Shown here: positions 1 through 64,000 of the stretch, piece by piece | Layout: every line of letters starts with the position of its first letter | How positions within the stretch are numbered: position 1 is the stretch's first letter | From: Fodinibius sediminis | GTDB taxonomy: Bacteria > Bacteroidota > Rhodothermia > Balneolales > Balneolaceae | Assembly (NCBI RefSeq): GCF_900182555.1 | Contig: NZ_FXTH01000017.1 | Coordinates: 1-64,000 of the forward strand | Direction: 5' to 3' | Length of the DNA: 64,000 nt | Notes under the pieces: model-generated | What the model was told of the DNA's origin: nothing | What the model saw: only the letters and a program-made list of their open reading frames with translations | The model's database searches: none | Translations under genes and position numbers: made by a program

Positions 1-208
1 AATCCATCCTGCATACTGGCTCGAAGCCTACTGAACTGTTCGTGGTTACACGGCGGTGGCAAATGGGCAGGGCAATCATTGCGCTCGAGTTCTATAGCTC
101 AATGTCGTCTGACTGGTTCCCTGCCTGCCACCAACCTTCGGTTTGAAGGAATGTCTGCTCATCAATAATACCAGTCAATACGAAGTGCATTAAACATAGG
201 ATGTCGTT
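1..208 (-). mobile_element. End of a second IS110 copy (noncoding left end)
   Basis: This stretch matches 2290-2497, the noncoding segment upstream of the IS110 transposase, with scattered substitutions and two compensating one-base indels. Similarity ends in both places after GATGTCGTTA, where the flanks diverge. Its transposase should lie to the left of the window, reading leftward. The stem (55-60 with 127-132, 66-72 with 119-125) and the small CCTTC/GAAGG hairpin are conserved, so this is a second copy of the candidate bridge-RNA region. Confidence 0.8.
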
Positions 209-250
209 ATATGGCTTACTTAAAAATTAATTCTGCTTGATTCATATAAC
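206..250 (+). repeat. Possible ORF-less mini-cassette (GTTATATG ... CATATAAC)
   Basis: GTTATATG at 206-213 is the exact reverse complement of CATATAAC at 243-250, the arrangement expected of a cassette start and its R'' core. Only about 30 bases lie between, with no room for a gene. The next core, CGTTATTT at 253, follows directly. It may be a collapsed cassette or part of a larger attC stem. Confidence 0.4.
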
Positions 251-348
251 ACTCGTTATTTGTATTATTATAAGATGAATAGCATTGGTATTATGCCAAT
301 GTTGGCATGCATTAAACAAAATATAAGCAAACAATTAAAAAGGGTATT

Positions 349-663
349 ATGAAAATACAGTTCAATACTGATAATAACATAGAGGGTACAGAAAAGCTGG
401 AAACGTTTGTATCTAAAAAGATTAGAAATGGATTAAAACACTTCGTTGACAATGTTTCTCGCATTGAAGTACATCTTTCAGACCAGAATGCTGATAAAGG
501 AGGTACAGATGATATACAATGTAAGATAGAAGCAAGGGTAGAAGGTATACAGCCTGTGATTGTGGTAAGTAAAAGTGGTTCAAAAGAGAAGGCTCTTATT
601 GATGCTATAGATAAAATGAAGGCAACATTGGGTACCATAATGGGAAAAATTAAAGATAAATAA
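349..663 (+). CDS. Ribosome hibernation factor HPF/YfiA-like protein
   Basis: This 104-residue protein resembles the short HPF/RaiA (S30EA) family, which binds the 30S subunit in stationary phase and blocks mRNA and tRNA binding. It begins MKIQFNTDNN, alternates strands and helices in the family manner, and contains the basic stretch VSKKIRNGLKH and a lysine-rich C-terminus. It lacks the long-form C-terminal dimerisation domain. The gene fills a cassette bounded by CGTTATTT (253-260) and AAATAACG (658-665); its stop codon lies inside the closing core, as is common in integron cassettes. The upstream AAAAAGGGTATT is a weak ribosome site. The family assignment is from sequence pattern only. Confidence 0.75.
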   Translation: MKIQFNTDNNIEGTEKLETFVSKKIRNGLKHFVDNVSRIEVHLSDQNADKGGTDDIQCKIEARVEGIQPVIVVSKSGSKEKALIDAIDKMKATLGTIMGKIKDK

Positions 664-735
664 CGACACGCCAACAAAATCTATAACCAATAGCGCCTTG
701 GAGGAACGCTTCTGCTCATAGCCAAATCGTTAGGC
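658..735 (+). repeat. attC-like site closing the HPF cassette
   Basis: R'' core AAATAACG (658-665) is the reverse complement of the cassette start CGTTATTT (253-260). About 65 bases downstream, GTTAGGC (729-735) starts the next unit. TAACGA (661-666) and TCGTTA (727-732) are also inverted with respect to each other, giving the imperfect palindrome expected of a folded attC strand. Confidence 0.6.
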
Positions 736-749
736 GTATTTAAACTATC

Positions 750-1128
750 ATGAAATATATTCCCATTCTATTACTAATCTCAATATTGTGTAGTTGTGAT
801 AATACACTGCAACCTGAAATTATCTCGGTTGAGGGGAAAAATGTTTCTGATGCCACAGACCCGATATTAACTCATCCTGAGTTGTTGACTCCATTAGATT
901 CTCTAACGGCTATCTTTTCAACAAAAGCCAAGACTATCGAATTTGTTGGTACACTTTGTTTATATAACATTCACCGTTTATAAAAATGGAAAATTGATTG
1001 AACCTTAAGTTATCAAAGGAGGAAATGAACAGATTAATAAAATTGCAGAAGGAATTGTTCAAACAGCGAAGTTTAAGCCTGGAACTCAAAAAGGAAAACC
1101 AGTTGCTGTAAAATATGGATTGCCTTAA
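750..1128 (+). pseudogene. Broken TonB C-terminal-domain lipoprotein
   Basis: The first 77 codons encode a lipoprotein start (MKYIPILLLISILCSC, lipobox ISILCSC) and stop at 983. A second frame takes over near 950 and reads a TonB-like C-terminal segment ending FKPGTQKGKPVAVKYGLP, with an in-frame TAA at 1006-1008. One frameshift plus one stop codon break the gene. TonB C-terminal domains contact outer-membrane receptors; this small lipoprotein variant is probably dead. It occupies a cassette bounded by GTTAGGCGTATTT (729-741) and AAATACGCCTAAC (1142-1154), the longest perfect boundary pair in the window. Confidence 0.65.
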
Positions 1129-1141
1129 AGGTCAACTTGGT

Positions 1142-1270
1142 AAATACGCCTAACCCCTTTTAAAAAAATGTCAAGCGGACACCCCTCGCCAATTCTTGCC
1201 CGCCTCCCATTTATTAGTTAACCTTTCATTTGTAAATATTTTAAAACATTGGCGCCTGCACCTTAAGCGC
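1142..1270 (+). repeat. attC-like site, interrupted by IS110
   Basis: R'' AAATACGCCTAAC (1142-1154) closes the TonB-like cassette. The segment GCGGACACCCCTCGCCAATT (1175-1194) recurs at 4431-4450 with one mismatch, and CTTGCCCGCC...TTAAGCGC (about 1195-1270) recurs in degenerate form at 7723, 8873, 20736 and 31852. The matching R' (GTTAGAGC) is now displaced to 2495 on the far side of the IS110 element. Confidence 0.6.
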
Positions 1271-1288
1271 AATGAACTGTGATTAAAG

Positions 1289-2242
1289 TCAAGCAGCCAA
1301 TGACTTTTTTTCGTTGAACGCTTCGCACCTCTTGTCGACGGCAAAAGCCTGTCGCAACAGATTGTGGGCAATGGCTATTTTAATAACCTTCTCCGGTTTC
1401 CCTCGGCTTTTAAGGCGTTGGTACATTTTCTTGCAGGCCGGATTACTACGCTTTGCTGACCAGCTGCACATATACAGTAGCTTCCGTAGTTGTGGGCAGC
1501 CCAATTTGCTAATACTTCCACGGCCCCTAACCGATGATCCGGACTCCCAGATCCCGGGGCAAATGCCCACGTAGCTGGCCAATTTTCTGGCGCTATCAAA
1601 GCGACGAAATCCATCTGTAATCGTTACAAATTCGATAGCTGTTTGGCCAATGCCAGGTATCGTTAAAAGCGCTTCCATAACCTGCTCGTAATGTTTTTCA
1701 GCCAATGTTTCCATGCGACGATCAATACGGGTAATATTTTTTTCTATCTCCTTTTGCATCTTCCCGTTAAGTTCATTCACCATGTGCTCAATTTCTTTAT
1801 GTTGATTAAATGCTTCGGCCTGTCCGGTGAGAATGGCTTTCTGCCGCACTAGCCCTTCCCGCATGCTCATTAGCTTTTTCAGGCCTCGTCGGGCTTCAGA
1901 GGGAGGACACCACAGCTCCGGTTGCTGATCTATGCCATACTGGGCAATTAAAGCAGCATCTTTGGCATCTGTTTTTATTCGGGCCAGCTTCATTTGTCCA
2001 TACCGGCGGATAACCAGTGGATTTACGACACTGACTGTTAATCTCTGCTCATATAAATGGCTGGCTAATCCCAGATAATTAGGACCGGAGGCTTCCATTA
2101 TAACATGGACTTCCTCATCGATTATCCAATCTTTAAATGCTTTCCATCCGCTCTGATTGTTAGTAAACCGTCTATTCCGTTGTCGTTGAGTACAAAGGCA
2201 GTCAAACCTCTCTTTCGAGATATCTATACCAATAGTGTTCAT
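1289..2242 (-). CDS. IS110-family transposase (RNA-guided recombinase family)
   Basis: This 317-residue DEDD transposase has the N-terminal motif GIDISKERFD (catalytic Asp), a central acidic position in VIMEASGPNY, and DAKDAALIAQYG near residues 100-110. The C-terminal Transposase_20 domain has GIGQTAIEF followed by ESGSSVRGRGSISKLG, the region that carries the catalytic serine in the family. IS110 recombinases work with a bridge RNA made from the element's noncoding end. The gene looks intact and full length. Its start is the ATG at 2240-2242; the long upstream noncoding region follows. Confidence 0.92.
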   Translation of the reverse strand: MNTIGIDISKERFDCLCTQRQRNRRFTNNQSGWKAFKDWIIDEEVHVIMEASGPNYLGLASHLYEQRLTVSVVNPLVIRRYGQMKLARIKTDAKDAALIAQYGIDQQPELWCPPSEARRGLKKLMSMREGLVRQKAILTGQAEAFNQHKEIEHMVNELNGKMQKEIEKNITRIDRRMETLAEKHYEQVMEALLTIPGIGQTAIEFVTITDGFRRFDSARKLASYVGICPGIWESGSSVRGRGSISKLGCPQLRKLLYMCSWSAKRSNPACKKMYQRLKSRGKPEKVIKIAIAHNLLRQAFAVDKRCEAFNEKKSLAA

Positions 2243-2299
2243 CGCTTCGTATATTTAAATTTAACGGTGAAGAAGGTTTCCGTGATCAAAATCCATCCT

Positions 2300-2440
2300 G
2301 CATACTGGCTCGAAGCCTGCTGAACTGTCCGTGGTAACACGGTGGTGGCAAGGGGCAGGGCAATCATTGCGCTCGAGATCTATGGCTCAATGTCGTCTGA
2401 CTGGTTCCCTGCCCGCCACCAACCTTCCGTTTGAAGGAAT
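2300..2440 (-). ncRNA. Candidate IS110 bridge RNA
   Basis: Read on the - strand, the region forms a small hairpin (CCTTC/GAAGG, 2423-2437), a long stem (GCCACC 2415-2420 with GGTGGC 2344-2349, CCCTGCC 2407-2413 with GGCAGGG 2354-2360) enclosing a 46-base loop, then a third hairpin (GGCT/AGCC near 2306-2316). The loop contains ATGTCGT (2390-2396), identical to the element's terminus at 2490-2496, and CATTGCGCT (2365-2373), whose reverse complement AGCGCAATG occurs at the other terminus (1266-1274). These look like donor guides. Ends are approximate. Confidence 0.6.
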
Positions 2441-2586
2441 ATCTGCTCATCAAAAAATACCAGTCAATACCAAGTGTTTTAAACATAGGATGTCGTTAGA
2501 GCAACCTTTTCGCATTTCGCTCGTTGTTAGTTTGTACTTTTCTTTGTACTATTTAAAAGTCACTTAATAACACAACCTATAGCGTT

Positions 2587-2871
2587 ATGAAACGTGTCCA
2601 ACTTGATAAAGACATTCAGCCGTTGTCCGAATTTCGGGCCAATGCAGCCTCAATGATTGAAAAAGTTAAAACGGAACACCGTCCCCTTGTTATTACACAA
2701 CATGGAAAAAGTTCTGCTGTATTGCTTGATGTGGGTGATTATGAGCAATTGATCGATACCATTGAATTGCTTCAGGAAATCAATCAAGCCCGTCAAGAAA
2801 TTGAAGATGGCAAAGGTACCCAGCATGAAGAAGTTATAGGTTCATTGAAGGAACGGTTGGGGAAAGCATAA
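2587..2871 (+). CDS. Phd/YefM-family antitoxin
   Basis: This 94-residue protein has the family pattern: an N-terminal DNA-binding part (LSEFRANAASMIEKVKTEH, then PLVITQHGKSSAVLLDVGDY) and a polar, flexible C-terminus that would wrap the toxin. Phd/YefM proteins neutralise a partner toxin and repress their own operon. The stop codon TAA is followed immediately by the ATG of the toxin gene, so translation is coupled. The pair fills one cassette bounded by GTTAGAGCAACC (2495-2506) and GGTTGCTCTAAC (3176-3187). Toxin-antitoxin cassettes are known to stabilise large integron arrays. Confidence 0.88.
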   Translation: MKRVQLDKDIQPLSEFRANAASMIEKVKTEHRPLVITQHGKSSAVLLDVGDYEQLIDTIELLQEINQARQEIEDGKGTQHEEVIGSLKERLGKA

Positions 2872-3174
2872 ATGCGTATTGTCTGGTCTCCTACTTCCCA
2901 ACGAAAAATTAATGAAATAGTAGACTACATCTCGAAAGATAATGTAAATGCTGCATTGGCACTGGTTGAAGAATTTGAAAAACGTGTCCAGCATTTAAAA
3001 AAACATCCTCGCTCAGGTCAAATGGTTCCAGCCCTAAATGATGAGATGGTCCGACAGCTTGTAGTTCAGTCTAATTATTTGATTATCTATGAAATCAATA
3101 AGGATCACATCGATATTTTGACTATTCGCCACGCCAGGCAAGATAAAGAAGAATCTGAGATTAAGCCTGAATAA
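2872..3174 (+). CDS. ParE/RelE-superfamily toxin
   Basis: This 100-residue protein matches the ParE/RelE fold: it starts IVWSPTSQRKINEIVDYIS, has a central HLKKHPRSGQMVPALNDEMVRQLVV segment, then YLIIYEINKDHIDILTIRHARQ, the typical C-terminal strand pattern. ParE toxins act on DNA gyrase, while RelE toxins cut mRNA in the ribosome. The IRHARQ ending and the GQMVP turn fit ParE better, but the target cannot be told from sequence. It is co-transcribed with the antitoxin with no intergenic base, and its stop codon lies one base before the cassette's closing core. Confidence 0.88.
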   Translation: MRIVWSPTSQRKINEIVDYISKDNVNAALALVEEFEKRVQHLKKHPRSGQMVPALNDEMVRQLVVQSNYLIIYEINKDHIDILTIRHARQDKEESEIKPE

Positions 3175-3175
3175 A

Positions 3176-3187
3176 GGTTGCTCTAAC
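3176..3187 (+). repeat. Closing core (R'') of the toxin-antitoxin cassette
   Basis: GGTTGCTCTAAC is the perfect 12-base reverse complement of the cassette start GTTAGAGCAACC at 2495-2506. In integron arrays this pairing arises because the start and end of a cassette come from one attC when it is circular. Confidence 0.7.
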
Positions 3188-3222
3188 CAGCGCATACCCT
3201 TAGCTAAGATTCAAGAAAAAGT

Positions 3223-3531
3223 TTAAAATAGTCTTTCCAGGCTGCATTTTTCCCCGCATGGAAGGGGTTCCATTTTAAAAAGTTTTGGTAAGTGGGTGGC
3301 AATCGTGGTCAGGTCGTTGGAAAACCCCTCGCAGAGTTCAAATTCGGTCCCGTCTTGCCGGTAGCGGCTATAAAGATCCAGCCGACGGCTACTCACATCC
3401 ACCGCCAGCAGCATGTGGTTAGCGTCCGGCTTGTCTGTATCGTGAAATTGTGTGATCTTTCTCATAGGCATCCTCACTGGTTTTGTTCGTGGTAGAATAA
3501 CCAAGGTGACGTTCTTCGGTGAAGACGTCAA
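3223..3531 (-). pseudogene. N-terminal remnant of a second IS110-type transposase
   Basis: The reading frame contains NHMLLAVDVSSRRLDLYSRY and later FSNDLTTIATHLPKLF, the N-terminal pattern of IS110 transposases (Asp of the DEDD site, then the FSN motif), and then stops. The C-terminal two thirds are missing. Residues before MPMRKITQF are probably not native. It is not a copy of the intact element at 1289-2242. It lies in the attC-like region after the toxin-antitoxin cassette and in the same orientation as the other two IS110 sequences. Confidence 0.6.
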
Positions 3532-3539
3532 CCTTGGGG
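3509..3539. repeat. Imperfect hairpin next to the IS110 remnant
   Basis: CCAAGG and CCTTGG form the outer arms, with GACGT and ACGTC inside, around a GGTG loop. A wider pair, ATAGGCATCC (3465-3474) and GGATGCCTA (about 3538-3546), encloses it. It may be a relic of the element's noncoding end or of an attC stem. Confidence 0.4.
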
Positions 3540-3540
3540 A

Positions 3541-3625
3541 TGCCTAATAGTATGATTAAGTGGGACACGTCTCGCCCCCGAATGCCTCGGGGCCACCTTC
3601 TGACTTTTTAGCTTGTCGTTCATTA
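3541..3625 (+). repeat. Degenerate attC-like segment
   Basis: GCCTAATAG followed by GGGACACGTCTCGCC and later TCGTTC...TTTAACTAATC resembles, in the same order, the left half of the attC-like site at 1148-1220 (GCCTAAC, GCGGACACCCCTCGCC, TTAGTTAACC). The local hairpin CCCCGA/TCGGGG is specific to this copy. It precedes the RibD-like gene. Confidence 0.4.
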
Positions 3626-3802
3626 TTTAACTAATCAACATACGAGGTCCTTATATGGGTTGGCAATACTTCAATAATAGAAATTGTCACATTTGCCCTG
3701 TGGTAAAGTCGTAAACCCCCTATGCGATTGATTTGTCCAGCTGATATAATTAAAACGTTCGCTTCATTTAAAGCAAGCATAATCTAAACTGAACAAAATA
3801 GT

Positions 3803-4378
3803 ATGAGTAAACTAATTGCCGCAATCAATACGACACTTGACGGGATTTGCGACCATAACGCAGGGCTACCTGATGAAGAAATACACCAACATTATACGGA
3901 GCTATTAGGTCAAGGAGATGCAATTCTATATGGCAGGACCACGTATGAACTAATGAAATTTTGGCGAACCTTGTTGGAAAATCCTTCCGAAGAAAAATCA
4001 ATGAATGACTTTGCTAAGGCTATAGACCAAATTCCGAAAATAGTTTTCTCCCATACGCTTAAAAATGTGGATTGGGAAAGTGCAACCATAGCAAAGCGTG
4101 ATTTAAAAGAAACAGTTTTAGATCTCAAGCAATCCCGCAGTGGCGGGAGTAAAGACATTTTTGTTGGCAGCCCGAGTTTAATTATACAGCTGATGAAACT
4201 TAATTTAATTGATGAATACCAGCTTTGTGTTCATCCTGTTGTTGCAGGAAGCGGTTTACCATTATTTGAAAATATAAATGACAGGACTATTCTTAAACTC
4301 ATAAAAACTAAAACCTTTAGTGGTGGTGCAGTAACACTTTACTATGAACCGACAAACGAAAAAACAACAAATAGCTAA
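3803..4378 (+). CDS. RibD C-terminal/dihydrofolate reductase-like protein
   Basis: This 191-residue protein belongs to the RibD_C (DHFR-fold) family: MSKLIAAINTTLDGICDH at the start, ILYGRTTYELMKFW (NADPH-site strand and helix), and GGSKDIFVGSPSLIIQLMKLNLIDEYQLCVHPVVAGSGLPLF, the family's signature C-terminal half. Related proteins reduce pyrimidine or pteridine substrates with NADPH, but most small stand-alone members have no known substrate. It is common as a mobile cassette gene. It sits alone between attC-like sequences. A second, unrelated-copy member of the family occurs at 34271-34837. Confidence 0.85.
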   Translation: MSKLIAAINTTLDGICDHNAGLPDEEIHQHYTELLGQGDAILYGRTTYELMKFWRTLLENPSEEKSMNDFAKAIDQIPKIVFSHTLKNVDWESATIAKRDLKETVLDLKQSRSGGSKDIFVGSPSLIIQLMKLNLIDEYQLCVHPVVAGSGLPLFENINDRTILKLIKTKTFSGGAVTLYYEPTNEKTTNS

Positions 4379-4420
4379 CATTGTATAATACATTTTCACG
4401 CAAGAGCCGCCATATATCCA

Positions 4421-4527
4421 GCGCATTAACGCGGACACACCTCGCCAATTCTCTGCCTCTCTTGGTTTTAAGCCTCTTCTTTCGTTAGTTGCCAACTTAA
4501 CAAAAATCCGCGCGCCGGTTATGCGCC
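4421..4527 (+). repeat. attC-like site after the RibD-like cassette
   Basis: GCGCATTAAC then GCGGAC (4421-4436) are inverted relative to TCCGCGC and GTTATGCGCC (4507-4527), with an insertion between the arms on one side. That two-box, asymmetric stem is how attC sites fold (R''-L'' with L'-R'). The internal CCTCGCCAATTCT is shared with the site at 1175. The next unit starts at TTAGGCCGC (4536-4544). Confidence 0.6.
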
Positions 4528-4637
4528 AATCGTCATTAGGCCGCTTAATTTGCATTTCTGGCTCCCTTTAAGAAGATTTTATTAGTTTTACTTTTTTGTA
4601 AAAACATACGTCATCAAGATCAAAAGTAAATAAAGGG

Positions 4638-5420
4638 GTGGTTATGGATACTCAAACTTCAGAAAGGGTGGATAGTATTAGAGATTCACAGCCAATAGTA
4701 GATAGCTATTTTTATATTGGTTTAGCCCTATTTATGATAGTAATCGCCATTATTGGTTTTTGGAACAATTATTTTGGTCCTTTCTTTTTTGGTTCACTGG
4801 ATGCTCATTGGTTAATTCATGTTCATGTAGTTGTCTTTGGTGCTTGGCTGGTACTTTTTCCTGGTCAGGCAATTCTCGCTTCCAAAGATGAAATCAATTT
4901 TCATCAACAGATTGGTAGTTATTTTGGAATACTTTGGGGTATTCTTCTTCTGATACTTGGGTTTATCGTTACCTTTGCTGTTATTGCTCCTGGTATAGGA
5001 GAAGAACATGAGGTCAAAAATTATGCTGTCCCACTAATAGCTTCCCTCGGTGATCTGTTAGCATTCGCTATTCTTCTTGCTGCTGCAATTCTATACCGAA
5101 AAAAACCTGCTATACATAAACGCTTCATGGTATTGGCTACTGCATCACTCATGGAAGCTCCTGTTGCTAGAATTGCAAGAGAAGTAGGAATGCCCGAAGG
5201 TTTCCTGGTTTTAGTTTTGGTGAGCCTTTCCCCAGTTTTTATTGCAATGGGCTATGACCGCTGGAAACAAGGACGTATCCATAAAATCTATTGGATAGGG
5301 CTTGGATTTTTATTTTTCAAACTTACTCGTTTTATATGGGCTGCTGAATCAGATTGGTGGCTTGCTTCATCAGAATGGTTGATAGAAAATATTTATCCAA
5401 TTATAAACTCAATAATTTAA
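4638..5420 (+). CDS. Polytopic membrane protein of unknown function
   Basis: This 260-residue protein has about seven hydrophobic segments (roughly residues 27-45, 58-78, 92-118, 130-150, 158-165 region, 185-203 and 216-235) separated by short polar loops. Histidines in the first loops (DAHWLIHVHVVVFGAW, FHQQIG) and later HKRFM could bind a cofactor, but this is speculation. I do not recognise a named family. It fills a cassette bounded by TTAGGCCGC (4536-4544) and GCGGCCTAA (5440-5448). A GGGGTGGTT ribosome-site-like stretch precedes the ATG. Confidence 0.7.
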   Translation: MVMDTQTSERVDSIRDSQPIVDSYFYIGLALFMIVIAIIGFWNNYFGPFFFGSLDAHWLIHVHVVVFGAWLVLFPGQAILASKDEINFHQQIGSYFGILWGILLLILGFIVTFAVIAPGIGEEHEVKNYAVPLIASLGDLLAFAILLAAAILYRKKPAIHKRFMVLATASLMEAPVARIAREVGMPEGFLVLVLVSLSPVFIAMGYDRWKQGRIHKIYWIGLGFLFFKLTRFIWAAESDWWLASSEWLIENIYPIINSII

Positions 5421-5439
5421 TCCCATTTTATTATGAAAA

Positions 5440-5500
5440 GCGGCCTAACCCCTTAAAAGAGGAAAATGTCAAGCAGACAGTCCCCACCTACCTCTAGGTC
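5440..5500 (+). repeat. attC-like left half closing the membrane-protein cassette
   Basis: GCGGCCTAA (5440-5448) is the reverse complement of TTAGGCCGC at 4536-4544. The following CCCCTT...AAAATGTCAAGCAGACA matches the left half of the attC-like site at 1148-1183. No clear R' half is visible downstream, so this is the last well-preserved boundary in the series. Confidence 0.55.
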
Positions 5501-5571
5501 CAGCATTTCAATAAATCCTCATTTCAAACCTTTAGCTTGCGACCGGCTTTCTTGATCAAGCCTGGATTGTC

Positions 5572-5611
5572 ATGCCCGCGCTAAAGCTTCGATAGACGAA
5601 GCTGCGGGCAT
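5572..5611. repeat. REP-like hairpin
   Basis: Outer arms ATGCCCGC/GCGGGCAT and inner arms AGCTTCG/CGAAGCT enclose a five-base loop, with a five-base bulge on one side. There is no T-run, so it is unlikely to be a terminator. The shape resembles repetitive extragenic palindromes, but no second copy was found in the window. The rest of 5450-5804 holds only short repeat fragments. Confidence 0.55.
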
Positions 5612-5653
5612 TCCCCATCTACAGGGACGCGGAAAAGCCCGTCCTGCCCTGCC

Positions 5654-5695
5654 CTTTTGAGGTTTCTCCATTTCTGCTGTACCTTCTTGTTTTGA
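5654..5695 (+). repeat. Intergenic repeat, copy 1
   Basis: About 40 bases, starting CTTTTGAGGTTTCTCCATTT and running through CTGTACCTTCTTGTTTTG, recur at 6963-7003 with a few changes. Both copies precede a + strand gene by about 80-110 bases, as the middle of a degenerate attC would. Confidence 0.55.
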
Positions 5696-5804
5696 AATCA
5701 CCACCCGGCGGCATGTTGCCTATAGGCAGAACCATTATTCCGCACTACACACGTCACCCTGCCGGTATCTGCGTTAACTGTAACATTCACTCCTGAACAT
5801 AAAA

Positions 5805-6899
5805 ATGCGTACACCGTTACCGTTGTTTTTTATCAGCTTCATCCTCATTGCCAATGCTGCAAGCGCACAGGATCCGGGAGTCTCAGAAGACCCGCGTCAG
5901 CTTGGTAAGAAGTCAAACACGGAGGTTCTCGTCCTGGCTACCCCCCATCTCAGGCAGATCGAGTATTCGCTTTCACCAAACATGCTTGATTCCCTGATCA
6001 ATGTACTGGAGAATTATGCTCCGGATATCATTGGCATCGAGGCACTTCCGGGTACGCAGATTTCAGAAATGAGACGGCGGGGCGGGGTTTATCAATCCGT
6101 TGTAAACCGCTTTGCCGACAAGCAGCTCAACCATGGCAATAAGGCCCGGGAGATGCTCAATCTTTCATGGAACAAAGCCGATGACAAGGCGAACGCTCTT
6201 TTGAAATATACCCGGCTCTCACAAACGGTTGCCGACTCCACCAGGTTAAATCTCGTCAACCACTTACTTGCATCCTATCGCCTGCATACCGCTGCTTTGC
6301 AGTGGTCCTACGTTGATAAAAAGAAACGATTGAAACAGTCCACTGTTTCCCGGGAGTCAGCCATATTCCTGAACGAACTTCTGGAGTCAGAAGATGAAAT
6401 TTCATCCATTTCACTCCGGCTTGCCCATGCGTTAAACCTGCAGCGCCTGTATCCAATAGATGATCATATGGAGAAAGATGTTTTAGCCGACATCAAAACC
6501 GGGCTCACCAGGGCCCTCGATGATTCTACCGTGCAAACGGTTAAAAACGCACCCTACAGGCGAAAATATAAACAGATTCTGAAACAGGGCATCGAAGATC
6601 GTACGCTTTTTCCCCTGTATCAGTACATGAATTCATCCGCCTATATAAAGCAGGATCAGAACGTACAATGGCGTAACACATTCCTTGACAGCTCTAATCC
6701 CTTTTTGCGCAAGCGACTCGCACTCTGGGAAGTGCGGAATTTGAATATCGCCGCTCACATTCGCAAAGCAAGCACGGAACATACAGGCGGCCGCCTGCTC
6801 GTTGTCATCGGTGCCTCGCATAAGGCATTTCTGGATTCCTACTTCAACAGGTTGATGGGAATTGAAGTGCTAACTTTAAGCGACCTGTTAAAAAGCTGA
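5805..6899 (+). CDS. DUF5694-type secreted protein (TraB/ChaN-like fold)
   Basis: This 364-residue protein has a signal peptide (MRTPLPLFFISFILIANAASAQ) and then VLVLATPHLRQ, DIIGIEALPG, NIAAHIRKA and LLVVIGASHKAFLDSYF. That spacing (substrate-site histidine near the start, an acidic IEALPG and a late GASHK) is typical of DUF5694 proteins, distantly related to TraB/GumN and ChaN proteins. It should act in the periplasm; the reaction is not known. It is a stand-alone unit; TCTGCGTTAACTGTAACA upstream resembles a worn cassette core. Confidence 0.7.
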   Translation: MRTPLPLFFISFILIANAASAQDPGVSEDPRQLGKKSNTEVLVLATPHLRQIEYSLSPNMLDSLINVLENYAPDIIGIEALPGTQISEMRRRGGVYQSVVNRFADKQLNHGNKAREMLNLSWNKADDKANALLKYTRLSQTVADSTRLNLVNHLLASYRLHTAALQWSYVDKKKRLKQSTVSRESAIFLNELLESEDEISSISLRLAHALNLQRLYPIDDHMEKDVLADIKTGLTRALDDSTVQTVKNAPYRRKYKQILKQGIEDRTLFPLYQYMNSSAYIKQDQNVQWRNTFLDSSNPFLRKRLALWEVRNLNIAAHIRKASTEHTGGRLLVVIGASHKAFLDSYFNRLMGIEVLTLSDLLKS

Positions 6900-6962
6900 T
6901 TTGACGCCCTCCCACACGCCTACCGCACCGATCACAAACCGACACCGTTCCTCCTCCTGCCG

Positions 6963-7048
6963 GCTTTGAGGTTCGTCCATATCTGCCGTACATTTTTGTT
7001 TTGTACCAACATCCGGGGCACGCCACCTACACACTCAACCGTTATACC
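6963..7048 (+). repeat. Intergenic repeat, copy 2, with cassette-like core
   Basis: CTTTGAGGTTCGTCCATATC and the bases after it match copy 1 at 5654. The segment ends in AACCGTTATACC; GTTATACC (7041-7048) has its reverse complement GGTATAAC at 8162-8169, two bases after the stop of the gene ending at 8160. That suggests a cassette start here. Confidence 0.45.
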
Positions 7049-7085
7049 TCACACCCTAATCCTGAAACAAGATGGTTCACGAACA

Positions 7086-7661
7086 ATGGAGAAAGAGGAA
7101 CTTAAAGGAATTCTTACATTCTTGCGCAATTCCGAACAACTGAAAAACACCTACCGCTCAAGCTATACCTCAACGGGACGCACAGAAAGTGTCGCCGAGC
7201 ATAGCTGGCGCCTCTGCCTTATGGCCCTGATCCTGGAACGATACTTTCCGGAAGTGGACATGGCAAGGGTAATAAAAATTTGTATCGTTCATGACCTGGG
7301 GGAAGCGATCAACGGGGATATCCCCGCTCCAGCCCAGGATAATTCTACTGATAAATCAGAAAATGAGCGGAGCGATTTATTGCAACTGGCGGATAGTTTG
7401 CCCAGCGACCTGAAAGAAGCATTAGTGGAATTGTGGGATGAATATGAAACTGTTACTTCGGCTGAAGCCCGAACGGCAAAGGCATTCGATAAAATGGAGA
7501 CCATCATCCAGCACAACCAGGGGAAAAATCCCGAAGATTTTGATTACGCATTTAACCTGCATTACGGCAGGGAGTACACCTCAGACCACCCCATTATTTC
7601 CTCAATGCGCAAAATGTTGGACGAAGAAACAGGCAAACGGGCTAATAACTCCGATAACTGA
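7086..7661 (+). CDS. HD-domain hydrolase (YfbR-like nucleotidase family)
   Basis: This 191-residue protein has the HD signature: RTESVAEHSWRLCLMAL (first metal His), then KICIVHDLGEAINGDIPAP (the HD pair and following Glu-Ala), and a late AKAFDKMETIIQHNQG with the last metal Asp. Relatives such as YfbR dephosphorylate deoxynucleoside monophosphates or act in phosphohydrolase clean-up. The ATG at 7086 is chosen because the domain starts there; the 40 upstream codons in the frame are intergenic repeat. Its neighbours are unrelated single genes. Confidence 0.85.
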   Translation: MEKEELKGILTFLRNSEQLKNTYRSSYTSTGRTESVAEHSWRLCLMALILERYFPEVDMARVIKICIVHDLGEAINGDIPAPAQDNSTDKSENERSDLLQLADSLPSDLKEALVELWDEYETVTSAEARTAKAFDKMETIIQHNQGKNPEDFDYAFNLHYGREYTSDHPIISSMRKMLDEETGKRANNSDN

Positions 7662-7666
7662 CATCA

Positions 7667-7800
7667 ATCCGTTATATAAACTGTCTGTGAGCGCAATTGC
7701 GACCTGGGCTGCGGTATTCCGCCTTGCCCGCTTTCCATTTATTCGTTAAGCTTTTATTCAATAAGTGATACTGCATTGTGGCACCTTCAGCTTAAATGCA
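7667..7800 (+). repeat. Degenerate attC-like site
   Basis: CTTGCCCGCTTTCCATTTAT followed by TCGTTAAGCTTTTATT and, 30 bases on, GTGGCACCTTCAGCTTAAAT aligns with 1195-1270 (CTTGCCCGCCTCCCATTTAT ... TTAAGCGC) over about 80 bases at roughly 65-70% identity. It sits between two + strand genes. Confidence 0.5.
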
Positions 7801-7836
7801 GGGTCGATATACTCCTTAAGTGATCTCCTACCCACG

Positions 7837-8160
7837 ATGAATGAACAACAGAACATGGTGGTTGCCACTACAGTCGCGGGCCTGATTTTGGTCGTTGTCT
7901 ATCTTTGTCCGTGGCGCACCGCGTCTACAGGAGAAATCCGGTGGAGTCCGATCTACCAGCCTCCGCTGTCCTACGTCCGATCCTACGACGGCCAGCACGG
8001 TACCCGGGGCAGTTCCAGGATTGAATCGGAAGAGGCGCACGTTGCCGTGAGTATCCTGATCCTGGAAGTCCTGGCCCTGCTTGCAGCCGGAGGCACGCTC
8101 TATCTCTTTTTTTCAGATGACGGGGAGGATGAGGAAAGCCACCCAGAAGCATCCAGCTGA
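7837..8160 (+). CDS. Small two-helix membrane protein, unknown
   Basis: This 107-residue protein has two hydrophobic helices (about residues 8-25 and 70-93), a polar basic loop between them, and an acidic tail (SDDGEDEESH). The topology suggests both ends face the same side of the inner membrane. I recognise no family. The start is placed at the ATG at 7837 because the 24 upstream codons overlap the attC-like repeat. The stop at 8158-8160 lies two bases before the core GGTATAAC. Confidence 0.5.
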   Translation: MNEQQNMVVATTVAGLILVVVYLCPWRTASTGEIRWSPIYQPPLSYVRSYDGQHGTRGSSRIESEEAHVAVSILILEVLALLAAGGTLYLFFSDDGEDEESHPEASS

Positions 8161-8161
8161 T

Positions 8162-8264
8162 GGTATAACGACTCTAACCTGCCCGATGTAAGCGCCCTCG
8201 CTTTTGGTTTTGAAACGCCGCTTTCGTTAATTGCAGGCTCAACGCCCCGACGGTTATCCACCGG
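8162..8264 (+). repeat. Degenerate attC-like site before the GNAT gene
   Basis: GGTATAACGAC (8162-8172) pairs imperfectly with GACGGTTATCC (about 8252-8262). Between them GCCCTCGCTTTTGG and CTTTCGTTAATTGCAGG resemble the middle of the site at 4441-4500 (TTGGTTTTAAG, CTTTCGTTAGTTGC). Confidence 0.45.
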
Positions 8265-8309
8265 GTCGCCGGTGTGATGGGTTTCATACAATTATAAACA
8301 GGCCAAGTC

Positions 8310-8843
8310 ATGAACTACGCTGTATTTGATACCGGGCAGTCCCGGGAAGTAATCGAACTCTTTCGCCGGGTATTCACTGACTCGGAAGGCCGGGATGAGG
8401 GCATGTTGATCGGGAACCTCGTTTCCGGACTGATCAGCACCAGAGGCCGCGATGTCGCAGGATTTGTAGCCACCGACCAGGAAAAAATAGTCGGCTGTAT
8501 ATTTTTCAGCCGGCTGACCGTTCAGGACAATACGAATGCGTTCATCCTGTCTCCCGTAGCAGTCGATACCAGTTACCAGGGACAGGGAACAGGACAAGAG
8601 TTGATAGGGTTCGGTATTCAGCACCTGAAAGAGCAGGGTGTGGAGCGGGTGTTCACTTACGGCAACCCCGCTTTCTACGGGAAAGTGGGGTTCAAACCGG
8701 TCAGCGAAGAATGTGTTTCTCCCCCACTGGAATTAACGCAGCCGGAAGGCTGGCTTGGCCAATCACTCACTGGAGATAAAATAATGCCCATAGCCGGCGC
8801 ATCCCGCTGCGTAGAAGCATTAAATAAGCAGGAGTACTGGTAA
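8310..8843 (+). CDS. GNAT-family N-acetyltransferase
   Basis: This 177-residue protein shows the GNAT core: VGCIFFSRLTVQ (beta-4), LSPVAVDTSYQGQGTGQELI (motif A with the Q/RxxGxG/A acetyl-CoA pyrophosphate loop, here QGQGTG) and YGNPAFYGKVGFKPVSEE (motif B, FYGKVGF). It resembles the YhbS group, which acetylates small molecules or proteins; the substrate is unknown. GNAT genes are among the most frequent integron cassette genes. It stands alone between attC-like gaps. Confidence 0.9.
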   Translation: MNYAVFDTGQSREVIELFRRVFTDSEGRDEGMLIGNLVSGLISTRGRDVAGFVATDQEKIVGCIFFSRLTVQDNTNAFILSPVAVDTSYQGQGTGQELIGFGIQHLKEQGVERVFTYGNPAFYGKVGFKPVSEECVSPPLELTQPEGWLGQSLTGDKIMPIAGASRCVEALNKQEYW

Positions 8844-8845
8844 TA

Positions 8846-8947
8846 TCTCAACCGGGCGGGATTCAACCTTTTCTTGTCCGCCTCTATTTTTATCCGTACT
8901 CTTTCTTATTCCAAAGCATTAAACACGCTGGCGTGCGGCATAAGCGC
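8846..8947 (+). repeat. Degenerate attC-like site
   Basis: CTTGTCCGCCTCTATTTTTA (8873-8892) then a 45-base AT-rich part and CTGGCGTGCGGCATAAGCGC (8928-8947) aligns in order with 1195-1270 (CTTGCCCGCC ... GGCGCCTGCACCTTAAGCGC). The left part CTCAACCGGGCGGG may be the R''-L'' side. Confidence 0.5.
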
Positions 8948-8986
8948 AGGATTATTATTCTTAAATAATTTAAGGAACGGAACTCC

Positions 8987-9574
8987 ATGTTATTTACCAA
9001 GATGTCCCTTGCTGATTTCCCCTGGAAAATGCTGTTACTTGAAGGGCTTCTTGTCGTCTTGAGCGTCCTGCTGGCATTGGCCCTCAACAGCTGGCGCGAA
9101 GCCCGGACCCATCAGAATCTGGCAGACCGTGCATTGCAGGAAGTGATGGATGAAGCACAGATTAACTGCGCACGCATTGAAAGCGTTCAGTCCTACCACA
9201 GGGCTGTGGTAAACGGCAGCCAAAAGCCGACCGGATTAAAGATCGGATTTCTGCGCAATGATGCCTGGGATGTTGCCAAAACCACGGGTGCAGCTTCCTA
9301 TCTTGACTATCAACTGGCATCCAGGATCGGAGAAATCAGCGCTCACCAAAGTGACCATCGGTCTATTGTACGAGCTTATACGGAAGCATTGTTTACAAAC
9401 GGCCTTCAACTGGAGCCGGGGCAACAGATGCACCAGCAGGGAGAACAGGGAGTCATTAACGAACTGCTTCGCATCCAGGAAAAATTGCTCACAAAATATC
9501 AGAGCCTGCAGGAACTGCTGAACGAACAGCATAACAGCGCTATTGCGACACCTGATGTTTGTGGAAATGGGTAA
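8987..9574 (+). CDS. Single-helix membrane-anchored protein, unknown
   Basis: This 195-residue protein has one N-terminal hydrophobic helix (about residues 14-32, ending ALNSWREARTHQ), then a soluble helical domain rich in Gln and Glu. The helix followed by LNSWRE recalls DUF6090-type Bacteroidota proteins, which begin with a membrane helix followed by NWRE, but the match is too short to name the family. The soluble part should face the periplasm. It stands alone; AAGGAACGGAACTCC upstream is a likely ribosome site. Confidence 0.6.
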   Translation: MLFTKMSLADFPWKMLLLEGLLVVLSVLLALALNSWREARTHQNLADRALQEVMDEAQINCARIESVQSYHRAVVNGSQKPTGLKIGFLRNDAWDVAKTTGAASYLDYQLASRIGEISAHQSDHRSIVRAYTEALFTNGLQLEPGQQMHQQGEQGVINELLRIQEKLLTKYQSLQELLNEQHNSAIATPDVCGNG

Positions 9575-9652
9575 ATTATAACCTTCGGTAGTCCCGAACA
9601 GTCATTGTGCTTCCTCTGCCAGCCGCCCCCTATTCATTGGTTATAAATAACG
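9573..9652 (+). repeat. Possible short attC-like site
   Basis: AATTATAACC (about 9575-9584) and GGTTATAAAT (9641-9650) are nearly perfect inverted repeats about 60 bases apart, overlapping the stop region of the preceding gene, as an R''/R' pair would. Confidence 0.4.
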
Positions 9653-9755
9653 CAGCGTTCACCCTCCCGCTCTTTGTCCCAACGGTGATACCAACCTCTT
9701 GGTTCGCATTAGTTATCATCCCGGTTCCGGGTGTAGAATTGTAAAAAAGTGTACC

Positions 9756-10178
9756 ATGAAAAAGTTACTTCTTCTTGCTTCTGCCCTGGCCCTGCTTTCC
9801 TGCTCCGAGCAACGTACGGATGCCCTGATGACAGAACCAGCCGGATCCGCCCACTATTATATCAACAACCAGAGCAGTACTGAGATAACAGTGATCTTTG
9901 TCACGTCCGCAGCACTAAATTTCGAGACCGATAGCTCCGCGGTTCCCGGGGACAGCTCAAAAGTGATTTTCAGGGATGGCGGCATCGGGATCAACCCGAA
10001 ACCCTCAGATTCGTTCAGTAATCTCAAGTTTTTCAGGGAGACAAAGAGAAATAGCCCCGTCATTGTCATTGACTCTATTAGGAACGAAGCCTGGAAAGTC
10101 ATCCACAGCGAGATGGATGATTCGGGTTACGGCCTGACGGAATATGAGTTAACCATTTCCGATCAGGGCCTGGAATAG
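9756..10178 (+). CDS. Small lipoprotein, unknown
   Basis: This 140-residue protein has a lipoprotein signal MKKLLLLASALALLSCSEQ with cleavage before Cys. The mature part is a beta-rich, mostly polar domain (HYYINNQSSTEITVIFVT ... YGLTEYELTI) without recognisable motifs. It would be anchored in the inner or outer membrane facing the periplasm. The start at 9756 is chosen over an upstream in-frame start because the signal peptide begins there. Confidence 0.7.
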   Translation: MKKLLLLASALALLSCSEQRTDALMTEPAGSAHYYINNQSSTEITVIFVTSAALNFETDSSAVPGDSSKVIFRDGGIGINPKPSDSFSNLKFFRETKRNSPVIVIDSIRNEAWKVIHSEMDDSGYGLTEYELTISDQGLE

Positions 10179-10430
10179 CTCCAGCCGGCCAACAGCCAGC
10201 ACTTCAACTTGCCCACCCTGTTGCTCCCGGTTTCAAATAGTTCTGCTTTCACTGCCGGTTAAAAATAAGTCCAGCACTGTCCTGCAGGCCACAGGCCGTT
10301 ATTTGACATTGCTCATCTTTTTAAAAATTTTGCCTGGACATAACCAGAACAACGGGGAGTGGTTATGCAACTTTGTAGTCACGAGAGTTTCATTGTTGCA
10401 AGTTCTTAATCCAAAGAGAGAGGAACTATT

Positions 10431-10765
10431 ATGGAAAATCCTGTCGAACACCAAGTCAAAGCCTTCAATAACAGGAACCTGGATGCTTTCATGGAAGCTT
10501 TTGCCGCTGACATAAACGTTGAAAACGGCAGTGGCGAAGAGCTGTTAAGCGGCCAACAGGAGTTCCGTGCTTTTACGAAGTGATGTTTGACAACAGCCCC
10601 GAACTTCACTGCGATATCCTTAACCGTATGAGCGTTGGGGACTGGGTGATAGACGAAGAAAAATTAGAAGGACTCCATGCCCAAGGATTTCCAGAAGAGG
10701 CTCATGCGGTAGTTGCCTACTCCGTGAGTAATGGCCAAATTACCTTTGTACGCATGTTTTCCTGA
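10431..10765 (+). pseudogene. Frameshifted SnoaL-like (NTF2-fold) protein
   Basis: The gene starts MENPVEHQVKAFNNRNLDAF, typical of SnoaL-like cone-barrel proteins, and reads to FRAFTK before a stop at about 10582. The next frame resumes at once with FYEVMFDNSPELHCDILNRM and ends AVVAYSVSNGQITFVRMFS, the rest of the same domain. A single-base change near 10570-10580 therefore splits it. AGAGAGGAACTATT supplies a good ribosome site, so the break may be recent or a sequencing error. Confidence 0.75.
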
Positions 10766-11373
10766 GCATCTGGGCCCAGGTGTAATCGTACCAGGTCCTT
10801 AGTGTTTTCTCTGGACAAACAGCTGCATACCCCGCCGGTTATGCACCAGATCCTTATAGTGCTAATCTTGTCTTGTTCCCGGTGAACTGGAGAATTTACA
10901 CTTAAGTAAAGTCTGGCACAATGGCCGTTAAACAACAATATGCCTGCCGGCATCCTGGCTGCTCATACATTGCGTCAAGGGGCCGGGAATGGGCCAGGAA
11001 TCTGAAGAGAGAAGGGCTCGCCCCCCAGGCCGGAGAAGCCTTTGCCGGGCTCCTGTGTCGGAGTGCAATCCATATACAATTTTTCTGTGGCTGCGGGGAA
11101 ATCTGGCCGGAAAATCAAGCGGACGGGCCAGCTTGCCACATAATCAGCATGTCTGCGGGGACGCCCACCACACTCCGGACGCCTCTGGCTTTTGGGCATC
11201 CCGTTTAATCTACCCCTCCCCCCCGGCCTTGCTGCGTGCTTGCTCCCCCGGCAAGGGGCGTTAATTAACGGCCCTTATGGCGGATGTAGAAATTATCCTG
11301 TCCAATTTCCAATATTTCAGTCATTATAACAATGCAGCACAAACACAGAATATCCAGCAAAAAAACAACAGCC
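10766..11373. other. Gene-poor gap with cassette-core relics
   Basis: No convincing gene was found; an open frame at 10921-11208 has no start signal or recognisable pattern. GCATA(ccccgccgg)TTATGC near 10834 recalls the GCCGGTTATGCGCC end of the site at 4421-4527. GGGCGTTAATTAACGGCCC (about 11255-11273) is a palindromic core-like sequence. The 36 bases at 11299-11334 are similar to 17151-17186. Confidence 0.5.
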
Positions 11374-11748
11374 ATGAATATTTTCTTATGGGTTCTTCAA
11401 GTTCTTCTCGCACTGCATACCGCCGCGGGGGCGGTGTGGAAATTCTCCCATTCAGCCGGACAGACTATGCCTTCCCTGGCCACGATTCCGCAGGAAATCT
11501 GGATAGGAATGAGTGTCGTCGAGCTGCTTTGCAGCCTGGCCCTGATCCTTCCGGCAGTAAACAAGTTCTCCGGAACCCTGGTGCCTGCCGCAGCGGTCAT
11601 TATCGCCGCAGAGATGCTTCTCTTTTCTGTGATGCACCTCGCTTACGGTGCCGCGAGTGTACAGCCCGTGGTTTACTGGATCACCGTGGCTGCCGTCTGT
11701 GGCTTTATCGCCTACGGAAGATACGCTTCCTCCCCTCTTCAGTCCTGA
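11374..11748 (+). CDS. DoxX-like membrane protein
   Basis: This 124-residue protein has four hydrophobic helices in the DoxX-like arrangement: MNIFLWVLQVLLALHTAAG, IWIGMSVVELLCSLALILP, LVPAAAVIIAAEMLLFSV and VVYWITVAAVCGFIAYGR. The first helix ending in AxxxxxAGxxK and the E in the second and third helices fit the family. DoxX-like proteins are inner-membrane proteins of uncertain role. The ATG at 11374 is preferred over one 42 bases upstream that lacks conserved residues. Confidence 0.75.
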   Translation: MNIFLWVLQVLLALHTAAGAVWKFSHSAGQTMPSLATIPQEIWIGMSVVELLCSLALILPAVNKFSGTLVPAAAVIIAAEMLLFSVMHLAYGAASVQPVVYWITVAAVCGFIAYGRYASSPLQS

Positions 11749-11809
11749 CCAGCTCCCCTGATGCCCCCGATAAATAAATACATACAGACAATCAAAACAC
11801 GATGCTGCC

Positions 11810-12081
11810 ATGACAAAAGCAGAGACCGTCAATTTCTATATCGCCAACGCTCCCGCAGAGCCCATCTTGTCATGGAAGAACTCCGGGAAATCATACCATC
11901 AACGGTCCCCCAGGCGGAAGAAGGGATAAGCTGGAAGGTGCCGATCCGCAAATATCGCGGTATTCTTGCCGGTTTCAATTTCAGCTGTTTCTACCGTACA
12001 TTTTGTAATAACATGGCCGTTAAGCTGCCCGTTTTCCTGGGCCCGGCCATTTTTGACAACAGCAGTAACAACGCACACTGA
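11810..12081 (+). pseudogene. Frameshifted, truncated DUF1801 protein
   Basis: The start MTKAETVNFYIANAPAEPI is typical of DUF1801 (YdhG-like) proteins. After a frameshift near 11865-11875 the other frame gives MEELREIIPSTVPQAEEGIS and WKVPIRKYRGILAGFN, the next part of the same domain. It then runs into TGTTTCTACCGTACATTTTG, intergenic-repeat sequence like that at 6985, so the C-terminal half is gone. Both a shift and a truncation make it non-functional. Confidence 0.65.
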
Positions 12082-12089
12082 ACCTGGGA

Positions 12090-12470
12090 ATGACCTGCTA
12101 TCAAAATGAAATAGATCGAATCAGGGAAAACTGCTATTCAAACGAACTGCAGATAGCCACCATCATTCAAACGCGGCAGTTCATTATCAACAATTTCGAT
12201 AAAAAGCTGAATCTGGACTTGCTGTCCCGCAGGCAGCACATCTCCAAGTTTCATTTACTGCGTCTTTTCAAAAGGTATTACGGGCTGACCATCCGGCAAT
12301 ACCTGATTGAAACGCGATTGGAAAAATCCAAGGAATTTCTGGCTAATGGCATGTCGGTCACCGAAACCTGCTTTGCCGTGGGATATGAAAGCCCGGGCTC
12401 GTTCAGTACATTATTCAAAAGCAGGACCGGGTTCACCCCATCGATTTTCAAAAACAGCAACTTTCGATAA
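12090..12470 (+). CDS. AraC-family DNA-binding protein
   Basis: This 126-residue protein is essentially the AraC DNA-binding domain: two helix-turn-helix units, LNLDLLSRRQHISKFHLLRL and MSVTETCFAVGYESPGSFST, followed by LFKSRTGFTPSIFK, the family signature. A 30-residue N-terminal part lacks a sensing domain. It probably controls the VOC gene that starts 72 bases downstream, a pairing often seen in Bacteroidota and Firmicutes. GAACCTGGGA upstream is a weak ribosome site. Confidence 0.88.
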   Translation: MTCYQNEIDRIRENCYSNELQIATIIQTRQFIINNFDKKLNLDLLSRRQHISKFHLLRLFKRYYGLTIRQYLIETRLEKSKEFLANGMSVTETCFAVGYESPGSFSTLFKSRTGFTPSIFKNSNFR

Positions 12471-12541
12471 GCTAATGTGCGCTGGATTTAGAATCTTATT
12501 GCCAGCATTAATTCATCTACCAATAGACAAGAGGTGTAATT

Positions 12542-12937
12542 ATGAAAATCAACGTGATAGGCATTCCGGTTCAGGACCAGGACAAAGCACTGAAATTTTA
12601 TACCGAAACACTGGGCTTCGTCGAGAAGCGCGATATTCCATTGGCCGAGGGAAACAGGTGGTTAACCGTCGTTGCCAAAGAAGAACAAGATGGACCGGAA
12701 CTGCTCCTCGAACCCTCTCCAACCAGCTTTGAGCCGGCAAGAGTGTACCAGAAAGCACTGTATGACGCCGGTATCCCCTATACACAGTTCAGTGTAGACA
12801 ATGTTCAAGAGGAATACGAACGCTTGAGCCGGCTTGGCGTCGAATTCAGCATGAAACCGACGGAGATGGGAACCACCAAAATTGCTGTATTTGACGACAC
12901 CTGCGGAAACAAAATGCAGATTGTTGAAATGCTGTAA
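12542..12937 (+). CDS. VOC-family (glyoxalase/dioxygenase-fold) protein
   Basis: This 131-residue protein is a single VOC module: IGIPVQDQDKALKFYTETLGF, GNRWLTVVAKEE, GIPYTQFSVDNVQEEYERL and FDDTCGNKMQIVEML. The ends GFVEK and DTCGNKMQIVE fit the glyoxalase-like group that uses metal-bound substrates; one of the usual metal ligands is hard to place, so the activity is uncertain. GACAAGAGGTGTAATT gives a good ribosome site. It is probably regulated by the AraC protein just upstream. Confidence 0.88.
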   Translation: MKINVIGIPVQDQDKALKFYTETLGFVEKRDIPLAEGNRWLTVVAKEEQDGPELLLEPSPTSFEPARVYQKALYDAGIPYTQFSVDNVQEEYERLSRLGVEFSMKPTEMGTTKIAVFDDTCGNKMQIVEML

Positions 12938-13033
12938 CCCGAAATCTCCGTCCCCCCGGCAGGCCGTGCGTGAGACTCTCCCTGGCCGGTTTCCTTTGAC
13001 CGGCGGTGACCGCTCCCTGCAGAAAGGAGCAGA

Positions 13034-13624
13034 TCAATGCGGGGAGACCACTTCAAAGCCTATCTGATCAGGCAAATCTTTAACTTTATGGCCGGGAGTT
13101 ATGCCCTTTGTAGCCTTCAATACGAGGAAATCGCCCGCGGCAGCCCCCGTAAAAACGATCCCGAACAGCAGCAGGTAGGCACTGCCCATCCATAACCCCG
13201 CTATGGAGGGGATGATCCCAAGGAGCAAACCGGGCATTACGGTCCCGGCCCGGTACGACCGGATGGAAATCTTTTCCCTTAAATGGACGTAGGGAATAAA
13301 GGGCTTTTCTATATAGCCAAATTTAATGGCCCTGCATCCTTTTCTGGCAACAAGTATGAAAGTGAGCGCATGGATGAGTTCATGTAGAATCATGCCGGCG
13401 AACAGACCGATCATGATAAAGAAATATATTTTTGCAAAAATCCATATATACGAGAGGAGCCCGTCATTCAAGAACACCTGTACCAGGCTTTTAACCTGGT
13501 CGAACAGTTCCGATCCCCAGATTATCATAAACGGCACTCCTATTACAATGGCATTGTATATAGTGAATGTTTTGGCAAAGGCCGATATTTGTTCATTGGA
13601 AATGACAATTTTTCGATTATTCAT
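13034..13624 (-). CDS. DUF3267-type membrane zinc metalloprotease
   Basis: This 196-residue protein has four hydrophobic segments (about residues 23-38, 62-80, 128-146 and 148-168) and the zinc motif HELIHAL near residue 81, at the end of the second segment. HExxH in the membrane followed by GYIEKPFIPYVHLREKISIR fits DUF3267, a site-2-protease-like family. It is the last gene of an operon that begins with two double-glycine leader peptides. That context suggests a role in processing, maturing or giving immunity to those peptides, which is inference. It is separated from the peptide genes by a strong hairpin. Confidence 0.8.
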   Translation of the reverse strand: MNNRKIVISNEQISAFAKTFTIYNAIVIGVPFMIIWGSELFDQVKSLVQVFLNDGLLSYIWIFAKIYFFIMIGLFAGMILHELIHALTFILVARKGCRAIKFGYIEKPFIPYVHLREKISIRSYRAGTVMPGLLLGIIPSIAGLWMGSAYLLLFGIVFTGAAAGDFLVLKATKGITPGHKVKDLPDQIGFEVVSPH

Positions 13625-13642
13625 AGTACGCTGGTTTTAGGT

Positions 13643-13679
13643 AATCCGGGGTTGCCATGAAATACCACAACCCCGGATT
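13643..13679 (-). terminator. Perfect 11-bp hairpin between peptide genes and protease gene
   Basis: AATCCGGGGTT and AACCCCGGATT are perfect inverted arms around a 15-base loop. On the - strand it lies just after the second peptide's stop codon and before the DUF3267 start. There is no long T-run, so it may be a leaky terminator or an RNA stabiliser that keeps peptide mRNA more abundant than protease mRNA. Confidence 0.65.
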
Positions 13680-13684
13680 GTTTA

Positions 13685-13903
13685 TTAATTTGTCATCCAT
13701 TTAACCCCATAATAAATGGCCACGCCCACGAGTACTCCAGCCCCAATTGCTGCAAGGCCTCCGCCTGCTGCAGCAGCTATGGCAGCGCCACCGCTTAAGG
13801 CGCCCCCCTTGTAACTGAACCTTTCTTCCCTATCCAATTCTTTGACATCAAATTTGGAAACATCATCTAATGCCATTCGTTTATTTATACTGAAAGTATT
13901 CAT
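13685..13903 (-). CDS. Double-glycine leader peptide, second bacteriocin-like precursor
   Basis: This 72-residue peptide has a charged leader (MNTFSINKRMALDDVSKFDV, then KELDREERFSYKGG) ending in GG, followed by a Gly/Ala-rich core ALSGGAAIAAAAGGGLAAIG and AGVLVGVAIYYGVKWMTN. The core has GxxxG-like spacing and a basic-aromatic end, as in class IIb two-peptide bacteriocins. Expected cleavage is after KGG by a C39-type peptidase transporter, none of which is in the window. It follows the first peptide gene by 30 bases. Confidence 0.7.
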   Translation of the reverse strand: MNTFSINKRMALDDVSKFDVKELDREERFSYKGGALSGGAAIAAAAGGGLAAIGAGVLVGVAIYYGVKWMTN

Positions 13904-13933
13904 TTTACCATTGCTTTTATGATGAAGAAATAA

Positions 13934-14122
13934 TTAGTCACTTGCAGAAGCGGCTGCTACTCCGGCTCCTATACCTGCTATAAATAACGCGCCTGCGGCA
14001 GTGGCTACCTGCGTAGCTGTATAGGTAACCCCCAAAATAGTCAGCGCTACAAATCCCCCTTCAATTTGTTCTAATGTTTGATCATCTATTTCTACCAATC
14101 CCATTTCATGTACATTATCCAT
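13934..14122 (-). CDS. Double-glycine leader peptide, first bacteriocin-like precursor
   Basis: This 62-residue peptide has a classical leader MDNVHEMGLVEIDDQTLEQI followed by EGG, with the conserved L..L..I.GG spacing, then a hydrophobic core FVALTILGVTYTATQVATAA and GALFIAGIGAGVAAASASD that contains GxxxG. Ribosome site AAGGAGATATATT sits just before the ATG, one of the strongest in the region. Paired with the next peptide it resembles a two-peptide class IIb bacteriocin. It could instead be a signalling peptide or a RiPP precursor; no modifying enzyme is adjacent apart from DUF3267. Confidence 0.75.
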   Translation of the reverse strand: MDNVHEMGLVEIDDQTLEQIEGGFVALTILGVTYTATQVATAAGALFIAGIGAGVAAASASD

Positions 14123-14793
14123 AATATATCTCCTTTTTTAATTTGGGTTCATGAAGTCATCAAGAATGGCTTCATGAAGAACTTACCAGCCGCCACTGAA
14201 CAAATAAATACAATGGATAGAATTTATTAAATTTCTTCCATCTTAATTTGATAGGTTCCCAAAATTGACAATCACCTTCCTTTACACAAATTGTTTTGTC
14301 ATGTGTGATTATGATTATATCCCATAGTTAAAAAAATAAATGAAAGGGCTGAATGATAATCTATTAAAGTTTTTGGACTCATAGCAACGCATGAATCCAG
14401 CCGCATCCATTTTAAGATCAACAGCTACCTCTGTATTTTAACATCGCTGAACCTATTACGGTGCCGGCCCAGAGAGTGTATGTTTAGACATTTTAGTGCC
14501 GGCAAGGAAAGTAAGAACATGACTGAAATCGTATCACCGGGGGGTGTCCCGGCCGCGTATAGCCATCAGGCAATCCCGCGAGTGAAGCCTGACACCCCGG
14601 ATCCAGCTCCGTTGCTCTGCCACCGAAGCCTCCCCCCCTTCCGATTCTTGCTTTGGCGGAACACCTGCTGCCGTTATATTATATTACCCTACTGGAATCT
14701 ACGCTGTACCTACCCGGGCCAGATCATTTCCGGGTTCTAAACCCATGAGGCTGCTGAAACCGTTATCATTTCCAAAATAAAGATGTTCATCCC
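14123..14793. other. Divergent gap upstream of the peptide operon
   Basis: The left part (14123-14350) is AT-rich and should hold the peptide-operon promoter, reading leftward. It includes the paired TTCATGAA boxes at 14148-14178. The right part has no convincing gene; CTGCTGCCGTTATATTATAT near 14665 resembles the worn cassette cores elsewhere. Confidence 0.5.
14148..14178 (-). promoter_or_regulatory. Paired TTCATGAA palindromes upstream of the peptide operon
   Basis: TTCATGAA, itself a perfect palindrome, occurs at 14148-14155 and 14171-14178, 23 bases apart. Extended by one base each, they become inverted arms TTCATGAAG/CTTCATGAA around a 13-base loop. They lie 26-56 bases before the first peptide's start, so they could be a two-site operator or a 5' leader hairpin. 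Confidence 0.45.
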
Positions 14794-15357
14794 ATGACAT
14801 TTAACAAACCCGCTTTCTCTGTACTTCACTGCATCGCCTTTTTTATGATATCGAGCCTCACGGCGACCGTTTATGGTCAGCACAGCATGCATAAAAACAA
14901 CAGTCCGCTGACCAGGGCCGGCAATGATATATTCGGCACCATTCAGGAAGTTGTCCAAAAGCTGGAAGCAGATCCCAATACCGACTGGTCGCAGGTTGAT
15001 TTGGAAGCTTTGCGCCAGCACCTGCTTGACATGAAAGCATTTACCGAAGAGGTACAGGTACTGTCAAAAGACGAGATTGACAAGGGAACTGAAATTATGG
15101 TCCGTCCCGGGTCGGAGCGGGCTGCCCGAGCGCTTCAAAACGTACTGCGCAGGCACCCGGCCATGATCAAAAAAGAACAGGGGTGGACCATGAAGGCCGA
15201 ACGGAATAAAGACCGCTGGATTATCAGCTGTACAACCAGCAACGAGGCTGAAGTTGAGAAAATCCGTGCGCTGGGATACATAGGGTTGCTGGCAAAGGGT
15301 AGCCACCACCCGCTTCATCACTGGATGATTGCAACCGGACAGATAAAGATGAAATAG
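14794..15357 (+). CDS. Secreted protein of unknown function
   Basis: This 187-residue protein has an N-terminal signal segment (FSVLHCIAFFMISSLTATVYGQ), then a helical part with TRAGNDIFGTIQEVVQKLEA and TDWSQVDLEALRQHLLDMKA, and an alpha/beta C-terminal half (GWTMKAERNKDRWIISCTTS, RALGYIGLLAKGSHH, HWMIATGQ). Similar small proteins with the DWSxVDLExLRxHLxDM pattern are widespread in Gram-negative genomes without known function. A conserved histidine cluster near the end (GSHHPLHHW) could bind metal. It should be periplasmic. Confidence 0.7.
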   Translation: MTFNKPAFSVLHCIAFFMISSLTATVYGQHSMHKNNSPLTRAGNDIFGTIQEVVQKLEADPNTDWSQVDLEALRQHLLDMKAFTEEVQVLSKDEIDKGTEIMVRPGSERAARALQNVLRRHPAMIKKEQGWTMKAERNKDRWIISCTTSNEAEVEKIRALGYIGLLAKGSHHPLHHWMIATGQIKMK

Positions 15358-15486
15358 AGCTTCAGACACTTTTAAACGGCTCGAACCGTTTATCCTTTGC
15401 GGTATCTTGTTTTATGATTACACTTTGACCTGCACCTATTTCACCGCCGTTCAGGCACATGACTATTAAAGAATTCTCTGAGACCG

Positions 15487-15837
15487 ATGATAAATCGCGC
15501 AGCCCTGATCCTTAGATATAAAGCGCCTGCTGTACGCTGGATTAACGAAGTGGACCCCATGGATAATCCCCTCCAGATTACCAGCGAAGACATTAATAGT
15601 GAACGTACCATTTACCTGATTTCCGAAGAGGATGGTGATAATAATCAATCCCTGGAATACTGGATCAAAAGGAACTTTAGAAATTTATTCGAATCTGAAC
15701 TCGAAGGCTGGTATACCGATCCCGGCCTCTGGCCGCGTCCACTAACGTTACGATTATTCAGGGAGTGGTTTGAAGTTGAATGCCATACCGTGTTAATTGA
15801 CACGGTCGGGGGAACAATATATGACGACGGTATATAG
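15487..15837 (+). CDS. Conserved hypothetical protein (116 aa)
   Basis: This cytoplasmic 116-residue protein begins MINRAALILRYKAPAVRWIN and contains ERTIYLISEE, a central LEYWIKRNFRNLFESELEGW, and LWPRPLTLRLFREWFEVECH near the C-terminus. The pattern NRA..I.R...P...W followed by YLI, FE.EL.GW and F.EWF.VE.HS/T is one I associate with a common but uncharacterised bacterial family. No catalytic residues are evident. It is a single gene with no operon partner. Confidence 0.7.
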   Translation: MINRAALILRYKAPAVRWINEVDPMDNPLQITSEDINSERTIYLISEEDGDNNQSLEYWIKRNFRNLFESELEGWYTDPGLWPRPLTLRLFREWFEVECHTVLIDTVGGTIYDDGI

Positions 15838-16249
15838 CAGGTCCAGCCTCCCCAATTCCGGAGCGTTTACTTCATCAACCCGACCAACTGCTAATTCCCT
15901 ATTAAAAAGAAAGACAACCCGCGCCCTGCTAACCGGCCCCGCTCCCCCTGGTGCAATAGCCATATGATCGCTACTCCCTCCTCCTCCCTTTTGATCTTCC
16001 TGAAAGGATGGTTTAAGCCTCCTGTATCACCCTTTGGGACCTCACCAAAGGCCGGGTTAAGCCCCTTAAAAGGCCCTTTTAAGCCCCTCCAAAGGCTGTG
16101 ACAGGCGCTATTGTCTGGCAAAGGCTTCCGTATTTCCACGATGCGTGTCCACCGGACCTGCCTTGACAATACCGAATGAGTAAGCTAACATTCATCCCCT
16201 GTCGCAAATACGGGCGGCCGTTAATCCAACAGCAAAATTATCCATCATC
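15838..16249. other. Gap without gene; contains a palindrome
   Basis: No gene is supported. CTTAAAAGG-c-CCTTTTAAG at 16065-16083 is a near-perfect palindrome within a run of repeated TTAAGCCCC units. GGGCGGCCGTTAATCC just before 16250 resembles the cassette-core relics upstream of other genes here. Confidence 0.5.
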
Positions 16250-16882
16250 ATGAAGACCATCCTTTTTCCGGCTCTTTTATTTCTATTGCTTATTTCATCA
16301 ACGGCCTCCGGTCAAGATGACACCTATGGAATCAAGGCCGGCGTTCAGTCGGCCGGTGCCCATACCGATCCCGCTACTTCCGGCAGGGTGGCCGGATTTG
16401 GAATCTACGGCTTTGCTGAGCTCTCTGTTGCTAAAGGACTCTTCTCCACCTTCGACCTGGGGTATACGCAGCGGGGCTTTACCAATTCCCAGGAGGAAAC
16501 CAACGCTTCCGGGGAACGTGTTCAAACGGTTGAAGCTACCACGCGACTGTCCTACCTGTCGTTCACGGGCCTTCTAAACACCACTCTTTCAGCATCCGGT
16601 CCTTTCTATATCGGGGCGGGTCCACGGTTCGACTATCTCATCGATACCTCGCCCGGAAAATATGAATTCACATCGGCATCTGTCGAGGATCATACTGCAG
16701 AGGCACTCAAGAATGTGGTGGTGGGCGGTTCCGTGGTTGCCGGTATCAAGAATCTGGAGATAAGCCACGCGGCCTTCAGGGTGGAAGTAAAATATGAAAT
16801 AGATATCTCCGATTCGTTTGGCAGTTCTCCTTTTACCTACCGGAATAATGCCCTCATGCTGGTACTGGGCGTTACCCTTTAG
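16250..16882 (+). CDS. Outer-membrane beta-barrel protein (PorT-like)
   Basis: This 210-residue protein has a signal peptide (MKTILFPALLFLLLISSTAS, then GQ) and alternating amphipathic strands: YGIKAGVQSAGA, GIYGFAELSVAKG, FSTFDLGYTQRGF, TTRLSYLSFTGLLNTTL, FYIGAGPRFDYLID, and a terminal NALMLVLGVTL ending in a barrel-like strand. It fits the eight-stranded PorT/OmpW-like outer-membrane barrels common in Bacteroidota. Its cargo or role is unknown. It stands alone. Confidence 0.8.
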   Translation: MKTILFPALLFLLLISSTASGQDDTYGIKAGVQSAGAHTDPATSGRVAGFGIYGFAELSVAKGLFSTFDLGYTQRGFTNSQEETNASGERVQTVEATTRLSYLSFTGLLNTTLSASGPFYIGAGPRFDYLIDTSPGKYEFTSASVEDHTAEALKNVVVGGSVVAGIKNLEISHAAFRVEVKYEIDISDSFGSSPFTYRNNALMLVLGVTL

Positions 16883-17491
16883 TCCTGGGGAAGCAGGCCC
16901 CACGCCTCCACAGGATTCCGTAATGCGTAGGGATCCACTTGCTGCAGTCCCCGGCTGCTACCGCGTGGCTGTCTTCGAGCAAGCGATGCTGTACGATCAG
17001 CCCCTCTTCCACCCTGATCTGGATGCAAAAGAGCAAAGCAACCATGTTTCCCGTCCGGAGCATCCGGGTGTAAACGAACCAGTCACAACGGAATAAAGAC
17101 ACCTGCCAATCGCAGTGCCGCTACTGATGTGGCTGCAGCACAGATTTTTTTGTCCAATTTCTCCACTTACAATCATTATAGGGATGAAAGGATCACACAG
17201 GACCCGTCAAGAAGCGCAGCCGCAGAAATGACATCAATAGAACCAGAAACAGAATCATCTATTGGGCTTGCACGCCCCGGGCTGCACGGGGCATGCGGTC
17301 CACTGGGATAGATCAACTTTTTAAAATGAACAAAGGGATAGATTTTATCATGTAATTGGGCTATCCTGTCTATAGCATCATACCAGCAGGCGTACCATAT
17401 CCCCGCCGCTGCGGACGGCACCGGCGGTGATATCTGCTGTACCTGGGAGATACGACCAAACATCAGATCCGTTAATCAAAAAAAAGACACG
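16883..17491. other. Gene-free gap
   Basis: Open frames here lack start signals and recognisable patterns. TGTCCAATTT...TCATTATA at 17151-17186 matches 11299-11334 at 26 of 36 positions. GATATCTGCTGTACCTGGGA and GATCCGTTAATC near 17430-17475 resemble parts of the intergenic repeats at 5654 and 6963. Confidence 0.5.
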
Positions 17492-18067
17492 ATGAATCCC
17501 AACGTTGACAAATTTTTGAACAGGGCCGACCGGTGGTCGGAAGAGATGAAACAGCTGAGGCTCATCAGTCTAGACTGCGGACTCACTGAATCATTGAAAT
17601 GGGGCAAACCCTGCTACTCTTTCCAGGAAAGCAACATCCTTATCATACAGCCATTCAAAACATCCTGTGCGCTCATGTTTTTCAAGGGTGTTTTACTCGA
17701 TGATCCCCATGATGTCCTGGAGAAACCCGGGGAGCATTCGAGGGTGGCACGCCGGATTCCCTTCACCAGCCGCCGGGAGATCGTAGAGATGGAGCCTATC
17801 CTGACCTCCTATATCAGGCAAGCCGTTGAAGTGGAAAAGAGCGGCCTGGAGGTGGATTTGGAGGAGAGGGAAGAACCCATTCCCAAAGAATTCCAGGCAA
17901 AAATGGATGAGAATCCTGCCCTGAAAACAGCCTTTGAGGCCTTGACGCCGGGACGGCAACGAGGGTACCTTCTTTATTTTTCCGGAGCCAAGCAATCCAA
18001 AACCCGAAAGCGGAGGGTCGAAAAATACATGGATAACATTCTCAACGGAAAGGGATTGCGGGAATAA
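17492..18067 (+). CDS. YdeI-family protein (DUF1801 plus OmdA-like)
   Basis: This 191-residue protein joins an N-terminal DUF1801-type domain (LTESLKWGKPCYSFQESNIL, ALMFFKGVLLDDP) to a C-terminal Bacteriocin-protection/OmdA-like domain (IPKEFQAKMDENPALKTAFE, then LTPGRQRGYLLYFSGAKQSK and TRKRRVEKYMDNILNGKG). That is the standard YdeI arrangement. YdeI proteins have been linked to resistance against antimicrobial peptides in enteric bacteria; whether that holds here is unknown, though a bacteriocin-like operon lies 3.4 kb away. Confidence 0.88.
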   Translation: MNPNVDKFLNRADRWSEEMKQLRLISLDCGLTESLKWGKPCYSFQESNILIIQPFKTSCALMFFKGVLLDDPHDVLEKPGEHSRVARRIPFTSRREIVEMEPILTSYIRQAVEVEKSGLEVDLEEREEPIPKEFQAKMDENPALKTAFEALTPGRQRGYLLYFSGAKQSKTRKRRVEKYMDNILNGKGLRE

Positions 18068-18169
18068 GATCACCTGCCCCGGAACCATTGGCATTCCCGT
18101 GGATGGCCATTCACAGCGTCAACCATTCCGGAGTGAAACAAAACCCACAAACATCAAATTAAAATAACA

Positions 18170-18532
18170 ATGAAAGAATTCATGCTATTATTCCGGCAGC
18201 CGAGCTATGACTACAGCGATGTCTCGAAAGAAGAGATGGCAGCACTCTCCAGGAAGTGGCAGGCGTGGTGGCAGGGCATTGAGAAACAGGGCCAGCTGGC
18301 CCGACGCGGTCCTCTTCTGTCGATGGAGGGCAAAGTACTGAAGCCCGGGGGCGTGGTTACCGACGGTCCATTCGTCGAGATTAAGGAAAAACTGGGCAGT
18401 TTCATTGTGGTCAAGGCGGAAAACCTGGAGGAGGCCACCACCCTGGCCCACGGCTGTCCCGCGCTGGAGCAGGGCGGAAGTGTTGAAGTCCGTCCCCTCG
18501 GCAATCCGTGGAGCAAGCCGTCGGCGGGCTGA
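18170..18532 (+). CDS. YCII/DGPF-domain protein
   Basis: This 120-residue protein carries the family motif VTDGPFVEIKEKLGSFIVVK after a YciI-type ferredoxin-like start (MKEFMLLFRQPSYDYSDVSK). DGPF proteins are almost always encoded beside ECF42 sigma factors and are thought to be under their control, with unknown biochemical role. The sigma factor gene follows within 57 bases and they probably form one transcript. Confidence 0.9.
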   Translation: MKEFMLLFRQPSYDYSDVSKEEMAALSRKWQAWWQGIEKQGQLARRGPLLSMEGKVLKPGGVVTDGPFVEIKEKLGSFIVVKAENLEEATTLAHGCPALEQGGSVEVRPLGNPWSKPSAG

Positions 18533-18588
18533 ACCGGATCTCTCCTCCCAGCCGTAAACGCCATTCATCTGATAACCTGTCTCCCCCC

Positions 18589-19845
18589 ATGGAAGCTGAA
18601 CAGCAGACCATACAACAGCTATTTCACCGTGAATTTTCAAAAATGGTTGCCGTCATCAGCCAGCGATACGGACTGTCCAATATTCAGCTTGCTGAAGATG
18701 TGGTAAGTGAGACCTTTCTCAAGGCGGCAGAAAGGTGGGAGGTCGAGGGCCGGCCGGAAAATCCCACGGCCTGGCTCTATGTGGTGGCCAAGCGAAGGGC
18801 CCTGCATCATTTCCGCCGAAAAAAAATCTTCGACCGCAAGGTGTCTCCTGAGCTGCGCCTGCGCCGGCAGGAAGACCGCCAGGGGACGCCGGAGCCTGAT
18901 TTTTCGATGCAGAATATCAGAGACAGCCAGCTGCAGATGCTCTTTGCCGTATGCCATCCCGCCATTGCCAGCGAAGCCCAGATAGGCCTGGCCCTGCGTA
19001 CACTATGCGGTTTTGGCATTGATGAAATAACCGAGGCTTTTTTTTCCAGCAAGGAAACCATCAACAAAAGATTATACCGGGCACGAAAGAAGCTGCGCAC
19101 CGAGAACATCACCATGGAAATGCCGCCGGAAAGTAAAATCCCCGGCCGGCTCGACCGTGTACTGCATATCATCTACCTGCTTTTCAATGAAGGCTACTAC
19201 TCCAAGACCCAGAACCAGACCCTTCGGAAGGATCTGTGCCTCGAGGCTCTGCGGCTGGGCCTGCTCCTGACCGGCCATGAGCAAACGGACCTGCCGAAAA
19301 CCAACGCCCTGGTGGCCCTCATGTGCTTCCACGCCTCACGGTTCGAGGCCCGGCAGGCCGCCAGGGATGCTATCGTGCTTTACGACCGGCAGGATCCGTC
19401 ATTATGGAATAGCGCACTGATAAGACAGGGCATGCGCTTCCTGGAGCATTCGGCCAGCGGCGGTGAGGTAAGCACCTATCACCTGGAGGCCCGCATCGCC
19501 AGCTGGCACTGCATCAGGGACACCGACAGCACGGAGAAGTGGAAGCACATTCTCCAGCTCTATGACCAGCTGCTGAAGATCAACTACTCCCCCACCGTTG
19601 CCATGAACAGGATCTATGCCCTGTACAAAACGAAAGGAGCCCCGGCCGCACTGCCAGAAGCGGAGAAACTGGACCTGAAGGACAATCATTTTTATTTCGC
19701 ACTCCTGGGTGAGCTTCACCGGCACATCGATCCCCGGAAGGCAGGAAACTACTTTCAAAAGGCCCACTCGCTGGCCAACACCCAGCCGGAACGACAGCTG
19801 ATCCAGGCCAAGATCGACGGCCTTTCCCAACCCGGCTCATTTTAG
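18589..19845 (+). CDS. ECF42-type RNA polymerase sigma factor
   Basis: This 418-residue protein has sigma-70 region 2 (FSKMVAVISQRYGLSNIQLA, ENPTAWLYVVAKRRALHHFR) and region 4 (TLCGFGIDEITEAFFSSKET, then INKRLYRARKKL), followed by a long C-terminal extension (DUF6596 and TPR-like: YLLFNEGYYS, NALVALMCFHASRFEARQAA, YTPSTVAMNRIYAL-like segment). The extension replaces an anti-sigma factor as the control element in ECF42 proteins. The ATG at 18589 is chosen because region 2 starts soon after; an in-frame start at 18508 would overlap the DGPF gene. Together with it this is a complete ECF42 module. Confidence 0.88.
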   Translation: MEAEQQTIQQLFHREFSKMVAVISQRYGLSNIQLAEDVVSETFLKAAERWEVEGRPENPTAWLYVVAKRRALHHFRRKKIFDRKVSPELRLRRQEDRQGTPEPDFSMQNIRDSQLQMLFAVCHPAIASEAQIGLALRTLCGFGIDEITEAFFSSKETINKRLYRARKKLRTENITMEMPPESKIPGRLDRVLHIIYLLFNEGYYSKTQNQTLRKDLCLEALRLGLLLTGHEQTDLPKTNALVALMCFHASRFEARQAARDAIVLYDRQDPSLWNSALIRQGMRFLEHSASGGEVSTYHLEARIASWHCIRDTDSTEKWKHILQLYDQLLKINYSPTVAMNRIYALYKTKGAPAALPEAEKLDLKDNHFYFALLGELHRHIDPRKAGNYFQKAHSLANTQPERQLIQAKIDGLSQPGSF

Positions 19846-20148
19846 TGGTATTGCCCGGTTCCAAGACAGTCACGGTCCAGTTTCAGTGGCCGATGCGGGA
19901 CTGCTATCGAGAATACAGTGATCACTCTGCACATCATACCGGGTGGTTCAGAGGGCCGTCCAGGACTACACCGGGCTGCCGTTTTGTTTTGTGGGACGCA
20001 AATGGTAAACTGGAATTAAAAGAAAGAATCGCATGCGTGGCTCCAGGCATAAGCTCCTTTGGCCCAAGCCCATGGGCAGTTTAAAACCGGGATACCGCAT
20101 TTAATAAAACGTTGGCTTTTTCCGTAAACCCCAATGAAATAAATCAGT
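19846..20148. other. Gap without gene
   Basis: No gene, repeat or terminator is clear. GCATTTAATAAAACGTTGGC followed by TTTTTCCGTAAACC before the next gene may be a faint cassette-core relic, but the similarity is weak. Confidence 0.4.
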
Positions 20149-20643
20149 ATGTATACTATTTCCAATTCCCCTTTCGTCGTAGCATTAACTTTTCTTCTCG
20201 CCACCTCCACCCTGGGATGCGCAACTATTTTCAAGGGATCGAGTGCCGACATCAGGGTTAATTCACAGCCCTCGAATGCAACCGTCTATATTAATGAAAT
20301 TGATAAAGGCACTACTCCCCAGACCCTGTCATTGGATCGGGACGAGGATCATATTCTAACCTTTCGAAAAGATGGACACGAGGAGGTTAAAGTCGAAATC
20401 GATAAAAACTTCGATGGGGCCACGACCATACTGGGTAATATTGTTTCCTTTGCGTTAGTCGGCATTGTGGTGGACGTGGCGACCGGAGCCGCTTATTCGC
20501 TGGAACCGGCCGATGTTCAGGCAAATATGGATGAGTTGAAACATTCCGGGCTGATAGAAACGATTCCCGAAAAAGGAAAAAATGAAATTACTGTCATTAT
20601 GCTCACCCAAGAAGAGTGGAAAAAGATGACATCCAAGCGGTAA
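20149..20643 (+). CDS. PEGA-domain lipoprotein
   Basis: This 164-residue protein has a lipoprotein signal (VALTFLLATSTLGCA, lipobox LGCA) and then a PEGA domain: IRVNSQPSNATVYINEIDKG followed by TTPQTLSLDRDEDHILTFRK and DGHEEVKVEI. A hydrophobic Gly/Val stretch (TTILGNIVSFALVGIVVDVA) follows, as in relatives of the PEGA/YcfA-like lipoproteins. PEGA domains are usually surface beta sandwiches that bind sugar or protein. The role is unknown. Confidence 0.82.
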   Translation: MYTISNSPFVVALTFLLATSTLGCATIFKGSSADIRVNSQPSNATVYINEIDKGTTPQTLSLDRDEDHILTFRKDGHEEVKVEIDKNFDGATTILGNIVSFALVGIVVDVATGAAYSLEPADVQANMDELKHSGLIETIPEKGKNEITVIMLTQEEWKKMTSKR

Positions 20644-20735
20644 ACGCAGGCCACAATATCAATATTGATCTGCAGGGATTCTGCCCATCCGGCCCGGCCG
20701 CTCTTCCTCCCGGGCACCGCAGGCAGATAACTTGT

Positions 20736-20800
20736 CTTGCCCGCTTCACTTTTTATAATTAATCTATCACTAAGGGATATTCCGACGTTCCTGTTCTGTC
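20736..20800 (+). repeat. Degenerate attC-like fragment
   Basis: CTTGCCCGCTTCACTTTTTA followed by TAATTAATCTATCACT aligns with the start of the right half at 1195 (CTTGCCCGCC...TTTATTAGTTAACC...TTTCATT). Identity fades after about 40 bases. Confidence 0.35.
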
Positions 20801-20842
20801 TCTGTAACCCAGAATCGGTACACGCAAGATTATTATAGCCTC

Positions 20843-21643
20843 ATGGAGCATCTAAGTCAAAAACAGCTCAGGGAAACAGCAGCAGCTTATGAGGAGCTGC
20901 TCGTGCCTGCTTTGTTTCAAGAATGGGCGGACCGTTTGGCTGGGATGGATCAGATCAAGCCTTCCCACAAGGTGCTTGACGTCGCCTGCGGCACCGGTGT
21001 GCTTGCACGGGCCATTGACAAGCAGTTGCATGATGGCTCGGTAACCGGCCTGGATGTCAACCCGGGCATGTTGACAGTTGCCAGGCAGAGCGCTCCCGGC
21101 ATTGACTGGCAGCAGGGGCGTGCCGAAGAGCTGCCATTTGAGGATCAGAGCTTTGACACGGTCGTCAGCCAATTCGGACTGATGTTATTCGCCTCACCCA
21201 AAAAGGGGCTGGAGGAAATGAGGCGCGTACTCAAAAGCGGGGGACACATGATCACAGCTGTTTTTGACTCCATTCACCAGATCCCTGCCTACGAGGTGAT
21301 GGCTGATTTATTTGCACGCGTAGTGGACCATTCCGTGGGTGAGGCGCTTCGTTATCCTTTTTCAATGGGTGATACTGACAAGCTGTATTCCCTTTTTTTA
21401 GAAGCCGGCTCAAAGAATCCAGAAATCACGACCCAGAAGGCAATGGTCCAGTTCGCAAGTCCCCGGCATATGGTCCTGTCCGATGTCAAAGGATGGTTTC
21501 CCTTTGCTCAAATTCATCTGGACGACCAGGCAATCGAATCAATGGTTCAAGAGGCTGCATCCGTACTTGAACCGTTTCAAACTCTTGACGGCAGCCTCCG
21601 GTTTGAGGTATCCGTACATATTGTCAAGGTATATAAATCCTGA
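20843..21643 (+). CDS. Class I SAM-dependent methyltransferase
   Basis: This 266-residue protein has the SAM fold: motif I VLDVACGTGVLARAI, acidic end of strand 2 GLDVNPGML, motif II-like GRAEELPFEDQSFDTVVSQF and post-motif RVLKSGGHMI. The pattern is that of UbiE/COQ5-like (Methyltransf_11) enzymes; the C-terminal 110 residues resemble small-molecule methyltransferases of that group. The substrate is unknown. It is a single gene followed 190 bases later by another methyltransferase that is not a close copy. Confidence 0.88.
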   Translation: MEHLSQKQLRETAAAYEELLVPALFQEWADRLAGMDQIKPSHKVLDVACGTGVLARAIDKQLHDGSVTGLDVNPGMLTVARQSAPGIDWQQGRAEELPFEDQSFDTVVSQFGLMLFASPKKGLEEMRRVLKSGGHMITAVFDSIHQIPAYEVMADLFARVVDHSVGEALRYPFSMGDTDKLYSLFLEAGSKNPEITTQKAMVQFASPRHMVLSDVKGWFPFAQIHLDDQAIESMVQEAASVLEPFQTLDGSLRFEVSVHIVKVYKS

Positions 21644-21835
21644 TCTTCGCAGGCCGGCGACCATGCCGGAGCAGTTACAAGGCGAAACTGAGGCGCCGGC
21701 CTACCTACCTGAACCAGCACTGAATCACCAGCCAGCCCTGTGCTCGGCCATGGCGGGAATCATTTGCAACCGGGGGGTGTTGTTCGCAACGTTGGATGTC
21801 AAAGAAAACGATCAACCTACAATTATTTAATATTT

Positions 21836-22459
21836 ATGTCTGAATTTGATGAGAAAGCCCAGGACTGGGATACCCCGGAAAGCCAGGAACGTGCAGCGAA
21901 TATTGCAGAAGCTATCCGCTCTCATGTGCCCCTGTCCCCTGCCATGTCTGCCTTTGATTACGGCTGCGGCACTGGCCAGCTCAGCTTTGAACTCCGGGAG
22001 GATATCGGTCCCATCACCCTTGCTGATAATTCGGAGGGTATGCTCGAGGTGCTGCGTGACAAGATAAAGACGGCCTCGGCCGATGACATGACCCCTGTAA
22101 AGCTAAACCTGTCCAACGACCCCCTGCCCGATAAGCACTTTGATTTGATCTATACCATGATGACGCTTCATCACATTCCCGACACCCGGAAGATTCTCGG
22201 CCAGTTTCATGCCCTGCTCAATGACGGCGGCTATGTGTGCGTGGCCGATTTGGATGAGGAGGACGGCTCTTTTCATGGCCACGACGTTGACGATGTCCAT
22301 AGAGGTTTTGACCGTGAAGAGCTGGCAAAACTGGCGGAGGATGCCGGATTTACCGACATCCGCTTTTCAACAGCCTATAATATGGAACATGAAGTGAATG
22401 AGGAAGGAGAAACGAAAATGTTTCCTATTTTTTTGATGGTTGCCCGGAAGGATAGCTAA
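21836..22459 (+). CDS. Class I SAM-dependent methyltransferase
   Basis: This 207-residue protein has motif I FDYGCGTGQLSFEL, TLADNSEGMLEVL, PDKHFDLIYTMMTLHHIPDT and LLNDGGYVCVADLDEEDGSF. The LHHIPD and ADLDEEDGSFH signatures are typical of a small YafE/UbiE-like group whose substrate is unknown. The ATG at 21836 is used because conserved sequence starts there; the frame upstream is intergenic. Confidence 0.87.
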   Translation: MSEFDEKAQDWDTPESQERAANIAEAIRSHVPLSPAMSAFDYGCGTGQLSFELREDIGPITLADNSEGMLEVLRDKIKTASADDMTPVKLNLSNDPLPDKHFDLIYTMMTLHHIPDTRKILGQFHALLNDGGYVCVADLDEEDGSFHGHDVDDVHRGFDREELAKLAEDAGFTDIRFSTAYNMEHEVNEEGETKMFPIFLMVARKDS

Positions 22460-22581
22460 CACCATGGACCCTGCCCGGGCCCGTTCTGTTCCCTTTCGGC
22501 CAAAAGATAACAAATGTATCAGCTAATGGTTGTTTTCCCTCATCGAATATCACTCCCGGAGGCCGGGCTGCGGGGTACCTT

Positions 22582-23082
22582 ATGAATAAAGGGAAAATCC
22601 CTGTTGCCCACGAACACTGGTGGCAAACTTTTGAGGTCGTTGCCGGCATCCCTTTCCTTGCCGCCCTCGGCCTGCAATACCTGGTTCCCCTCGCCCTTCC
22701 CACGGAAGTATTTGCTCCCGTCTTCCTCCCCATTGGCGTTGCTCTTGTTAGTGTGGGCGGAATCCTGATCTTCCTTGCGCGCCGCGAATTTACCAAGCAC
22801 CATCAGCCGACGGATCCAGGATGTCCGACCGGCAAGCTGGTCACTTCAGGCATTTTCTCAGTCTCAAGGCATCCCCTTTACCTCGGCGGCCTCTGCGTTG
22901 TGGCGGGGACCGCGCTGGCCCTTGATATCCCCTGGATGCTGGTGCTCTTGTCCGCGGCGGTTATCGCCTGCCGTTATTTACTCATAACGCCGGAAGAGCG
23001 TTATCTTGCAGCCCAATTCAGTAAAGATTACCAGACGTATGCCGCTTCCGTTCATCGCTGGATTGGCCGGTCGCGATGGTGA
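22582..23082 (+). CDS. Isoprenylcysteine carboxyl methyltransferase-like membrane enzyme
   Basis: This 166-residue protein has four hydrophobic segments and the ICMT/PEMT signature: LVTSGIFSVSRHPLYLGGLC, then a polar TPEERYLAAQFSKDYQTYAA near the C-terminus. RHPxYxG and E-x-x-L-x-x-x-F-x-x-x-Y are the SAM- and substrate-site residues of this superfamily. Bacterial members methylate lipids or unknown small molecules in the inner membrane. The start is the ATG at 22582. Confidence 0.85.
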   Translation: MNKGKIPVAHEHWWQTFEVVAGIPFLAALGLQYLVPLALPTEVFAPVFLPIGVALVSVGGILIFLARREFTKHHQPTDPGCPTGKLVTSGIFSVSRHPLYLGGLCVVAGTALALDIPWMLVLLSAAVIACRYLLITPEERYLAAQFSKDYQTYAASVHRWIGRSRW

Positions 23083-23389
23083 AATTACGGTTGGTTCCAG
23101 ACAGGCCCGGGATGTTGGAAGAGATCAAACCAGACAGCTCAGACCTTTTTCTTTCGGGCTGCATCCGTATTCCTGAATAGTTTCAGCCAGCCGCAGCCCA
23201 TTCTTTTATCCTTGCCCCTGAAAGACCACATAAGTAAGATCGAAAGACAGGTAACCAGCAGGCGTTCACACCTCGCCCTATTACGGGAATAGTATGCTGA
23301 CCGCCCCCTCAAATTTAAATCATGAATGTTGCAATTCATGCTTACATTGATATATTGTAAATTACATAACAAAAAAAGAGGGAGGGGAC

Positions 23390-24724
23390 ATGCTCAACAA
23401 ACCACAAAATTTTTCAAGTGGGGGAGGCACGATGAGAAGACTGATCCGCCAAAAGGATTGGTCAGAAACCTCACTGGGCTCCAAAAACCATTGGCCTGCC
23501 ACACTAAGCAGTACCGTTGACCTTATCACTGAGAACTCATTCCCCATCGCCATTTGCTGGGGCCCGGAATTGACCACCATTTATAATGATGCCTACCGCC
23601 CCCTTCTGGGTAATAAGACCGAAGCCCTCGGTCAGCCTTTTTTGGAGATTTGGTCGGAAGCCCAAAATATTATTTCCCCCCAGATTAATCAGGCGTTGAA
23701 GGGGCAGTCCAGCTACTTTAAAGATGCTGAATTTACACTGATACGATATGGGAAACCTGAAAAGGCCTGGTTTGATTATACCTACAGCCCACTTCGAGAT
23801 GCCCGGGGTAAGATAAGAGGCGTCATTAATATGGTCATTGAAGTAACGGACAAGATCCGGGCCCAACAAAAATTACAGGAAATGAATGAAACTCTTGAGA
23901 ATAGAATAGAACAACGAACAGCTGTGCTGGAGGATTATAAAAATGAACTTCGAATCTTATCCTATCAACTGAATCAGACCAAAGAGCAGGAACGTCATCA
24001 TCTTGCCATATTACTTCATAATCACGTGGGACAACTGCTGGATTTGGGGCTCATACAATTAGACCAACTCAAAAAAGAAGTATCTCAGGTCGATATTCCG
24101 GAAAAGATTGCGAATCTAAAAGAAATCATCCTAACGGCCAACAAGTATACACGAGAGTTCGTCAATGAATTGAAGCCTCCACCTATATTTGAGAAAGAAA
24201 ACATAGGGGAATTGTTACTGTGGTTAGCCCGGCGAATGGAAAAATACGGGCTTAAAATTACGCTGGAGGATGACGGGAAGCCCAAACCCCTTACTGAAGA
24301 AGTGCACAAAATACTATACCACAGCACAAGGGAACTGTTCTTTAATGTTATCAAACATGCTGAAGTCAGTGAAGCAAGGTTAACGCTGAGGCGTCAAGAC
24401 AGCCAAATACAGCTTATTGTAGAAGATATGGGAAAAGGATTCAGCATGAAAGGAAAGAAACCCACCACCCACAATGGGGGATTTGGACTGTTCAACATGC
24501 AGGAGCGGCTGGATCTGCTCGGCGGAAGGCTGGAAATCAAGTCTGAATTAGGAACAGGAACAAAAGCGGTACTTTCTGCTCCATTAAAGAACAGCACGAA
24601 GACTACTCCGTCAATCATGCCGGAAATATTACAGCAAAAAACGGCATCTCCTCCCAGAAACTATGATCAGTCAACAATAAATGATCCCAGCCAGTTATCC
24701 CTTCCGCTGAATTGGGGATTGTGA
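23390..24724 (+). CDS. PAS-domain histidine kinase (HisKA_3 type)
   Basis: This 444-residue soluble protein has a PAS-type sensor (about residues 40-165: FPIAICWGPELTTIYNDAYR, YTYSPLRDARGKIRGVINMV), a coiled-coil linker, a dimerisation domain with EQERHHLAILLHNHVGQLL (phospho-accepting His near 208-211), and an ATPase domain (N box RELFFNVIKHAEV, G1 EDMGKGF, G2 NGGFGLFNMQERL). No transmembrane segment is present, so it senses a cytoplasmic signal. The HPxx-type start (SETSLGSKNHWPATLSSTVD) is common in Bacteroidota PAS kinases. No response regulator is adjacent. Confidence 0.88.
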   Translation: MLNKPQNFSSGGGTMRRLIRQKDWSETSLGSKNHWPATLSSTVDLITENSFPIAICWGPELTTIYNDAYRPLLGNKTEALGQPFLEIWSEAQNIISPQINQALKGQSSYFKDAEFTLIRYGKPEKAWFDYTYSPLRDARGKIRGVINMVIEVTDKIRAQQKLQEMNETLENRIEQRTAVLEDYKNELRILSYQLNQTKEQERHHLAILLHNHVGQLLDLGLIQLDQLKKEVSQVDIPEKIANLKEIILTANKYTREFVNELKPPPIFEKENIGELLLWLARRMEKYGLKITLEDDGKPKPLTEEVHKILYHSTRELFFNVIKHAEVSEARLTLRRQDSQIQLIVEDMGKGFSMKGKKPTTHNGGFGLFNMQERLDLLGGRLEIKSELGTGTKAVLSAPLKNSTKTTPSIMPEILQQKTASPPRNYDQSTINDPSQLSLPLNWGL

Positions 24725-24995
24725 TTTGTGACATTCCTCACTCCTGGGTTATTAAATCCTGCTGCCCGCCCGATGCTCGTACAAGTTCTGCCTTCGTTGC
24801 TGCCATCGACACAGCCTCGGGAGCAAAAAAACATCAGCAGCCGGCAACGCATATTTTCACTCTCATCCGCATGGTTCTCTCCAGTTCCGGGAAGCCAATA
24901 GCAAAGCCTCCCGCATGGGCTGCAGGAGGCTTTTTTAACACTAAATCATCCTTCTCTTCCTTTATACAGAAGAACAGTATTAAGGTAATTGCACA

Positions 24996-25403
24996 CTACA
25001 TTACCTTGGCTTTCACAGGGTTGATGATGGTGGCGGTATCAACGGCCTGGAAAAAACGGCTAAGTTTTTCATTTTTTACAGTCCATACGTGTACAACATT
25101 GGCTTTGAATTCCTTGCCCGTATCTTTCCATGTACCCGTGTAATAACCGGTCATGATAACGCGGTCTTCGCATTCCATGAGCTCTTCGATTTCAATACTG
25201 AAGTTGTCGTAATACTCCGGAATCATATTGAAAACATTTTTTTTCACGGCTTCGGGTCCCGTAAAGACCCCATCGCCCTCGATAAAGGGAAACCCCTTAC
25301 ATTCGTGCCATTCCATATTGGGATGGAACATGGCAAGAACTCCTTCGATATCACCTTCACTGAATTTTTTATATCCAGTTTTGGCCAAATCCAGGTTTTT
25401 CAT
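24996..25403 (-). CDS. SnoaL-like (NTF2-fold) protein
   Basis: This 135-residue protein begins MKNLDLAKTGYKKFSEGDIE and continues GVLAMFHPNMEWHECKGFPF, with GPEAVKKNVF and VVHVWTVKNEKLSRFFQAVD, the usual cone-shaped NTF2-like pattern of ketosteroid-isomerase relatives. Most such proteins are uncharacterised. The start at 25403 is chosen over an upstream frame start because AGAGAGGGAATAATT precedes it. Further SnoaL-like sequences occur at 10431 (broken) and 33646. Confidence 0.82.
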   Translation of the reverse strand: MKNLDLAKTGYKKFSEGDIEGVLAMFHPNMEWHECKGFPFIEGDGVFTGPEAVKKNVFNMIPEYYDNFSIEIEELMECEDRVIMTGYYTGTWKDTGKEFKANVVHVWTVKNEKLSRFFQAVDTATIINPVKAKVM

Positions 25404-26086
25404 AATTATTCCCTCTCTGTTATTAATTAAAGTGTAATTATATAGTAGTGATTTTCTCGTTAAAAAGGGCAATACACCCAAAAATTAATTCATATAATTA
25501 TATAAAAAACAACTATTTATAGACCCCATCTCTCCCAGATGCCCAAGTCATTACCTGCCACTCTTTTAGGATGATCCCCGTCATTTCATCTCAAAAAGTG
25601 AGCATGCATCCAACGTTTATCATGTGGTTCTTAAACAAATACGAGCCATTGTTGTCTGCCTCCTGAGTTTAGTTAATCTTCTGCCATACGGTTGGTTTCC
25701 GGCCGGGACATCGATCGGTTAAATGAGGACAACAAGGAGTTTGTAGTACGACGCATCATGCTTTTTCAGAGAATAAAGGACGCCTTCAACTTCATAAGAT
25801 CCAAAGTCAACAGTGAATTGATCTTTGCTGAGCGTTTCAATTACCCCTCCCCTTAAAAGCATTAGTACCCTCCATCCCTCACGGTGTCGGATGGCGTTTT
25901 CAATCCCGTTGGATCCAATCCGGCTATTGGCACAAGTATACCTGCAGCAAAGGGAACCTGTACACGCTGCATAAAAAAAGGCGGCACCGACCAGGGTCGG
26001 AGCCGCCTTTCTGCATTGGCTTTATGATGACCACACCTGCATTTTAGTTCCAAACAGGAACCACCTGCATCGTGGCTCTCATCAAA
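25404..26086. other. Gap without gene; katG terminator at its right end
   Basis: No gene is supported. The left part is AT-rich and holds the promoter of the SnoaL-like gene. The strong katG hairpin terminator lies at 25977-26010. Confidence 0.6.
25972..26010 (-). terminator. Intrinsic terminator of katG
   Basis: AAAGGCGGC.CCGACC and GGTCGG.GCCGCCTTT (25977-26010) form a 15-pair stem with one mismatch and a two-base loop. On the - strand it is followed by a T-run (complement of 25973-25979). It lies 77 bases after the katG stop codon. Confidence 0.88.
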
Positions 26087-28867
<2,781 letters not shown>

Positions 28868-29863
28868 TCAGCTCTCGCTGTGCTGCATCTGATCAACCAG
28901 CCTGTCAAATTTCTTCTTAAACAGGGATAATATAAGATCCCGATCCTCTTCTGAAAGCTTCACTATTCCCCGGGTATTCTGCTCGGCCTGCCGAGGCGTT
29001 TTGATTCCGGGAATGACCGTAGAAACACCATCAAAACTTAATATAAAACTTAAGCTGAGTTCAGTTTTAGTGATGTTGTATTTTTTCGTCAGAGGCCATA
29101 CCTCCTCAAGTGCATCCAGCGAAGATTCGAGGATAGCAGGTTTAAGCCTGAAGTGCCGGTGGTCATTCTCGTCAAACCGGGTATTTTTATCAAACTTTCC
29201 GGTCAGCAGCCCGAACTGCAGGGGCATTCGTGCTATTATGCCCATTCCTTTTGCAGCGGCCTGCTCGATGATTTTCAGGCTTCGTTGATTCAAAATATTT
29301 AGAACAACTTGCAACCCATTTCCAATATCATTCGTGAGCAGATATTCGGCTTCCGGACCGGGGTTGTAGGTATTCAAAGAAACACCCCAATAACGAATTT
29401 TACCCTGCTCCTTCAGCATCTCCATCGCTTCTATGCACTCCCCCTTTTCCAGGTCATCTCGTTTAGCGGTGTGCAACTGGTAAAAGTCTATGGTCTCCCG
29501 GTTCAGTCGCTTCAGGCTTTTCTCGCAAGATCTAAGTATGTATTCTTTAGAATAATCCACATATATCGCATCATTTTCATCCAATCTGTGTCCAACTTTA
29601 CTTGCAATAATTACATCCTTTTTATTGCCAAAAACCTTCCCGAGCAATTCCTCAGAATGCCCAAGACCGTAGAAGTCTGCAGTGTCATAGAAATTAACCC
29701 CGCATTCATAGGCTTTTCTAAGCGCTTTTATCGAGGTGTCATCGTCCACCTCTCCCCACCCTATTGGCACATCCTGTGCCATGGCCGGACCTCCGATTCC
29801 CCACGTTCCAAATCCAACTTCACTTACTTCCAGGTCGGTATCACCAAATTTTCTGTAATTCAT
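28868..29863 (-). CDS. Aldo/keto reductase
   Basis: This 331-residue NADPH-dependent oxidoreductase has the AKR barrel pattern: MNYRKFGDTDLEVSEVGFGT (strand 1), NFYDTADFYGLGHSEELLGK (catalytic Asp and Tyr), KDVIIASKVGH (Lys), TIDFYQLHTAKRD (His), and late STVIPGIKTPRQAEQN (NADP binding). The family reduces aldehydes and ketones; this subgroup (AKR11-like) has broad unknown substrates. It is a single gene; GGGATG-like ribosome site AAAAATTGGG precedes it. Confidence 0.92.
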   Translation of the reverse strand: MNYRKFGDTDLEVSEVGFGTWGIGGPAMAQDVPIGWGEVDDDTSIKALRKAYECGVNFYDTADFYGLGHSEELLGKVFGNKKDVIIASKVGHRLDENDAIYVDYSKEYILRSCEKSLKRLNRETIDFYQLHTAKRDDLEKGECIEAMEMLKEQGKIRYWGVSLNTYNPGPEAEYLLTNDIGNGLQVVLNILNQRSLKIIEQAAAKGMGIIARMPLQFGLLTGKFDKNTRFDENDHRHFRLKPAILESSLDALEEVWPLTKKYNITKTELSLSFILSFDGVSTVIPGIKTPRQAEQNTRGIVKLSEEDRDLILSLFKKKFDRLVDQMQHSES

Positions 29864-30407
29864 CCCAATTTTTTAGAGTTAAATCCATAACACGCAACCA
29901 ATAAAATAACAGATGATAAGTTCTTAAAAAACGATCTTTTATCCTCCCTAACAAACGGCGGATAAACATACGGCCACGGCAGACTTGACTGACCATGCAG
30001 AATAGACCTGCTATTAATCAGCTACCCCTATACCCTCCCACCGCAAAAATACTGTTAAAGAATATCCGGGGCTCCTCACGCAGTACCGTAATCCTGACTG
30101 GTTCAACAGTCGCCGTGAGACTGCAGCGTCTAAACGAGGCCTGCTCAGCAGTTAATATGATAGGTCGGCGTTCGACCGGCCGTGACAGGCACCTCCCAAG
30201 CCTTCTTCTCAGAGCCCTTGACCTTGGGCCAACCATCCTCGACCCCATTCTTCTCAGTTCTTGCCTAAGTGATTATAGATCACTATGCTTCGTTGCATTG
30301 CCAAGGCTGCTACTGGTTTAACGAAAAATATGCCCTGGCCCGCAACTGCTGTTAATTGATTTTCAGGATGAATTTCCAACTCTTTAATTCGATCAAAACT
30401 TATTAAT
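29864..30407. other. Divergent intergenic gap
   Basis: No gene is supported. It should contain promoters for the aldo/keto reductase (leftward) and the permease (rightward). A 12-codon open frame with ATG at 30368 ends at 30406, one base before the permease's TTG start. Confidence 0.5.
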
Positions 30408-31727
30408 TTGATTCAAGAATATACCTCATCTACTGCTGAGCAAGAAGAAAAGCTCCCGAGAAAACTGGGACTTTGGGGAATCTGGCTGTTGGTCATCAAT
30501 GGGTTCATCGGCGCCGGCATTTTCGGGCTGCCCAGCGGAGCGGCCCGGCTGGCCGGCGAATACAGCGTCTGGATCTACCTGATCTGTGCTGTGCTCATGC
30601 TGCCTGTCATTCTTTGCTTTGCAGAGCTGGGAAGCTATTTCAGGGGCACAGGCGGGCCCGTCCGATACGGAACGGAAGCCTTTGGCTCTTTTATCGGTTT
30701 TCAGGGCGGATGGCTCTATTATGTTGCCCGAATGATCTCTTTTTCAGCGAATTCCGTCCTGCTGGTCGACAGCATCGGCTACTTCTACGCCCCCGCCGGG
30801 GAGGGAATCGGCCGACTTGTTTCACTGGCCCTGATCTGTGGTGGGCTCACCCTCGTGAATATAATCGGCTCGGTAGAGTCCATACGGTCGCTGGCGGTAT
30901 TTACGGTATTTAAATTCTCGGTATTGATTTTCCTGGTCTTTGGGGGTTTGGCTCTGTTAGGCTCAGAAGTCTATCCGTCCTTTGCATCTCCCGTCCCGCC
31001 CATAGACGATCTTGGTGAGGCGGCCTTGCTTTTAATTTACGCTTTTGTCGGTTTTGAGGGGGCCGTAGTGCCCGCTGGAGAAGCCAAGCGCCCAGAGCGG
31101 GACATGCCCGCGGCCCTGCTGCTCGGTTTAGGCTCTGTGGTCGTATTGTATATGTTCATTCAGCTGGTGGCCCAGGCCGCCGTCCCTAGTCTCGGTTCCT
31201 CCTCTGCCCCACTGCTGGATGCCTCTGAAGCATTGTTTGGAAATACCGGGGCTATCATATTAATGATTGGGGTGGTGACCTCGGTAACCGGCAATTTATT
31301 CAGCACCATGTTTTCGACTCCCCGCCTCACCTATGCGCTCTCTATTCAGGGTTCCCTGCCCGCCTGGTTCGGTAATGTACATTCCCGGTTTTTAACTCCG
31401 CACAACTCAATCCTTTTTTTCGGCTTCTTTGCGTTTATCGGGGCCGCTGTGGGATCCTTCACTGCCCTGGCCGCCATGACTGTGCTGTCACGTTTGCTGC
31501 TGTTTATCATCAGCTGTGCGGCAGTGCCGGTGCTGCGTAAAAAACTTACCGTAAAGAAGAGTTTTATTTTGAAGGGAGGCTATCTGATCCCGGGATTGGG
31601 AATTCTGGCCTGTATCTGGCTCATGTTCCAGGTTACCTTTACTTCTATCTGGCTAACCACGCTTTTCATCGTTATAGGTACAGGGTTGTACCTGATGGGA
31701 AACAGGCAGGACCCCAGCAAGGAATAG
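30408..31727 (+). CDS. APC-family amino-acid permease
   Basis: This 439-residue protein has about 12 transmembrane helices and the APC signature in helix 1, LLVINGFIGAGIFGLPSGAA, plus FAELGSYFRGTGGPVRYG (helix 2-3) and YAFVGFEGAVVPAGEAKRPE (helix 6). It should import amino acids or polyamines by proton symport. The start appears to be TTG at 30408, because the next in-frame candidates would remove the N-terminal tail; a 12-codon frame ends one base before it, so a frameshifted ATG start at 30368 is the alternative. Confidence 0.9.
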   Translation: MIQEYTSSTAEQEEKLPRKLGLWGIWLLVINGFIGAGIFGLPSGAARLAGEYSVWIYLICAVLMLPVILCFAELGSYFRGTGGPVRYGTEAFGSFIGFQGGWLYYVARMISFSANSVLLVDSIGYFYAPAGEGIGRLVSLALICGGLTLVNIIGSVESIRSLAVFTVFKFSVLIFLVFGGLALLGSEVYPSFASPVPPIDDLGEAALLLIYAFVGFEGAVVPAGEAKRPERDMPAALLLGLGSVVVLYMFIQLVAQAAVPSLGSSSAPLLDASEALFGNTGAIILMIGVVTSVTGNLFSTMFSTPRLTYALSIQGSLPAWFGNVHSRFLTPHNSILFFGFFAFIGAAVGSFTALAAMTVLSRLLLFIISCAAVPVLRKKLTVKKSFILKGGYLIPGLGILACIWLMFQVTFTSIWLTTLFIVIGTGLYLMGNRQDPSKE

Positions 31728-31801
31728 CATATCTACATTCAAAAAAAACAAATGAACGGGCTAAACACCTTCAGGGCTACTTACGAAAGCCTTACCCAAA
31801 A

Positions 31802-31926
31802 AATTATAACAGGCTCTCCTTTTGCGTTGGGTCAAATACATTGCACCATTTCTTGCCTGCTTGTCGATTTTTAATTACTCTCCTGCTATAAATGGAAACT
31901 GACATCGCGGCCCGATGCATAACCAG
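31802..31926 (+). repeat. Degenerate attC-like site, farthest copy
   Basis: TTATAACAGGC (31804-31814), CTTGCCTGCTTGTCGATTTT (31852-31871) and CGATGCATAACCAGGG (31913-31928) follow the order of the site at 8846-8947 (CTTGTCCGCC...GGCATAAGCGCAGG). The rest of 31728-31990 has no gene. Confidence 0.4.
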
Positions 31927-31990
31927 GGTCCAATGCCAAACCTTCCCTCACTTCTGCTGGCAATAACCACACCCGTTACTTCTGACACCC

Positions 31991-32335
31991 ATGATCCATA
32001 TTATTTTACATTTTGCAGTACCCCCGGTTTTTGCCCTATTGTTTTACCGCAAGCGCTGGGTATATGCGTCGACCCTGATGATCGCGACCATGCTTGTGGA
32101 CCTGGATCACCTGCTTGCCGACCCCATCTATGACCCCAGCCGATGTTCAATCGGCTTTCATCCCTTGCATTCCCTGCCAGCCATCCTTGCCTATGTCCTT
32201 CTGTTCGCCGTTCCAATCCCCCGGGGGCGCAAAACTGGACTTCTGGAACTCAAGCCTGCCTTACGCATCCCTCATCTGCTCGGGCTCGGTCTGCTGGTTC
32301 ACATGGCCCTTGACGGGATAGACTGCCTGCTATAG
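31991..32335 (+). CDS. DUF6122-family membrane protein
   Basis: This 114-residue protein has four hydrophobic segments and the family's polar motif LVDLDHLLADPIYDPSRCSIGF, then HPLHSL and HMALDGIDCL. The spaced Asp/His (DLDH, HPLH, H..LD) resemble metal ligands in membrane-bound hydrolase families such as YdjM/DUF457, to which it may be distantly related. Function unknown; common in Bacteroidota. Confidence 0.82.
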   Translation: MIHIILHFAVPPVFALLFYRKRWVYASTLMIATMLVDLDHLLADPIYDPSRCSIGFHPLHSLPAILAYVLLFAVPIPRGRKTGLLELKPALRIPHLLGLGLLVHMALDGIDCLL

Positions 32336-32362
32336 CGGTTTTTTGCTGCTGAACCGACCGAT

Positions 32363-33313
32363 TCAGAGTGTAATAACCGTTTTCCCCCGGGAATGAAGCG
32401 ACTCTATCTCCTGCAGCGCCTGGCCGGCCTCTTCCAGGCTGAATGTTCGGGAAATTGGTACCTTTATTTTCCCCTCATCTGCCAGCTGCTGGATATGCTG
32501 CAACTGTACCGTATTGGGTTCAACAAAGACATACTGGAAGCTGACATCCTCTGGTGCCCCGGGCTGACGGTTGGTAATAGAAACAAGCTGTCCGCCACTT
32601 TTCAGCGTATCCATGCTCTGGGTAAGTGAATCGCCCCGCGAACAGTGAAAAATAAAATCGACGCCGGCGGGCATGACAGACCTGACCGCATCTCCTACAT
32701 CACCGGCCTTGTAGTCAACAGTTATGTCCGCTCCCAGTTCCTGCATATAATTTTGATTGCGTTTGCTCGCCACACCAATGACGGTGGCACCAATCGATTT
32801 TGCCAGCTGAATGGCCATGCTCCCGACCCCGCCGGAAGCTCCAAGAACCAGCAGTACCTGCCCTTCCTGCAGATCCCCCGCTTCGAAGAGTGCCTGGTAG
32901 GCCGTGAGTGCCACGAGGGGGATACCTCCGGCCTCTTCCATGGTGACATTCTGGGGGCGGCGGGCCAGGTAGGCCTCTGGCAGGGCTATATATTCTGCAA
33001 ACGTGCCATGTTGTATCGTGGGACGCCGGGCATAGGCATAGACTTCGTCCCCTTCTTCAAACCTCCGGGCCGCATGCCCTTGCTCTTCCACCACCCCGGC
33101 CACATCCCAACCAGGAATGACTGGAAACCGGGCAGGTATGGCATCCTTAAGCATTCCGCGCGCCACAGCAGCATCCACGGGATTCACCCCGGCTGCTTTC
33201 ACCCGGACCAGGACTTCGCCCTCCCCGGGCTCAGGTCGTTCCAGTGTTCCGGTTTTAATCTGATCCAACTCTCCAAATTCCTCAAAATAGGCTGCACGCA
33301 TTTGTGAACTCAT
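32363..33313 (-). CDS. NADPH:quinone reductase-like (zinc-independent MDR) enzyme
   Basis: This 316-residue protein has a GroES-like N-terminal domain (GEVLVRVKAAGVNPVDAAVA) and a Rossmann domain with VLLVLGASGGVGSMAIQLAK and IGATVIGVASKRN. It lacks the structural zinc cysteines, so it belongs to the quinone oxidoreductase branch of the MDR superfamily. It would reduce quinones or alpha,beta-unsaturated carbonyls with NADPH. Single gene, converging with the DUF6122 gene. Confidence 0.92.
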   Translation of the reverse strand: MSSQMRAAYFEEFGELDQIKTGTLERPEPGEGEVLVRVKAAGVNPVDAAVARGMLKDAIPARFPVIPGWDVAGVVEEQGHAARRFEEGDEVYAYARRPTIQHGTFAEYIALPEAYLARRPQNVTMEEAGGIPLVALTAYQALFEAGDLQEGQVLLVLGASGGVGSMAIQLAKSIGATVIGVASKRNQNYMQELGADITVDYKAGDVGDAVRSVMPAGVDFIFHCSRGDSLTQSMDTLKSGGQLVSITNRQPGAPEDVSFQYVFVEPNTVQLQHIQQLADEGKIKVPISRTFSLEEAGQALQEIESLHSRGKTVITL

Positions 33314-33645
33314 AATAATTTGTTGTCTTGGAAGTGATACTTTAATAATTCATCACCCATAACGTCTAATGGCATGGGGACGTTTCCTTGATGTTACTGA
33401 CAATGCGTCTCATCCAGAATACCGGCTGTTGGAAAAGCCCCCCGTACGATCCTTCCCGGGAAGTCGAGAATATCAATGCACCGTTCGGACTCAGAACCTT
33501 GCTTCGGCCATTCATAAATCGTAAGATACAGATGAGGTTGTGCTTGGATGACAGAATTCCCCTCTAATTACAGGGGGATGCAGAAACCTGGGGCATTTCA
33601 GGTTTTTTAGGCACAACTTAAATACAATCTCCAACAATCACTGTT
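33314..33645. other. Divergent intergenic gap
   Basis: No gene was found. TTTCAGG..CCTGGGGCATTTC and AACCTGGGGCATTTCAGGTT near 33588-33607 form a short dyad before the SnoaL-like gene. Promoters for both flanking genes are expected here. Confidence 0.4.
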
Positions 33646-33993
33646 ATGACACATAATAAGAAGATCGTCATGACCTACATGAAAGGATTCGAAAAGAGCG
33701 ACCATGAGACCATTCTCTCCTGTCTTGCCGACGATGTCACATGGTACATGCCCGGAATGTTTCACCTGTCAGGCAAGAAGGAGTTTGATAATGAAATTCA
33801 GAACGAGAATTTTGTTGGCAGTCCGGTCATCGAGATCAGCAGGCTTACCGAAGAAAACGACGTAGTCGTAGCGGAAGGCAACGTTAAAAGCCAGATGAAA
33901 TCCGGTGAGTTTCTCAATGCCATGTTCTGTGATGTTTTCGAGTTTGAAAACGGCATTATAAAACAACTGACAACCTACCAGGTGGAAAAATGA
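33646..33993 (+). CDS. SnoaL-like (NTF2-fold) protein
   Basis: This 115-residue protein has the family pattern: MTYMKGFEKSDHETILSCLA, DDVTWYMPGMFHLSGKKEFD, NDVVVAEGNVKSQMKSGEFL and CDVFEFENGIIKQLTTY. The central WYMPG and the ending FENGIIKQL are characteristic of ketosteroid-isomerase-like proteins. No catalytic residues can be assigned. Single gene. Confidence 0.85.
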   Translation: MTHNKKIVMTYMKGFEKSDHETILSCLADDVTWYMPGMFHLSGKKEFDNEIQNENFVGSPVIEISRLTEENDVVVAEGNVKSQMKSGEFLNAMFCDVFEFENGIIKQLTTYQVEK

Positions 33994-34270
33994 CCGGAGG
34001 TAAGCCGGAATGCAAAACTTCGGATTGGCATGGCCTGAGTCTGAACTGCTAAACCTTTTACAGTAATACCTATTTTCGACTTTATGCCGGAAGGATCATC
34101 ATTGCCAAGACTGTGGCCCAAGATGTACCGCGAGTAGTAATTCGCTTTTCTGTCTTTTCCCTGTGGACCATTCCACTGCCTCCGGCTATGCTGTACATAA
34201 TTAGGTGCTGTAAGAACTTTACTCCAACACCAAAGCAACCCGAACGAAACAATAACATTAGCCTAGCTCC

Positions 34271-34837
34271 ATGAACGTACGATACTACGCCGCCTCGAGC
34301 CTGGATGGCTACATCGCAACCGAAGACCACGGACTGGACTGGCTGCTCCAGTTCGGGGATGTGGAGGAAACCAGCTATCCGGATTTCATTCGTGACGTGG
34401 GAGCCATCGCAATGGGATCCGCCACTTATGAATGGATTCTCCGTCACCAGGTTCATGCAGACACAGAAGAATCACAGTCCTGGCCGTACCAGCAGCCGGT
34501 CTGGGTCTTCACCTCCCGCTCCCTGCCTGCCGTGGATGGGGCAGATATTCACTTTGTCAGCGGCGATATTACCCCTGTATACCGGCAAATGGTCCGTATG
34601 GCGGGAGACAGCAACATTTGGATTGCGGGGGGTGGGGAGCTGGCCGGACAGTTTTTTGACCAGCAACTGCTCGACGAACTGATTATCCAGGTAACCTCAG
34701 TGACCCTCGGCGGAGGCATACCGCTGCTTCCGCGTACCATAACAGCCCCTTCTCTTAAACTGATTTCAGCAACAACCTTTGGCCAAAATTTTGTGGAGCT
34801 GCACTATGAAGTGCAGTATCCGGACAATGTGGCGTAA
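34271..34837 (+). CDS. RibD C-terminal/dihydrofolate reductase-like protein
   Basis: This 188-residue protein starts MNVRYYAASSLDGYIATEDH and has GAIAMGSATYEWILRHQ (NADPH-site strand), WVFTSRSL and IWIAGGGELAGQFFDQQLLD plus ELIIQVTSVTLGGGIPLLPR, the RibD_C signature. Like the member at 3803 it is a stand-alone reductase of unknown substrate, but the two sequences are quite different. Its stop lies 17 bases before the amine oxidase start, so the two are probably co-transcribed. Confidence 0.88.
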   Translation: MNVRYYAASSLDGYIATEDHGLDWLLQFGDVEETSYPDFIRDVGAIAMGSATYEWILRHQVHADTEESQSWPYQQPVWVFTSRSLPAVDGADIHFVSGDITPVYRQMVRMAGDSNIWIAGGGELAGQFFDQQLLDELIIQVTSVTLGGGIPLLPRTITAPSLKLISATTFGQNFVELHYEVQYPDNVA

Positions 34838-34854
34838 ACAATTTTATCAAATAT

Positions 34855-35916
34855 ATGAAGACAACAGACGTACTTATCATCGGTGCGGGTTTAAGTGGAC
34901 TGGCAACAGCCTACTACCTTCAGAAAGAAGGATTGGACACAACTATCATTGAAGCACGGAATCGGCTGGGCGGCCGTATTCACACCCTGCGCAATGAGGG
35001 AGAGCCCCCCATCGAGATGGGTGCCACCTGGCTGGGCAGAAAACACCGCCACCTCACAGCCTTACTGAAAGAACTGGATATTGGCATCTATGAACAGTAT
35101 ATGGGTGACCGGGGATTCTATGAGCCCATGTCAACGTCGCCTCCGCAGCTGGTCACCCTCCCCCCCAACGAGGAACCCTCTTATCGTATTGATGGCGGCT
35201 CCGGCCGCCTTGTTCAGAGCCTGGCTGATCATCTTGCACAGGGAACCATCATCACAGGGGAAACAGTGCAGTCGATCCGGAAGGATGACAACCAACTGCT
35301 GGCAGAAACCGGCAGCAACAGCTACCGGGCTGATATCATCGTCAGCACCCTCCCGCCTAAACTCCTTTCGACCCTCAAATTTACACCCTCCCTGCCGGAC
35401 CCGCTCCGTAATACCGCAAGCCGTACTCACACCTGGATGGCCGAATCCATCAAGGTGGCCCTGACCTTTGATGAGCCTTTTTGGCGACAGCCCACCTCAA
35501 GCGGTACCATTTTCAGCAATGTAGGCCCCGTGGATGAGATGTACGATCATTCCAGTGACAGTCAAAACTGCTTTGCCCTCAAGGGTTTTATGGATGGGGC
35601 CTTCCACTCTGTCTCCAGGGAGGATCGGAAAAAAAGGCTGCTTGAACAGTTAAACCGGTTTTATGGGGACAAGGCTGATGATTACAACGCATACCACGAA
35701 ACCGTATGGAGAGAAGAACCTCATACCTACGCAGCCTATGATGAGCCGGTCATTCCCCACCAGCTTAACGGAAGCCCGGTATTTCAGGAACCTATTTTCA
35801 ACGGCCGTTTGATCCTGGCAGGTTCAGAAACGGCCACTGCATTTCCCGGGTATATGGATGGTGCAGTGGAGAGTGCCCAGACAGCCGTCGGCCGGCTCAG
35901 GCCTATGCTCCCGTAA
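34855..35916 (+). CDS. Flavin-dependent amine oxidase
   Basis: This 353-residue FAD enzyme has the dinucleotide-binding start DVLIIGAGLSGLATAYYLQK, then TTIIEARNRLGGRIHTLRN (the RxGGR motif), MGATWLG, and the C-terminal FNGRLILAGSETATAFPGYM followed by DGAVESAQTA, which contacts the flavin. It belongs to the monoamine oxidase-like family and would oxidise a primary or secondary amine. At 353 residues it is shorter than typical 430-450-residue members, mainly in the substrate domain. Confidence 0.92.
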   Translation: MKTTDVLIIGAGLSGLATAYYLQKEGLDTTIIEARNRLGGRIHTLRNEGEPPIEMGATWLGRKHRHLTALLKELDIGIYEQYMGDRGFYEPMSTSPPQLVTLPPNEEPSYRIDGGSGRLVQSLADHLAQGTIITGETVQSIRKDDNQLLAETGSNSYRADIIVSTLPPKLLSTLKFTPSLPDPLRNTASRTHTWMAESIKVALTFDEPFWRQPTSSGTIFSNVGPVDEMYDHSSDSQNCFALKGFMDGAFHSVSREDRKKRLLEQLNRFYGDKADDYNAYHETVWREEPHTYAAYDEPVIPHQLNGSPVFQEPIFNGRLILAGSETATAFPGYMDGAVESAQTAVGRLRPMLP

Positions 35917-35930
35917 ACCAGCTTTCGTCC

Positions 35931-37025
35931 TCAGGCACTTTTGGTCATGATATAATAGTCGTTCTGGATATCGTGGTCCAGCCGATGAATGGAAATATCA
36001 TCAAAACCCGCTTTCGTCAGCAGTTCCCGGGCTTTCTCACGTCCCCACATCGCGCCAAGACCCGCCCCGCCCTGGGCCAGTGATACCGACATGCAGTGCA
36101 TGCATGATATCGTATACAGCAGCGGTCCCAGCGGGTGGTCGAGGTCTGAACTTACATGACTGGTCGAATGGATATCCTGCATCAGGTACACTGCCCCCGG
36201 TTTCAGTGTCCGCCGAATACCCTTCAGTACGGCCAGCGGGTCAGCCTGATCATGGACTGCATCGAAGGTAGTTACAAAATCATAGACCCCGGGTTCAGCT
36301 GTGCGGTCAAACAAACTGGCATCCCTGATTTCAAAGGACAGGTTGTCCAATTTTCGTTGAGCGGCCTCTTCTCGGGCCCACTGAATGGCTTTTTCTGAGA
36401 TATCCATTCCATGGAAATCACTGTTGGGAAATTCCGCTGCCATCTTCATCAGGGCTTTCCCTCTTCCGCAGCCCAAATCCAGGACCCTGATACCATCGGC
36501 CAGCTTGGTGAAAATATCCGGAACCAGGGGCAATATGTGGTCCTCGAGCGCATCGACAACCGTCATGCCGCTGTCTTCGGCCATCACTTCATGAAATCGT
36601 GGATACTTCTCGTATGGAACCCCTCCCCCATTGTAGAAGCATTCCAGGATATCATCCTCCACATTTCCGAGCACAGCGATATACTGGGCAAAAGCAGCCA
36701 GGTTTTCACCACCCTCCTTGCGGGTGAGGAATTGCGCATGCTGCGGGGGAAGCCGGTATTCCCCGGTCTCATTGACTTCCGTAACACCGCCGGTGGTCAT
36801 GGCCCCCAGCCATTCCCGCACGTAGCGTTCATTCAAACCCGCTTTTTCCGCCAGTACCCGGCTGTCGGTCCACTCCAGGTCAGCCAACACATCAAACAGC
36901 CCCGAACGATGACCTATTGAGATCATCAGCATAAGGGCTCCACTATTGATAGCTGTTACAAACCATTCATCAAATCCTGTTTCTTTACTTGCCGTCTGCG
37001 GCATCGTTATTGCTGTATTACACAT
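35931..37025 (-). CDS. Winged-helix class I methyltransferase (Rv2258c-like)
   Basis: This 364-residue protein has an N-terminal winged helix of the O-methyltransferase type (GHRSGLFDVLADLEWTDSRV, LAEKAGLNERYVREWLGAMT) and a SAM domain with RVLDLGCGRGKALMKMA, FHGMDISEKAIQWARE and VTTFDAVHDQADPLAVLKGI. Related proteins are common beside TetR regulators in Bacteroidota and mycobacteria; the substrate is unknown. A strong ribosome site AGGAGGATTGAAT lies before the ATG, and an 8+8-base palindrome lies 23 bases upstream. It is divergent from the TetR gene. Confidence 0.9.
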   Translation of the reverse strand: MCNTAITMPQTASKETGFDEWFVTAINSGALMLMISIGHRSGLFDVLADLEWTDSRVLAEKAGLNERYVREWLGAMTTGGVTEVNETGEYRLPPQHAQFLTRKEGGENLAAFAQYIAVLGNVEDDILECFYNGGGVPYEKYPRFHEVMAEDSGMTVVDALEDHILPLVPDIFTKLADGIRVLDLGCGRGKALMKMAAEFPNSDFHGMDISEKAIQWAREEAAQRKLDNLSFEIRDASLFDRTAEPGVYDFVTTFDAVHDQADPLAVLKGIRRTLKPGAVYLMQDIHSTSHVSSDLDHPLGPLLYTISCMHCMSVSLAQGGAGLGAMWGREKARELLTKAGFDDISIHRLDHDIQNDYYIMTKSA

Positions 37026-37047
37026 TATTCAATCCTCCTATTTTTAA

Positions 37048-37065
37048 ATACCAACTGGTTGGTAT
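37048..37065. promoter_or_regulatory. Likely TetR operator palindrome
   Basis: ATACCAAC-TG-GTTGGTAT is a perfect palindrome with an 8-base arm and two-base centre. It sits 23 bases upstream of the methyltransferase start, between the divergent methyltransferase and TetR genes, the usual place for the TetR protein to repress both or the methyltransferase alone. Confidence 0.78.
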
Positions 37066-37178
37066 GTTAATAAACAATAAGCATCAAATGCAACTATTTT
37101 AGTTATTTATATTGAACTATTTAATTTTTCTTGACCTAAAGAATGGAGAACCAATGGTAAACAAACCGGGCATTCCCA

Positions 37179-37207
37179 TTGAAACAGACCAAATAGTATG
37201 TTATACT
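37179..37207 (+). promoter_or_regulatory. Sigma-70-like promoter of the TetR gene
   Basis: TTGAAA (37179-37184) and TATACT (37202-37207) are separated by 17 bases. The ATG follows the -10 box by seven bases, so the transcript would start at or next to the start codon (leaderless). Confidence 0.5.
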
Positions 37208-37214
37208 GGCATCT

Positions 37215-37817
37215 ATGGAAAATGATACCCAAACCAATATCATGGATGCGGCCCAGTCCCTCATCCTGGACAACGGCTTCAGCGGGACTACCGTTGATGC
37301 CATCATTAAGCGTGCAGGCGTCAGCAAGGGAGCCTTCTTTCACTATTTTTCAAGCAAAGCGGACCTGGCACATGCCCTGGTCATGCGATACGCCGAAGCC
37401 GACGCGCAACACCTGGAAAATAACATGGAGAAAGCCGAAGCACTCAGTGACGACCCACTGCAGCAGATGCTTATCTTTGTAAAGCTTTTCGAGCAGGAAA
37501 TGAATGCGCTGAGCGAACCCTATCCCGGCTGCCTGTTCGCCTCCTACCTGTACCAGTCAGAGCTGTTTGATGAGCAGATCCTGGAAATCATCCACCGGTG
37601 GATGCTACGGTGGAGGGGACGCGTGAAAGACAAACTGGAGGAAGTGGCGGATACCTACCCGCCCGATCGGGAGGTCGACCTTTCCAGTCTGGCCGACATG
37701 CTGCTCGTGACCTTTGAAGGCGCTTTTGTACTCTCACAGTCGGTGGAAGAGCCGGAAACGATCGCCCGTCAGCTCTCGCACTATCACAGCTACCTGCAGC
37801 TGTTGTTCAATCCCTGA
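37215..37817 (+). CDS. TetR-family regulator
   Basis: This 200-residue repressor has the N-terminal helix-turn-helix ILDNGFSGTTVDAIIKRAGV followed by SKGAFFHYFSSKADLAHAL, the TetR signature, and a helical ligand-binding domain with EPYPGCLFASYLYQSELFDE (TetR_C type). It is divergently transcribed from the methyltransferase gene with the operator-like palindrome between them, so it probably regulates that gene. Confidence 0.93.
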   Translation: MENDTQTNIMDAAQSLILDNGFSGTTVDAIIKRAGVSKGAFFHYFSSKADLAHALVMRYAEADAQHLENNMEKAEALSDDPLQQMLIFVKLFEQEMNALSEPYPGCLFASYLYQSELFDEQILEIIHRWMLRWRGRVKDKLEEVADTYPPDREVDLSSLADMLLVTFEGAFVLSQSVEEPETIARQLSHYHSYLQLLFNP

Positions 37818-37835
37818 TAAAAGTAACACCAATGC

Positions 37836-38243
37836 CTAATGAGGCAGGCGCTCACGCAGCAGTCCGTACATCCATGCACCGGCGATGGCACTCGTCAGGG
37901 GGATCGCAAATATCCAGAGGCCGGTACCCGTCAGCGTATAAAGGGGCCCCGGGCATGCTCCGGTCAAGGCCCATCCCATGCCAAAGATTATGCCTCCCAG
38001 AATATACCGATTGTACTGGCTGCTGTCTTTGGGAGCAATGGTGATCAGGTTTCCATCGATGTCGCGCATCTTCCAGCGTTTGATGAATTGGATACATACT
38101 CCTGCAACAAGAACCGCACTTCCTATAATCCCATACATATGAATATCATCAAACCGGAACATCTCTTGTATACGGAACCAGGAAATCACTTCCGATTTTA
38201 CCAAGATAAAGCCAAAAAAAACACCTGTAAGTAAGTAACGCAT
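37836..38243 (-). CDS. YeeE/YedE-like half transporter (DUF6691 type)
   Basis: This 135-residue membrane protein has four hydrophobic helices and the motif GMGWALTGACPGPLYTLTGT, with the conserved Cys in ACPGP. DUF6691 proteins pair with larger YeeE/YedE proteins to form a transporter for thiosulfate or related sulfur compounds. The larger partner is directly upstream (38290-38850), read in the same direction, 46 bases apart. Confidence 0.88.
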   Translation of the reverse strand: MRYLLTGVFFGFILVKSEVISWFRIQEMFRFDDIHMYGIIGSAVLVAGVCIQFIKRWKMRDIDGNLITIAPKDSSQYNRYILGGIIFGMGWALTGACPGPLYTLTGTGLWIFAIPLTSAIAGAWMYGLLRERLPH

Positions 38244-38289
38244 ACTAACTTTGCTGATTTAGGAACAGTTGAACTCGACTGGGATTCTG

Positions 38290-38850
38290 TTATAAAAGAA
38301 GCGGCAGCAGGTAATGGGTGACAAGCAGTCCGCCAATGAAAAAGCCGACAGCGGCAACAACCGAAGGTAGCTGCAGGTTTGCAATTCCGGAAATTGCATG
38401 CCCGGAGGTACACCCACCGGCATATCGGGCACCGAAACCAACCAGGAAGCCGCCCAGCACCATAAAGGTCAGCCCCTGCAGTGTCAGCAGGTTTTCCCAG
38501 TTAAAAATATCAGCAGGTACCAGCCCCTGAAAACTTGTGATACCAGCTTCACGAAGGGCCGTCACCGTTTCGCTGCTGATTTGCACCGGCTCAGGGTTTT
38601 CAAAAATATATCCCCCGAGGAAACCGCCCAGAAAGGCTCCTGCTACAAACAGGATATTCCAGGTGCCTGCTTTTTTCCAGTCATATTCGAAGTAGGAAAT
38701 ACCCGCAGGCATGCAGGCAGCACAATAATGGCGCAGAGAGGATGAAACACCAAATGTTTTATTGCCGAGAAACAGCAGCAGCGGTACCGTAAGTCCTATA
38801 AGCGGGCCTGCAACATACCAGGGCCAGGGCTGGATTAAAAAATCAACCAT
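38290..38850 (-). CDS. YeeE/YedE-family sulfur transporter subunit
   Basis: This 186-residue protein has about six hydrophobic helices and the motifs [20 protein letters not shown] and [20 protein letters not shown]. The cysteines in CAAC and GGCTSGH are the relay residues that pass thiosulfate through YeeE channels. Together with the DUF6691 partner it should form the complete transporter. The start at 38850 ([15 protein letters not shown]) is used, since the 31 upstream codons in the frame lack conservation. Confidence 0.88.
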
Positions 38851-39118
38851 TGTGTTATTCACTTTTTTTATTTCTACATTGCCAACAAATATACATAACT
38901 GAGACGATTCCCAAAATTTTCCCTGTCCCGGCCATGCTATCACCGTCTTTCAGGGTGAGATCGTCTTGTTCCAGGTATGCAATTTACAATAAAAAGGTTT
39001 TACTTTTAACACCTTCCTGTTAACTTATCTAATAAAATCATCTATTTAGGGATAAGGATTTTAAAACAGTTAACACCTGGAAACTTTCTTTTTTGATAGA
39101 TGAACACGCGAGGGGCTT

Positions 39119-40243
39119 ATGCCTATTTACATGGACCGACATGTTATGCCCGGTGTGACGGCAATGGATGTGGCCGAAGGACATAAAAAGGATCTTGAAG
39201 TACAGGAGCAGTTTGACTGTAAAGCCCTCACCTACTGGTTTGATGAGGAGCGCGGGGTGGCTTTTTGCCTTATTAAGGCTCCGGATAGGCAGTCTGTGGA
39301 AGCTCTGCACAACCACTCCCATGGGATGATTCCCGTTAATATCATCGAGGTTGACAGCAGGCTTGTCGAAAGTTTCCTGGGACATATTGACGACCCGGAT
39401 TCAAGTGACCTTTCCGCCGAATCCGCATCTCTTTACAGTGAACCGGCCCTGCGAACCATTATGGTTCTGGAGCTGCATGAAGCCGTCATATTGAAAACCA
39501 AGCTGGGAATCTCGGGCTGCTATGAGCTGTTCAAAAAATGCAACCGGTTTATCGACCATCTCACCCGGCAGTACCATGGCAAGCTGATCACCAGCAATAA
39601 AAATCACTGGATCACCTCCTTCTCTTCCACCTCCAGTGCGGTACAGGCAGCCCTGAAAATGAATGGGGTCACCCCCGATTTTGCATCTGATAACCCCGAT
39701 ATCGGTAACCTGTTCTGGGATATCGGCTTAAGCGCCGGCGACCCGGTCACCCAAAAAGATCATATCTATGAAGAAGCCATCCAGCTGGCCGAACGCCTCT
39801 GCCGTACCGCATCCAATGGAAAGATTGTCTCCTCATCCCTGGTACAGAATCTTTATGAAAGAGAGAAACTGGAAAAATTGTCCCCGGTCCACCCGGACCT
39901 AAGGACCCTTGATCCCGATGAAGAACAGTTTCTCACCACCCTGATGGATGTGATGGACAAAGTCTGGAACAAGGAAGATCTGACAAGTGCCCAACTGTCC
40001 AGAAAGCTAGGAACAAGCAAATCCCAGTTATACCGGAAAATAACTTCCCTGACCGGCAAGACCCCCACCGAATTCATAAAAGAAATCCGGTTGAAGCAGG
40101 CCGTGCACTGTATCGAAAACAAAGAGGGAAACATCGCACAGGTTGCCTTTGAGACCGGATTCAACAACCCCTCCTACTTCTCAAAATGCTTTCGCAACCG
40201 TTTCAAAGTTCTCCCCTCCACCTACCGCGATATCGTCAATTAG
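39119..40243 (+). CDS. DUF4242-cyclase-like-AraC fusion regulator
   Basis: This 374-residue protein joins three modules. Residues 1-80 (MPIYMDRHVMPGVTAMDVAE, FDEERGVAFCLIKAPDRQSV) are DUF4242, a small nickel-binding-protein-like domain. Residues about 110-245 (RTIMVLELHEAVILKTKLGI ... DIGLSAGDPVTQKDHIYEEA) resemble a class III nucleotide cyclase domain without clear catalytic residues. Residues 270-374 are an AraC-type DNA-binding domain (LSRKLGTSKSQLYRKITSLT, IAQVAFETGFNNPSYFSKCF). It lies divergent to the YeeE/YedE pair and probably regulates it or responds to the same signal. Confidence 0.8.
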   Translation: MPIYMDRHVMPGVTAMDVAEGHKKDLEVQEQFDCKALTYWFDEERGVAFCLIKAPDRQSVEALHNHSHGMIPVNIIEVDSRLVESFLGHIDDPDSSDLSAESASLYSEPALRTIMVLELHEAVILKTKLGISGCYELFKKCNRFIDHLTRQYHGKLITSNKNHWITSFSSTSSAVQAALKMNGVTPDFASDNPDIGNLFWDIGLSAGDPVTQKDHIYEEAIQLAERLCRTASNGKIVSSSLVQNLYEREKLEKLSPVHPDLRTLDPDEEQFLTTLMDVMDKVWNKEDLTSAQLSRKLGTSKSQLYRKITSLTGKTPTEFIKEIRLKQAVHCIENKEGNIAQVAFETGFNNPSYFSKCFRNRFKVLPSTYRDIVN

Positions 40244-40576
40244 GTCCGCACTGAATCATTTTTTTCATCATTTGAATGAAATGTGGTAGACCAGGTCTTC
40301 CCCCGTTTGTACCATAACTATAGTAAACAATACATGCTGAATTCGTCACCGTTGCTTCGGAAAATGAGCATTGATGAGCCGCCTCCTCATTCATGGCAAT
40401 TCAAGCCGTACTTACCGGGATTATGGACCATGTCAAGGTCATCTGGAGTGCTTGATAAAACCACCAGCGCTGGCTTTATCGAAAATAAGTGCAAACAGGC
40501 AGGACTCAAAAGAAGCCGGGAAAACGATCAACCACATTCTTTAAATAAAACAGCAACCCTTTAAACGTAGCATAAA
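40244..40576. other. Intergenic gap with a shared + strand promoter region
   Basis: No gene was found; an open frame at 40283-40564 has no supporting pattern. It should hold the promoter of the FAD-binding oxidase that starts at 40577. Confidence 0.45.
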
Positions 40577-41992
40577 ATGGACTCATTACAAGCGACAACA
40601 CTGGACAAGCGAGAAGTAACACTGGATCACGAAGCCCTGCAGATACTCAAGGATCAGGTGCGCGGTGATGTACTTACTCCGGGTCAGCCGGGATATGACA
40701 AGAGCCGGTCGATCTATAATGGCATGATCGACAAGAAACCTGCCCTGATCGTTCAGTGCCGGGATATTGCCGATGTAATCACCTCGGTCAATTACGGCCG
40801 AAAGCATAATCTGCTTACCGCAATACTCGGTGGAGGACATAACGGCCCGGGATTGTCACTCTGTGACAAGGGAATGGTCATTGACCTCTCCCCCATGAAA
40901 GGCATCCGTGTGGACCCCGAGAAACGGACAGTACGTGCCGAAGCGGGATGCACCTGGGGAGACGTAGACCATGCCGCCCATGCTTTCGGTCTGGCGACAG
41001 TAAGTGGTGTAATATCAACAACCGGCATTGCAGGATTAACCCTGGGCGGGGGCCATGGCTACCTGAGCCGAAAACACGGTCTCACCATTGACAACCTGCT
41101 GGAAGTTGATGTGGTACTGCCCGACGGTCGTTTCATAACGGCCAGTGATAACCAGCATGAGGACCTGTTCTGGGCTTTGCGCGGCGGGGGCGGCAACTTT
41201 GGAGTTGTGACAGCTTTTAAATACCAGCTCCATTCTGTGGATACCGTTATTGCCGGTCCCATGTTCTGGCCGGTGGAGCAAACGGAGGAAATGATGCACT
41301 GGTACCGCAAGTTCCTTCCCAATGCCCCGAATGACGTCTACGCTTTCTTTCTGACGGCCGAAGTGCCGGGTGACCCCTTTCCTCCTGAAATTCACGGGGA
41401 AAAGGTCTGTGGACTGGTCTGGTGTTCTTTGGCCCCGGAAGAAGAAACGGAAGCTTTTCTGCAGGCAGCGCGAAATGCCCGGGAGCCCCTGTTTGAGCAT
41501 GTAGGTCCCATGCCCTACCCGACCCTGCAGTCGTTGTTTGACGGCCTGTATCCCAAAGGGCTCCAGTGGTACTGGAAAGGCGATTTTATCCGGGAGTTGT
41601 CGGATGAAGCCATACAAGAACACGGCAGGTTCGCAGAAGTCCCGACCTCCAAATCAACCATGCACCTGTACCCCATAGACGGAAAGGTTCATGAACCCTC
41701 GGAGGAAGACACCGCCTGGAGCTACCGCGATGTCACCTGGTCAATGGTCATTGCAGGTGTGGCGTCAGACCCCGGCGACAATGAAAAAATTACCAGCTGG
41801 GCACGGGATTACTGGTCGGCGATTCATCCCTACAGCGCTGGAGCCTCCTATATTAACTTCATGATGGAAGAAGGCGACGATCGCATCAAGGCATCTTACG
41901 GTAAGAATTACCGCCGGCTGCAGCAGGTGAAGGCCAAGTATGATCCCCATAATTTTTTCCGGGTCAACCAGAACATAACGCCCAAGCCCTGA
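40577..41992 (+). CDS. FAD-binding oxidase (berberine bridge-like)
   Basis: This 471-residue protein has the PCMH-type FAD domain: IADVITSVNYGRKHNL, LGGGHNGPGLSL (the His that carries FAD covalently), GCTWGDVDHAAHAFGLATVS and GIAGLTLGGGHGYLSRKHGL. The C-terminal BBE segment reads YDPHNFFRVNQNI. The position that holds the second, cysteine, flavin link in bicovalent enzymes is not cysteine here, so a single His link is likely. Members oxidise sugars, oligosaccharides or phenolics; the substrate is unknown. Confidence 0.92.
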   Translation: MDSLQATTLDKREVTLDHEALQILKDQVRGDVLTPGQPGYDKSRSIYNGMIDKKPALIVQCRDIADVITSVNYGRKHNLLTAILGGGHNGPGLSLCDKGMVIDLSPMKGIRVDPEKRTVRAEAGCTWGDVDHAAHAFGLATVSGVISTTGIAGLTLGGGHGYLSRKHGLTIDNLLEVDVVLPDGRFITASDNQHEDLFWALRGGGGNFGVVTAFKYQLHSVDTVIAGPMFWPVEQTEEMMHWYRKFLPNAPNDVYAFFLTAEVPGDPFPPEIHGEKVCGLVWCSLAPEEETEAFLQAARNAREPLFEHVGPMPYPTLQSLFDGLYPKGLQWYWKGDFIRELSDEAIQEHGRFAEVPTSKSTMHLYPIDGKVHEPSEEDTAWSYRDVTWSMVIAGVASDPGDNEKITSWARDYWSAIHPYSAGASYINFMMEEGDDRIKASYGKNYRRLQQVKAKYDPHNFFRVNQNITPKP

Positions 41993-41994
41993 GG

Positions 41995-42501
41995 CTACGG
42001 TTTCTCCCATATTGTCGGAACTCCTTCATCCGTTCCCTGTAAAGGATCGGTGGAGGGGACCGGCACCGCCGCGATATTCCGGTCGGCCTGAGGACGCTCC
42101 CCCTTTCGGCCCATCTTCAAATCGTAGCTGCTGCCATCCGGGTAAGCACCAACAACCCCGAAATCGGGACTGCTGCCCAGGTTCTTGTGTCCAACCCCGG
42201 CAGGAATAACAATCACGTCTCCTGCCACCACTTCTATCTCCCTGCCCTTTTCCCCTCCCAGCTGTAGCCTGGCACTGCCGGCATACACCCCAAGTACTTC
42301 ATGCGAGGTACTGTGGTAGTGGTGGTAGTCATAGACGCCATTCCGCCAGGCATTCGTCCAGTTGTTGTCTGCAAAACGCTTTTCCAGCCACGATGCCCCA
42401 TCAGCTCCTCTTGCTTCAAAAACATCCTGGTATAGCAATGCCGGCCATTTACTGTTGGGGATATCGCCGTCGTCAACGAAGAAATTTTTTTTCAGCTGCA
42501 T
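41995..42501 (-). CDS. Cupin-domain protein
   Basis: This 168-residue protein is a single cupin barrel: YDYHHYHSTSHEVLGVYAGS (the HxHx(4)E metal box) and GDVIVIPAGVGHKNLG (the second His). It resembles YjlB-type cupins. The start falls next to the FAD oxidase stop (41992), so the two converge without a clear terminator. Function unknown; possibly a small-molecule isomerase, lyase or sensor. Confidence 0.88.
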   Translation of the reverse strand: MQLKKNFFVDDGDIPNSKWPALLYQDVFEARGADGASWLEKRFADNNWTNAWRNGVYDYHHYHSTSHEVLGVYAGSARLQLGGEKGREIEVVAGDVIVIPAGVGHKNLGSSPDFGVVGAYPDGSSYDLKMGRKGERPQADRNIAAVPVPSTDPLQGTDEGVPTIWEKP

Positions 42502-42661
42502 GATCTATATGCTCAAAATGAGACAGAGATAACCGCCTGTGAATGGATAAAACGTGGCGTGTTCACGCGAAGTGTTATAGCTTAATATCCTCCTCAGCCA
42601 AGCCGGCAAGGTGCTTTCATCCAGCCCACAAGCTACGGATTATATTGCTGACCCAGCATAC

Positions 42662-43132
42662 TTAATACTTCTTAACGCCTATGGGCATAATTTTGGGCTC
42701 GACCAGCTCTTCGTAATCCGCATAGTTCATCTTCACCAATTCTTTGTGAGTACCGGCGTTAAATGCAATCTCCTCATCCTCGGTAAGCGATTCAGCAACA
42801 AGGGTATCCATATCATAGAAATTGCCAAAAGGCGGCATTGCTCCCACCTCACAGTCCGGAAACATATCCCTGAACTCCTCTTCTGATGCCAATTCCACCT
42901 CTGTTGCGCCCACCGTATCCTTTATCAACTCAAAATCAACGTCATGGGTAGAGGGCAAAACCACCATCTTCATATCTCCATCGACCTTGACTATTACCGT
43001 TTTAACCATATCCTTCCCGGGTATGTGCGCAGAAGCAGCCACCTCCTGGGCTGTAAAGGCCGGAGAATGCTTAATAACGACGTACTTTTTGTCATATTCA
43101 TTCAGAAAATTGATCAACTTAGCTAATGGCAT
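42662..43132 (-). CDS. YbaK/EbsC-type aminoacyl-tRNA deacylase-like protein
   Basis: This 156-residue protein is a YbaK/ProX-type editing domain: KYVVIKHSPAFTAQEVAASA (substrate loop), KDMVKTVIVKVDGDMKMVVL (conserved Lys) and FPDCEVGAMPPFGNFYDMDT (the GxMPPFG motif). Such proteins hydrolyse mischarged tRNAs in trans or act in related stress roles. Single gene. Confidence 0.88.
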   Translation of the reverse strand: MPLAKLINFLNEYDKKYVVIKHSPAFTAQEVAASAHIPGKDMVKTVIVKVDGDMKMVVLPSTHDVDFELIKDTVGATEVELASEEEFRDMFPDCEVGAMPPFGNFYDMDTLVAESLTEDEEIAFNAGTHKELVKMNYADYEELVEPKIMPIGVKKY

Positions 43133-43388
43133 AATAACCTCCCGATTAAATTATATGCTATATCATTAACCTAAATTAAAGCCGGACCATAATCATTCCA
43201 ATCCTGCTCATTTTCATACTTATTTCGCCTATTGACTTGTGTTAGTCCACAATAAGAACCCATGGGATATCAATGCAATAATTGTTATGTTCCCCGATAT
43301 CCTATTCATATTGTTTCCAATGTGCATAGTTATCATCTTTTAACAGTGCGATGCCGTTAAAGGATGAGTATTTTAGAAAAAGAACCAA

Positions 43389-44798
43389 ATGACAAACGTC
43401 GTGAAAAAAATCGGGATTCTCATACTAATTGCAGCAGCCAGTACAACCCTTCTTCATGCCCAGGACACGGGTAAAGAGCTTTACAAGACCTACTGTGCAG
43501 GATGCCACGGAGCCCAGCTGGAGGGCAACTCCGCAGCTGCTCTTATCAAGTCGGAATGGAAATACGGGCGAAGCCGCGGGGCCATGATACAAAATGTCAC
43601 CTATGGCATCCCGGACACCGAAATGAGTGCTTTTGGCAATGTCCTTGAAGAGAAGGACGTTGAGGCGGTCGTGGATTATATCATCAGCGTGCAGGATACG
43701 CCTCCCTCGGAAGATCGTCCGATTCCCTCCCAGGTGGAGACCGACCTGTATACGCTTCAGATAGAAAAGATGGCTGAAGGTGAAATAGAAACCCCTTGGG
43801 GCATCACCTTCATTGATGAGCACCATGCCCTGTTCACCGAGCGAAAAGGGACAATTCGACAGCTGGTGAACGGGAAACTCGACCCGCAGCCGATCAAGGG
43901 AGTGCCCCCTACGCAGGAACTCAGAACGGGCGGCTATATGGATATCGCCGTGGATCCCCACTATGAGGATAACGGCTGGGTTTACCTTGCCTTCAGTTAT
44001 ACTCCATACGATATGGAAGATGACAATGCCCGGGCGATGACCAAAATTGTTCGCGGCCGGATCCAGGAACACCAGTGGACAGACGAGCAGACGCTTTTTG
44101 AGGTCCCCGACTCGCTGCTGGTGCGGCGGGGCAACCGGTGGGGATCCCGATTCCTCTTTGACGACAAGGGGTATCTTTATTTTTCTATCGGGGACATGGC
44201 ACGCGGTGAGGCATCCCAGGACATAGGTCAGGCCCCCGGCAAGGTCTACCGCATCCACCGGGACGGCACTGTTCCACCGGACAATCCCTATGCCCGTCAG
44301 CCGGGAGCGCTGGGAGCAATCTTCTCCATTGGCAACCGGAATGTGCAGGGCATTGACCAACATCCGGAGACCGGTGATATCTGGGCGACCGAGCATGGCC
44401 CGATGGGGGGAGATGAACTCAATATCCTGAAAAAGGGAGCCAATTACGGATGGCCGACGATCACCTATGGTGTTGATTACGATGGGACCGTGGTCTCCGA
44501 TAAAACTCACCAGCCAGGTATGGAACAGCCTGTCGTGCAATGGACCCCTTCCATCGCCGTATGCCCCGCCAAGTTCAGCGACAGCCCCCTCTTCCCCGAA
44601 TGGGAACACAACCTGCTGGTAGGCGCCCTGAAATTTGAAGAACTCCGGCGGCTGGTCATCCAGAATAATGACGTGGTTGATCAGGAAATCATCCTTAAAG
44701 ACTACGGCCGCGTCCGCGACATAGAACACAGCCCGAACGGGGTACTGTACGTTCTCTTAAACAACCCGGACATGATATTGCGCATCACGCCAAAGTAA
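43389..44798 (+). CDS. Cytochrome c-fused PQQ-type sugar dehydrogenase
   Basis: This 469-residue secreted protein starts with a signal peptide (IGILILIAAASTTLLHAQ), then a c-type haem domain with YCAGCHGAQLEG (CxxCH) and a distal Met near TEMSAFG. It continues into a six-bladed soluble glucose dehydrogenase domain (ETPWGITFIDEHHALFTERK, GGYMDIAVDPHYEDNGWVYL, GNRNVQGIDQHPETGDIWAT, then EHGPMGGDELN). It should oxidise aldose sugars in the periplasm and pass electrons directly to its own haem, then to the respiratory chain. The fused haem removes the need for a separate acceptor. Confidence 0.9.
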   Translation: MTNVVKKIGILILIAAASTTLLHAQDTGKELYKTYCAGCHGAQLEGNSAAALIKSEWKYGRSRGAMIQNVTYGIPDTEMSAFGNVLEEKDVEAVVDYIISVQDTPPSEDRPIPSQVETDLYTLQIEKMAEGEIETPWGITFIDEHHALFTERKGTIRQLVNGKLDPQPIKGVPPTQELRTGGYMDIAVDPHYEDNGWVYLAFSYTPYDMEDDNARAMTKIVRGRIQEHQWTDEQTLFEVPDSLLVRRGNRWGSRFLFDDKGYLYFSIGDMARGEASQDIGQAPGKVYRIHRDGTVPPDNPYARQPGALGAIFSIGNRNVQGIDQHPETGDIWATEHGPMGGDELNILKKGANYGWPTITYGVDYDGTVVSDKTHQPGMEQPVVQWTPSIAVCPAKFSDSPLFPEWEHNLLVGALKFEELRRLVIQNNDVVDQEIILKDYGRVRDIEHSPNGVLYVLLNNPDMILRITPK

Positions 44799-45034
44799 TT
44801 AATTCCCTGAGTAGATTACATACAGCCATTTGTTACCTGGTTTTGAAGAAGGGACACACAAAACAGGAAACCATAGCCTGACAGGAACATTCAATCTTCC
44901 CCGGCGAAACATTTTGTCTGGGAGCCGGTTATTAATGGGGTACTGGAATAGTCATTTATTCCTGCTTTTTGTTGTTTTGCCTGGCTTTTTGGCCCGCGGA
45001 ACAACCATCTGCAACTGCACATGAGACCATTGCC

Positions 45035-45949
45035 ATGAGTCACCTTCACAACATTTTTATTGTTGGAGCGGCCAAATCGGGTACCACGGCCCTGTACTAT
45101 CTACTCAATCAGCACCCTGCCGTATGTACGCCTGCAGTGAAAGAGCCTAATTACTTCAGTAATATTGACAATTCCTCGGACCCGGTAAAGCCGGGCAAGG
45201 GCCCGGGTGACGACAGCACCGTCTGGACAGCATCCCTCAGGGATTACCGCCGTTTGTACCGGCCGGAAGCAACCCACACACACCAGGTTGACGCCTCTGT
45301 ATCCTACTTGTACAGCTCAACAGCTGCCTCCCACATTGCCGACTACAATCCGGAAAGTCAAATTATCATCGTTCTTAGAAATCCAGTGGAGCGGGCTTTT
45401 TCACACTATAAGCACCTGCTGCGCGACGGGCGTGAACGGGCATCCTTTGCAGAGGCCATCAAGCGAGAGCAGAGCCGGATCCAGAAGGGCTGGGAGTTTT
45501 CCTGGCATCTGCAGCATATGGGCTACTACAGTCAACAGCTTCAGCGCTATTTCAACCATTTCCGCCGTGACCAGATTCACATATACCTGTTTGAGGATAT
45601 CAAGGAGAATATCGAATCCGTTGTTAACGAACTCACCGCCCGGCTGGGCCTGGAGGCTTTCAATTACGATTTTACCCAACAGGAACGCAATGCTTCCGGG
45701 CTGGCCCGCAGCTGGTTGCTCTCCCGCTTTGTGAACTGGATACTGGGATACAAGGCCACCATCAATAAAATCATCCCCCCGATGGTGAGCCACCGTGCAC
45801 TGCAATGGTTCCGGGCCGTCAATGTGCGCAAAAGTGATCTCACCATCCCCGATAAGCTCAGGCGGGAGCTTATCGAGCAGTTTGCTGATGACACTGAGCA
45901 GACAGCACAGCTTATCGGCCGCAACCTGGACACCTGGCGGAGAGCCTGA
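45035..45949 (+). CDS. Sulfotransferase
   Basis: This 304-residue protein has the PAPS-binding loop NIFIVGAAKSGTTALYYLLN (5' phosphosulfate motif) and IIIVLRNPVERAFSHYKHLL (3' phosphate motif), both hallmarks of the sulfotransferase fold. It would transfer sulfate from PAPS to a carbohydrate or small molecule. The start at 45035 (MSHLHNIF) is used rather than the upstream frame. It is followed eight bases later by a glycosyltransferase, so the two likely modify one extracellular glycan. Confidence 0.88.
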   Translation: MSHLHNIFIVGAAKSGTTALYYLLNQHPAVCTPAVKEPNYFSNIDNSSDPVKPGKGPGDDSTVWTASLRDYRRLYRPEATHTHQVDASVSYLYSSTAASHIADYNPESQIIIVLRNPVERAFSHYKHLLRDGRERASFAEAIKREQSRIQKGWEFSWHLQHMGYYSQQLQRYFNHFRRDQIHIYLFEDIKENIESVVNELTARLGLEAFNYDFTQQERNASGLARSWLLSRFVNWILGYKATINKIIPPMVSHRALQWFRAVNVRKSDLTIPDKLRRELIEQFADDTEQTAQLIGRNLDTWRRA

Positions 45950-45957
45950 GGATTAGC

Positions 45958-47007
45958 ATGGGAGAACTATTAATAAACGGGCATTTTCTGAATCAAAAAC
46001 TAACAGGCGTGCAGCGCTATGCGCGAGAAGTACTCAGAGGCTTTGACCGGGCGGGATATGCCTACCGGGTGCTGGAACCTGAAGACTACTGGTCATCCAA
46101 TAAAATCAGCCGTAACCTCTGGCAGCAGCTGGTCCTGCCCCGGGAAATGGGGGATCGGGATGTGCTGTGGTCACCCGCCAACAGCGGTCCCATCGGTGCC
46201 CGCAACCATTACATAACCCTGCATGACATTGCCGTCTTCCCCCATCCGGAATGGTTTTCTTCTTCCTATGCGACCTGGAAAAGGATACTGATTCCCAGGA
46301 TTGCCAGACGCGCCAGAGGTATTCTTACGGTTTCTGAATTCTCCAAGAGTATCATCTGTGCCCACCTGGATGTAGCCCCGCACAGCGTCAAGGTTGTATA
46401 TAACGGGGTTGATACCGATCGCTTCACCCCTGCCCCGGAAAGCGCTATCCAGCGGGTTCGCAACAAGTATAATCTCCACAGCAACTATCTGCTGACCCTC
46501 GGGTCGCTTGATCCAAGGAAAAATTTTGGACGGACCATTCAAGCCTGGAAGCGGTGCAAAGACCAAGAGGGACTCGAGAATTTCGTATTGGCTGTTGCCG
46601 GGGGAAGCAATGCCAATTTCAGTCGCCTTGATTTGGATTTTACTGATGATGAAACCCGGTTGCTCGGCTATGTGGCCGAAGAGGACTTACCGGCTCTATA
46701 CTCAGGCGCCTATGCTTTTCTGTTGCCTTCCCTTTTCGAGGGATTCGGACTGCCAGTCATTGAGTCCATGGCCTGTGGAACCCCCGTGATCACCTCCAAT
46801 ACCACAGCGCTTGACGAAGTATCGGGAGATGCTGCCCTGAAAGTAAACCCTTCTGATACTCAGGCCATACGAGAGGGTATTATGACCTTGGTCAACAGCC
46901 CGAACCTGCGGATCCGGCTTACCGAGCTTGGACGAGAAAGGGCCCGCCATTTTACCTGGGACAAGGCAGCCCACAGCATTTATCAGTATCTCTGGGAGGC
47001 CGACTGA
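45958..47007 (+). CDS. GT4-family glycosyltransferase
   Basis: This 349-residue GT-B enzyme has an N-terminal acceptor domain (INGHFLNQKLTGVQRYAREV, VYNGVDTDRFTPAPE at the hinge) and a C-terminal GT4 nucleotide-sugar domain (YLLTLGSLDPRKNFGRTIQA, FLLPSLFEGFGLPVIESMAC and GTPVITSN). EGFGLPVIE holds the E-x7-E type sugar-nucleotide ligands. It probably uses a GDP- or UDP-sugar to extend a surface polysaccharide. Co-transcribed with the sulfotransferase. Confidence 0.92.
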   Translation: MGELLINGHFLNQKLTGVQRYAREVLRGFDRAGYAYRVLEPEDYWSSNKISRNLWQQLVLPREMGDRDVLWSPANSGPIGARNHYITLHDIAVFPHPEWFSSSYATWKRILIPRIARRARGILTVSEFSKSIICAHLDVAPHSVKVVYNGVDTDRFTPAPESAIQRVRNKYNLHSNYLLTLGSLDPRKNFGRTIQAWKRCKDQEGLENFVLAVAGGSNANFSRLDLDFTDDETRLLGYVAEEDLPALYSGAYAFLLPSLFEGFGLPVIESMACGTPVITSNTTALDEVSGDAALKVNPSDTQAIREGIMTLVNSPNLRIRLTELGRERARHFTWDKAAHSIYQYLWEAD

Positions 47008-47264
47008 TTCATCCGCTCGCTCCCGGTGGCATAGCGGCTGACTCATATCAGTCCGCTTATTTTCTGCAAAACTTTTTTCTTGTGGCTTTACTTGTGCATG
47101 CCATGCTTGCCAGACAGCCTGCTTATTTGACATCAAATAATTCACAATTGAAGGGGGGCTTTACATTTTATTAAAAAAAGGCGCTGGTATTTCTATGAGA
47201 TTGAGCTTATACTGGATCTAATAAATTCCGTAGGATCCTTTCAAAAATATTTTCTATAAAACAC

Positions 47265-47960
47265 GTGATACGCCAATACCTTAAAGCCTTATGCAGCCCC
47301 CGATTCTTCGCTGTCATGGTTCTTCTGATCGGCACCGCAGCCTGCAAAAGCTCGGAACAGGCATCAACCCAGGAACCTTCAGACACCAACTCAGAGCTGG
47401 AATCTCTTTACTGGGAGCGGATCAAAAATGCCCGAATGTCTTTTACCGAGGCCGATGTTAACTTTATGATAGGCATGATAGCCCATCACGCCCAGGCTTT
47501 GGTTATGTCTCGCCTTGCCCCTGAAAACAATGCCCGTCCCTCCGTACAGCGGCTGGCAGCCCGCATCATTAATGCCCAGAAAGATGAAATTGTTTCCATG
47601 CAGCAGTGGCTGCGCGACCGGGATCAGCCCGTGCCCGAAATTGAGATTGACGGGCTCGACCTGATGATTGAAATCAACGGGAAGCCCTACACTAAATACC
47701 GGAAAATGAGGGGCGTGCTTTCACAGGAACAGCTGCAGGAGCTGGATGAGGCCCAGGGATCGGAGTTTGACCGCCTTTTCCTCAAATACATGATCGAGCA
47801 TCACTCCGGAGCTGTATACATGGTTGAAAACCTTTTTGCCACTGACGGTGCTGCCCAGGACAACGAAGCATTTAAGCTCGCTTCTGATATCCAGGTAGAC
47901 CAGCGAACGGAGATCGACAGAATGACCCTGATGCTTGAACGGCTGACCAAATCAGGTTAG
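47265..47960 (+). CDS. DUF305 lipoprotein
   Basis: This 231-residue protein has a lipoprotein signal ending VLLIGTAACKSSEQ and then the DUF305 pattern: DVNFMIGMIAHHAQALVMSR and FLKYMIEHHSGAVYMVENLF, plus the acidic DEIVSMQQWLRDRDQ. The paired HH motifs on adjacent helices may bind metal. DUF305 proteins are secreted and are often encoded beside an LVIVD-repeat protein, as here (59 bases downstream). It starts with GTG at 47265. Confidence 0.85.
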   Translation: MIRQYLKALCSPRFFAVMVLLIGTAACKSSEQASTQEPSDTNSELESLYWERIKNARMSFTEADVNFMIGMIAHHAQALVMSRLAPENNARPSVQRLAARIINAQKDEIVSMQQWLRDRDQPVPEIEIDGLDLMIEINGKPYTKYRKMRGVLSQEQLQELDEAQGSEFDRLFLKYMIEHHSGAVYMVENLFATDGAAQDNEAFKLASDIQVDQRTEIDRMTLMLERLTKSG

Positions 47961-48019
47961 GCGATCTTTAACGGCATTTTCTTCAACATAAACATTGACT
48001 TAAAATTCAGAACCTACCC

Positions 48020-50074
48020 ATGAATGACAATTACAAACACCACCTGCTAACGACCGGATCTTGTCGGACCGGCAGATCCCTTTTCTGGATTATCGGCATG
48101 GTAGTACTTTTGACTACCTACTCCTGTGCTTCTTCATCTGTGATGGAATCTTCACCCAGTGGAGACACAAGCTCGGAGATCAAACCGCTGACTGAGGTGG
48201 AACCTCCAAGCCCGGATCCCCGGGTGGGACTGAAGGCCGGCCTGTTTGATGCAGAAGATGCGATCTGGAACCTGGACATGCTTTCACAGACAACACCCCC
48301 CGAAGATTTTGTAGGGGTAACCAACTCTGACCTTGCCTTCAAGGATAATTATGCCATCCAGGGTAACTACAATGGGTTTATGGTCTGGGATATCTCGAAC
48401 CCTAGCGCTCCCGAACTGGTGGTCGACTTTGTCTGTCCCGCCTCACAAAGTGATGTATCCGTATATGGTGACCTGCTGTTTGTCTCCGGCGAGGGACTCG
48501 GCGGTCGACTGGACTGCGGCACCCAGGGCGTAGATCAAACCGTGAGCGAAAAGCGCCTCCGGGGAATCCGTATTTTCGATATCTCTGATATTAAAAATCC
48601 GGAATATATATCAAACGTCCAGACGTGCCGTGGTTCGCATACCCACTCCGTACTGGCTGACCCCAGGGATGAGGAAAATGTCTATGTCTACGTTTCAGGT
48701 TCTGCTCCGGTACGCCCGGAAGAGGAACTCCCGGGCTGCTCCAGTGCGCTTCCGGAGGAGGATCCCAATTCAGCCCTGTTTCGCATCGAGGTAATCAAAG
48801 TGCCCCTGGCTCATCCGGAGGATGCCGCTATTGTAAACTCTCCACGCATCTTTGAAAACCTGGAAGCCGCTCCATCACACGGCATGTCGCCCGAGGATCT
48901 GGCGGAAATAGAACAGGCAAAGAAAGAGGGCGCCTATGTTGCCGAAATATGGGGACAGCAGCGTATCCTTCCCTCCAGAATTGTGTCCTCCCTGCTTCAG
49001 GAAATTGTCGATGAACGCGGAGGCAGCGGGGAGCCAACGGCTGCCGACAGCGCCGCTCTCCGCAAACAGCTCCCGCAGATTGTTGAGGAGCGATGGGGCG
49101 ATCGCGGCGACGATCCGCTGCAGGATCGGGGGCCCAACCAGTGTCACGATATCACACTCTATCCTGAGATTGGACTGGCCGGCGGCGCCTGCGAAGGCTA
49201 TGGACTTCTGCTGAATATTGAAGATCCTGCCAATCCAAAACGTGTCGATGCCGTAGCCGATTCCAATTTTGCCTACTGGCATTCCGCCACCTTCAACAAC
49301 GAAGGCGACAAGGTACTTTTTACCGACGAATGGGGCGGTGGAGGGCAGCCCAAATGCCGTGAAAATGATCCTATGGAATGGGGAGCAAATGCTATTTTCA
49401 CCATCGACGACGATGACCAGATGAACTTCCAAACCTACTACAAAATGCCCGCCCCACAGACGGCCCAGGAGAACTGCGTGGCCCACAACGGATCCCTGAT
49501 CCCTGTTCCTGACCGGGACATCATGGTCCAGTCGTGGTATCAGGGCGGGATCTCCATTTTTGACTGGACCGACCCCAAGAATCCGGTTGAAATTGCCTTC
49601 CATGATCGTGGACCTGTTGATTCCACCCGCATGCAAATGGGGGGAAGCTGGTCGGTCTACTGGTACAATGGCGTGATCGTAAATTCAGAAATCGCCCGCG
49701 GTCTCGATATTTTCAAGCTGAAACCCAGTCCTTATCTGACTGAAAATGAGATTGCTGCCGCTGAGACGGTCACATTTGAACAGCTGAATGCCCAGGGACA
49801 ACCCAAATACGACTGGCCCACGACATTCGTACTCGCCAAGGCGTATCTTGACCAGCTGGAAAGAGGGAATAGCCTGGCGGAAGAAACCATTGCTGCAAGC
49901 CGGCAAAGCATTGCTGATGCCGAGCAGGCATCGGGTGATCGACAGCGCACGATCCTCCGTTCACTCGCTGGTGAGTTGGAGAACCAGGCGGATAAATCCA
50001 GCGATCCGGAAAAAGTTGCAAAACTTGTAACTACGCTGGAAGAGCTGGCCGCCGAAGCGCTGGCAGCCCGTTAA
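48020..50074 (+). CDS. LVIVD-repeat lipoprotein
   Basis: This 684-residue protein begins with a lipoprotein-like signal (SLFWIIGMVVLLTTYSCASS) and contains repeated beta-propeller blades of the LVIVD type: YNGFMVWDISNPSAPELVVD, LRGIRIFDISDIKNPEYISN, YGLLLNIEDPANPKRVDAVA and GGISIFDWTDPKNPVEIAFH. A C-terminal helical segment (FEQLNAQGQPKYDWPTTFVL ... LEELAAEALAAR) follows. It should be a surface or periplasmic adhesion or enzyme scaffold. It forms an operon with the DUF305 gene just upstream; function unknown. Confidence 0.85.
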   Translation: MNDNYKHHLLTTGSCRTGRSLFWIIGMVVLLTTYSCASSSVMESSPSGDTSSEIKPLTEVEPPSPDPRVGLKAGLFDAEDAIWNLDMLSQTTPPEDFVGVTNSDLAFKDNYAIQGNYNGFMVWDISNPSAPELVVDFVCPASQSDVSVYGDLLFVSGEGLGGRLDCGTQGVDQTVSEKRLRGIRIFDISDIKNPEYISNVQTCRGSHTHSVLADPRDEENVYVYVSGSAPVRPEEELPGCSSALPEEDPNSALFRIEVIKVPLAHPEDAAIVNSPRIFENLEAAPSHGMSPEDLAEIEQAKKEGAYVAEIWGQQRILPSRIVSSLLQEIVDERGGSGEPTAADSAALRKQLPQIVEERWGDRGDDPLQDRGPNQCHDITLYPEIGLAGGACEGYGLLLNIEDPANPKRVDAVADSNFAYWHSATFNNEGDKVLFTDEWGGGGQPKCRENDPMEWGANAIFTIDDDDQMNFQTYYKMPAPQTAQENCVAHNGSLIPVPDRDIMVQSWYQGGISIFDWTDPKNPVEIAFHDRGPVDSTRMQMGGSWSVYWYNGVIVNSEIARGLDIFKLKPSPYLTENEIAAAETVTFEQLNAQGQPKYDWPTTFVLAKAYLDQLERGNSLAEETIAASRQSIADAEQASGDRQRTILRSLAGELENQADKSSDPEKVAKLVTTLEELAAEALAAR

Positions 50075-50104
50075 CAGATAGATCATCGCACGTAGCTTAT
50101 TTCG

Positions 50105-50149
50105 AGTCTCCATCAGACCGGTTGTTTCTGGTCTGGTGGAGACTTTTTT
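50105..50149 (+). terminator. Intrinsic terminator of the DUF305/LVIVD operon
   Basis: AGTCTCCATCAGACC (50105-50119) and GGTCTGGTGGAGACT (50130-50144) form a 15-pair stem with one G-T pair and a ten-base loop, followed by a T-run. It lies 31 bases after the LVIVD gene. Confidence 0.9.
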
Positions 50150-50417
50150 CTTTTATACTCCCGACAATGGCTGCCTTCCCTCCCCCTCAGCTTGCATTAT
50201 ATCCCAAACAGTGACTCTGCATTTCATTTTGAGTAAAACCGCAAATTGCACTGCATCCCTCCTCCTGTAATTACATGGCTGGCAACCCGGATGAGAACAT
50301 GCACCGAAGCATGAAGGTATTTCCCTCTGCAGCAATTCAAAAAAACTGCCCCCCAGTTCTTGGGTTAATGTACCAAACATCGCTATCTTTCCGGGCTCAA
50401 TCCAATAATTATCCGGT

Positions 50418-51422
50418 ATGGATCCCATAACTCACGGCCTCATTGGTGCCTCAGCGGCACAATCTTCCACCATAAAGGAAAAACTGCGTCCGGCAGCCCT
50501 CATTGGATGTACCAGTGCCCTGCTTCCCGACCTGGATGTTCTCATCAGCAGTTCTTCTGATCCTCTGCTGAAGCTGGAATACCATCGCCAGTTCACCCAT
50601 GCTTTTCTGTTTATTCCCCTGGGGGCCCTGATAGCCGCAGGAGTGCTGTGGTGGTTCTTCAGGGACAGGCTCAGCTTCAAGGAAACCTATCTTTTCAGCC
50701 TTTTGGGCTATGCCACTGCCGGACTTGCCGATGCTTTTACCAGCTATGGCGTACAACTGCTCTGGCCCTTCAACACCGGGCGCTTTGCATGGAATATCAT
50801 TTCGGTCTTTGATCCGCTTTTTTCGCTTGGACTGGTCCTGGCCACAGGATTAGCTATTTATCATAAAAAAAAGACCTGGGTATGGCTGGGGCTTGCCTGG
50901 ATGGGGCTTTACCTGCTTTTTGGCCTCTTCCAGCGAGAACGATCCCGGACCGCCGCCCTGGAGCTGGCCCGTGAGCGGGGGCACCACATTCAACAGCTTA
51001 TTGTAAAGCCAACCATTGCCAATCAGCTCCTTTGGAGTATCCGCTATGTCAGTGGCGACCGCCTCTACGCCGACGGGCTACGCCTGTCACCTTTTGCCAA
51101 ACCGAACGTATATGAAGGAGCGTCCATCGAACTTCTGCCCTATCACAAGAAATATGCTAACCTCGAGGGAACGACCGTCTTTCGGGATATCCAACGCTTT
51201 GCCACCCTTTCCGGCAACATCCTTGTTGCCCATCCGGATCACAGTAACGTAATCGGTGACGGGCGCTATTCCATGCTTCCAACATCAGTACGTCCCCTCT
51301 GGGGTATCGAGGTTAATACCAGGAGTCCCGGCCAGCCTGTGGATTTCAGAACTTTTCGCAATGCTGATGCGAAGGTCCGGCGTACTTTTCTCAACATGCT
51401 TATGGGAAGAGAAACTCCCTAG
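50418..51422 (+). CDS. Membrane-bound metal-dependent hydrolase (YdjM/DUF457-like)
   Basis: This 334-residue protein starts MDPITHGLIGASAAQSSTIK and has SALLPDLDVLISSSSDPLLK, EYHRQFTHAFLFIPLGALIA and GLADAFTSYGVQLLWPF. The HG, DLD, HRQFTH and D..TSYG positions are the metal ligands of the YdjM/DUF457 family, and four to five transmembrane helices follow. A long soluble C-terminal half is unusual for the family. The natural substrate is unknown; E. coli YdjM is SOS-regulated. Single gene. Confidence 0.88.
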   Translation: MDPITHGLIGASAAQSSTIKEKLRPAALIGCTSALLPDLDVLISSSSDPLLKLEYHRQFTHAFLFIPLGALIAAGVLWWFFRDRLSFKETYLFSLLGYATAGLADAFTSYGVQLLWPFNTGRFAWNIISVFDPLFSLGLVLATGLAIYHKKKTWVWLGLAWMGLYLLFGLFQRERSRTAALELARERGHHIQQLIVKPTIANQLLWSIRYVSGDRLYADGLRLSPFAKPNVYEGASIELLPYHKKYANLEGTTVFRDIQRFATLSGNILVAHPDHSNVIGDGRYSMLPTSVRPLWGIEVNTRSPGQPVDFRTFRNADAKVRRTFLNMLMGRETP

Positions 51423-51462
51423 ATCCCGACGCCTGCTGCACCACGAAATGCAGATGCCTAAC

Positions 51463-52545
51463 CTATTTCTCAGCCTCAGCGAGCCAGGTCAGCGTATCAA
51501 CGCCATCCGGTTTCCATGAAATCGGCGGTTGCTGGGCATTAGATAAGAGCTCTTTTTTTTGCTCCATCCCGGCAAGCCGGACCCCGGGGTGGGTTACAAA
51601 AAGACTTTGTAACTGCGGTCCATACTGATCCGCTATTTCCCTGGCTGTTGTCCCATCACCCTGGAGCCAGTAACAGGTGAAATCCTGGTCAAACTCCAAG
51701 CCTCCCTCCTGCAGTAAAAAGTACTTCAGCCACAGCTGGGAACGCTCAATACCCCTGTTGTAGGCATATTGATACCTGAGCTTTGGCCGGGGGCACTGAT
51801 GCTGGGGATTGTCAAGCCAGAAGTCTTTGATATAATTTCTGAGCTCATCTTTGAGCTCGTCCAGTGAAAAGGGGGAGACCACTATAGCTACCGAACGGCA
51901 TCCCTTGCCACCGTAGCGAAAGATACTTTCCACCAGGGCCTGCATGTCAGCGGCCCTTTTCCTGTCGAGATAAGCTAAAGAAAAGTGGGCCGTACGAATC
52001 AAAAACCGGACATCCCCGGCGGCCAGCTGGTACTGCCCAATGGCTTTTTTGACGTCCGGGACCGACGATTCCGATCCTGCAAACACAATGGCATCATGCG
52101 GCATGCCCTCGAAATCATCCAGACGGTGCGTCCACTGGACATCCCGGTCGGTCCAAAGCCGGGTCTTTTTCACTTCATTTAAAAAGGTGGGCAGCAGGTA
52201 GGGATCCTTGCGTGATATTTTCCCTGTATAGCGGGCGCCGCTGAGCAGGGTGGCCAATGCATCCTGGAAACCCACCAATGGGAGGTTGCCCGCATGCAGG
52301 CACAGCACATTTTGCCCAGTAGCATCCTGATCATCCCGCATCCCCGACTGATCGATCCATTCGTGCAAAGCCTTTCTGCTAATACTACTTTTAAGTGTGC
52401 CGACGGCGTGCTTCACATCCTCAAAGCTAAAATACCCCTCTCTCGCCGTCCGGTCGATGGCATCCATGAGGTAGTCATTGTCGCTGCGAAGCCAGTGGTT
52501 TAAAACTTCGATTAAGGTATCTATGCGCTCCCGGATGTGGCCCAT
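51463..52545 (-). CDS. luxC: LuxC-like acyl-CoA/acyl-protein reductase
   Basis: This 360-residue protein belongs to the LuxC fatty-acid reductase family: LCLHAGNLPLVGFQDALATL (NADPH-domain start), DFEGMPHDAIVFAGSESSVP, RFLIRTAHFSLAYLDRKRAA and FRYGGKGCRSVAIVVSP, whose Cys is the expected acyl carrier. LuxC reduces a fatty acyl group, delivered by LuxE, to the aldehyde. It is the second gene of a two-gene operon with LuxE (56 bases apart). No luciferase (luxAB) genes are present, so the aldehyde must serve another purpose. Confidence 0.9.
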   Translation of the reverse strand: MGHIRERIDTLIEVLNHWLRSDNDYLMDAIDRTAREGYFSFEDVKHAVGTLKSSISRKALHEWIDQSGMRDDQDATGQNVLCLHAGNLPLVGFQDALATLLSGARYTGKISRKDPYLLPTFLNEVKKTRLWTDRDVQWTHRLDDFEGMPHDAIVFAGSESSVPDVKKAIGQYQLAAGDVRFLIRTAHFSLAYLDRKRAADMQALVESIFRYGGKGCRSVAIVVSPFSLDELKDELRNYIKDFWLDNPQHQCPRPKLRYQYAYNRGIERSQLWLKYFLLQEGGLEFDQDFTCYWLQGDGTTAREIADQYGPQLQSLFVTHPGVRLAGMEQKKELLSNAQQPPISWKPDGVDTLTWLAEAEK

Positions 52546-52601
52546 AACTTAACGTTCTCCTTTAACTGTTATAATTCTCTGCTGCTGATACTGCACTGAA
52601 T

Positions 52602-53600
52602 TTAGTCCTCATCAATCAAAAAGTTACAGCCGCGCAGGTCTTTGGGATTCCACCGGCCCCTCACCTCGAAGCGTCCCCTTTCGTCCATCACACCCGTATC
52701 ACCGGTAAGCAAAAAAGGACAAGAGTGCACATTTGCCAGGTCTATCACCCCGATCAATCCCTCATTGTTGGGCGGCACCGTTTCAGAAGGATCTTCCGGA
52801 TTTCGGATCGAAACCTTCATCCACGGGACGGTCCGAAACCAGTTGCCGCCGATGGCATAAGCCTGGCTCAAAAGTTCAGCCATCCCATACTCGGAGTGAA
52901 TGCGGCTGCCATCCAGTCCGAAGCCACGGGCCAGTCTGCGATGCAGCTCCCGGCGGCTCATTTCACGACGGTGGGTCTTCATCCCCCCCGTTTCAATAAC
53001 AATCGCGTTCGAGGGCAGGCGGACCGCCCCCAGCTCCACCAGGTCCAGCAAGCCAAACGCCGCACCAAAAAGGATAAGCTGCTTACCCTCCCGCTCCACC
53101 TCTTCGATGGCACTGCTCTCCAACGGGTTGGCAAGAGGCAAAAAACGACTTTTACCACTTTCATCCTGGTCAATGAGCTTCTGGAGCATATAGATCAGCG
53201 AGGAGTGGGGATTATCAGCATAGCCGGGCGTGTAGGCCCAGATGACACACTGATCCAGGTTATAAAACGCCTTGAACCCTTCCACCAGCGACTGTTCATA
53301 AATTCGGGCCTCGTGGACCCGGTGGATGCTCCGCTGCATCTCGGATGTTCCGCTGCTTTTGAACAGCCGATCCGGCTGCTCATCCGGCTTCGCTGTGATT
53401 TCAGCATCTTTAAAGGCCTTGACAGGCAGCAGGGGAATCCTGCTGATATCCTTCCCGCCTGAATTCAGGATATCAGGGGCCAGGGCCTCGCAAAAGCGAC
53501 GATAAACCAAGTTATTCTCAACCTGGTATTCGAAGATCTGTTGAACTTTTTCCTCAAAAGGGCGCTCTGCTGAAAAGATGACCGTTGACCAATTTTCCAT
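52602..53600 (-). CDS. luxE: LuxE-like acyl-protein synthetase
   Basis: This 332-residue protein fits the LuxE/PaaK-like adenylate-forming family: LFKSSGTSEMQRSIHRVHEA (phosphate loop), VIWAYTPGYADNPHSSLIYM, HSEYGMAELLSQAYAIGG (adenylate core) and LIGVIDLANVHSCPFLLTGD (hinge). It should activate a fatty acid as acyl-AMP and load it onto itself or LuxC. It lies just upstream of luxC in the same direction. Confidence 0.9.
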   Translation of the reverse strand: MENWSTVIFSAERPFEEKVQQIFEYQVENNLVYRRFCEALAPDILNSGGKDISRIPLLPVKAFKDAEITAKPDEQPDRLFKSSGTSEMQRSIHRVHEARIYEQSLVEGFKAFYNLDQCVIWAYTPGYADNPHSSLIYMLQKLIDQDESGKSRFLPLANPLESSAIEEVEREGKQLILFGAAFGLLDLVELGAVRLPSNAIVIETGGMKTHRREMSRRELHRRLARGFGLDGSRIHSEYGMAELLSQAYAIGGNWFRTVPWMKVSIRNPEDPSETVPPNNEGLIGVIDLANVHSCPFLLTGDTGVMDERGRFEVRGRWNPKDLRGCNFLIDED

Positions 53601-53702
53601 CTGGCATCATATGTGTTATACCACAGCGCACTAAGCAGCGGCACAAGGGCTGTGGTGATACTTATGTTGATTGTGAAGCGCCGGCAGTTTAATTTTTGAC
53701 CG

Positions 53703-54998
53703 CTACTCCAGCCCAACCCGCTGAAAAATACGCTCTACATTTCGCGTATGGTGTTCCAGGTCGAACGCCTCATCAATTTCCTCCCCGCTAAGGTTTTCCT
53801 GTACGGTTTCATCGGCTTCCACCAGATCACGAAACATGGTTTTCTCTTCCCACGCCTTCATGGCCAGCGGCTGAACCGTGTCATAGGCTTTTTCGCGCGA
53901 CATCCCCGTATCAATCAGTTTGTGGAGCACGCGCTGAGAGAACGTCAGCCCGTAGGTTTTATAGATGTTGTCGTGCATATTCTCATCGTAGATCGTAAGC
54001 TTTTCGATGACCCCGGAGAACCGGTTCAGCATATAATCCAGCAGAATCGTGGCATCCGGCAGGATAATGCGCTCAACGGAGGAGTGCGAAATATCGCGCT
54101 CGTGCCACAGGGGGATATTCTCGTAGGCCGAGACCATGTAGCCGCGCAACACGCGTGAACAGCCTGAAATATTCTCCGAGCTCACCGGGTTGCGCTTGTG
54201 GGGCATGGAGGAAGAGCCTTTCTGTCCTTTCCTGAAAAATTCCTCAGCTTCCCGCACTTCACTGCGCTGCAGGTGACGGATCTCCACGGCGATCTTCTCC
54301 ATCGTAGAACCGATGAGAGCCAGGGTTGAAATATAGTCAGCATGTCGATCGCGCTGCAGCGTTTGAGTAGAAATAGGTGCCGGCGACAGCCCCAGTTCTT
54401 CACAGACCGACTCCTCAACTTCCGGGGGAATATTGGCAAAGGTACCCACGGAGCCGCTCATCTTGCCAAACTCCACCCCTTCGGCCGCTTTCTCAAACCG
54501 CTCCTGGTTGCGTTTCATCTCGGCATACCAAAGCGCACATTTGAGACCGAAGGTCGTCGGTTCGGCATGCACGCCGTGCGTACGGCCCATCATGACCGTA
54601 AACTTGTGCTTCTTTGCCTTCTCCGCCAGCACATCGATGATATGCTGGATATCTTTTCGCAGTATTTCATTGGCCTGCTTCAATCGATAACCGTTGGCCG
54701 TATCCACAACATCGGTGGATGTAAGTCCGTAGTGAACCCACTTTTTCTCATCCCCGAGCGATTCCGAAACCGATCGCGTGAAAGCCACCACATCATGTCG
54801 CGTTTTCTTTTCAATCTCCTTGATGCGATCCACATCAAATGATGCCTTTTCGTACAGCTTCTCCACATCCTCTTGTGGAATTTTGCCGAGTTTGCTCCAG
54901 GCATTACAGGCGGCCAGCTCAACATCAAGCCAGGCTTGGAATTGATTTTCCAGCGACCAGATATCGGCCATCTCTTTTCGGGAATATCGCTCAATCAT
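53703..54998 (-). CDS. purB: Adenylosuccinate lyase
   Basis: This 431-residue enzyme acts twice in purine synthesis, splitting SAICAR and adenylosuccinate to release fumarate. It has the fumarase-superfamily blocks [36 protein letters not shown] (catalytic His), and [20 protein letters not shown] (mobile loop with catalytic Ser), plus [20 protein letters not shown]. Length is normal. It is a single gene in its direction, with luxE starting 102 bases downstream. Confidence 0.98.
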
Positions 54999-55137
54999 GA
55001 AATTGTATCCAATAATTTGGGATTGTTATGCAGACCCAAAGATATTGGATTTATTTGAAAAGGAGAAAACTCATACGGTCCTGATTTACACAGGGTCTCC
55101 GACGCCGGCCTCGTCGTGAACCCAGACCGGGGACAAC

Positions 55138-55175
55138 AAAAAAAAGAAGCCCGGGCTGATTTCCACAGCCCGGGC
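55138..55175 (-). terminator. Intrinsic terminator of the pilus operon
   Basis: GCCCGGGCT (55149-55157) and AGCCCGGGC (55167-55175) are perfect arms around a nine-base loop. Read on the - strand they are followed by the T-run complementary to the A-run at 55138-55145. It ends the operon that begins beyond the right edge. Confidence 0.93.
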
Positions 55176-55236
55176 CTGGCCTCATAAAATGCTCCCTTCC
55201 GGGAGCACGGGTTTGAGGGTACGTCAAGGGTAATCC

Positions 55237-56640
55237 TTACTTATTTCTGTCCTCCTTGCCTTCTATTACCCTCACGTTGTTATCCAGCTCCTCATAGGTT
55301 TTGCCCATCTCCCTAAACTGCGACCGCTGTTCTTTCAGCAGCTCCTGGGATGTCTTTATGCGCTGTTTTTTACGATCGGCCAGCTGAGGCTCTATGCTTG
55401 CCTTGATAAGAATAACCAGCTCCTGCTCAATCCGGTCATTGGCATTATAGCCAAAGAGATACCGCAATCCGAAAAACCATGGCGGAAGGTCCTTGAGAAG
55501 AGGTATTCCTTTGCGGACCGTTGCCTTTTCGGTTCGATACAGCCCCGCAATGACGGTTGACTCCCCGTCGAGCAGCAGGATTTGAGAATTTGCCTGCTGC
55601 TTGTTAATAACCGTGCTCACGGGATCCGGCTGGGCCGTCGACCGTTCAGCACTGATGTCCATTGCAATGAAAGTGGAATCCCCGTCCTTTACAATACTGG
55701 GCGTGACAGTGAGAATAGTCCCGACGCTGAAAAAACGGTCAGTGACATTGCCTGCGAAATCCCGCTGCTTGATGGAGAAATCCTGTCCTACCTGTATACG
55801 TCCTTCCTCCCCGTCCAGTACTTTTATTTCAGGGGTAGCCAGAATTTTCCCCAGGTTGTTTGCTTCAAATGCTTTAAACAGGGCCCGGACCTCGATACCG
55901 CTGCCGGCAATTTCACCGAAGTTAACCACCCCGTTGAACAGGTTCTGGGTCACTTCCTGCGCAGCCCGAGAATTTACTTCTACATAATCATTGCTGAAGC
56001 CTACATCCGGCAGGGTCTGGCGCGTTCCACCGCCTCCTCTTCCACCACCGCCACCGCCGCTCCCGCCGGAGCTCGGGTCGATAACCTGGCTCAGGCCCTC
56101 TGGCCGAGACCCCAGATTGTGGATGGTGCTCCAGTCAACCCCGATTTCCCGGAGAGCACGCTTGTTGCCTTCGAAGAAAACAGCCTTTATGCGTACTTCC
56201 CTGCTGCCAAAGTCCAGAGACATTTCCTCGGATGCCGGCCCGTTTCCGCCGGTATATTCCCCTGCTCCCTCCATCGCAATGACTTCATAGAACCGGGGGG
56301 TTTCGACCACCTGATATCCCTGTACATCTGCGATATACTGCAGTACATCTTTCCAGTATACCTTATTGATCGGGACACCGATCTCGGCCGTTGTTTTGGT
56401 ACGGTCTACGATTACCTTGTCAGCATAACGCTGAGCGTATTCGTTGAGCAAGTCAACAGCCTCGTCAAAGGTCATATTCTTGCTTAAACTGACCAACTCT
56501 TCCGGACTGGTATATTCTCTGACCGGGGCTTCCCTGCCGACCTGTGCCACCGCTGATCCACGGGGCGATACGGTCAGCAATCCTGTGACCACTGCTATGA
56601 AAAGCGCGTACATTACTCTTTTGATATTAGTCGTTTTCAT
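55237..56640 (-). CDS. pilQ: Secretin of the PilQ/GspD family
   Basis: This 467-residue protein has a signal peptide (ALFIAVVTGLLTVSPRGSAV), one N-domain (MTFDEAVDLLNEYAQRYADK, VYWKDVLQYIADVQGY), a Gly-rich linker (SSGGSGGGGGGRGGGG) and the secretin pore domain (GSGIEVRALFKAFEANNLGK, ILATPEIKVLDGEEGRIQVG, then LLLDGESTVIAGLYRTEKAT and GIPLLKDLPPWFFGLRYLFG). It forms the outer-membrane ring of a pilus or type II secretion-like machine. It is short because only one N-domain precedes the pore. Its ATG overlaps the PilO stop by one base (TAATG). Confidence 0.92.
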   Translation of the reverse strand: MKTTNIKRVMYALFIAVVTGLLTVSPRGSAVAQVGREAPVREYTSPEELVSLSKNMTFDEAVDLLNEYAQRYADKVIVDRTKTTAEIGVPINKVYWKDVLQYIADVQGYQVVETPRFYEVIAMEGAGEYTGGNGPASEEMSLDFGSREVRIKAVFFEGNKRALREIGVDWSTIHNLGSRPEGLSQVIDPSSGGSGGGGGGRGGGGTRQTLPDVGFSNDYVEVNSRAAQEVTQNLFNGVVNFGEIAGSGIEVRALFKAFEANNLGKILATPEIKVLDGEEGRIQVGQDFSIKQRDFAGNVTDRFFSVGTILTVTPSIVKDGDSTFIAMDISAERSTAQPDPVSTVINKQQANSQILLLDGESTVIAGLYRTEKATVRKGIPLLKDLPPWFFGLRYLFGYNANDRIEQELVILIKASIEPQLADRKKQRIKTSQELLKEQRSQFREMGKTYEELDNNVRVIEGKEDRNK

Positions 56641-57488
56641 TAGTCTAATTCCCTTGTTATATATTTTATGATTCCGCCTTCGTTTAATTTAAACGTCGCC
56701 GAATTACTGGTTCTGTCGACGGTAATAAGTGTACCCAGGTAAACCCGATCGCCTTCATAGAGATATTGTATGTTGCCGTTTTGGTCCCTGAGGGAAACAA
56801 AATTCTTGCCTACACTCAGCAGTTTACTGGCCTCTACATCCGGAAGGTTCTCCTCATTTTCCTTCACGTCATGGATCAGCGGGTAAAAAGAGTTGTAGGT
56901 GTAAACCGGCAGCTCTCTCGTCGGCTCCAGGGAATAATCCTCGAAAATCGACTTGCGATCGTACAGGCTCTCAAGCTTGAAGCTGTAGTTTACCCTGCCC
57001 AGATTTTCCAGGTCGGTCAGGGGCTCTATTGACATCTCCTTGATTTTGAATAGCGAGCGCCCGTATTCGATCCGATTGACAAACTGATTCAGGTTCCTGT
57101 AATAGCCTTCACCGCTTACATCAAACTTCAGTAAACCGAAATTGTCGTAATTGGTTGAATCCACCGAAATGAAATTCATATAGGTAAAAGCCCGGTCCTT
57201 TCCGAAGGAAATCAATGCGCTGTATACCTGATCGGCATTCTTTGCTTTCACAAGCAGCTTGGCATTTTCATTCACTTTCTCTTTTAACGTCTGGTATCGA
57301 TCTGCCAGGTTATCGTAGTTGTTGGCGATTTCCTGGTGTTCCTGCAGCTGTTCTTTTTTCTGGACAACCTCTTTGTCCAGACGATCTATCTCTGCATTCT
57401 CCACCCAGTGAAATCGTGACCAACCCGCTCCAACCATGACAAACCATACCCCTACCAGGATTAGTGAGTTTCTAATTGCGTAAGTCAC
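56640..57488 (-). CDS. PilO-like pilus assembly protein
   Basis: This 282-residue protein has one N-terminal hydrophobic helix (SLILVGVWFVMVGAGW), then a coiled-coil segment (ENAEIDRLDKEVVQKKEQLQ, EHQEIANNYDNLADRYQTLK) and an alpha/beta domain (FDVSGEGYYRNLNQFVNRIE). That is the PilO pattern: the inner-membrane anchor and periplasmic dimer partner of PilN. GTG at 57488 is chosen as start; it overlaps the end of the upstream gene by 17 bases, suggesting coupled translation. A PilP-type beta domain follows at the C-terminus (LLSVGKNFVSLRDQNGNIQY, TFKLNEGGIIKY), so this may be a PilO-PilP fusion. Confidence 0.82.
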   Translation of the reverse strand: MTYAIRNSLILVGVWFVMVGAGWSRFHWVENAEIDRLDKEVVQKKEQLQEHQEIANNYDNLADRYQTLKEKVNENAKLLVKAKNADQVYSALISFGKDRAFTYMNFISVDSTNYDNFGLLKFDVSGEGYYRNLNQFVNRIEYGRSLFKIKEMSIEPLTDLENLGRVNYSFKLESLYDRKSIFEDYSLEPTRELPVYTYNSFYPLIHDVKENEENLPDVEASKLLSVGKNFVSLRDQNGNIQYLYEGDRVYLGTLITVDRTSNSATFKLNEGGIIKYITRELD

Positions 57489-59148
57489 TGTTCGTACCCC
57501 CTTCTTCTTTGTTATTATTGATTGTATTCGACTGTTCTGCGAATTTTTGGTCCAGATTGTCCGTGAACCTGTTGTGCACCTTGATGGTAAACTTGTAGAG
57601 CCTAACGTCACGCATTTCCACCACGGACACTGCTTTCAGATCCGCTGATTCAAAAAGGTTGGTAACCTGTGGAATGCGGTCGCGCGTCATGCTATACCCC
57701 TGCAGCATAAAACCCTGTTCGGCATACTTTATTCGCTCAATCCATACATTTTTGATAGTGTTCAACCCGTCATTCAGCGTTTTCAGGGTCTCGCTCCAGT
57801 AGTAACTGCCCTGACTCAGTTCCTCAAGCAGCCCCATTTTCCTTTGCTCCACCTCATAAAGCTGCTGGGTCTCATGGGCTTGTGCCACCACTGGTTCCAG
57901 ATCCATAATCCGCAACTCGGTACGGAACAGTTCATCGTTGAGATCACTGATCTGTTGCTGCTTTTGCTGGTACATCCAGTTCCAAACCGTTGGTGTGACC
58001 AATAGCAAGAGCAGCAGGATAATGCCGTGCCATCGCAGCTTCAGGGTATTCTGGCGCTCCTCTATATAGGTGGGGAGCAGGGAATACTCGCTGTAATCAG
58101 TGTTTTTATTTTCCGCAGCCGCCAGGGCCACCCCTATTGCCGAGGTAAAGAAACCGGTAACGGCCTCAAGGTGTTCGGGAATAGCAAGGGCATCGGCTTT
58201 AAACCGAAATTCATCGACCCTGACATCCGGAAACTGCTTTTTGAAATAATTAATGGATGTGCCATTCAAATCATTATTGGTTACCAGTATGCGGTCCAGG
58301 CTGCTCAGTTCTCCGGTATCGAGCTGGAACAGTATTTTACTGAAAATCACATCCAGTACCTTTCTTGAATCCCTCCCCTCGTCGATAGGTGATATGACGT
58401 ACTGTATCTGGTTGCCCCGCATAAAGAAAATTCTCGTACGGTTGAAACTCATATGGATGACACAGGTAATTTCATCCGATGCCAGCTCGTAGTTTTGTTT
58501 AACCAGGCTGGCCAGAATCGCTTCATCGGGAAGGACCTGCCCAATGTTCACCTTGCCGGATTGCAGATCCCGGGCTTCCTCCAGCAGCCTCAGCAGATAC
58601 GGCTGGTTCTGGTAAGAGATCAACAGCAATGAGCCATCTTCCCGAATTTTGTACTCATAGCGATCCGCGCTCGGTACCGAACCATACACCTTGTCCAGGT
58701 GTTCCTCGACAAATTGTTGCAATTCTTTCTTTTTGAGGTGGCTGTAATCCTTGTCTCTGAAAATCTGGAAATTGCAATCTCCATTGCGAATGGTCATGCC
58801 CACGCTGATTTTCCTGGCCTTTTTTTCGCTCAGGACATCCGACACCGTCATCACATTCGCATTAAACGCATTCTCGCCTCCTCTCTCCTTGTCGACGGCC
58901 ATCAACAGGTCCAGCTCACCCGTTGTTTCACCATTTTCTTCATAGCGCTCGTCGAGCCCGAAGTGAAAGTCCTCATCGTAGTCCTTGACCACTTCTTTTG
59001 AACGGTTTTCACCCCGTTTTATCTCTTCTTCCTCTTTGATGGCCATACGGTCCAGCTGAGTCAGCTTCCAGCCATTTTTCTCTTTTTTTATACGGGCGAT
59101 TTTTAATAAATCCCCTTCCAGTGTTAACCCCAGGTATTCTTTAGCCAT
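57472..59148 (-). CDS. PilM-PilN fusion (GspL-like) assembly protein
   Basis: This 558-residue protein starts with an actin-like PilM domain (MAKEYLGLTLEGDLLKIARI, LIRVNNDLNGTS-like central strands, IGVALAAAENKN near 350), then one transmembrane helix (WHGIILLLLLLVTPTVWNWM, about residues 372-390), a coiled coil (QQISDLNDELFRTELRIMDL) and a PilN-type periplasmic domain (MLQGYSMTRDRIPQVTNLFE). In most type IV pilus systems PilM and PilN are separate; the fused form resembles GspL of type II secretion. It links the cytoplasmic ATPase to PilO. Confidence 0.82.
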   Translation of the reverse strand: MAKEYLGLTLEGDLLKIARIKKEKNGWKLTQLDRMAIKEEEEIKRGENRSKEVVKDYDEDFHFGLDERYEENGETTGELDLLMAVDKERGGENAFNANVMTVSDVLSEKKARKISVGMTIRNGDCNFQIFRDKDYSHLKKKELQQFVEEHLDKVYGSVPSADRYEYKIREDGSLLLISYQNQPYLLRLLEEARDLQSGKVNIGQVLPDEAILASLVKQNYELASDEITCVIHMSFNRTRIFFMRGNQIQYVISPIDEGRDSRKVLDVIFSKILFQLDTGELSSLDRILVTNNDLNGTSINYFKKQFPDVRVDEFRFKADALAIPEHLEAVTGFFTSAIGVALAAAENKNTDYSEYSLLPTYIEERQNTLKLRWHGIILLLLLLVTPTVWNWMYQQKQQQISDLNDELFRTELRIMDLEPVVAQAHETQQLYEVEQRKMGLLEELSQGSYYWSETLKTLNDGLNTIKNVWIERIKYAEQGFMLQGYSMTRDRIPQVTNLFESADLKAVSVVEMRDVRLYKFTIKVHNRFTDNLDQKFAEQSNTINNNKEEGGTNSDLRN

Positions 59149-59153
59149 GACGT

Positions 59154-60434
59154 TTACCCTACCATTGTGTTAAGTTTATCCATTGTCGACGGATTCAGCA
59201 GCTTATGCATCCGTTTCTTGTTATTTGAATAGTTCAAAGCGGTCTCTTCGGATATCTTACCCTGCTCATAGAGCCGCTTCAGATCCTGCTCCATGGTATG
59301 CATGCCCATTTTACCGCCTTCCATAAGCATTTGGTAAATCTCCCCGATATTATTATTTCGAATGGCCGCCTTGACCGAAGGTGTCACCAGCAGCACCTCT
59401 TTAGCCAGCACCCGCTTGCCGTCGAGACTCGGCACCAGCTTTTGGCTGATAACACAAGTCAGGACATCAGCCAGCCGCATCCGGATGCGTGTCTGCTCGT
59501 CGGTGGGTACCTCTCCCATGATTCGTTCGATGCTTTCCATGGCCGACGAGGTGTGAAGGGTTCCGAAGGTTTTGTGTCCGGAGTCCGTAATTTCAAGAGC
59601 GGTCATAATCGTCTCCGGATCCCTCAGTTCGCCGATCATGATAACATCCGGATCCTGGCGCAAGGCCTGGATCGCCCCGTTCTTGAACGAGGTCACATCC
59701 CGGCCCACTTCGCGGTGACGAATAATGCTTTTTATGGGTTCGTGTACCAGCTCTACGGGCGAGGCGATGATAACGATATGTGCTTCCATGCTCCGGTTGT
59801 TTGCATCTATAATAGTATCCAGCGTACTGGATTTTCCGGAACCCGTGATGCCCGTCACCAGGGTAAGGCCGTATTGAAAGTATTTCAGGCTCACCGCCTT
59901 GGCAACTTCGGGATGAAGCTCCAGTCCTTTAAATGGCCGGATGACATTGTCGATGCGGCGCATGTTCAGGGCCAGGTGCTCCATATCGTAATACATGTTG
60001 GCCCGGAAACGCTGATCCAGCCCTTCCGACTTTGCAATGGTGTAGGAAAAGTCAAAATTGCGCTGCTCAAACAGCTTCTTCCGCTGCCGGGGCATCAGCA
60101 GATTCAACAGCAGAATATCGGTTTCTCGCTTGGCAAGCCGGTAATCCGTATCAACCGGATTTTTATCCCCGTGGATCCGATACCAGACCCTCCCGATGCA
60201 GCCCGGGCCGCCCAGGTCAATATCCGAGGCCTCCAGGGGTTCCATCCGGTTCAGGTAATATTCCAGTTTGTCCGTCAGCTGCTGCTTCCACTCTTCCGGC
60301 TGCTGGTCGATGAGACTCGTCATCTCCCGCTGAAGATCTATGCCCCTGACGGTATCCGGCAACTGATGCAGCAGCGGCTGTATCATACCGGAGATTGCCT
60401 TCAAACTATGTTGATCCTTGATTTCGATGTTCAT
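59154..60434 (-). CDS. pilT: PilT/PilU-like retraction ATPase
   Basis: This 426-residue ATPase has a PAS-like N-terminal half (LPDTVRGIDLQREMTSLIDQ, GPGCIGRVWYRIHGDKNPVD) and a RecA-like core with Walker A TGITGSGKSSTLDTII, Asp box AHIVIIASPVELVHEPIKS, Walker B DVIMIGELRDPETIMTALEI and the His box DSGHKTFGTLHTSSAMESIE. The AIRNN...EIYQMLMEGGKMGMHTM end with a PilT-type C-terminus suggests pilus retraction. It lies in the same operon as the rest of the machine. Its slot between pseudopilins and PilMN is typical of Bacteroidota-type loci. Confidence 0.9.
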   Translation of the reverse strand: MNIEIKDQHSLKAISGMIQPLLHQLPDTVRGIDLQREMTSLIDQQPEEWKQQLTDKLEYYLNRMEPLEASDIDLGGPGCIGRVWYRIHGDKNPVDTDYRLAKRETDILLLNLLMPRQRKKLFEQRNFDFSYTIAKSEGLDQRFRANMYYDMEHLALNMRRIDNVIRPFKGLELHPEVAKAVSLKYFQYGLTLVTGITGSGKSSTLDTIIDANNRSMEAHIVIIASPVELVHEPIKSIIRHREVGRDVTSFKNGAIQALRQDPDVIMIGELRDPETIMTALEITDSGHKTFGTLHTSSAMESIERIMGEVPTDEQTRIRMRLADVLTCVISQKLVPSLDGKRVLAKEVLLVTPSVKAAIRNNNIGEIYQMLMEGGKMGMHTMEQDLKRLYEQGKISEETALNYSNNKKRMHKLLNPSTMDKLNTMVG

Positions 60435-60508
60435 GATTACGTACCCTCTCGTATTATTTAATGGTTACCCTTGTTATGTAATATTAACCCTTGTTTTTTA
60501 TCCAGTTG

Positions 60509-61561
60509 TCACTCATAGATATCCAGAATATCGAAGGTTGCCGGCAGGTTCTGTTTCGCCGCCTCCCGGGCAAAGTCCAGGGCCGCGCTGTTGTACTGTA
60601 TATTCAGATTCCCTCCCAGGTCAACCGTGGTGGGCGTGCCTTCCGACGATCCAACCACCACCGATCCATGGATGGTCGCTGTACCTTGTCCGTCGAACGC
60701 CCAGGAATTCTCAAATAAGACCAGGCCGTAGAAATTAAACGTCCCGGCCAGATCAATGGTCGACAGGTCCAGGTCCCCCGTCTTCTTTACTACCAGGATT
60801 CCATATCCGTTGACATTGCCTGTTATTTTAGCATAATCTTCCACAAAAAAGACGCCCGGGTTGTTCTTGCTTCCCAGATTTGACGTATACTGCCCGTTGA
60901 GGTAGGTGGCATTGGGCTCCAGCTGCCCTATTAACTCGGACAGCGTATTAAAATCCAGCGATTCATCGACCTCGATACTCGGGGTACCGGTATTTCCCAC
61001 CACCTGATCCAGCTGATTCTCGGTTCCGCTTTCCATGATCTGGTCCTTGCTGGCCTGGTCGATTACCGATATGCCGGGCAGTCCCTCTGGATCCTGGCCG
61101 CTTTCGTCCAGGCCGTTGATGTCAAAGCTCCCGTAGAGATTGGTTATAAAATTGGGATCCGTCAGGGCAAGCGCTCCCGGAATATCCGGAATCTGGGCTT
61201 CCACAATGGCCACCTTGTAGTTGACAGCGGCCGAATCCCCGTGCATGAGCCCCCGGGCATTCAGCTGCAGCTGATCGGCGCCCAAACTGGCATTGGTGGT
61301 ATGGTCCTCCATGACTACTTCGGCAGTACCATAGTCCAATATGATGGAATACGGCTTGTAGTTGTTGCGCCAGCTCGGGTCATCACGCAGTTCGTGCAGC
61401 GTGGCCTCCACTCCCGCATGGGCCAGGTTAATCATTTCAGCATTGTTCGCATAGGAGGCCGTACGCTGGGCCAGTGCCGTATGCCGGTCGTTGATATTTA
61501 TCTGGATAATTCCCAGGATTATGACGGTCACCGAACAAATATATATTAATGGACGTCCCAT
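60509..61561 (-). CDS. Large pilin-like/PilX-type protein
   Basis: This 350-residue protein has an N-terminal hydrophobic helix (LIYICSVTVIILGIIQININ) followed by a helix with SYANNAEMINLAHAGVEATL and a beta-rich C-terminal two thirds (DLDLSTIDLAGTFNFYGLVL, FDGQGTATIHGSVVVGSSEG). The layout is that of PilX/GspK-like minor pseudopilins, which sit at the pilus tip and prime assembly. The prepilin peptidase site is not classical (no clear G-F/M..E before the helix), so processing is uncertain. Confidence 0.68.
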   Translation of the reverse strand: MGRPLIYICSVTVIILGIIQININDRHTALAQRTASYANNAEMINLAHAGVEATLHELRDDPSWRNNYKPYSIILDYGTAEVVMEDHTTNASLGADQLQLNARGLMHGDSAAVNYKVAIVEAQIPDIPGALALTDPNFITNLYGSFDINGLDESGQDPEGLPGISVIDQASKDQIMESGTENQLDQVVGNTGTPSIEVDESLDFNTLSELIGQLEPNATYLNGQYTSNLGSKNNPGVFFVEDYAKITGNVNGYGILVVKKTGDLDLSTIDLAGTFNFYGLVLFENSWAFDGQGTATIHGSVVVGSSEGTPTTVDLGGNLNIQYNSAALDFAREAAKQNLPATFDILDIYE

Positions 61562-61598
61562 GATTATTTTCTCTTTTTATCGTTTCTGATTCATGCAG

Positions 61599-62144
61599 TC
61601 AATTGGCTATGCTCAGGGGCACAAACGTTTTTTCCCATGCGGCTTTCATATAATCATCACCCACCGGCTCGGCACTTTCGCTCACCAGCACTGCCTTCAC
61701 CCGCCGGATATCATCCAACACCGTGGTTGGGACGTTGTGATCATCGTAATACTGGAACCCAAACTTTATAACGCCCAGCTTTATATCGGTGCTGTGACCG
61801 TTCACCGTTCGCGTCAACACGTAATCAGCGGGATTCCTGGTCTCAGTTACCGCCTGGGTCTGGTCCCATTCCCAGGTAACCTGATCTACCACACCATCAT
61901 CCTCCAGGTCGCCCAGGAAGGTGAGTTTCTGCGGCGTTGCCTCCAGCAGGCTGCTCCCACTCTTCCGATAACCTATCTTACGGATGTCACTACTGAGGAC
62001 CGTCGATATATTGTCGATGTTAACCTTGGCTATCTGGTCGTTCATGGAATCCATGGAACTCTCTACCAGGCTGAGATTTACTTTAACCAGCGACAACATC
62101 AGGACACTGCCTATGGCAAAACTGGATATCAATGATAAATTCAT
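61599..62144 (-). CDS. Minor pseudopilin-like protein
   Basis: This 181-residue protein begins with a hydrophobic helix (SLISSFAIGSVLMLSLVKVN) continuing into a helical segment (ESSMDSMNDQIAKVNIDNIS), then a beta-rich domain (LTFLGDLEDDGVVDQVTWEW). The organisation is that of PilW/PilV-type minor pilins with no obvious cleavage site. Neighbouring genes and position in the pilus operon support this role. Confidence 0.65.
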   Translation of the reverse strand: MNLSLISSFAIGSVLMLSLVKVNLSLVESSMDSMNDQIAKVNIDNISTVLSSDIRKIGYRKSGSSLLEATPQKLTFLGDLEDDGVVDQVTWEWDQTQAVTETRNPADYVLTRTVNGHSTDIKLGVIKFGFQYYDDHNVPTTVLDDIRRVKAVLVSESAEPVGDDYMKAAWEKTFVPLSIAN

Positions 62145-62197
62145 GCCAACCTCTCTCTTTTATATTTTCTTGATCCGTACATGCGGCAATGGTTCGT

Positions 62198-62677
62198 TTA
62201 GTAATATGATTTTATGTAGGTAACACCCACGGTGTCCTGCGTTTCGGAGACAACCTCTACATGCAGGCGCTTGTAGGCCGTTTTAACGGACGATACCTGG
62301 CTCAAATCACTTTCCTGCATATACTCTACCCGGCACTTCGTTTTGTAAATTCCATGCTGGGTGGTGTCGGTACGCGTATAATTGTGATAGTCGTCGAAAT
62401 CGTCGAAGTACGGATATGTTTCTCCCATGTCCGATCCGATCAGCGAAAAATCATCCGGTACCTTCAGGGGGATGTAGCTGCCGGTGGAAGCTTCGTCAAA
62501 AGCTTTTGTTCTCGACTCGTCAGCGATATTCTGGGCCAGCGCAACGGCCGTATAGTCGAGCTCAGTCCGCACCATGGCCTTGTTGTTGTTCAACAGCACC
62601 CTGGTCAACCCCAGCTGCAGCAGGGCAAAAATAAACAGCGCCGCTACCAGCAGTATGTGTTCCGAAGTATCAACCAT
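62198..62677 (-). CDS. Minor pseudopilin-like protein
   Basis: This 159-residue protein has the hydrophobic helix HILLVAALFIFALLQLGLTR near the start, continued by VRTELDYTAVALAQNIADES, followed by a beta domain (RTDTTQHGIYKTKCRVEYMQ, LHVEVVSETQ). Like its two neighbours it resembles a minor pilin without a classical prepilin peptidase motif. It lies 32 bases downstream of the PilB-like ATPase gene. Confidence 0.62.
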   Translation of the reverse strand: MVDTSEHILLVAALFIFALLQLGLTRVLLNNNKAMVRTELDYTAVALAQNIADESRTKAFDEASTGSYIPLKVPDDFSLIGSDMGETYPYFDDFDDYHNYTRTDTTQHGIYKTKCRVEYMQESDLSQVSSVKTAYKRLHVEVVSETQDTVGVTYIKSYY

Positions 62678-62709
62678 GATTATTCCTCGTCAGCATGTTT
62701 TGTATTCAT

Positions 62710-64000
62710 TTAGTCGTCCACGGTCATCGCCAGGATCTCCTCGATGGAGGTGATCCCCTCTTTAACACGCTCCCTGCCCGATGCCCGGAGCGTCATCATG
62801 CCGTTTTTAATGGCATATTCCCTGATAACTTCCTCGTCAATATTCTGGCCGGCATCCAGGATCAGGTTGCGAATCTCCTTGGTGAAGTAAAGAGCTTCAA
62901 TAATGGCCGTTCTTCCCTTGTAGCCATTGTTGCATTCTTTACATCCCAGTTCATGCGCCCTGTAAAACGTTGTCCGGGCTATTTCCTCTTCAGTAAACCC
63001 CAGACCCCGTGCCAGCTCGGGATGCAAATCCTCGATCTCCTCCCTGCAATGCATGCAGAGCTTGCGCACCAGCCGCTGTGCCATCACCAGGTTTACCGCA
63101 TTTGCGATGAGGAAAGGTTCCACGCCCATCTTGTACAACCTTGATATTGCACTGGGAGCGTCATTGGTGTGCAGCGTCGAAAACGTAAGGTGACCGGTAT
63201 TCGCCAGCTTGATGGCGATCTCAGCCGTTGGTAAATCCCGGATTTCGCCGACCAAGACAATGTCCGGATCGTGGCGCAGGATCCCCCTCATCGACTGATC
63301 AAAACTCATATGACTGTTGATCTTCAGCTGCCGGGCCCCCCGGATGATATATTCCGTCGGGTCTTCCACCGTCAGGACATTCTTTGTGGGATCCATGACA
63401 TGGTGCAGGGCGGCAATGAGGCTGGTGGATTTACCGCTGCCTGTGGGCCCCGTGATGATGACAATGCCGGAAGGTTTGCTTATTGCCTTACGAAACAGCC
63501 GGAGGGCATTGTCCTGCAGCCCCAGCTTGTTCAGGTCGGTGATCACCTTGCGGTCGTCCAGCACCCGTATGACAATGGACTCAAATTTCCGGTTGAACTC
63601 CATGCCCACGATAGGCATGATCGACACCCGGAAACGGATGTTCACGTTATCGATCTTCCGCTGAATAAATCCATCCTGCGAGCTGTCGCGCTCAAAACGG
63701 TCCACATTCTTGGTCTTGTCCTTTACCACGGCAATGATGGCCTCCGGCTTCACCTTGTCCTGCTGGTGCCAGAGCTGCAGTTTCCCGTCAATGCGAAACC
63801 GGATCTCCGTCATGGTTTTTCCCGTCGGAATCACATGGGCATCACTGGCTCCCTGGCGGACCGCCTCGACCAGCATTCCCTCAACCAGCTTGTTAAGCAT
63901 ACTCTGGTTGATCTCCGCATCAAGCTCCTCTTCTTCGACTCCTTCCTTTTCATCACCGGGCAGCTCCGGCTCCCCGAATTCGATATCACTCAGCTGCTCG
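62710..64000 (-). CDS. pilB: PilB/GspE-like assembly ATPase (N-terminus cut by window edge)
   Basis: The visible 430 residues lack the N-terminus, because the frame stays open to 64000. They contain GASDAHVIPTGKTMTEIRFR (N2 domain), Walker A VIITGPTGSGKSTSLIAALH, Asp box NVLTVEDPTEYIIRGARQL, Walker B DIVLVGEIRDLPTAEIAIK, His box NTGHLTFSTLHTND, and the zinc tetracysteine CMHCREEI ... CKECNNGYKGRTAIIEAL. The zinc site distinguishes PilB/GspE (extension) from PilT (retraction). The highly acidic stretch KEGVEEEELDAEI precedes residue MLNKLVEG. It heads the operon. Confidence 0.93.
   Translation of the reverse strand, partial: EQLSDIEFGEPELPGDEKEGVEEEELDAEINQSMLNKLVEGMLVEAVRQGASDAHVIPTGKTMTEIRFRIDGKLQLWHQQDKVKPEAIIAVVKDKTKNVDRFERDSSQDGFIQRKIDNVNIRFRVSIMPIVGMEFNRKFESIVIRVLDDRKVITDLNKLGLQDNALRLFRKAISKPSGIVIITGPTGSGKSTSLIAALHHVMDPTKNVLTVEDPTEYIIRGARQLKINSHMSFDQSMRGILRHDPDIVLVGEIRDLPTAEIAIKLANTGHLTFSTLHTNDAPSAISRLYKMGVEPFLIANAVNLVMAQRLVRKLCMHCREEIEDLHPELARGLGFTEEEIARTTFYRAHELGCKECNNGYKGRTAIIEALYFTKEIRNLILDAGQNIDEEVIREYAIKNGMMTLRASGRERVKEGITSIEEILAMTVDD

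What the first reader, a model, noticed from the sequence alone, without database searches (positions are those of the whole stretch)
206..5449. Integron-like cassette array revealed by paired inverted cores
Five adjacent units start with a core and end with its exact reverse complement: GTTATATG/CATATAAC (206/243), CGTTATTT/AAATAACG (253/658), GTTAGGCGTATTT/AAATACGCCTAAC (729/1142), GTTAGAGCAACC/GGTTGCTCTAAC (2495/3176) and TTAGGCCGC/GCGGCCTAA (4536/5440). Each larger unit holds one or two + strand genes and no promoter is obvious. This pairing arises when a cassette's start and end derive from one attC. Such arrays are poorly documented in the Balneolota/Rhodothermota lineage that this window suggests.
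Basis: partly seen in the sequence, partly recalled or inferred. Interest (0 to 1): 0.8.

Follow-up and report, generated by a model that had tools for sequence, protein, structure and literature searches.

The report
Integron array invaded by RNA-guided elements
The start of this window is part of a real chromosomal integron (a gene-capture array), and its recombination sites have been hit repeatedly by two kinds of small jumping DNA whose own guide RNAs match those sites, which would lock neighbouring gene cassettes together.

Summary
The finding holds. The genome encodes an integron integrase (C13:411-1349, 428.9 bits, cut-off 265, patch region present). A covariance model built mostly from relatives' sites recognises attC in the window: 4405-4548 at 104.8 bits, plus two sites interrupted by insertions. 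Paired start/end cores are systematic: 41 of 51 cassettes from three genera match over 9 bp or more, against at most 0.75% of mismatched pairs.

Corrections: one cassette (3651-4418) was missed; unit 1 is a 45-bp remnant; the repeat at 1-203 and 1275-2492 is an IS110 element; contig C38 continues the array to the left.

Beyond the claim: two distinct IS110-type elements sit inside attC sites. Joining their flanks restores attC at 11 of 12 insertions traced in this genus and one neighbouring genus. Their upstream non-coding regions carry guides matching attC arms, and guide letters change with the target across homologues. attC targeting is known for the IS1111 group, whose RNA lies downstream; here the RNA region lies upstream, as in IS110.

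Not shown: attI, contig linkage of intI to this array, RNA expression, any activity, or the host's name.

The parts
1..203 (-). Upstream (left-end) non-coding region of a first IS110a copy; the contig starts inside the element
   Evidence: 92% identical to 2290-2498; the same sequence also begins contig C2
206..250 (+). Unit 1: cassette remnant, start GTTATATG and end CATATAAC with no attC behind it
   Evidence: joining C38 and C17 without the IS restores the attC before it (103 bits)
254..728 (+). Cassette 2: S30AE/HPF-like protein (349-663); its attC (about 660-728) is short and divergent
   Evidence: PF02482 E 5.9e-9; model R1 only 10.9 bits at 674-742; fold z -2.0
729..1154 (+). Cassette 3: short lipoprotein-like reading frame that looks frame-broken; 14-bp core pair
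1148..1274 (+). attC of cassette 3, cut by IS110a just before its right core
   Evidence: R1 56 bits at 1171-1265; 79.5 bits by HMM when the IS is removed
1275..2492 (-). IS110a, complete IS110-type insertion sequence; transposase 1289-2242
   Evidence: PF01548, PF02371; NF033542 208.6 bits over cut-off 140; ends defined by restored sites
2285..2492 (-). Predicted bridge RNA of IS110a, upstream of the transposase; target guides at 2365-2372 and 2388-2396, donor guides at 2294-2299 and 2321-2328
   Evidence: guide matches; fold z -3.05; homologues change guide letters within a conserved frame
2495..3187 (+). Cassette 4: Phd/YefM-type antitoxin (2587-2871) and ParE/RelE-type toxin (2872-3174); 15-bp core pair
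   Evidence: PF02604 and PF05016
3181..3657 (+). attC of cassette 4, interrupted at 3196-3554 by an IS110-like remnant (reading frame 3223-3531, - strand)
   Evidence: R1 31.9 bits at 3555-3654; joining restores the site (48.1 bits); relatives of the remnant
3651..4418 (+).
   Evidence: PF01872 E 3.1e-15; core pair TTATATGG / CCATATAtC with decayed outer bases
4405..4548 (+). Complete attC between cassettes 5 and 6
   Evidence: R1 104.8 bits, E 7.5e-22
4536..5449 (+). Cassette 6: unknown 260-residue membrane-like protein (4638-5420)
   Evidence: core pair; no family match
7695..7819 (+). Possible decayed attC; the array may once have reached this far
   Evidence: R1 17.2 bits, E 0.013 in 12 kb; 19.0 bits by HMM; weak

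Best explanation
The left 5.5 kb of the window continues a chromosomal integron cassette array: IntI recombines attC hairpins, so each cassette starts and ends with two halves of one site. Two distinct IS110-type insertion sequences have jumped into these attC sites. Each is predicted to make a bridge RNA from its upstream non-coding region, with one loop matching the two halves of an attC arm and the other matching the IS's own junction. IS110a enters the right arm (GCGCAATG|TCGTTA). IS110b (contig C38) enters the left arm on one strand or, in homologues, the right arm on the other. Shown: the integrase gene, attC sites, cassette boundaries, insertion points, guide-target matches. Inferred: that the RNAs are made and used, that the integron is or was active, that intI and this array are one integron, and that an interrupted attC no longer releases its cassette.
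For: IntI over cut-off. attC model with covariation, 49 double-changed cells against 15.8 shuffled; hits in window and genome and in all 12 genomes of the genus. Core pairs in 51 cassettes, also found without the model. Removing IS110a restores attC at 4 of 5 genus insertions and a 475-codon gene at the fifth; removing IS110b restores attC at 7 of 7. Guides match target and donor. Divergent IS110a homologues with other guides sit at other sites fitting those guides. IS110b guide letters follow the target at 13 of 14 positions, permutation P 0.0024.
Against: No RNA, transposition or recombination data. IS110a guide P values (0.003, 0.03) are uncorrected for the four orientations tried, and the 6-nt donor guide CATCCT is too short to count. 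For IS110b the right-hand guide was not significant. The permutation ignores relatedness. Guide and target of L171 match only in part. attI was not identified, and C13 is not physically joined to C38/C17. Single attC folds are not more stable than shuffles; support comes from covariation.
Confidence: 0.88

Rival explanations
1. The array is a cluster of attC sites lacking its own integrase (CALIN), physically separate from the intI locus on C13, and no longer recombines.
For: intI and array are on different contigs; the genome has attC clusters on several contigs (C13 right end, C26, C32, C16); units 1, 2 and 5 and the 7695 site look decayed.
Against: intI sits at the left end of C13 with its upstream side facing the break, as in G001 where intI lies divergent from a long array; C38 shows the array running on to the left.
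Confidence: 0.35
2. The IS110 elements are in attC only because cassette arrays tolerate insertions; the guide matches are coincidence.
For: Arrays are dispensable DNA; individual guide matches are short.
Against: Insertions are at fixed positions within attC, not in cassette bodies; guides and targets change together in both element families; the one non-attC IS110a insertion in the genus is in a gene at a near-match, GCGTAATG|TCGTTG.
Confidence: 0.05
3. The core pairs are chance inverted repeats and there is no integron.
For: The 8-bp pairs alone are within shuffle range.
Against: The long pairs are not; 41 of 51 cassettes in relatives have 9 bp or more; attC model and integrase.
Confidence: 0.01

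Closest known systems
Sedentary chromosomal integrons (Vibrio-type)
   Same: IntI of the integron class, many cassettes, attC sites alike within one lineage, intI divergent from the array in relative G001
   Different: Lineage-specific attC sequence; paired cores usually longer than 7 bp (median 11), though class 1 cassettes gave 4 to 12; attI not identified
Salinibacter ruber M1 integron (PMC9024848)
   Same: Complete integron in the wider Bacteroidetes/Chlorobi group
   Different: Reported there as a single case; here IntI over cut-off in 31 of 59 genomes searched, own included. Not compared by sequence.
IS1111-attC group (ISKpn4, ISPst6; PMC11187229 and references there)
   Same: DEDD transposase and an RNA-guided element that enters one end of attC
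   Different: Non-coding region upstream instead of downstream; no 11-13 bp subterminal inverted repeats (longest 5-6 nt in the 40-nt ends)
IS110-type bridge-RNA elements (IS621; PMC11208160)
   Same: IS110-family transposase, upstream RNA region with target and donor guides
   Different: Guides match integron attC arms; the papers read here do not describe an IS110-type (upstream-RNA) element with that target

Membership tests
Integron | Integron integrase with the IntI-specific patch | tested here: met
   428.9 bits against cut-off 265; aligns with 2A3V across the patch and catalytic motifs; groups with IntI1
Integron | Array of attC sites able to fold as hairpins | tested here: met
   Model R1 hits; stem covariation
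Integron | Cassettes bounded by two halves of one attC, genes mostly in one direction | tested here: met
   Core pairs; cassette genes on the + strand
Integron | attI beside intI, joined to the array | tested here: inconclusive
   C13 ends 410 bp upstream of intI; no attI identified
Integron | Cassette excision and insertion by IntI | not testable with these tools
   Needs an experiment
IS110 family, IS110 type | DEDD transposase with Transposase_20 domain | tested here: met
   PF01548 and PF02371; NF033542 over cut-off for both elements
IS110 family, IS110 type | Non-coding region upstream of the transposase with target and donor guides | tested here: met
   by sequence only; RNA not observed
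IS1111-attC group | Insertion at one end of attC | tested here: met
   Restored attC at 11 of 12 insertions
IS1111-attC group | Non-coding region downstream of the transposase | tested here: not met
   It lies upstream in both elements
IS1111-attC group | Subterminal inverted repeats of 11-13 bp | tested here: not met
   Longest exact inverted match between the 40-nt ends is 5 nt (IS110a) and 6 nt (IS110b)

The most novel reading that the evidence does not exclude
In this lineage the integron attC is a standing target for at least two separately evolved IS110-type families, and one of them moves between the two arms of attC by changing its bridge-RNA guide; the insertions lock cassettes into fixed pairs, so RNA-guided elements shape how the array evolves.
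Probability: 0.55. Interest if true: 0.65.

Novelty: new variant of a known kind. Interest (0 to 1): 0.52.

Why it matters
It adds a lineage in which integrons are common to a map that has few entries in this part of the tree. It gives a natural set of predicted bridge RNAs with known targets in which guide and target change together, useful for learning how IS110 elements retarget. It also offers a testable way in which cassettes become fixed in an array.

Tried and rejected
Rfam gave nothing at gathering scores in the window and only chance-level matches in C38. A 9-bp target duplication around 3196-4416 (CCAGCGCAT twice) was considered and dropped, as both copies are ordinary attC sequence. 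The RT gene in C38 was first suspected to be a group II intron maturase; it fits AbiP2-type defence RT far better. Gammaproteobacterial IntI loci could not serve as an array control, since no attC chain was found on them; class 1 cassettes were used instead, five of six measurable. A first guide test for L153 failed through a wrong search string, so L153 and L171 were judged from the alignment instead. The first tree call failed on a missing row name; the rerun kept 28 rows, because loci with IntI on the minus strand were left out. The paper library returned nothing on integrons in Balneolota.

Full report
The observation. All five core pairs exist, one start off by one base. Two pairs of 12 bp or more beginning GTTA occur in the first 5.5 kb, where dinucleotide shuffles give 0.003. 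The shorter pairs would not stand alone. A sixth unit was missed: TTATATGG at 3651 with CCATATAtC at 4410-4418, around a RibD_C-like gene.

The integron. The window is the start of contig C17 of a 50-contig genome. That genome holds one protein over the integron-integrase cut-off, C13:411-1349. It aligns with the Vibrio integrase structure 2A3V across the patch region and catalytic motifs and groups with IntI1, apart from three Bacteroidota recombinases. Of 59 genomes searched, own included, 31 have one over cut-off. I aligned 40 attC sites, 38 from same-genus relatives and two from contig C38; no window site was used. The stem has 12 consensus pairs, 96.7% of cells paired, and 49 cells changed on both sides against a shuffle mean of 15.8 and at most 6 when the partner is slid. 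The model R1 hits the window at 4405-4548 (104.8 bits), 1171-1265 (56) and 3555-3654 (31.9), and weakly at 7695-7819 (17.2). It hits 24 places in the genome at E up to 1 and 14 to 48 places in each of the 11 other same-genus genomes. In 130 kb of 14 other integrase-bearing contigs it gave one weak hit.

Cassette logic. Between consecutive attC sites in three genera, 51 cassettes have matching start and end cores: median 11 bp, 41 of them 9 bp or more, while cores taken from different cassettes reach 9 bp in at most 0.75% of cases. A search for chained pairs that uses no attC model finds the same arrays. The match usually runs past the 7-bp box described for attC (own knowledge). Five measurable class 1 cassettes gave 4, 5, 6, 8 and 12, so this is a tendency and not a unique trait. 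Contents in the window: an S30AE-like protein, a frame-broken lipoprotein-like gene, a Phd/ParE-type pair, a RibD_C-like protein and an unknown membrane-like protein. C38 has two related gene-poor cassettes and one with an AbiP2-type defence RT split by a stop.

What interrupts the array. Window 1275-2492 is a complete IS110-type element; 1-203 is the end of a second copy. Other ends of copies begin contigs C2, C22 and C38. C22 and C2 belong together, because removing the IS restores a 475-codon RNA-methyltransferase frame. That leaves C38 with C17, and removing the IS there restores an attC of 103 bits. C38 reversed is therefore the array's continuation to the left. C38 also carries a second, distinct IS110-type element (IS110b), itself inside the attC of the RT cassette; removal restores that site at 119.5 bits. 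A remnant insertion lies at 3196-3554.

Targeting. Homologues of both elements were traced in relatives. Joining flanks restores attC at four of five IS110a insertions in the genus and at all seven IS110b insertions examined; the seventh, L169 in a neighbouring genus, is weak at 21.4 bits. At attC, IS110a always enters GCGCAATG|TCGTTA. Its upstream region carries CATTGCGC, complementary to the left half, and CAATGTCGT, identical to core and right half; it also carries TGAACTGT and CATCCT, matching the donor junction. Against shuffled sequence the two target guides give P 0.003 and 0.03 and TGAACTGT 0.033, uncorrected; CATCCT is too short to count. The predicted RNA folds at z -3.05. Two relatives at 50-55% protein identity keep the RNA frame but change the guide letters, and sit at other sites that fit their own guides, the second only in part. 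IS110b homologues sit in the left arm (TATAACC) or in the right arm on the other strand (CATAAGG, CATAAGC, CATAACG), and the two guide letters after ATAA follow the target at 13 of 14 positions, permutation P 0.0024, ignoring relatedness.

What is inferred. No RNA, transposition or recombination was measured. That an interrupted attC cannot release its cassette follows from IntI needing both arms; PMC11616780 proposes the same for ISPa21 in class 1 integrons and notes that experimental evidence is limited. A Shewanella survey found IS110-family elements in arrays but none in attC (PMC9229058).

Known or new. Integrons are known, and a complete one has been reported in the wider group (PMC9024848). 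Guide-RNA targeting of attC is known for the IS1111 group (PMC11187229). The elements here fail two marks of that group, the downstream non-coding region and the subterminal inverted repeats, and meet those of IS110. I therefore file the array as a new member of a known kind and the attC-programmed IS110 elements as a new variant. Only open-access papers were searched, so absence of a report is weak evidence.

Noticed in passing
L016 (G000:C38) 1956-3458, - strand: A cassette with a 13-bp core pair carries an AbiP2-type defence reverse transcriptase split by one stop codon (frames of 151 and 347 residues); pseudogene or assembly error not resolved.
   Followed up: partly
L016 207-551 and 3617-3960, - strand: Two cassettes without an obvious gene share sequence with each other (GTTAGTTTGCCCGCCGGCCTT...); cassettes starting the same way occur in relatives (L122, L123), so a recurring gene-poor cassette family is possible.
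   Followed up: no
G011 (same genus): 17 attC hits but no integrase match at E 1e-60 or better: attC clusters without a detected IntI.
   Followed up: no
G000 contigs C13 (138-164 kb), C26 (10-21 kb), C32, C16, C1, C27: Further attC hits and clusters away from the window; their relation to the intI locus is unknown.
   Followed up: no
L153 (G044) and L171 (G072): IS110a-like elements at 50-55% protein identity sit in non-attC sites that look like dispersed repeats, with other guide letters.
   Followed up: partly

Follow-up and report, generated by a model that had tools for sequence, protein, structure and literature searches.

The window analysed here is a stretch of 64,000 nucleotides from Fodinibius sediminis (contig NZ_FXTH01000017.1, positions 1 to 64,000; C17 among the contigs of this genome). 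It carries a cassette of two genes for double-glycine precursor peptides, p1 and p2, and one for a membrane protein of the DUF3267 family, all on the minus strand, together with the following features.

13934..14122, minus strand: p1, first gene of the cassette, a 62-residue precursor (open reading frame call and translation)
13685..13903, minus strand: p2, a 72-residue precursor (open reading frame call and translation)
13034..13624, minus strand: DUF3267 (PF11667) membrane metalloprotease of 196 residues with ILHELIHAL, the proposed immunity protein (PF11667 match)
14130..14133, minus strand: Shine-Dalgarno GGAG of p1 (sequence)
14195..14212, minus strand: operator-like 18-bp motif TGTATTTATTTGTTCAGT, 72 bp upstream of the p1 start, common to the exporter locus on contig C4 and two more peptide cassettes
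14186..14278, minus strand: possible decayed 3' end of a hub HTH regulator gene, with the motif inside it (tblastn, weak)

The precursor p1 consists of a 23-residue double-glycine leader (...LEQIEGG) followed by a hydrophobic core of 39 residues (FVALT...), and the leader of p2 ends in SYKGG ahead of an Ala/Gly-rich core of 38 residues (ALSGG...). Neither peptide contains a cysteine. The open reading frames and the PF11667 match bear out the preliminary description of this DNA, which had placed two double-glycine precursors of 62 and 72 residues and a HELIHAL membrane protein at 13034-14178, and the span itself was correct. Its term "strong-RBS operon" is true of the first gene only, because p1 has a good Shine-Dalgarno sequence (AAAAAAGGAGATATATT-ATG) whereas sequence inspection found no obvious one ahead of p2 or the DUF3267 gene. 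The G+C content is ~0.40-0.45 across p1, p2 and the upstream stretch, and ~0.44-0.55 in the surroundings. In profile searches, p1 matched Bacteriocin_IIc at 23.1 bits (E 7e-5), below the cut-off of 27.1, p2 had no credible family match, and NCBIfam profiles gave sub-cut-off matches only across the cassette. PADLOC returned no defence-system match, and p1 had zero matches in plasmids.

The peptide pair and its homologues

Matches to p1 at E <= 0.1 were obtained in 5 of 97 related genomes, the own genome included; those in G007 are weak and correspond to other glycine-rich double-glycine peptides. Over its full length, p1 is 65% identical to the copies in G010 and G003 and 36% identical to that in G030. 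The homologues of p2 lie in the same operons as those of p1 and share 35-37% identity with it (BLASTP E 7e-4 against the G010 copy), and in the alignment the GG of p2 matches the NGG of its homologues. Between G010 and G003, dN and dS are 0.037 and 0.46 for p1, and 0.057 and 0.29 for p2, while the p1 core of the window compared with G010 gives a dS of 1.68 and a dN of 0.25. Judged from these sequence comparisons, p1 and p2 are coding genes under constraint, beyond chance open reading frames.

A search for the three-gene set in other genomes, as the preliminary description had proposed, recovered the same trio in G030, a member of the same family but of another genus, where genes for a membrane-fusion protein (MFP), a C39-ABC exporter, an HTH protein, p1, p2 and DUF3267 follow one another. 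In G010 and G003, MFP, C39-ABC and HTH genes likewise stand ahead of p1 and p2, with no DUF3267 at the locus. Here a small open frame separates p1 and p2, and an 82- or 103-residue membrane protein is encoded behind p2; G003 additionally has a CPBP gene behind this locus and a second peptide pair between the exporter/HTH genes and p1-p2. Further, a contig search of genomes with p1 gave one locus, in Fodinibius halophilus (NZ_JAALLS010000024.1), and the corresponding search with two DUF3267 proteins of the trio gave no match. Homologues of the glyoxalase flank of the cassette in three other members of the genus are no more than 44-46% identical, and no empty site was found among them.

Because homologous pairs follow MFP and C39-ABC exporters in G010, G003 and G030, the prediction that p1 and p2 form a two-peptide bacteriocin is well supported. 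The suggestion that the two peptides are class IIb partners thus stands on these homologous pairs, and two adjacent double-glycine precursor genes, as expected of class IIb, are present. The GxxxG argument originally offered for it is weak: each core has one GxxxG, a count that 40% and 89% of shuffles with the same composition also attain, so that the motif is not found beyond composition in the window cores. GxxxG is common among class IIb peptides and does not strictly define them.

An exporter on another contig and a shared upstream motif

The absence of a C39 transporter near the cassette, noted in the preliminary description, is true for the window; sought elsewhere, the genome has one C39 match only, on contig C4 (G000:C4). 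The run on C4 consists of MFP, C39-ABC, HTH, two double-glycine peptides and a CPBP protease (PF02517, E 6e-18). The leader of the first C4 peptide (MDNLDRMGLIEIKSETQIKTYGG, read from an inner Met) is similar to the p1 leader (MDNVHEMGLVEIDDQTLEQIEGG). A dedicated C39-ABC exporter lies in cis in G010, G003 and G030 and, in the own genome, solely on C4, from where it may serve the window cassette in trans.

Comparison of the 250 bp upstream of the peptide genes (the p1 upstreams against the C4 locus) revealed a word of 16-18 bp that the window shares with the C4 locus and G010; G003 and G030 have near copies of it. The window copy matches at 18/18 positions. As a whole the motif forms an imperfect dyad, which in the best cases reads CACTG-N12-CAGTG. 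A scan of the own genome yielded four sites with up to one mismatch, on C17 (the window), C4, C1 and C2, and all four precede two tandem double-glycine peptides. Its other ten sites differ at three positions; the control scan with the reversed pattern returned six. The cassettes found through the motif on C1 (L118:7603-8114) and C2 (L119:7381-7866), each with two tandem peptides bearing double-glycine leaders, had previously gone unnoticed. The C1 cassette seemingly lies beside a transporter gene related to one that adjoins a cassette detached from its exporter in G001 (L128).

Across 92 genomes of the family, TGTATTTATTTRTTCAGT with up to one mismatch occurs at 17 sites, compared with three for the reversed pattern. 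Two double-glycine peptides stand behind 8/8 exact sites and 1/9 one-mismatch sites, and at these nine sites the first peptide starts 57-81 bp downstream of the motif. The other eight of the nine one-mismatch sites have no such peptides behind them, G406 among them, where the contig ends 117 bp away and no judgement is possible. G007 and G030 have zero sites at up to one mismatch, G030 having a similar dyad, nor was a copy found ahead of the MFP gene on C4. A relaxed form of the motif gave 35 sites in 12 genomes against 14 for its control; the additions were mostly background, and this form was set aside.

At Balneolaceae hub loci, that is, those with the exporter, the motif and the 3' end of the HTH gene overlap. 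Ahead of the detached G001 cassette lies a pseudogene of the HTH regulator, interrupted by stop codons (tblastn E 1.8e-14) and followed by an intact motif. In the window, a possible HTH remnant at 14186-14278 (tblastn E 4e-4, from a very small database) contains one in-frame stop and is partly the motif itself; none of 500 motif-free shuffles reached 1e-3, and the remnant is weaker than the G001 pseudogene. The detached cassettes have probably budded from hubs, with the motif kept while the HTH copy decayed. As the motif is intact beside decayed HTH copies, action in trans by an intact hub regulator is indicated, and the hub HTH protein is a putative motif-binding regulator.

The DUF3267 protein and its likely role

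The window protein belongs to PF11667 (61.2 bits, E 1.4e-16, against a curated cut-off of 27.1). Its H81-E82-x-x-H85 and distal D165, an S2P-like zincin site, are invariant in 20/20 aligned homologues. In searches with the AF2 model (pLDDT 93.6), Foldseek placed the site-2 protease 3b4r at rank 3 with a non-significant E of 0.66, and VIA-align placed it in the top row with a weak score near those of the next rows (Z 4.6, 106 aligned, rmsd 4.0).

Among 392 Bacteroidota genomes, 41 matches in 36 genomes exceed the PF11667 cut-off, and their surroundings amount to 40 regions; two further genus-mates were scanned alongside. A C39 exporter lies within ~6 kb in 6 of the 40 regions (G431, G118, G370, G400, G384 and G030), where chance would give ~0.1 of 40, as calculated from ~302 C39 matches (hand sum) in the 392 genomes. 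Two adjacent double-glycine peptides are likewise present in six regions (G431, G118, G370, G400, G030 and the window; by eye). Three further regions, L072, L076 and L083, had one match each to the double-glycine expression and were set aside by eye as an opposite-strand open frame, an XRE-like HTH protein and a polar open frame. Such peptides are lacking in ~34 of the 40 regions, so most DUF3267 proteins have another function. The preliminary description would have given up its reading if the protease occurred mostly without peptides, which holds for the Pfam family as a whole but does not extend to the sublineage that includes the window protein.

In a tree of 35 DUF3267 proteins (13 of 48 matches, fragments or very divergent, were dropped), the seven cluster-linked proteins need 2 label changes, compared with a shuffled mean of 6.6 and 0/500 shuffles as low, a statistic that is inflated by relatedness, and the tree is midpoint-rooted on a long branch. 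Within it, the window protein clusters with those of G030 and G384 at 100/99; G384 has a C39 exporter and no recognisable peptide. All seven cluster-linked proteins have an extra segment of ~10-17 residues between the first two helices, which the other 13 aligned rows lack (by eye).

Two side observations concern the family. Genus-mates (L004, L009, L010, L015) have a second DUF3267 lineage with no peptide link, which adjoins ferritin-/nitroreductase-like genes (by eye) and has zero matches in the window genome. In other Bacteroidota families (L064, L066, L068), the peptide pair is separated from DUF3267 by a gene of ~190-207 codons, with no Pfam match in L066, where this was searched. A DUF2007-like protein of 81 residues is encoded behind DUF3267.

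What the protease does for the cassette is best approached through its relatives. Among the cassettes of the own genome, the window has DUF3267, C4 has CPBP (E 6e-18), C2 has CPBP further behind the peptides (E 1.9e-7) and C1 is without a protease. Both G003 cassettes have CPBP, neither DUF3267 nor CPBP was seen at the p1-p2-exporter locus of G010, and no protease was found in either G001 cassette. Because the slot behind the peptides can be filled by either of two intramembrane protease families or by small membrane proteins, swappable immunity is favoured over required processing, and because G010 keeps the pair and the exporter without DUF3267 at the locus, processing is less likely than immunity. 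From the three roles initially considered, namely processing, immunity and reception, the balance has thus shifted towards immunity, and DUF3267 as a self-immunity protein rather than a peptide processor is the favoured reading. As the C1 and G001 cassettes have no protease, immunity there would come from other sources.

CPBP/Abi (CAAX) proteases were reportedly described in bacteriocin loci by Kjos in 2010. A later report, which cites that work, gives CAAX proteases at such loci as immunity, processing or receptor proteins, and one of them, SilX, as needed for activity without an immunity phenotype (PMC9298176). These loci resemble the window in having an intramembrane protease behind bacteriocin genes; DUF3267, however, is a different protease family.

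The most serious alternative is that DUF3267 is a TmcP-like maturation protease that would cut p1 or p2 in the membrane before or after C39, with immunity coming from another source. The precedent is direct: TmcP, itself a DUF3267 protein, removes the TMcin leader in S. aureus, and an H68/D158 mutant accumulates the full-length precursor (PMC13252029). Further, the catalytic residues of the window protein are intact, and five of the seven cluster-linked loci have DUF3267, peptides and exporter in a single gene run. However, double-glycine leaders are C39 substrates and a C39 protein is present, G010 has p1, p2 and exporter with its single DUF3267 match elsewhere in the genome and of vertical lineage, and the sister cassettes carry unrelated CPBP proteases or none in the slot. 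We therefore regard a maturation role as possible, if on balance improbable. TMcin resembles the window in that an S2P-type membrane protease adjoins the gene of a membrane-active peptide, and differs in having two conserved Cys and a disulfide, where the window peptides are Cys-free, and in that TmcP removes the leader, a step expected of C39 in the window system (PMC13252029).

A putative multi-cassette regulon and its alternatives

The explanation towards which we lean, at a little better than evenly balanced, is that the window trio is one spoke of a hub-and-spoke regulon of unmodified two-peptide bacteriocins, with DUF3267 providing self-immunity. It is favoured because the motif precedes tandem double-glycine peptides at the four own sites and at 8/8 exact sites in the family. 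In such a regulon, p1 and p2 would be made with their double-glycine leaders, and the C4 exporter with its membrane-fusion protein would recognise the leaders, cut after the GG and export both cores, which together would permeabilise the membranes of close competitors. A hub regulator, most simply the small HTH protein encoded beside the exporter, would act at 14195-14212 and so couple the window cassette to the hub and two further detached cassettes. DUF3267 in the inner membrane would inactivate inserted peptides or a docking protein, the role ascribed to the CPBP/Abi proteases that occupy the same slot in sister cassettes. Gene content, the exporters beside homologous pairs, the shared motif with its power to predict peptide pairs and the intact active site are observed; export in trans, HTH binding, killing by the peptides and immunity by DUF3267 are predicted from them. 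The arrangement suggests that several weapons are run through one exporter in these salt-loving bacteria.

If correct, these Balneolaceae would have a modular arsenal: two-peptide cassettes that are detached, in some cases bring a protection gene along, and share one exporter and one DNA motif. Given the one shared motif, cassettes could be discovered by it instead of by the homology of fast-changing peptides. To the one function characterised so far, that of the TMcin leader protease, DUF3267 would add a second candidate role. Why unrelated intramembrane proteases often adjoin pore-forming peptides would also become testable with the paired CPBP and DUF3267 cassettes of one genome.

The preliminary description knew of no characterised system with this composition. 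Close precedents do exist in Cdz, TMcin and the CAAX-protease bacteriocin loci; the same composition was not found described in the mainly open-access literature on DUF3267, Balneolaceae bacteriocins and Fodinibius peptides. Closest in composition are class IIb bacteriocins and Cdz. Like class IIb systems, the cassette has tandem double-glycine precursors with a membrane protein behind them and homologues behind a C39 exporter; unlike them, it comes from Balneolaceae, is detached from its exporter, has DUF3267 in the immunity slot and is known here from its genes. Bacteroidetocins share with it the Bacteroidota host, the double-glycine leaders and the double-glycine-peptidase ABC exporter. They are, however, single peptides with >=2 Cys, accompanied by a thiol oxidoreductase and no immunity gene, whereas the window encodes two Cys-free peptides (PMC6671954). 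The bacteriocin regulon of S. mutans similarly combines one exporter, NlmTE, with shared upstream BlpR boxes at several bacteriocin loci, but under a two-component system where a small HTH protein is the candidate here (PMC5295010).

Cdz of Caulobacter suggests another reading, in which the peptides would aggregate on the producer surface as a contact-dependent glycine-zipper system, with no diffusion. Cdz comprises two small Gly/Ala-rich proteins of 60-151 residues with leaders ending in G[G/A/S], a type I exporter and an inner-membrane immunity protein, CdzI, predicted to have 3 TM segments and without obvious homologues, and CaaX proteases occur near Cdz-like loci (PMC5380434). The window precursors, at 62 and 72 residues with GG, fall within this description, and a membrane immunity candidate is present. 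Against it, each window core has a single GxxxG, a count within that of shuffles, so that neither has the extended GxxxGxxxG zipper, and the window cassette is detached where Cdz is one cluster. A Cdz-like system is therefore unlikely.

Double-glycine peptides and C39 exporters are used in quorum sensing too. The peptides could hence be pheromones and DUF3267 a receptor or signal-processing protease, a view with which the regulator gene at the hub would agree, as would the handling of a bacteriocin-regulon pheromone by NlmTE in S. mutans (PMC5295010). However, at 38-39 residues the cores are long, and they are very hydrophobic; the pairs diverge strongly between cassettes, four divergent pairs in one genome resemble a weapon repertoire, and no sensor kinase was noted within the cassette (by eye). 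Signalling thus appears improbable, more so than a Cdz-like system. That the cassette is a decaying relic, no longer made, as its detachment from the exporter and the possible decayed HTH remnant upstream might suggest, is very unlikely given the intact open reading frames, the Shine-Dalgarno sequence, the 18/18 motif and the p1 core values against G010 cited above.

The hub regulators often share a further feature.

L019:11893-12201; L145-L174: HTH proteins of C39 hubs, with a C-terminal double-glycine and a short variable tail

The hub HTH family has matches in 96 of 392 genomes, with ~35 strong matches (E < 1e-10). By eye, a double-glycine-like C-terminal motif is present in 22 of the best 30 loci (19 GG, 3 AG), in forms such as ...KEISGG and ...SKEIFGG and followed by a variable tail in nearly all; the other eight of the best 30, G030 among them, are without it. 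For at least 22 of the best 30, a C39 match lies no more than 5 kb away (compared by eye). In the G030 gene (L020:7303-7620), an in-frame TAG stands just ahead of a conserved ELKKVSGG, the tail being cut off or read through. The tail motif looks like the end of a leader and could serve as a C39 cleavage site; no report of such an HTH regulator with a double-glycine tail was found in the literature.

Because of this C-terminal motif, the HTH regulator might itself be a substrate of the C39 exporter. The resulting idea of an export checkpoint, in which secretion load would set transcription or the tail would be an exported pheromone, is tentative and more apt to fail than to hold. A free exporter would cut or remove the regulator tail; with the exporter loaded by peptides, the regulator would stay whole and reset transcription of all cassettes, including that of the window. 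Secretion capacity would in this way be coupled to gene expression, much as with FlgM.

Other peptides were observed near the exporters. In G010 (L030:12218-12391) and G001 (L133:5145-5321), the exporter genes are preceded by a gene for a short, acidic double-glycine peptide whose core holds a single Cys (TDTGV..D), a candidate pheromone. In G007 (L032:8190-8789), two unusual double-glycine peptides with repetitive Gly/Leu-rich cores stand ahead of the MFP and C39 genes.
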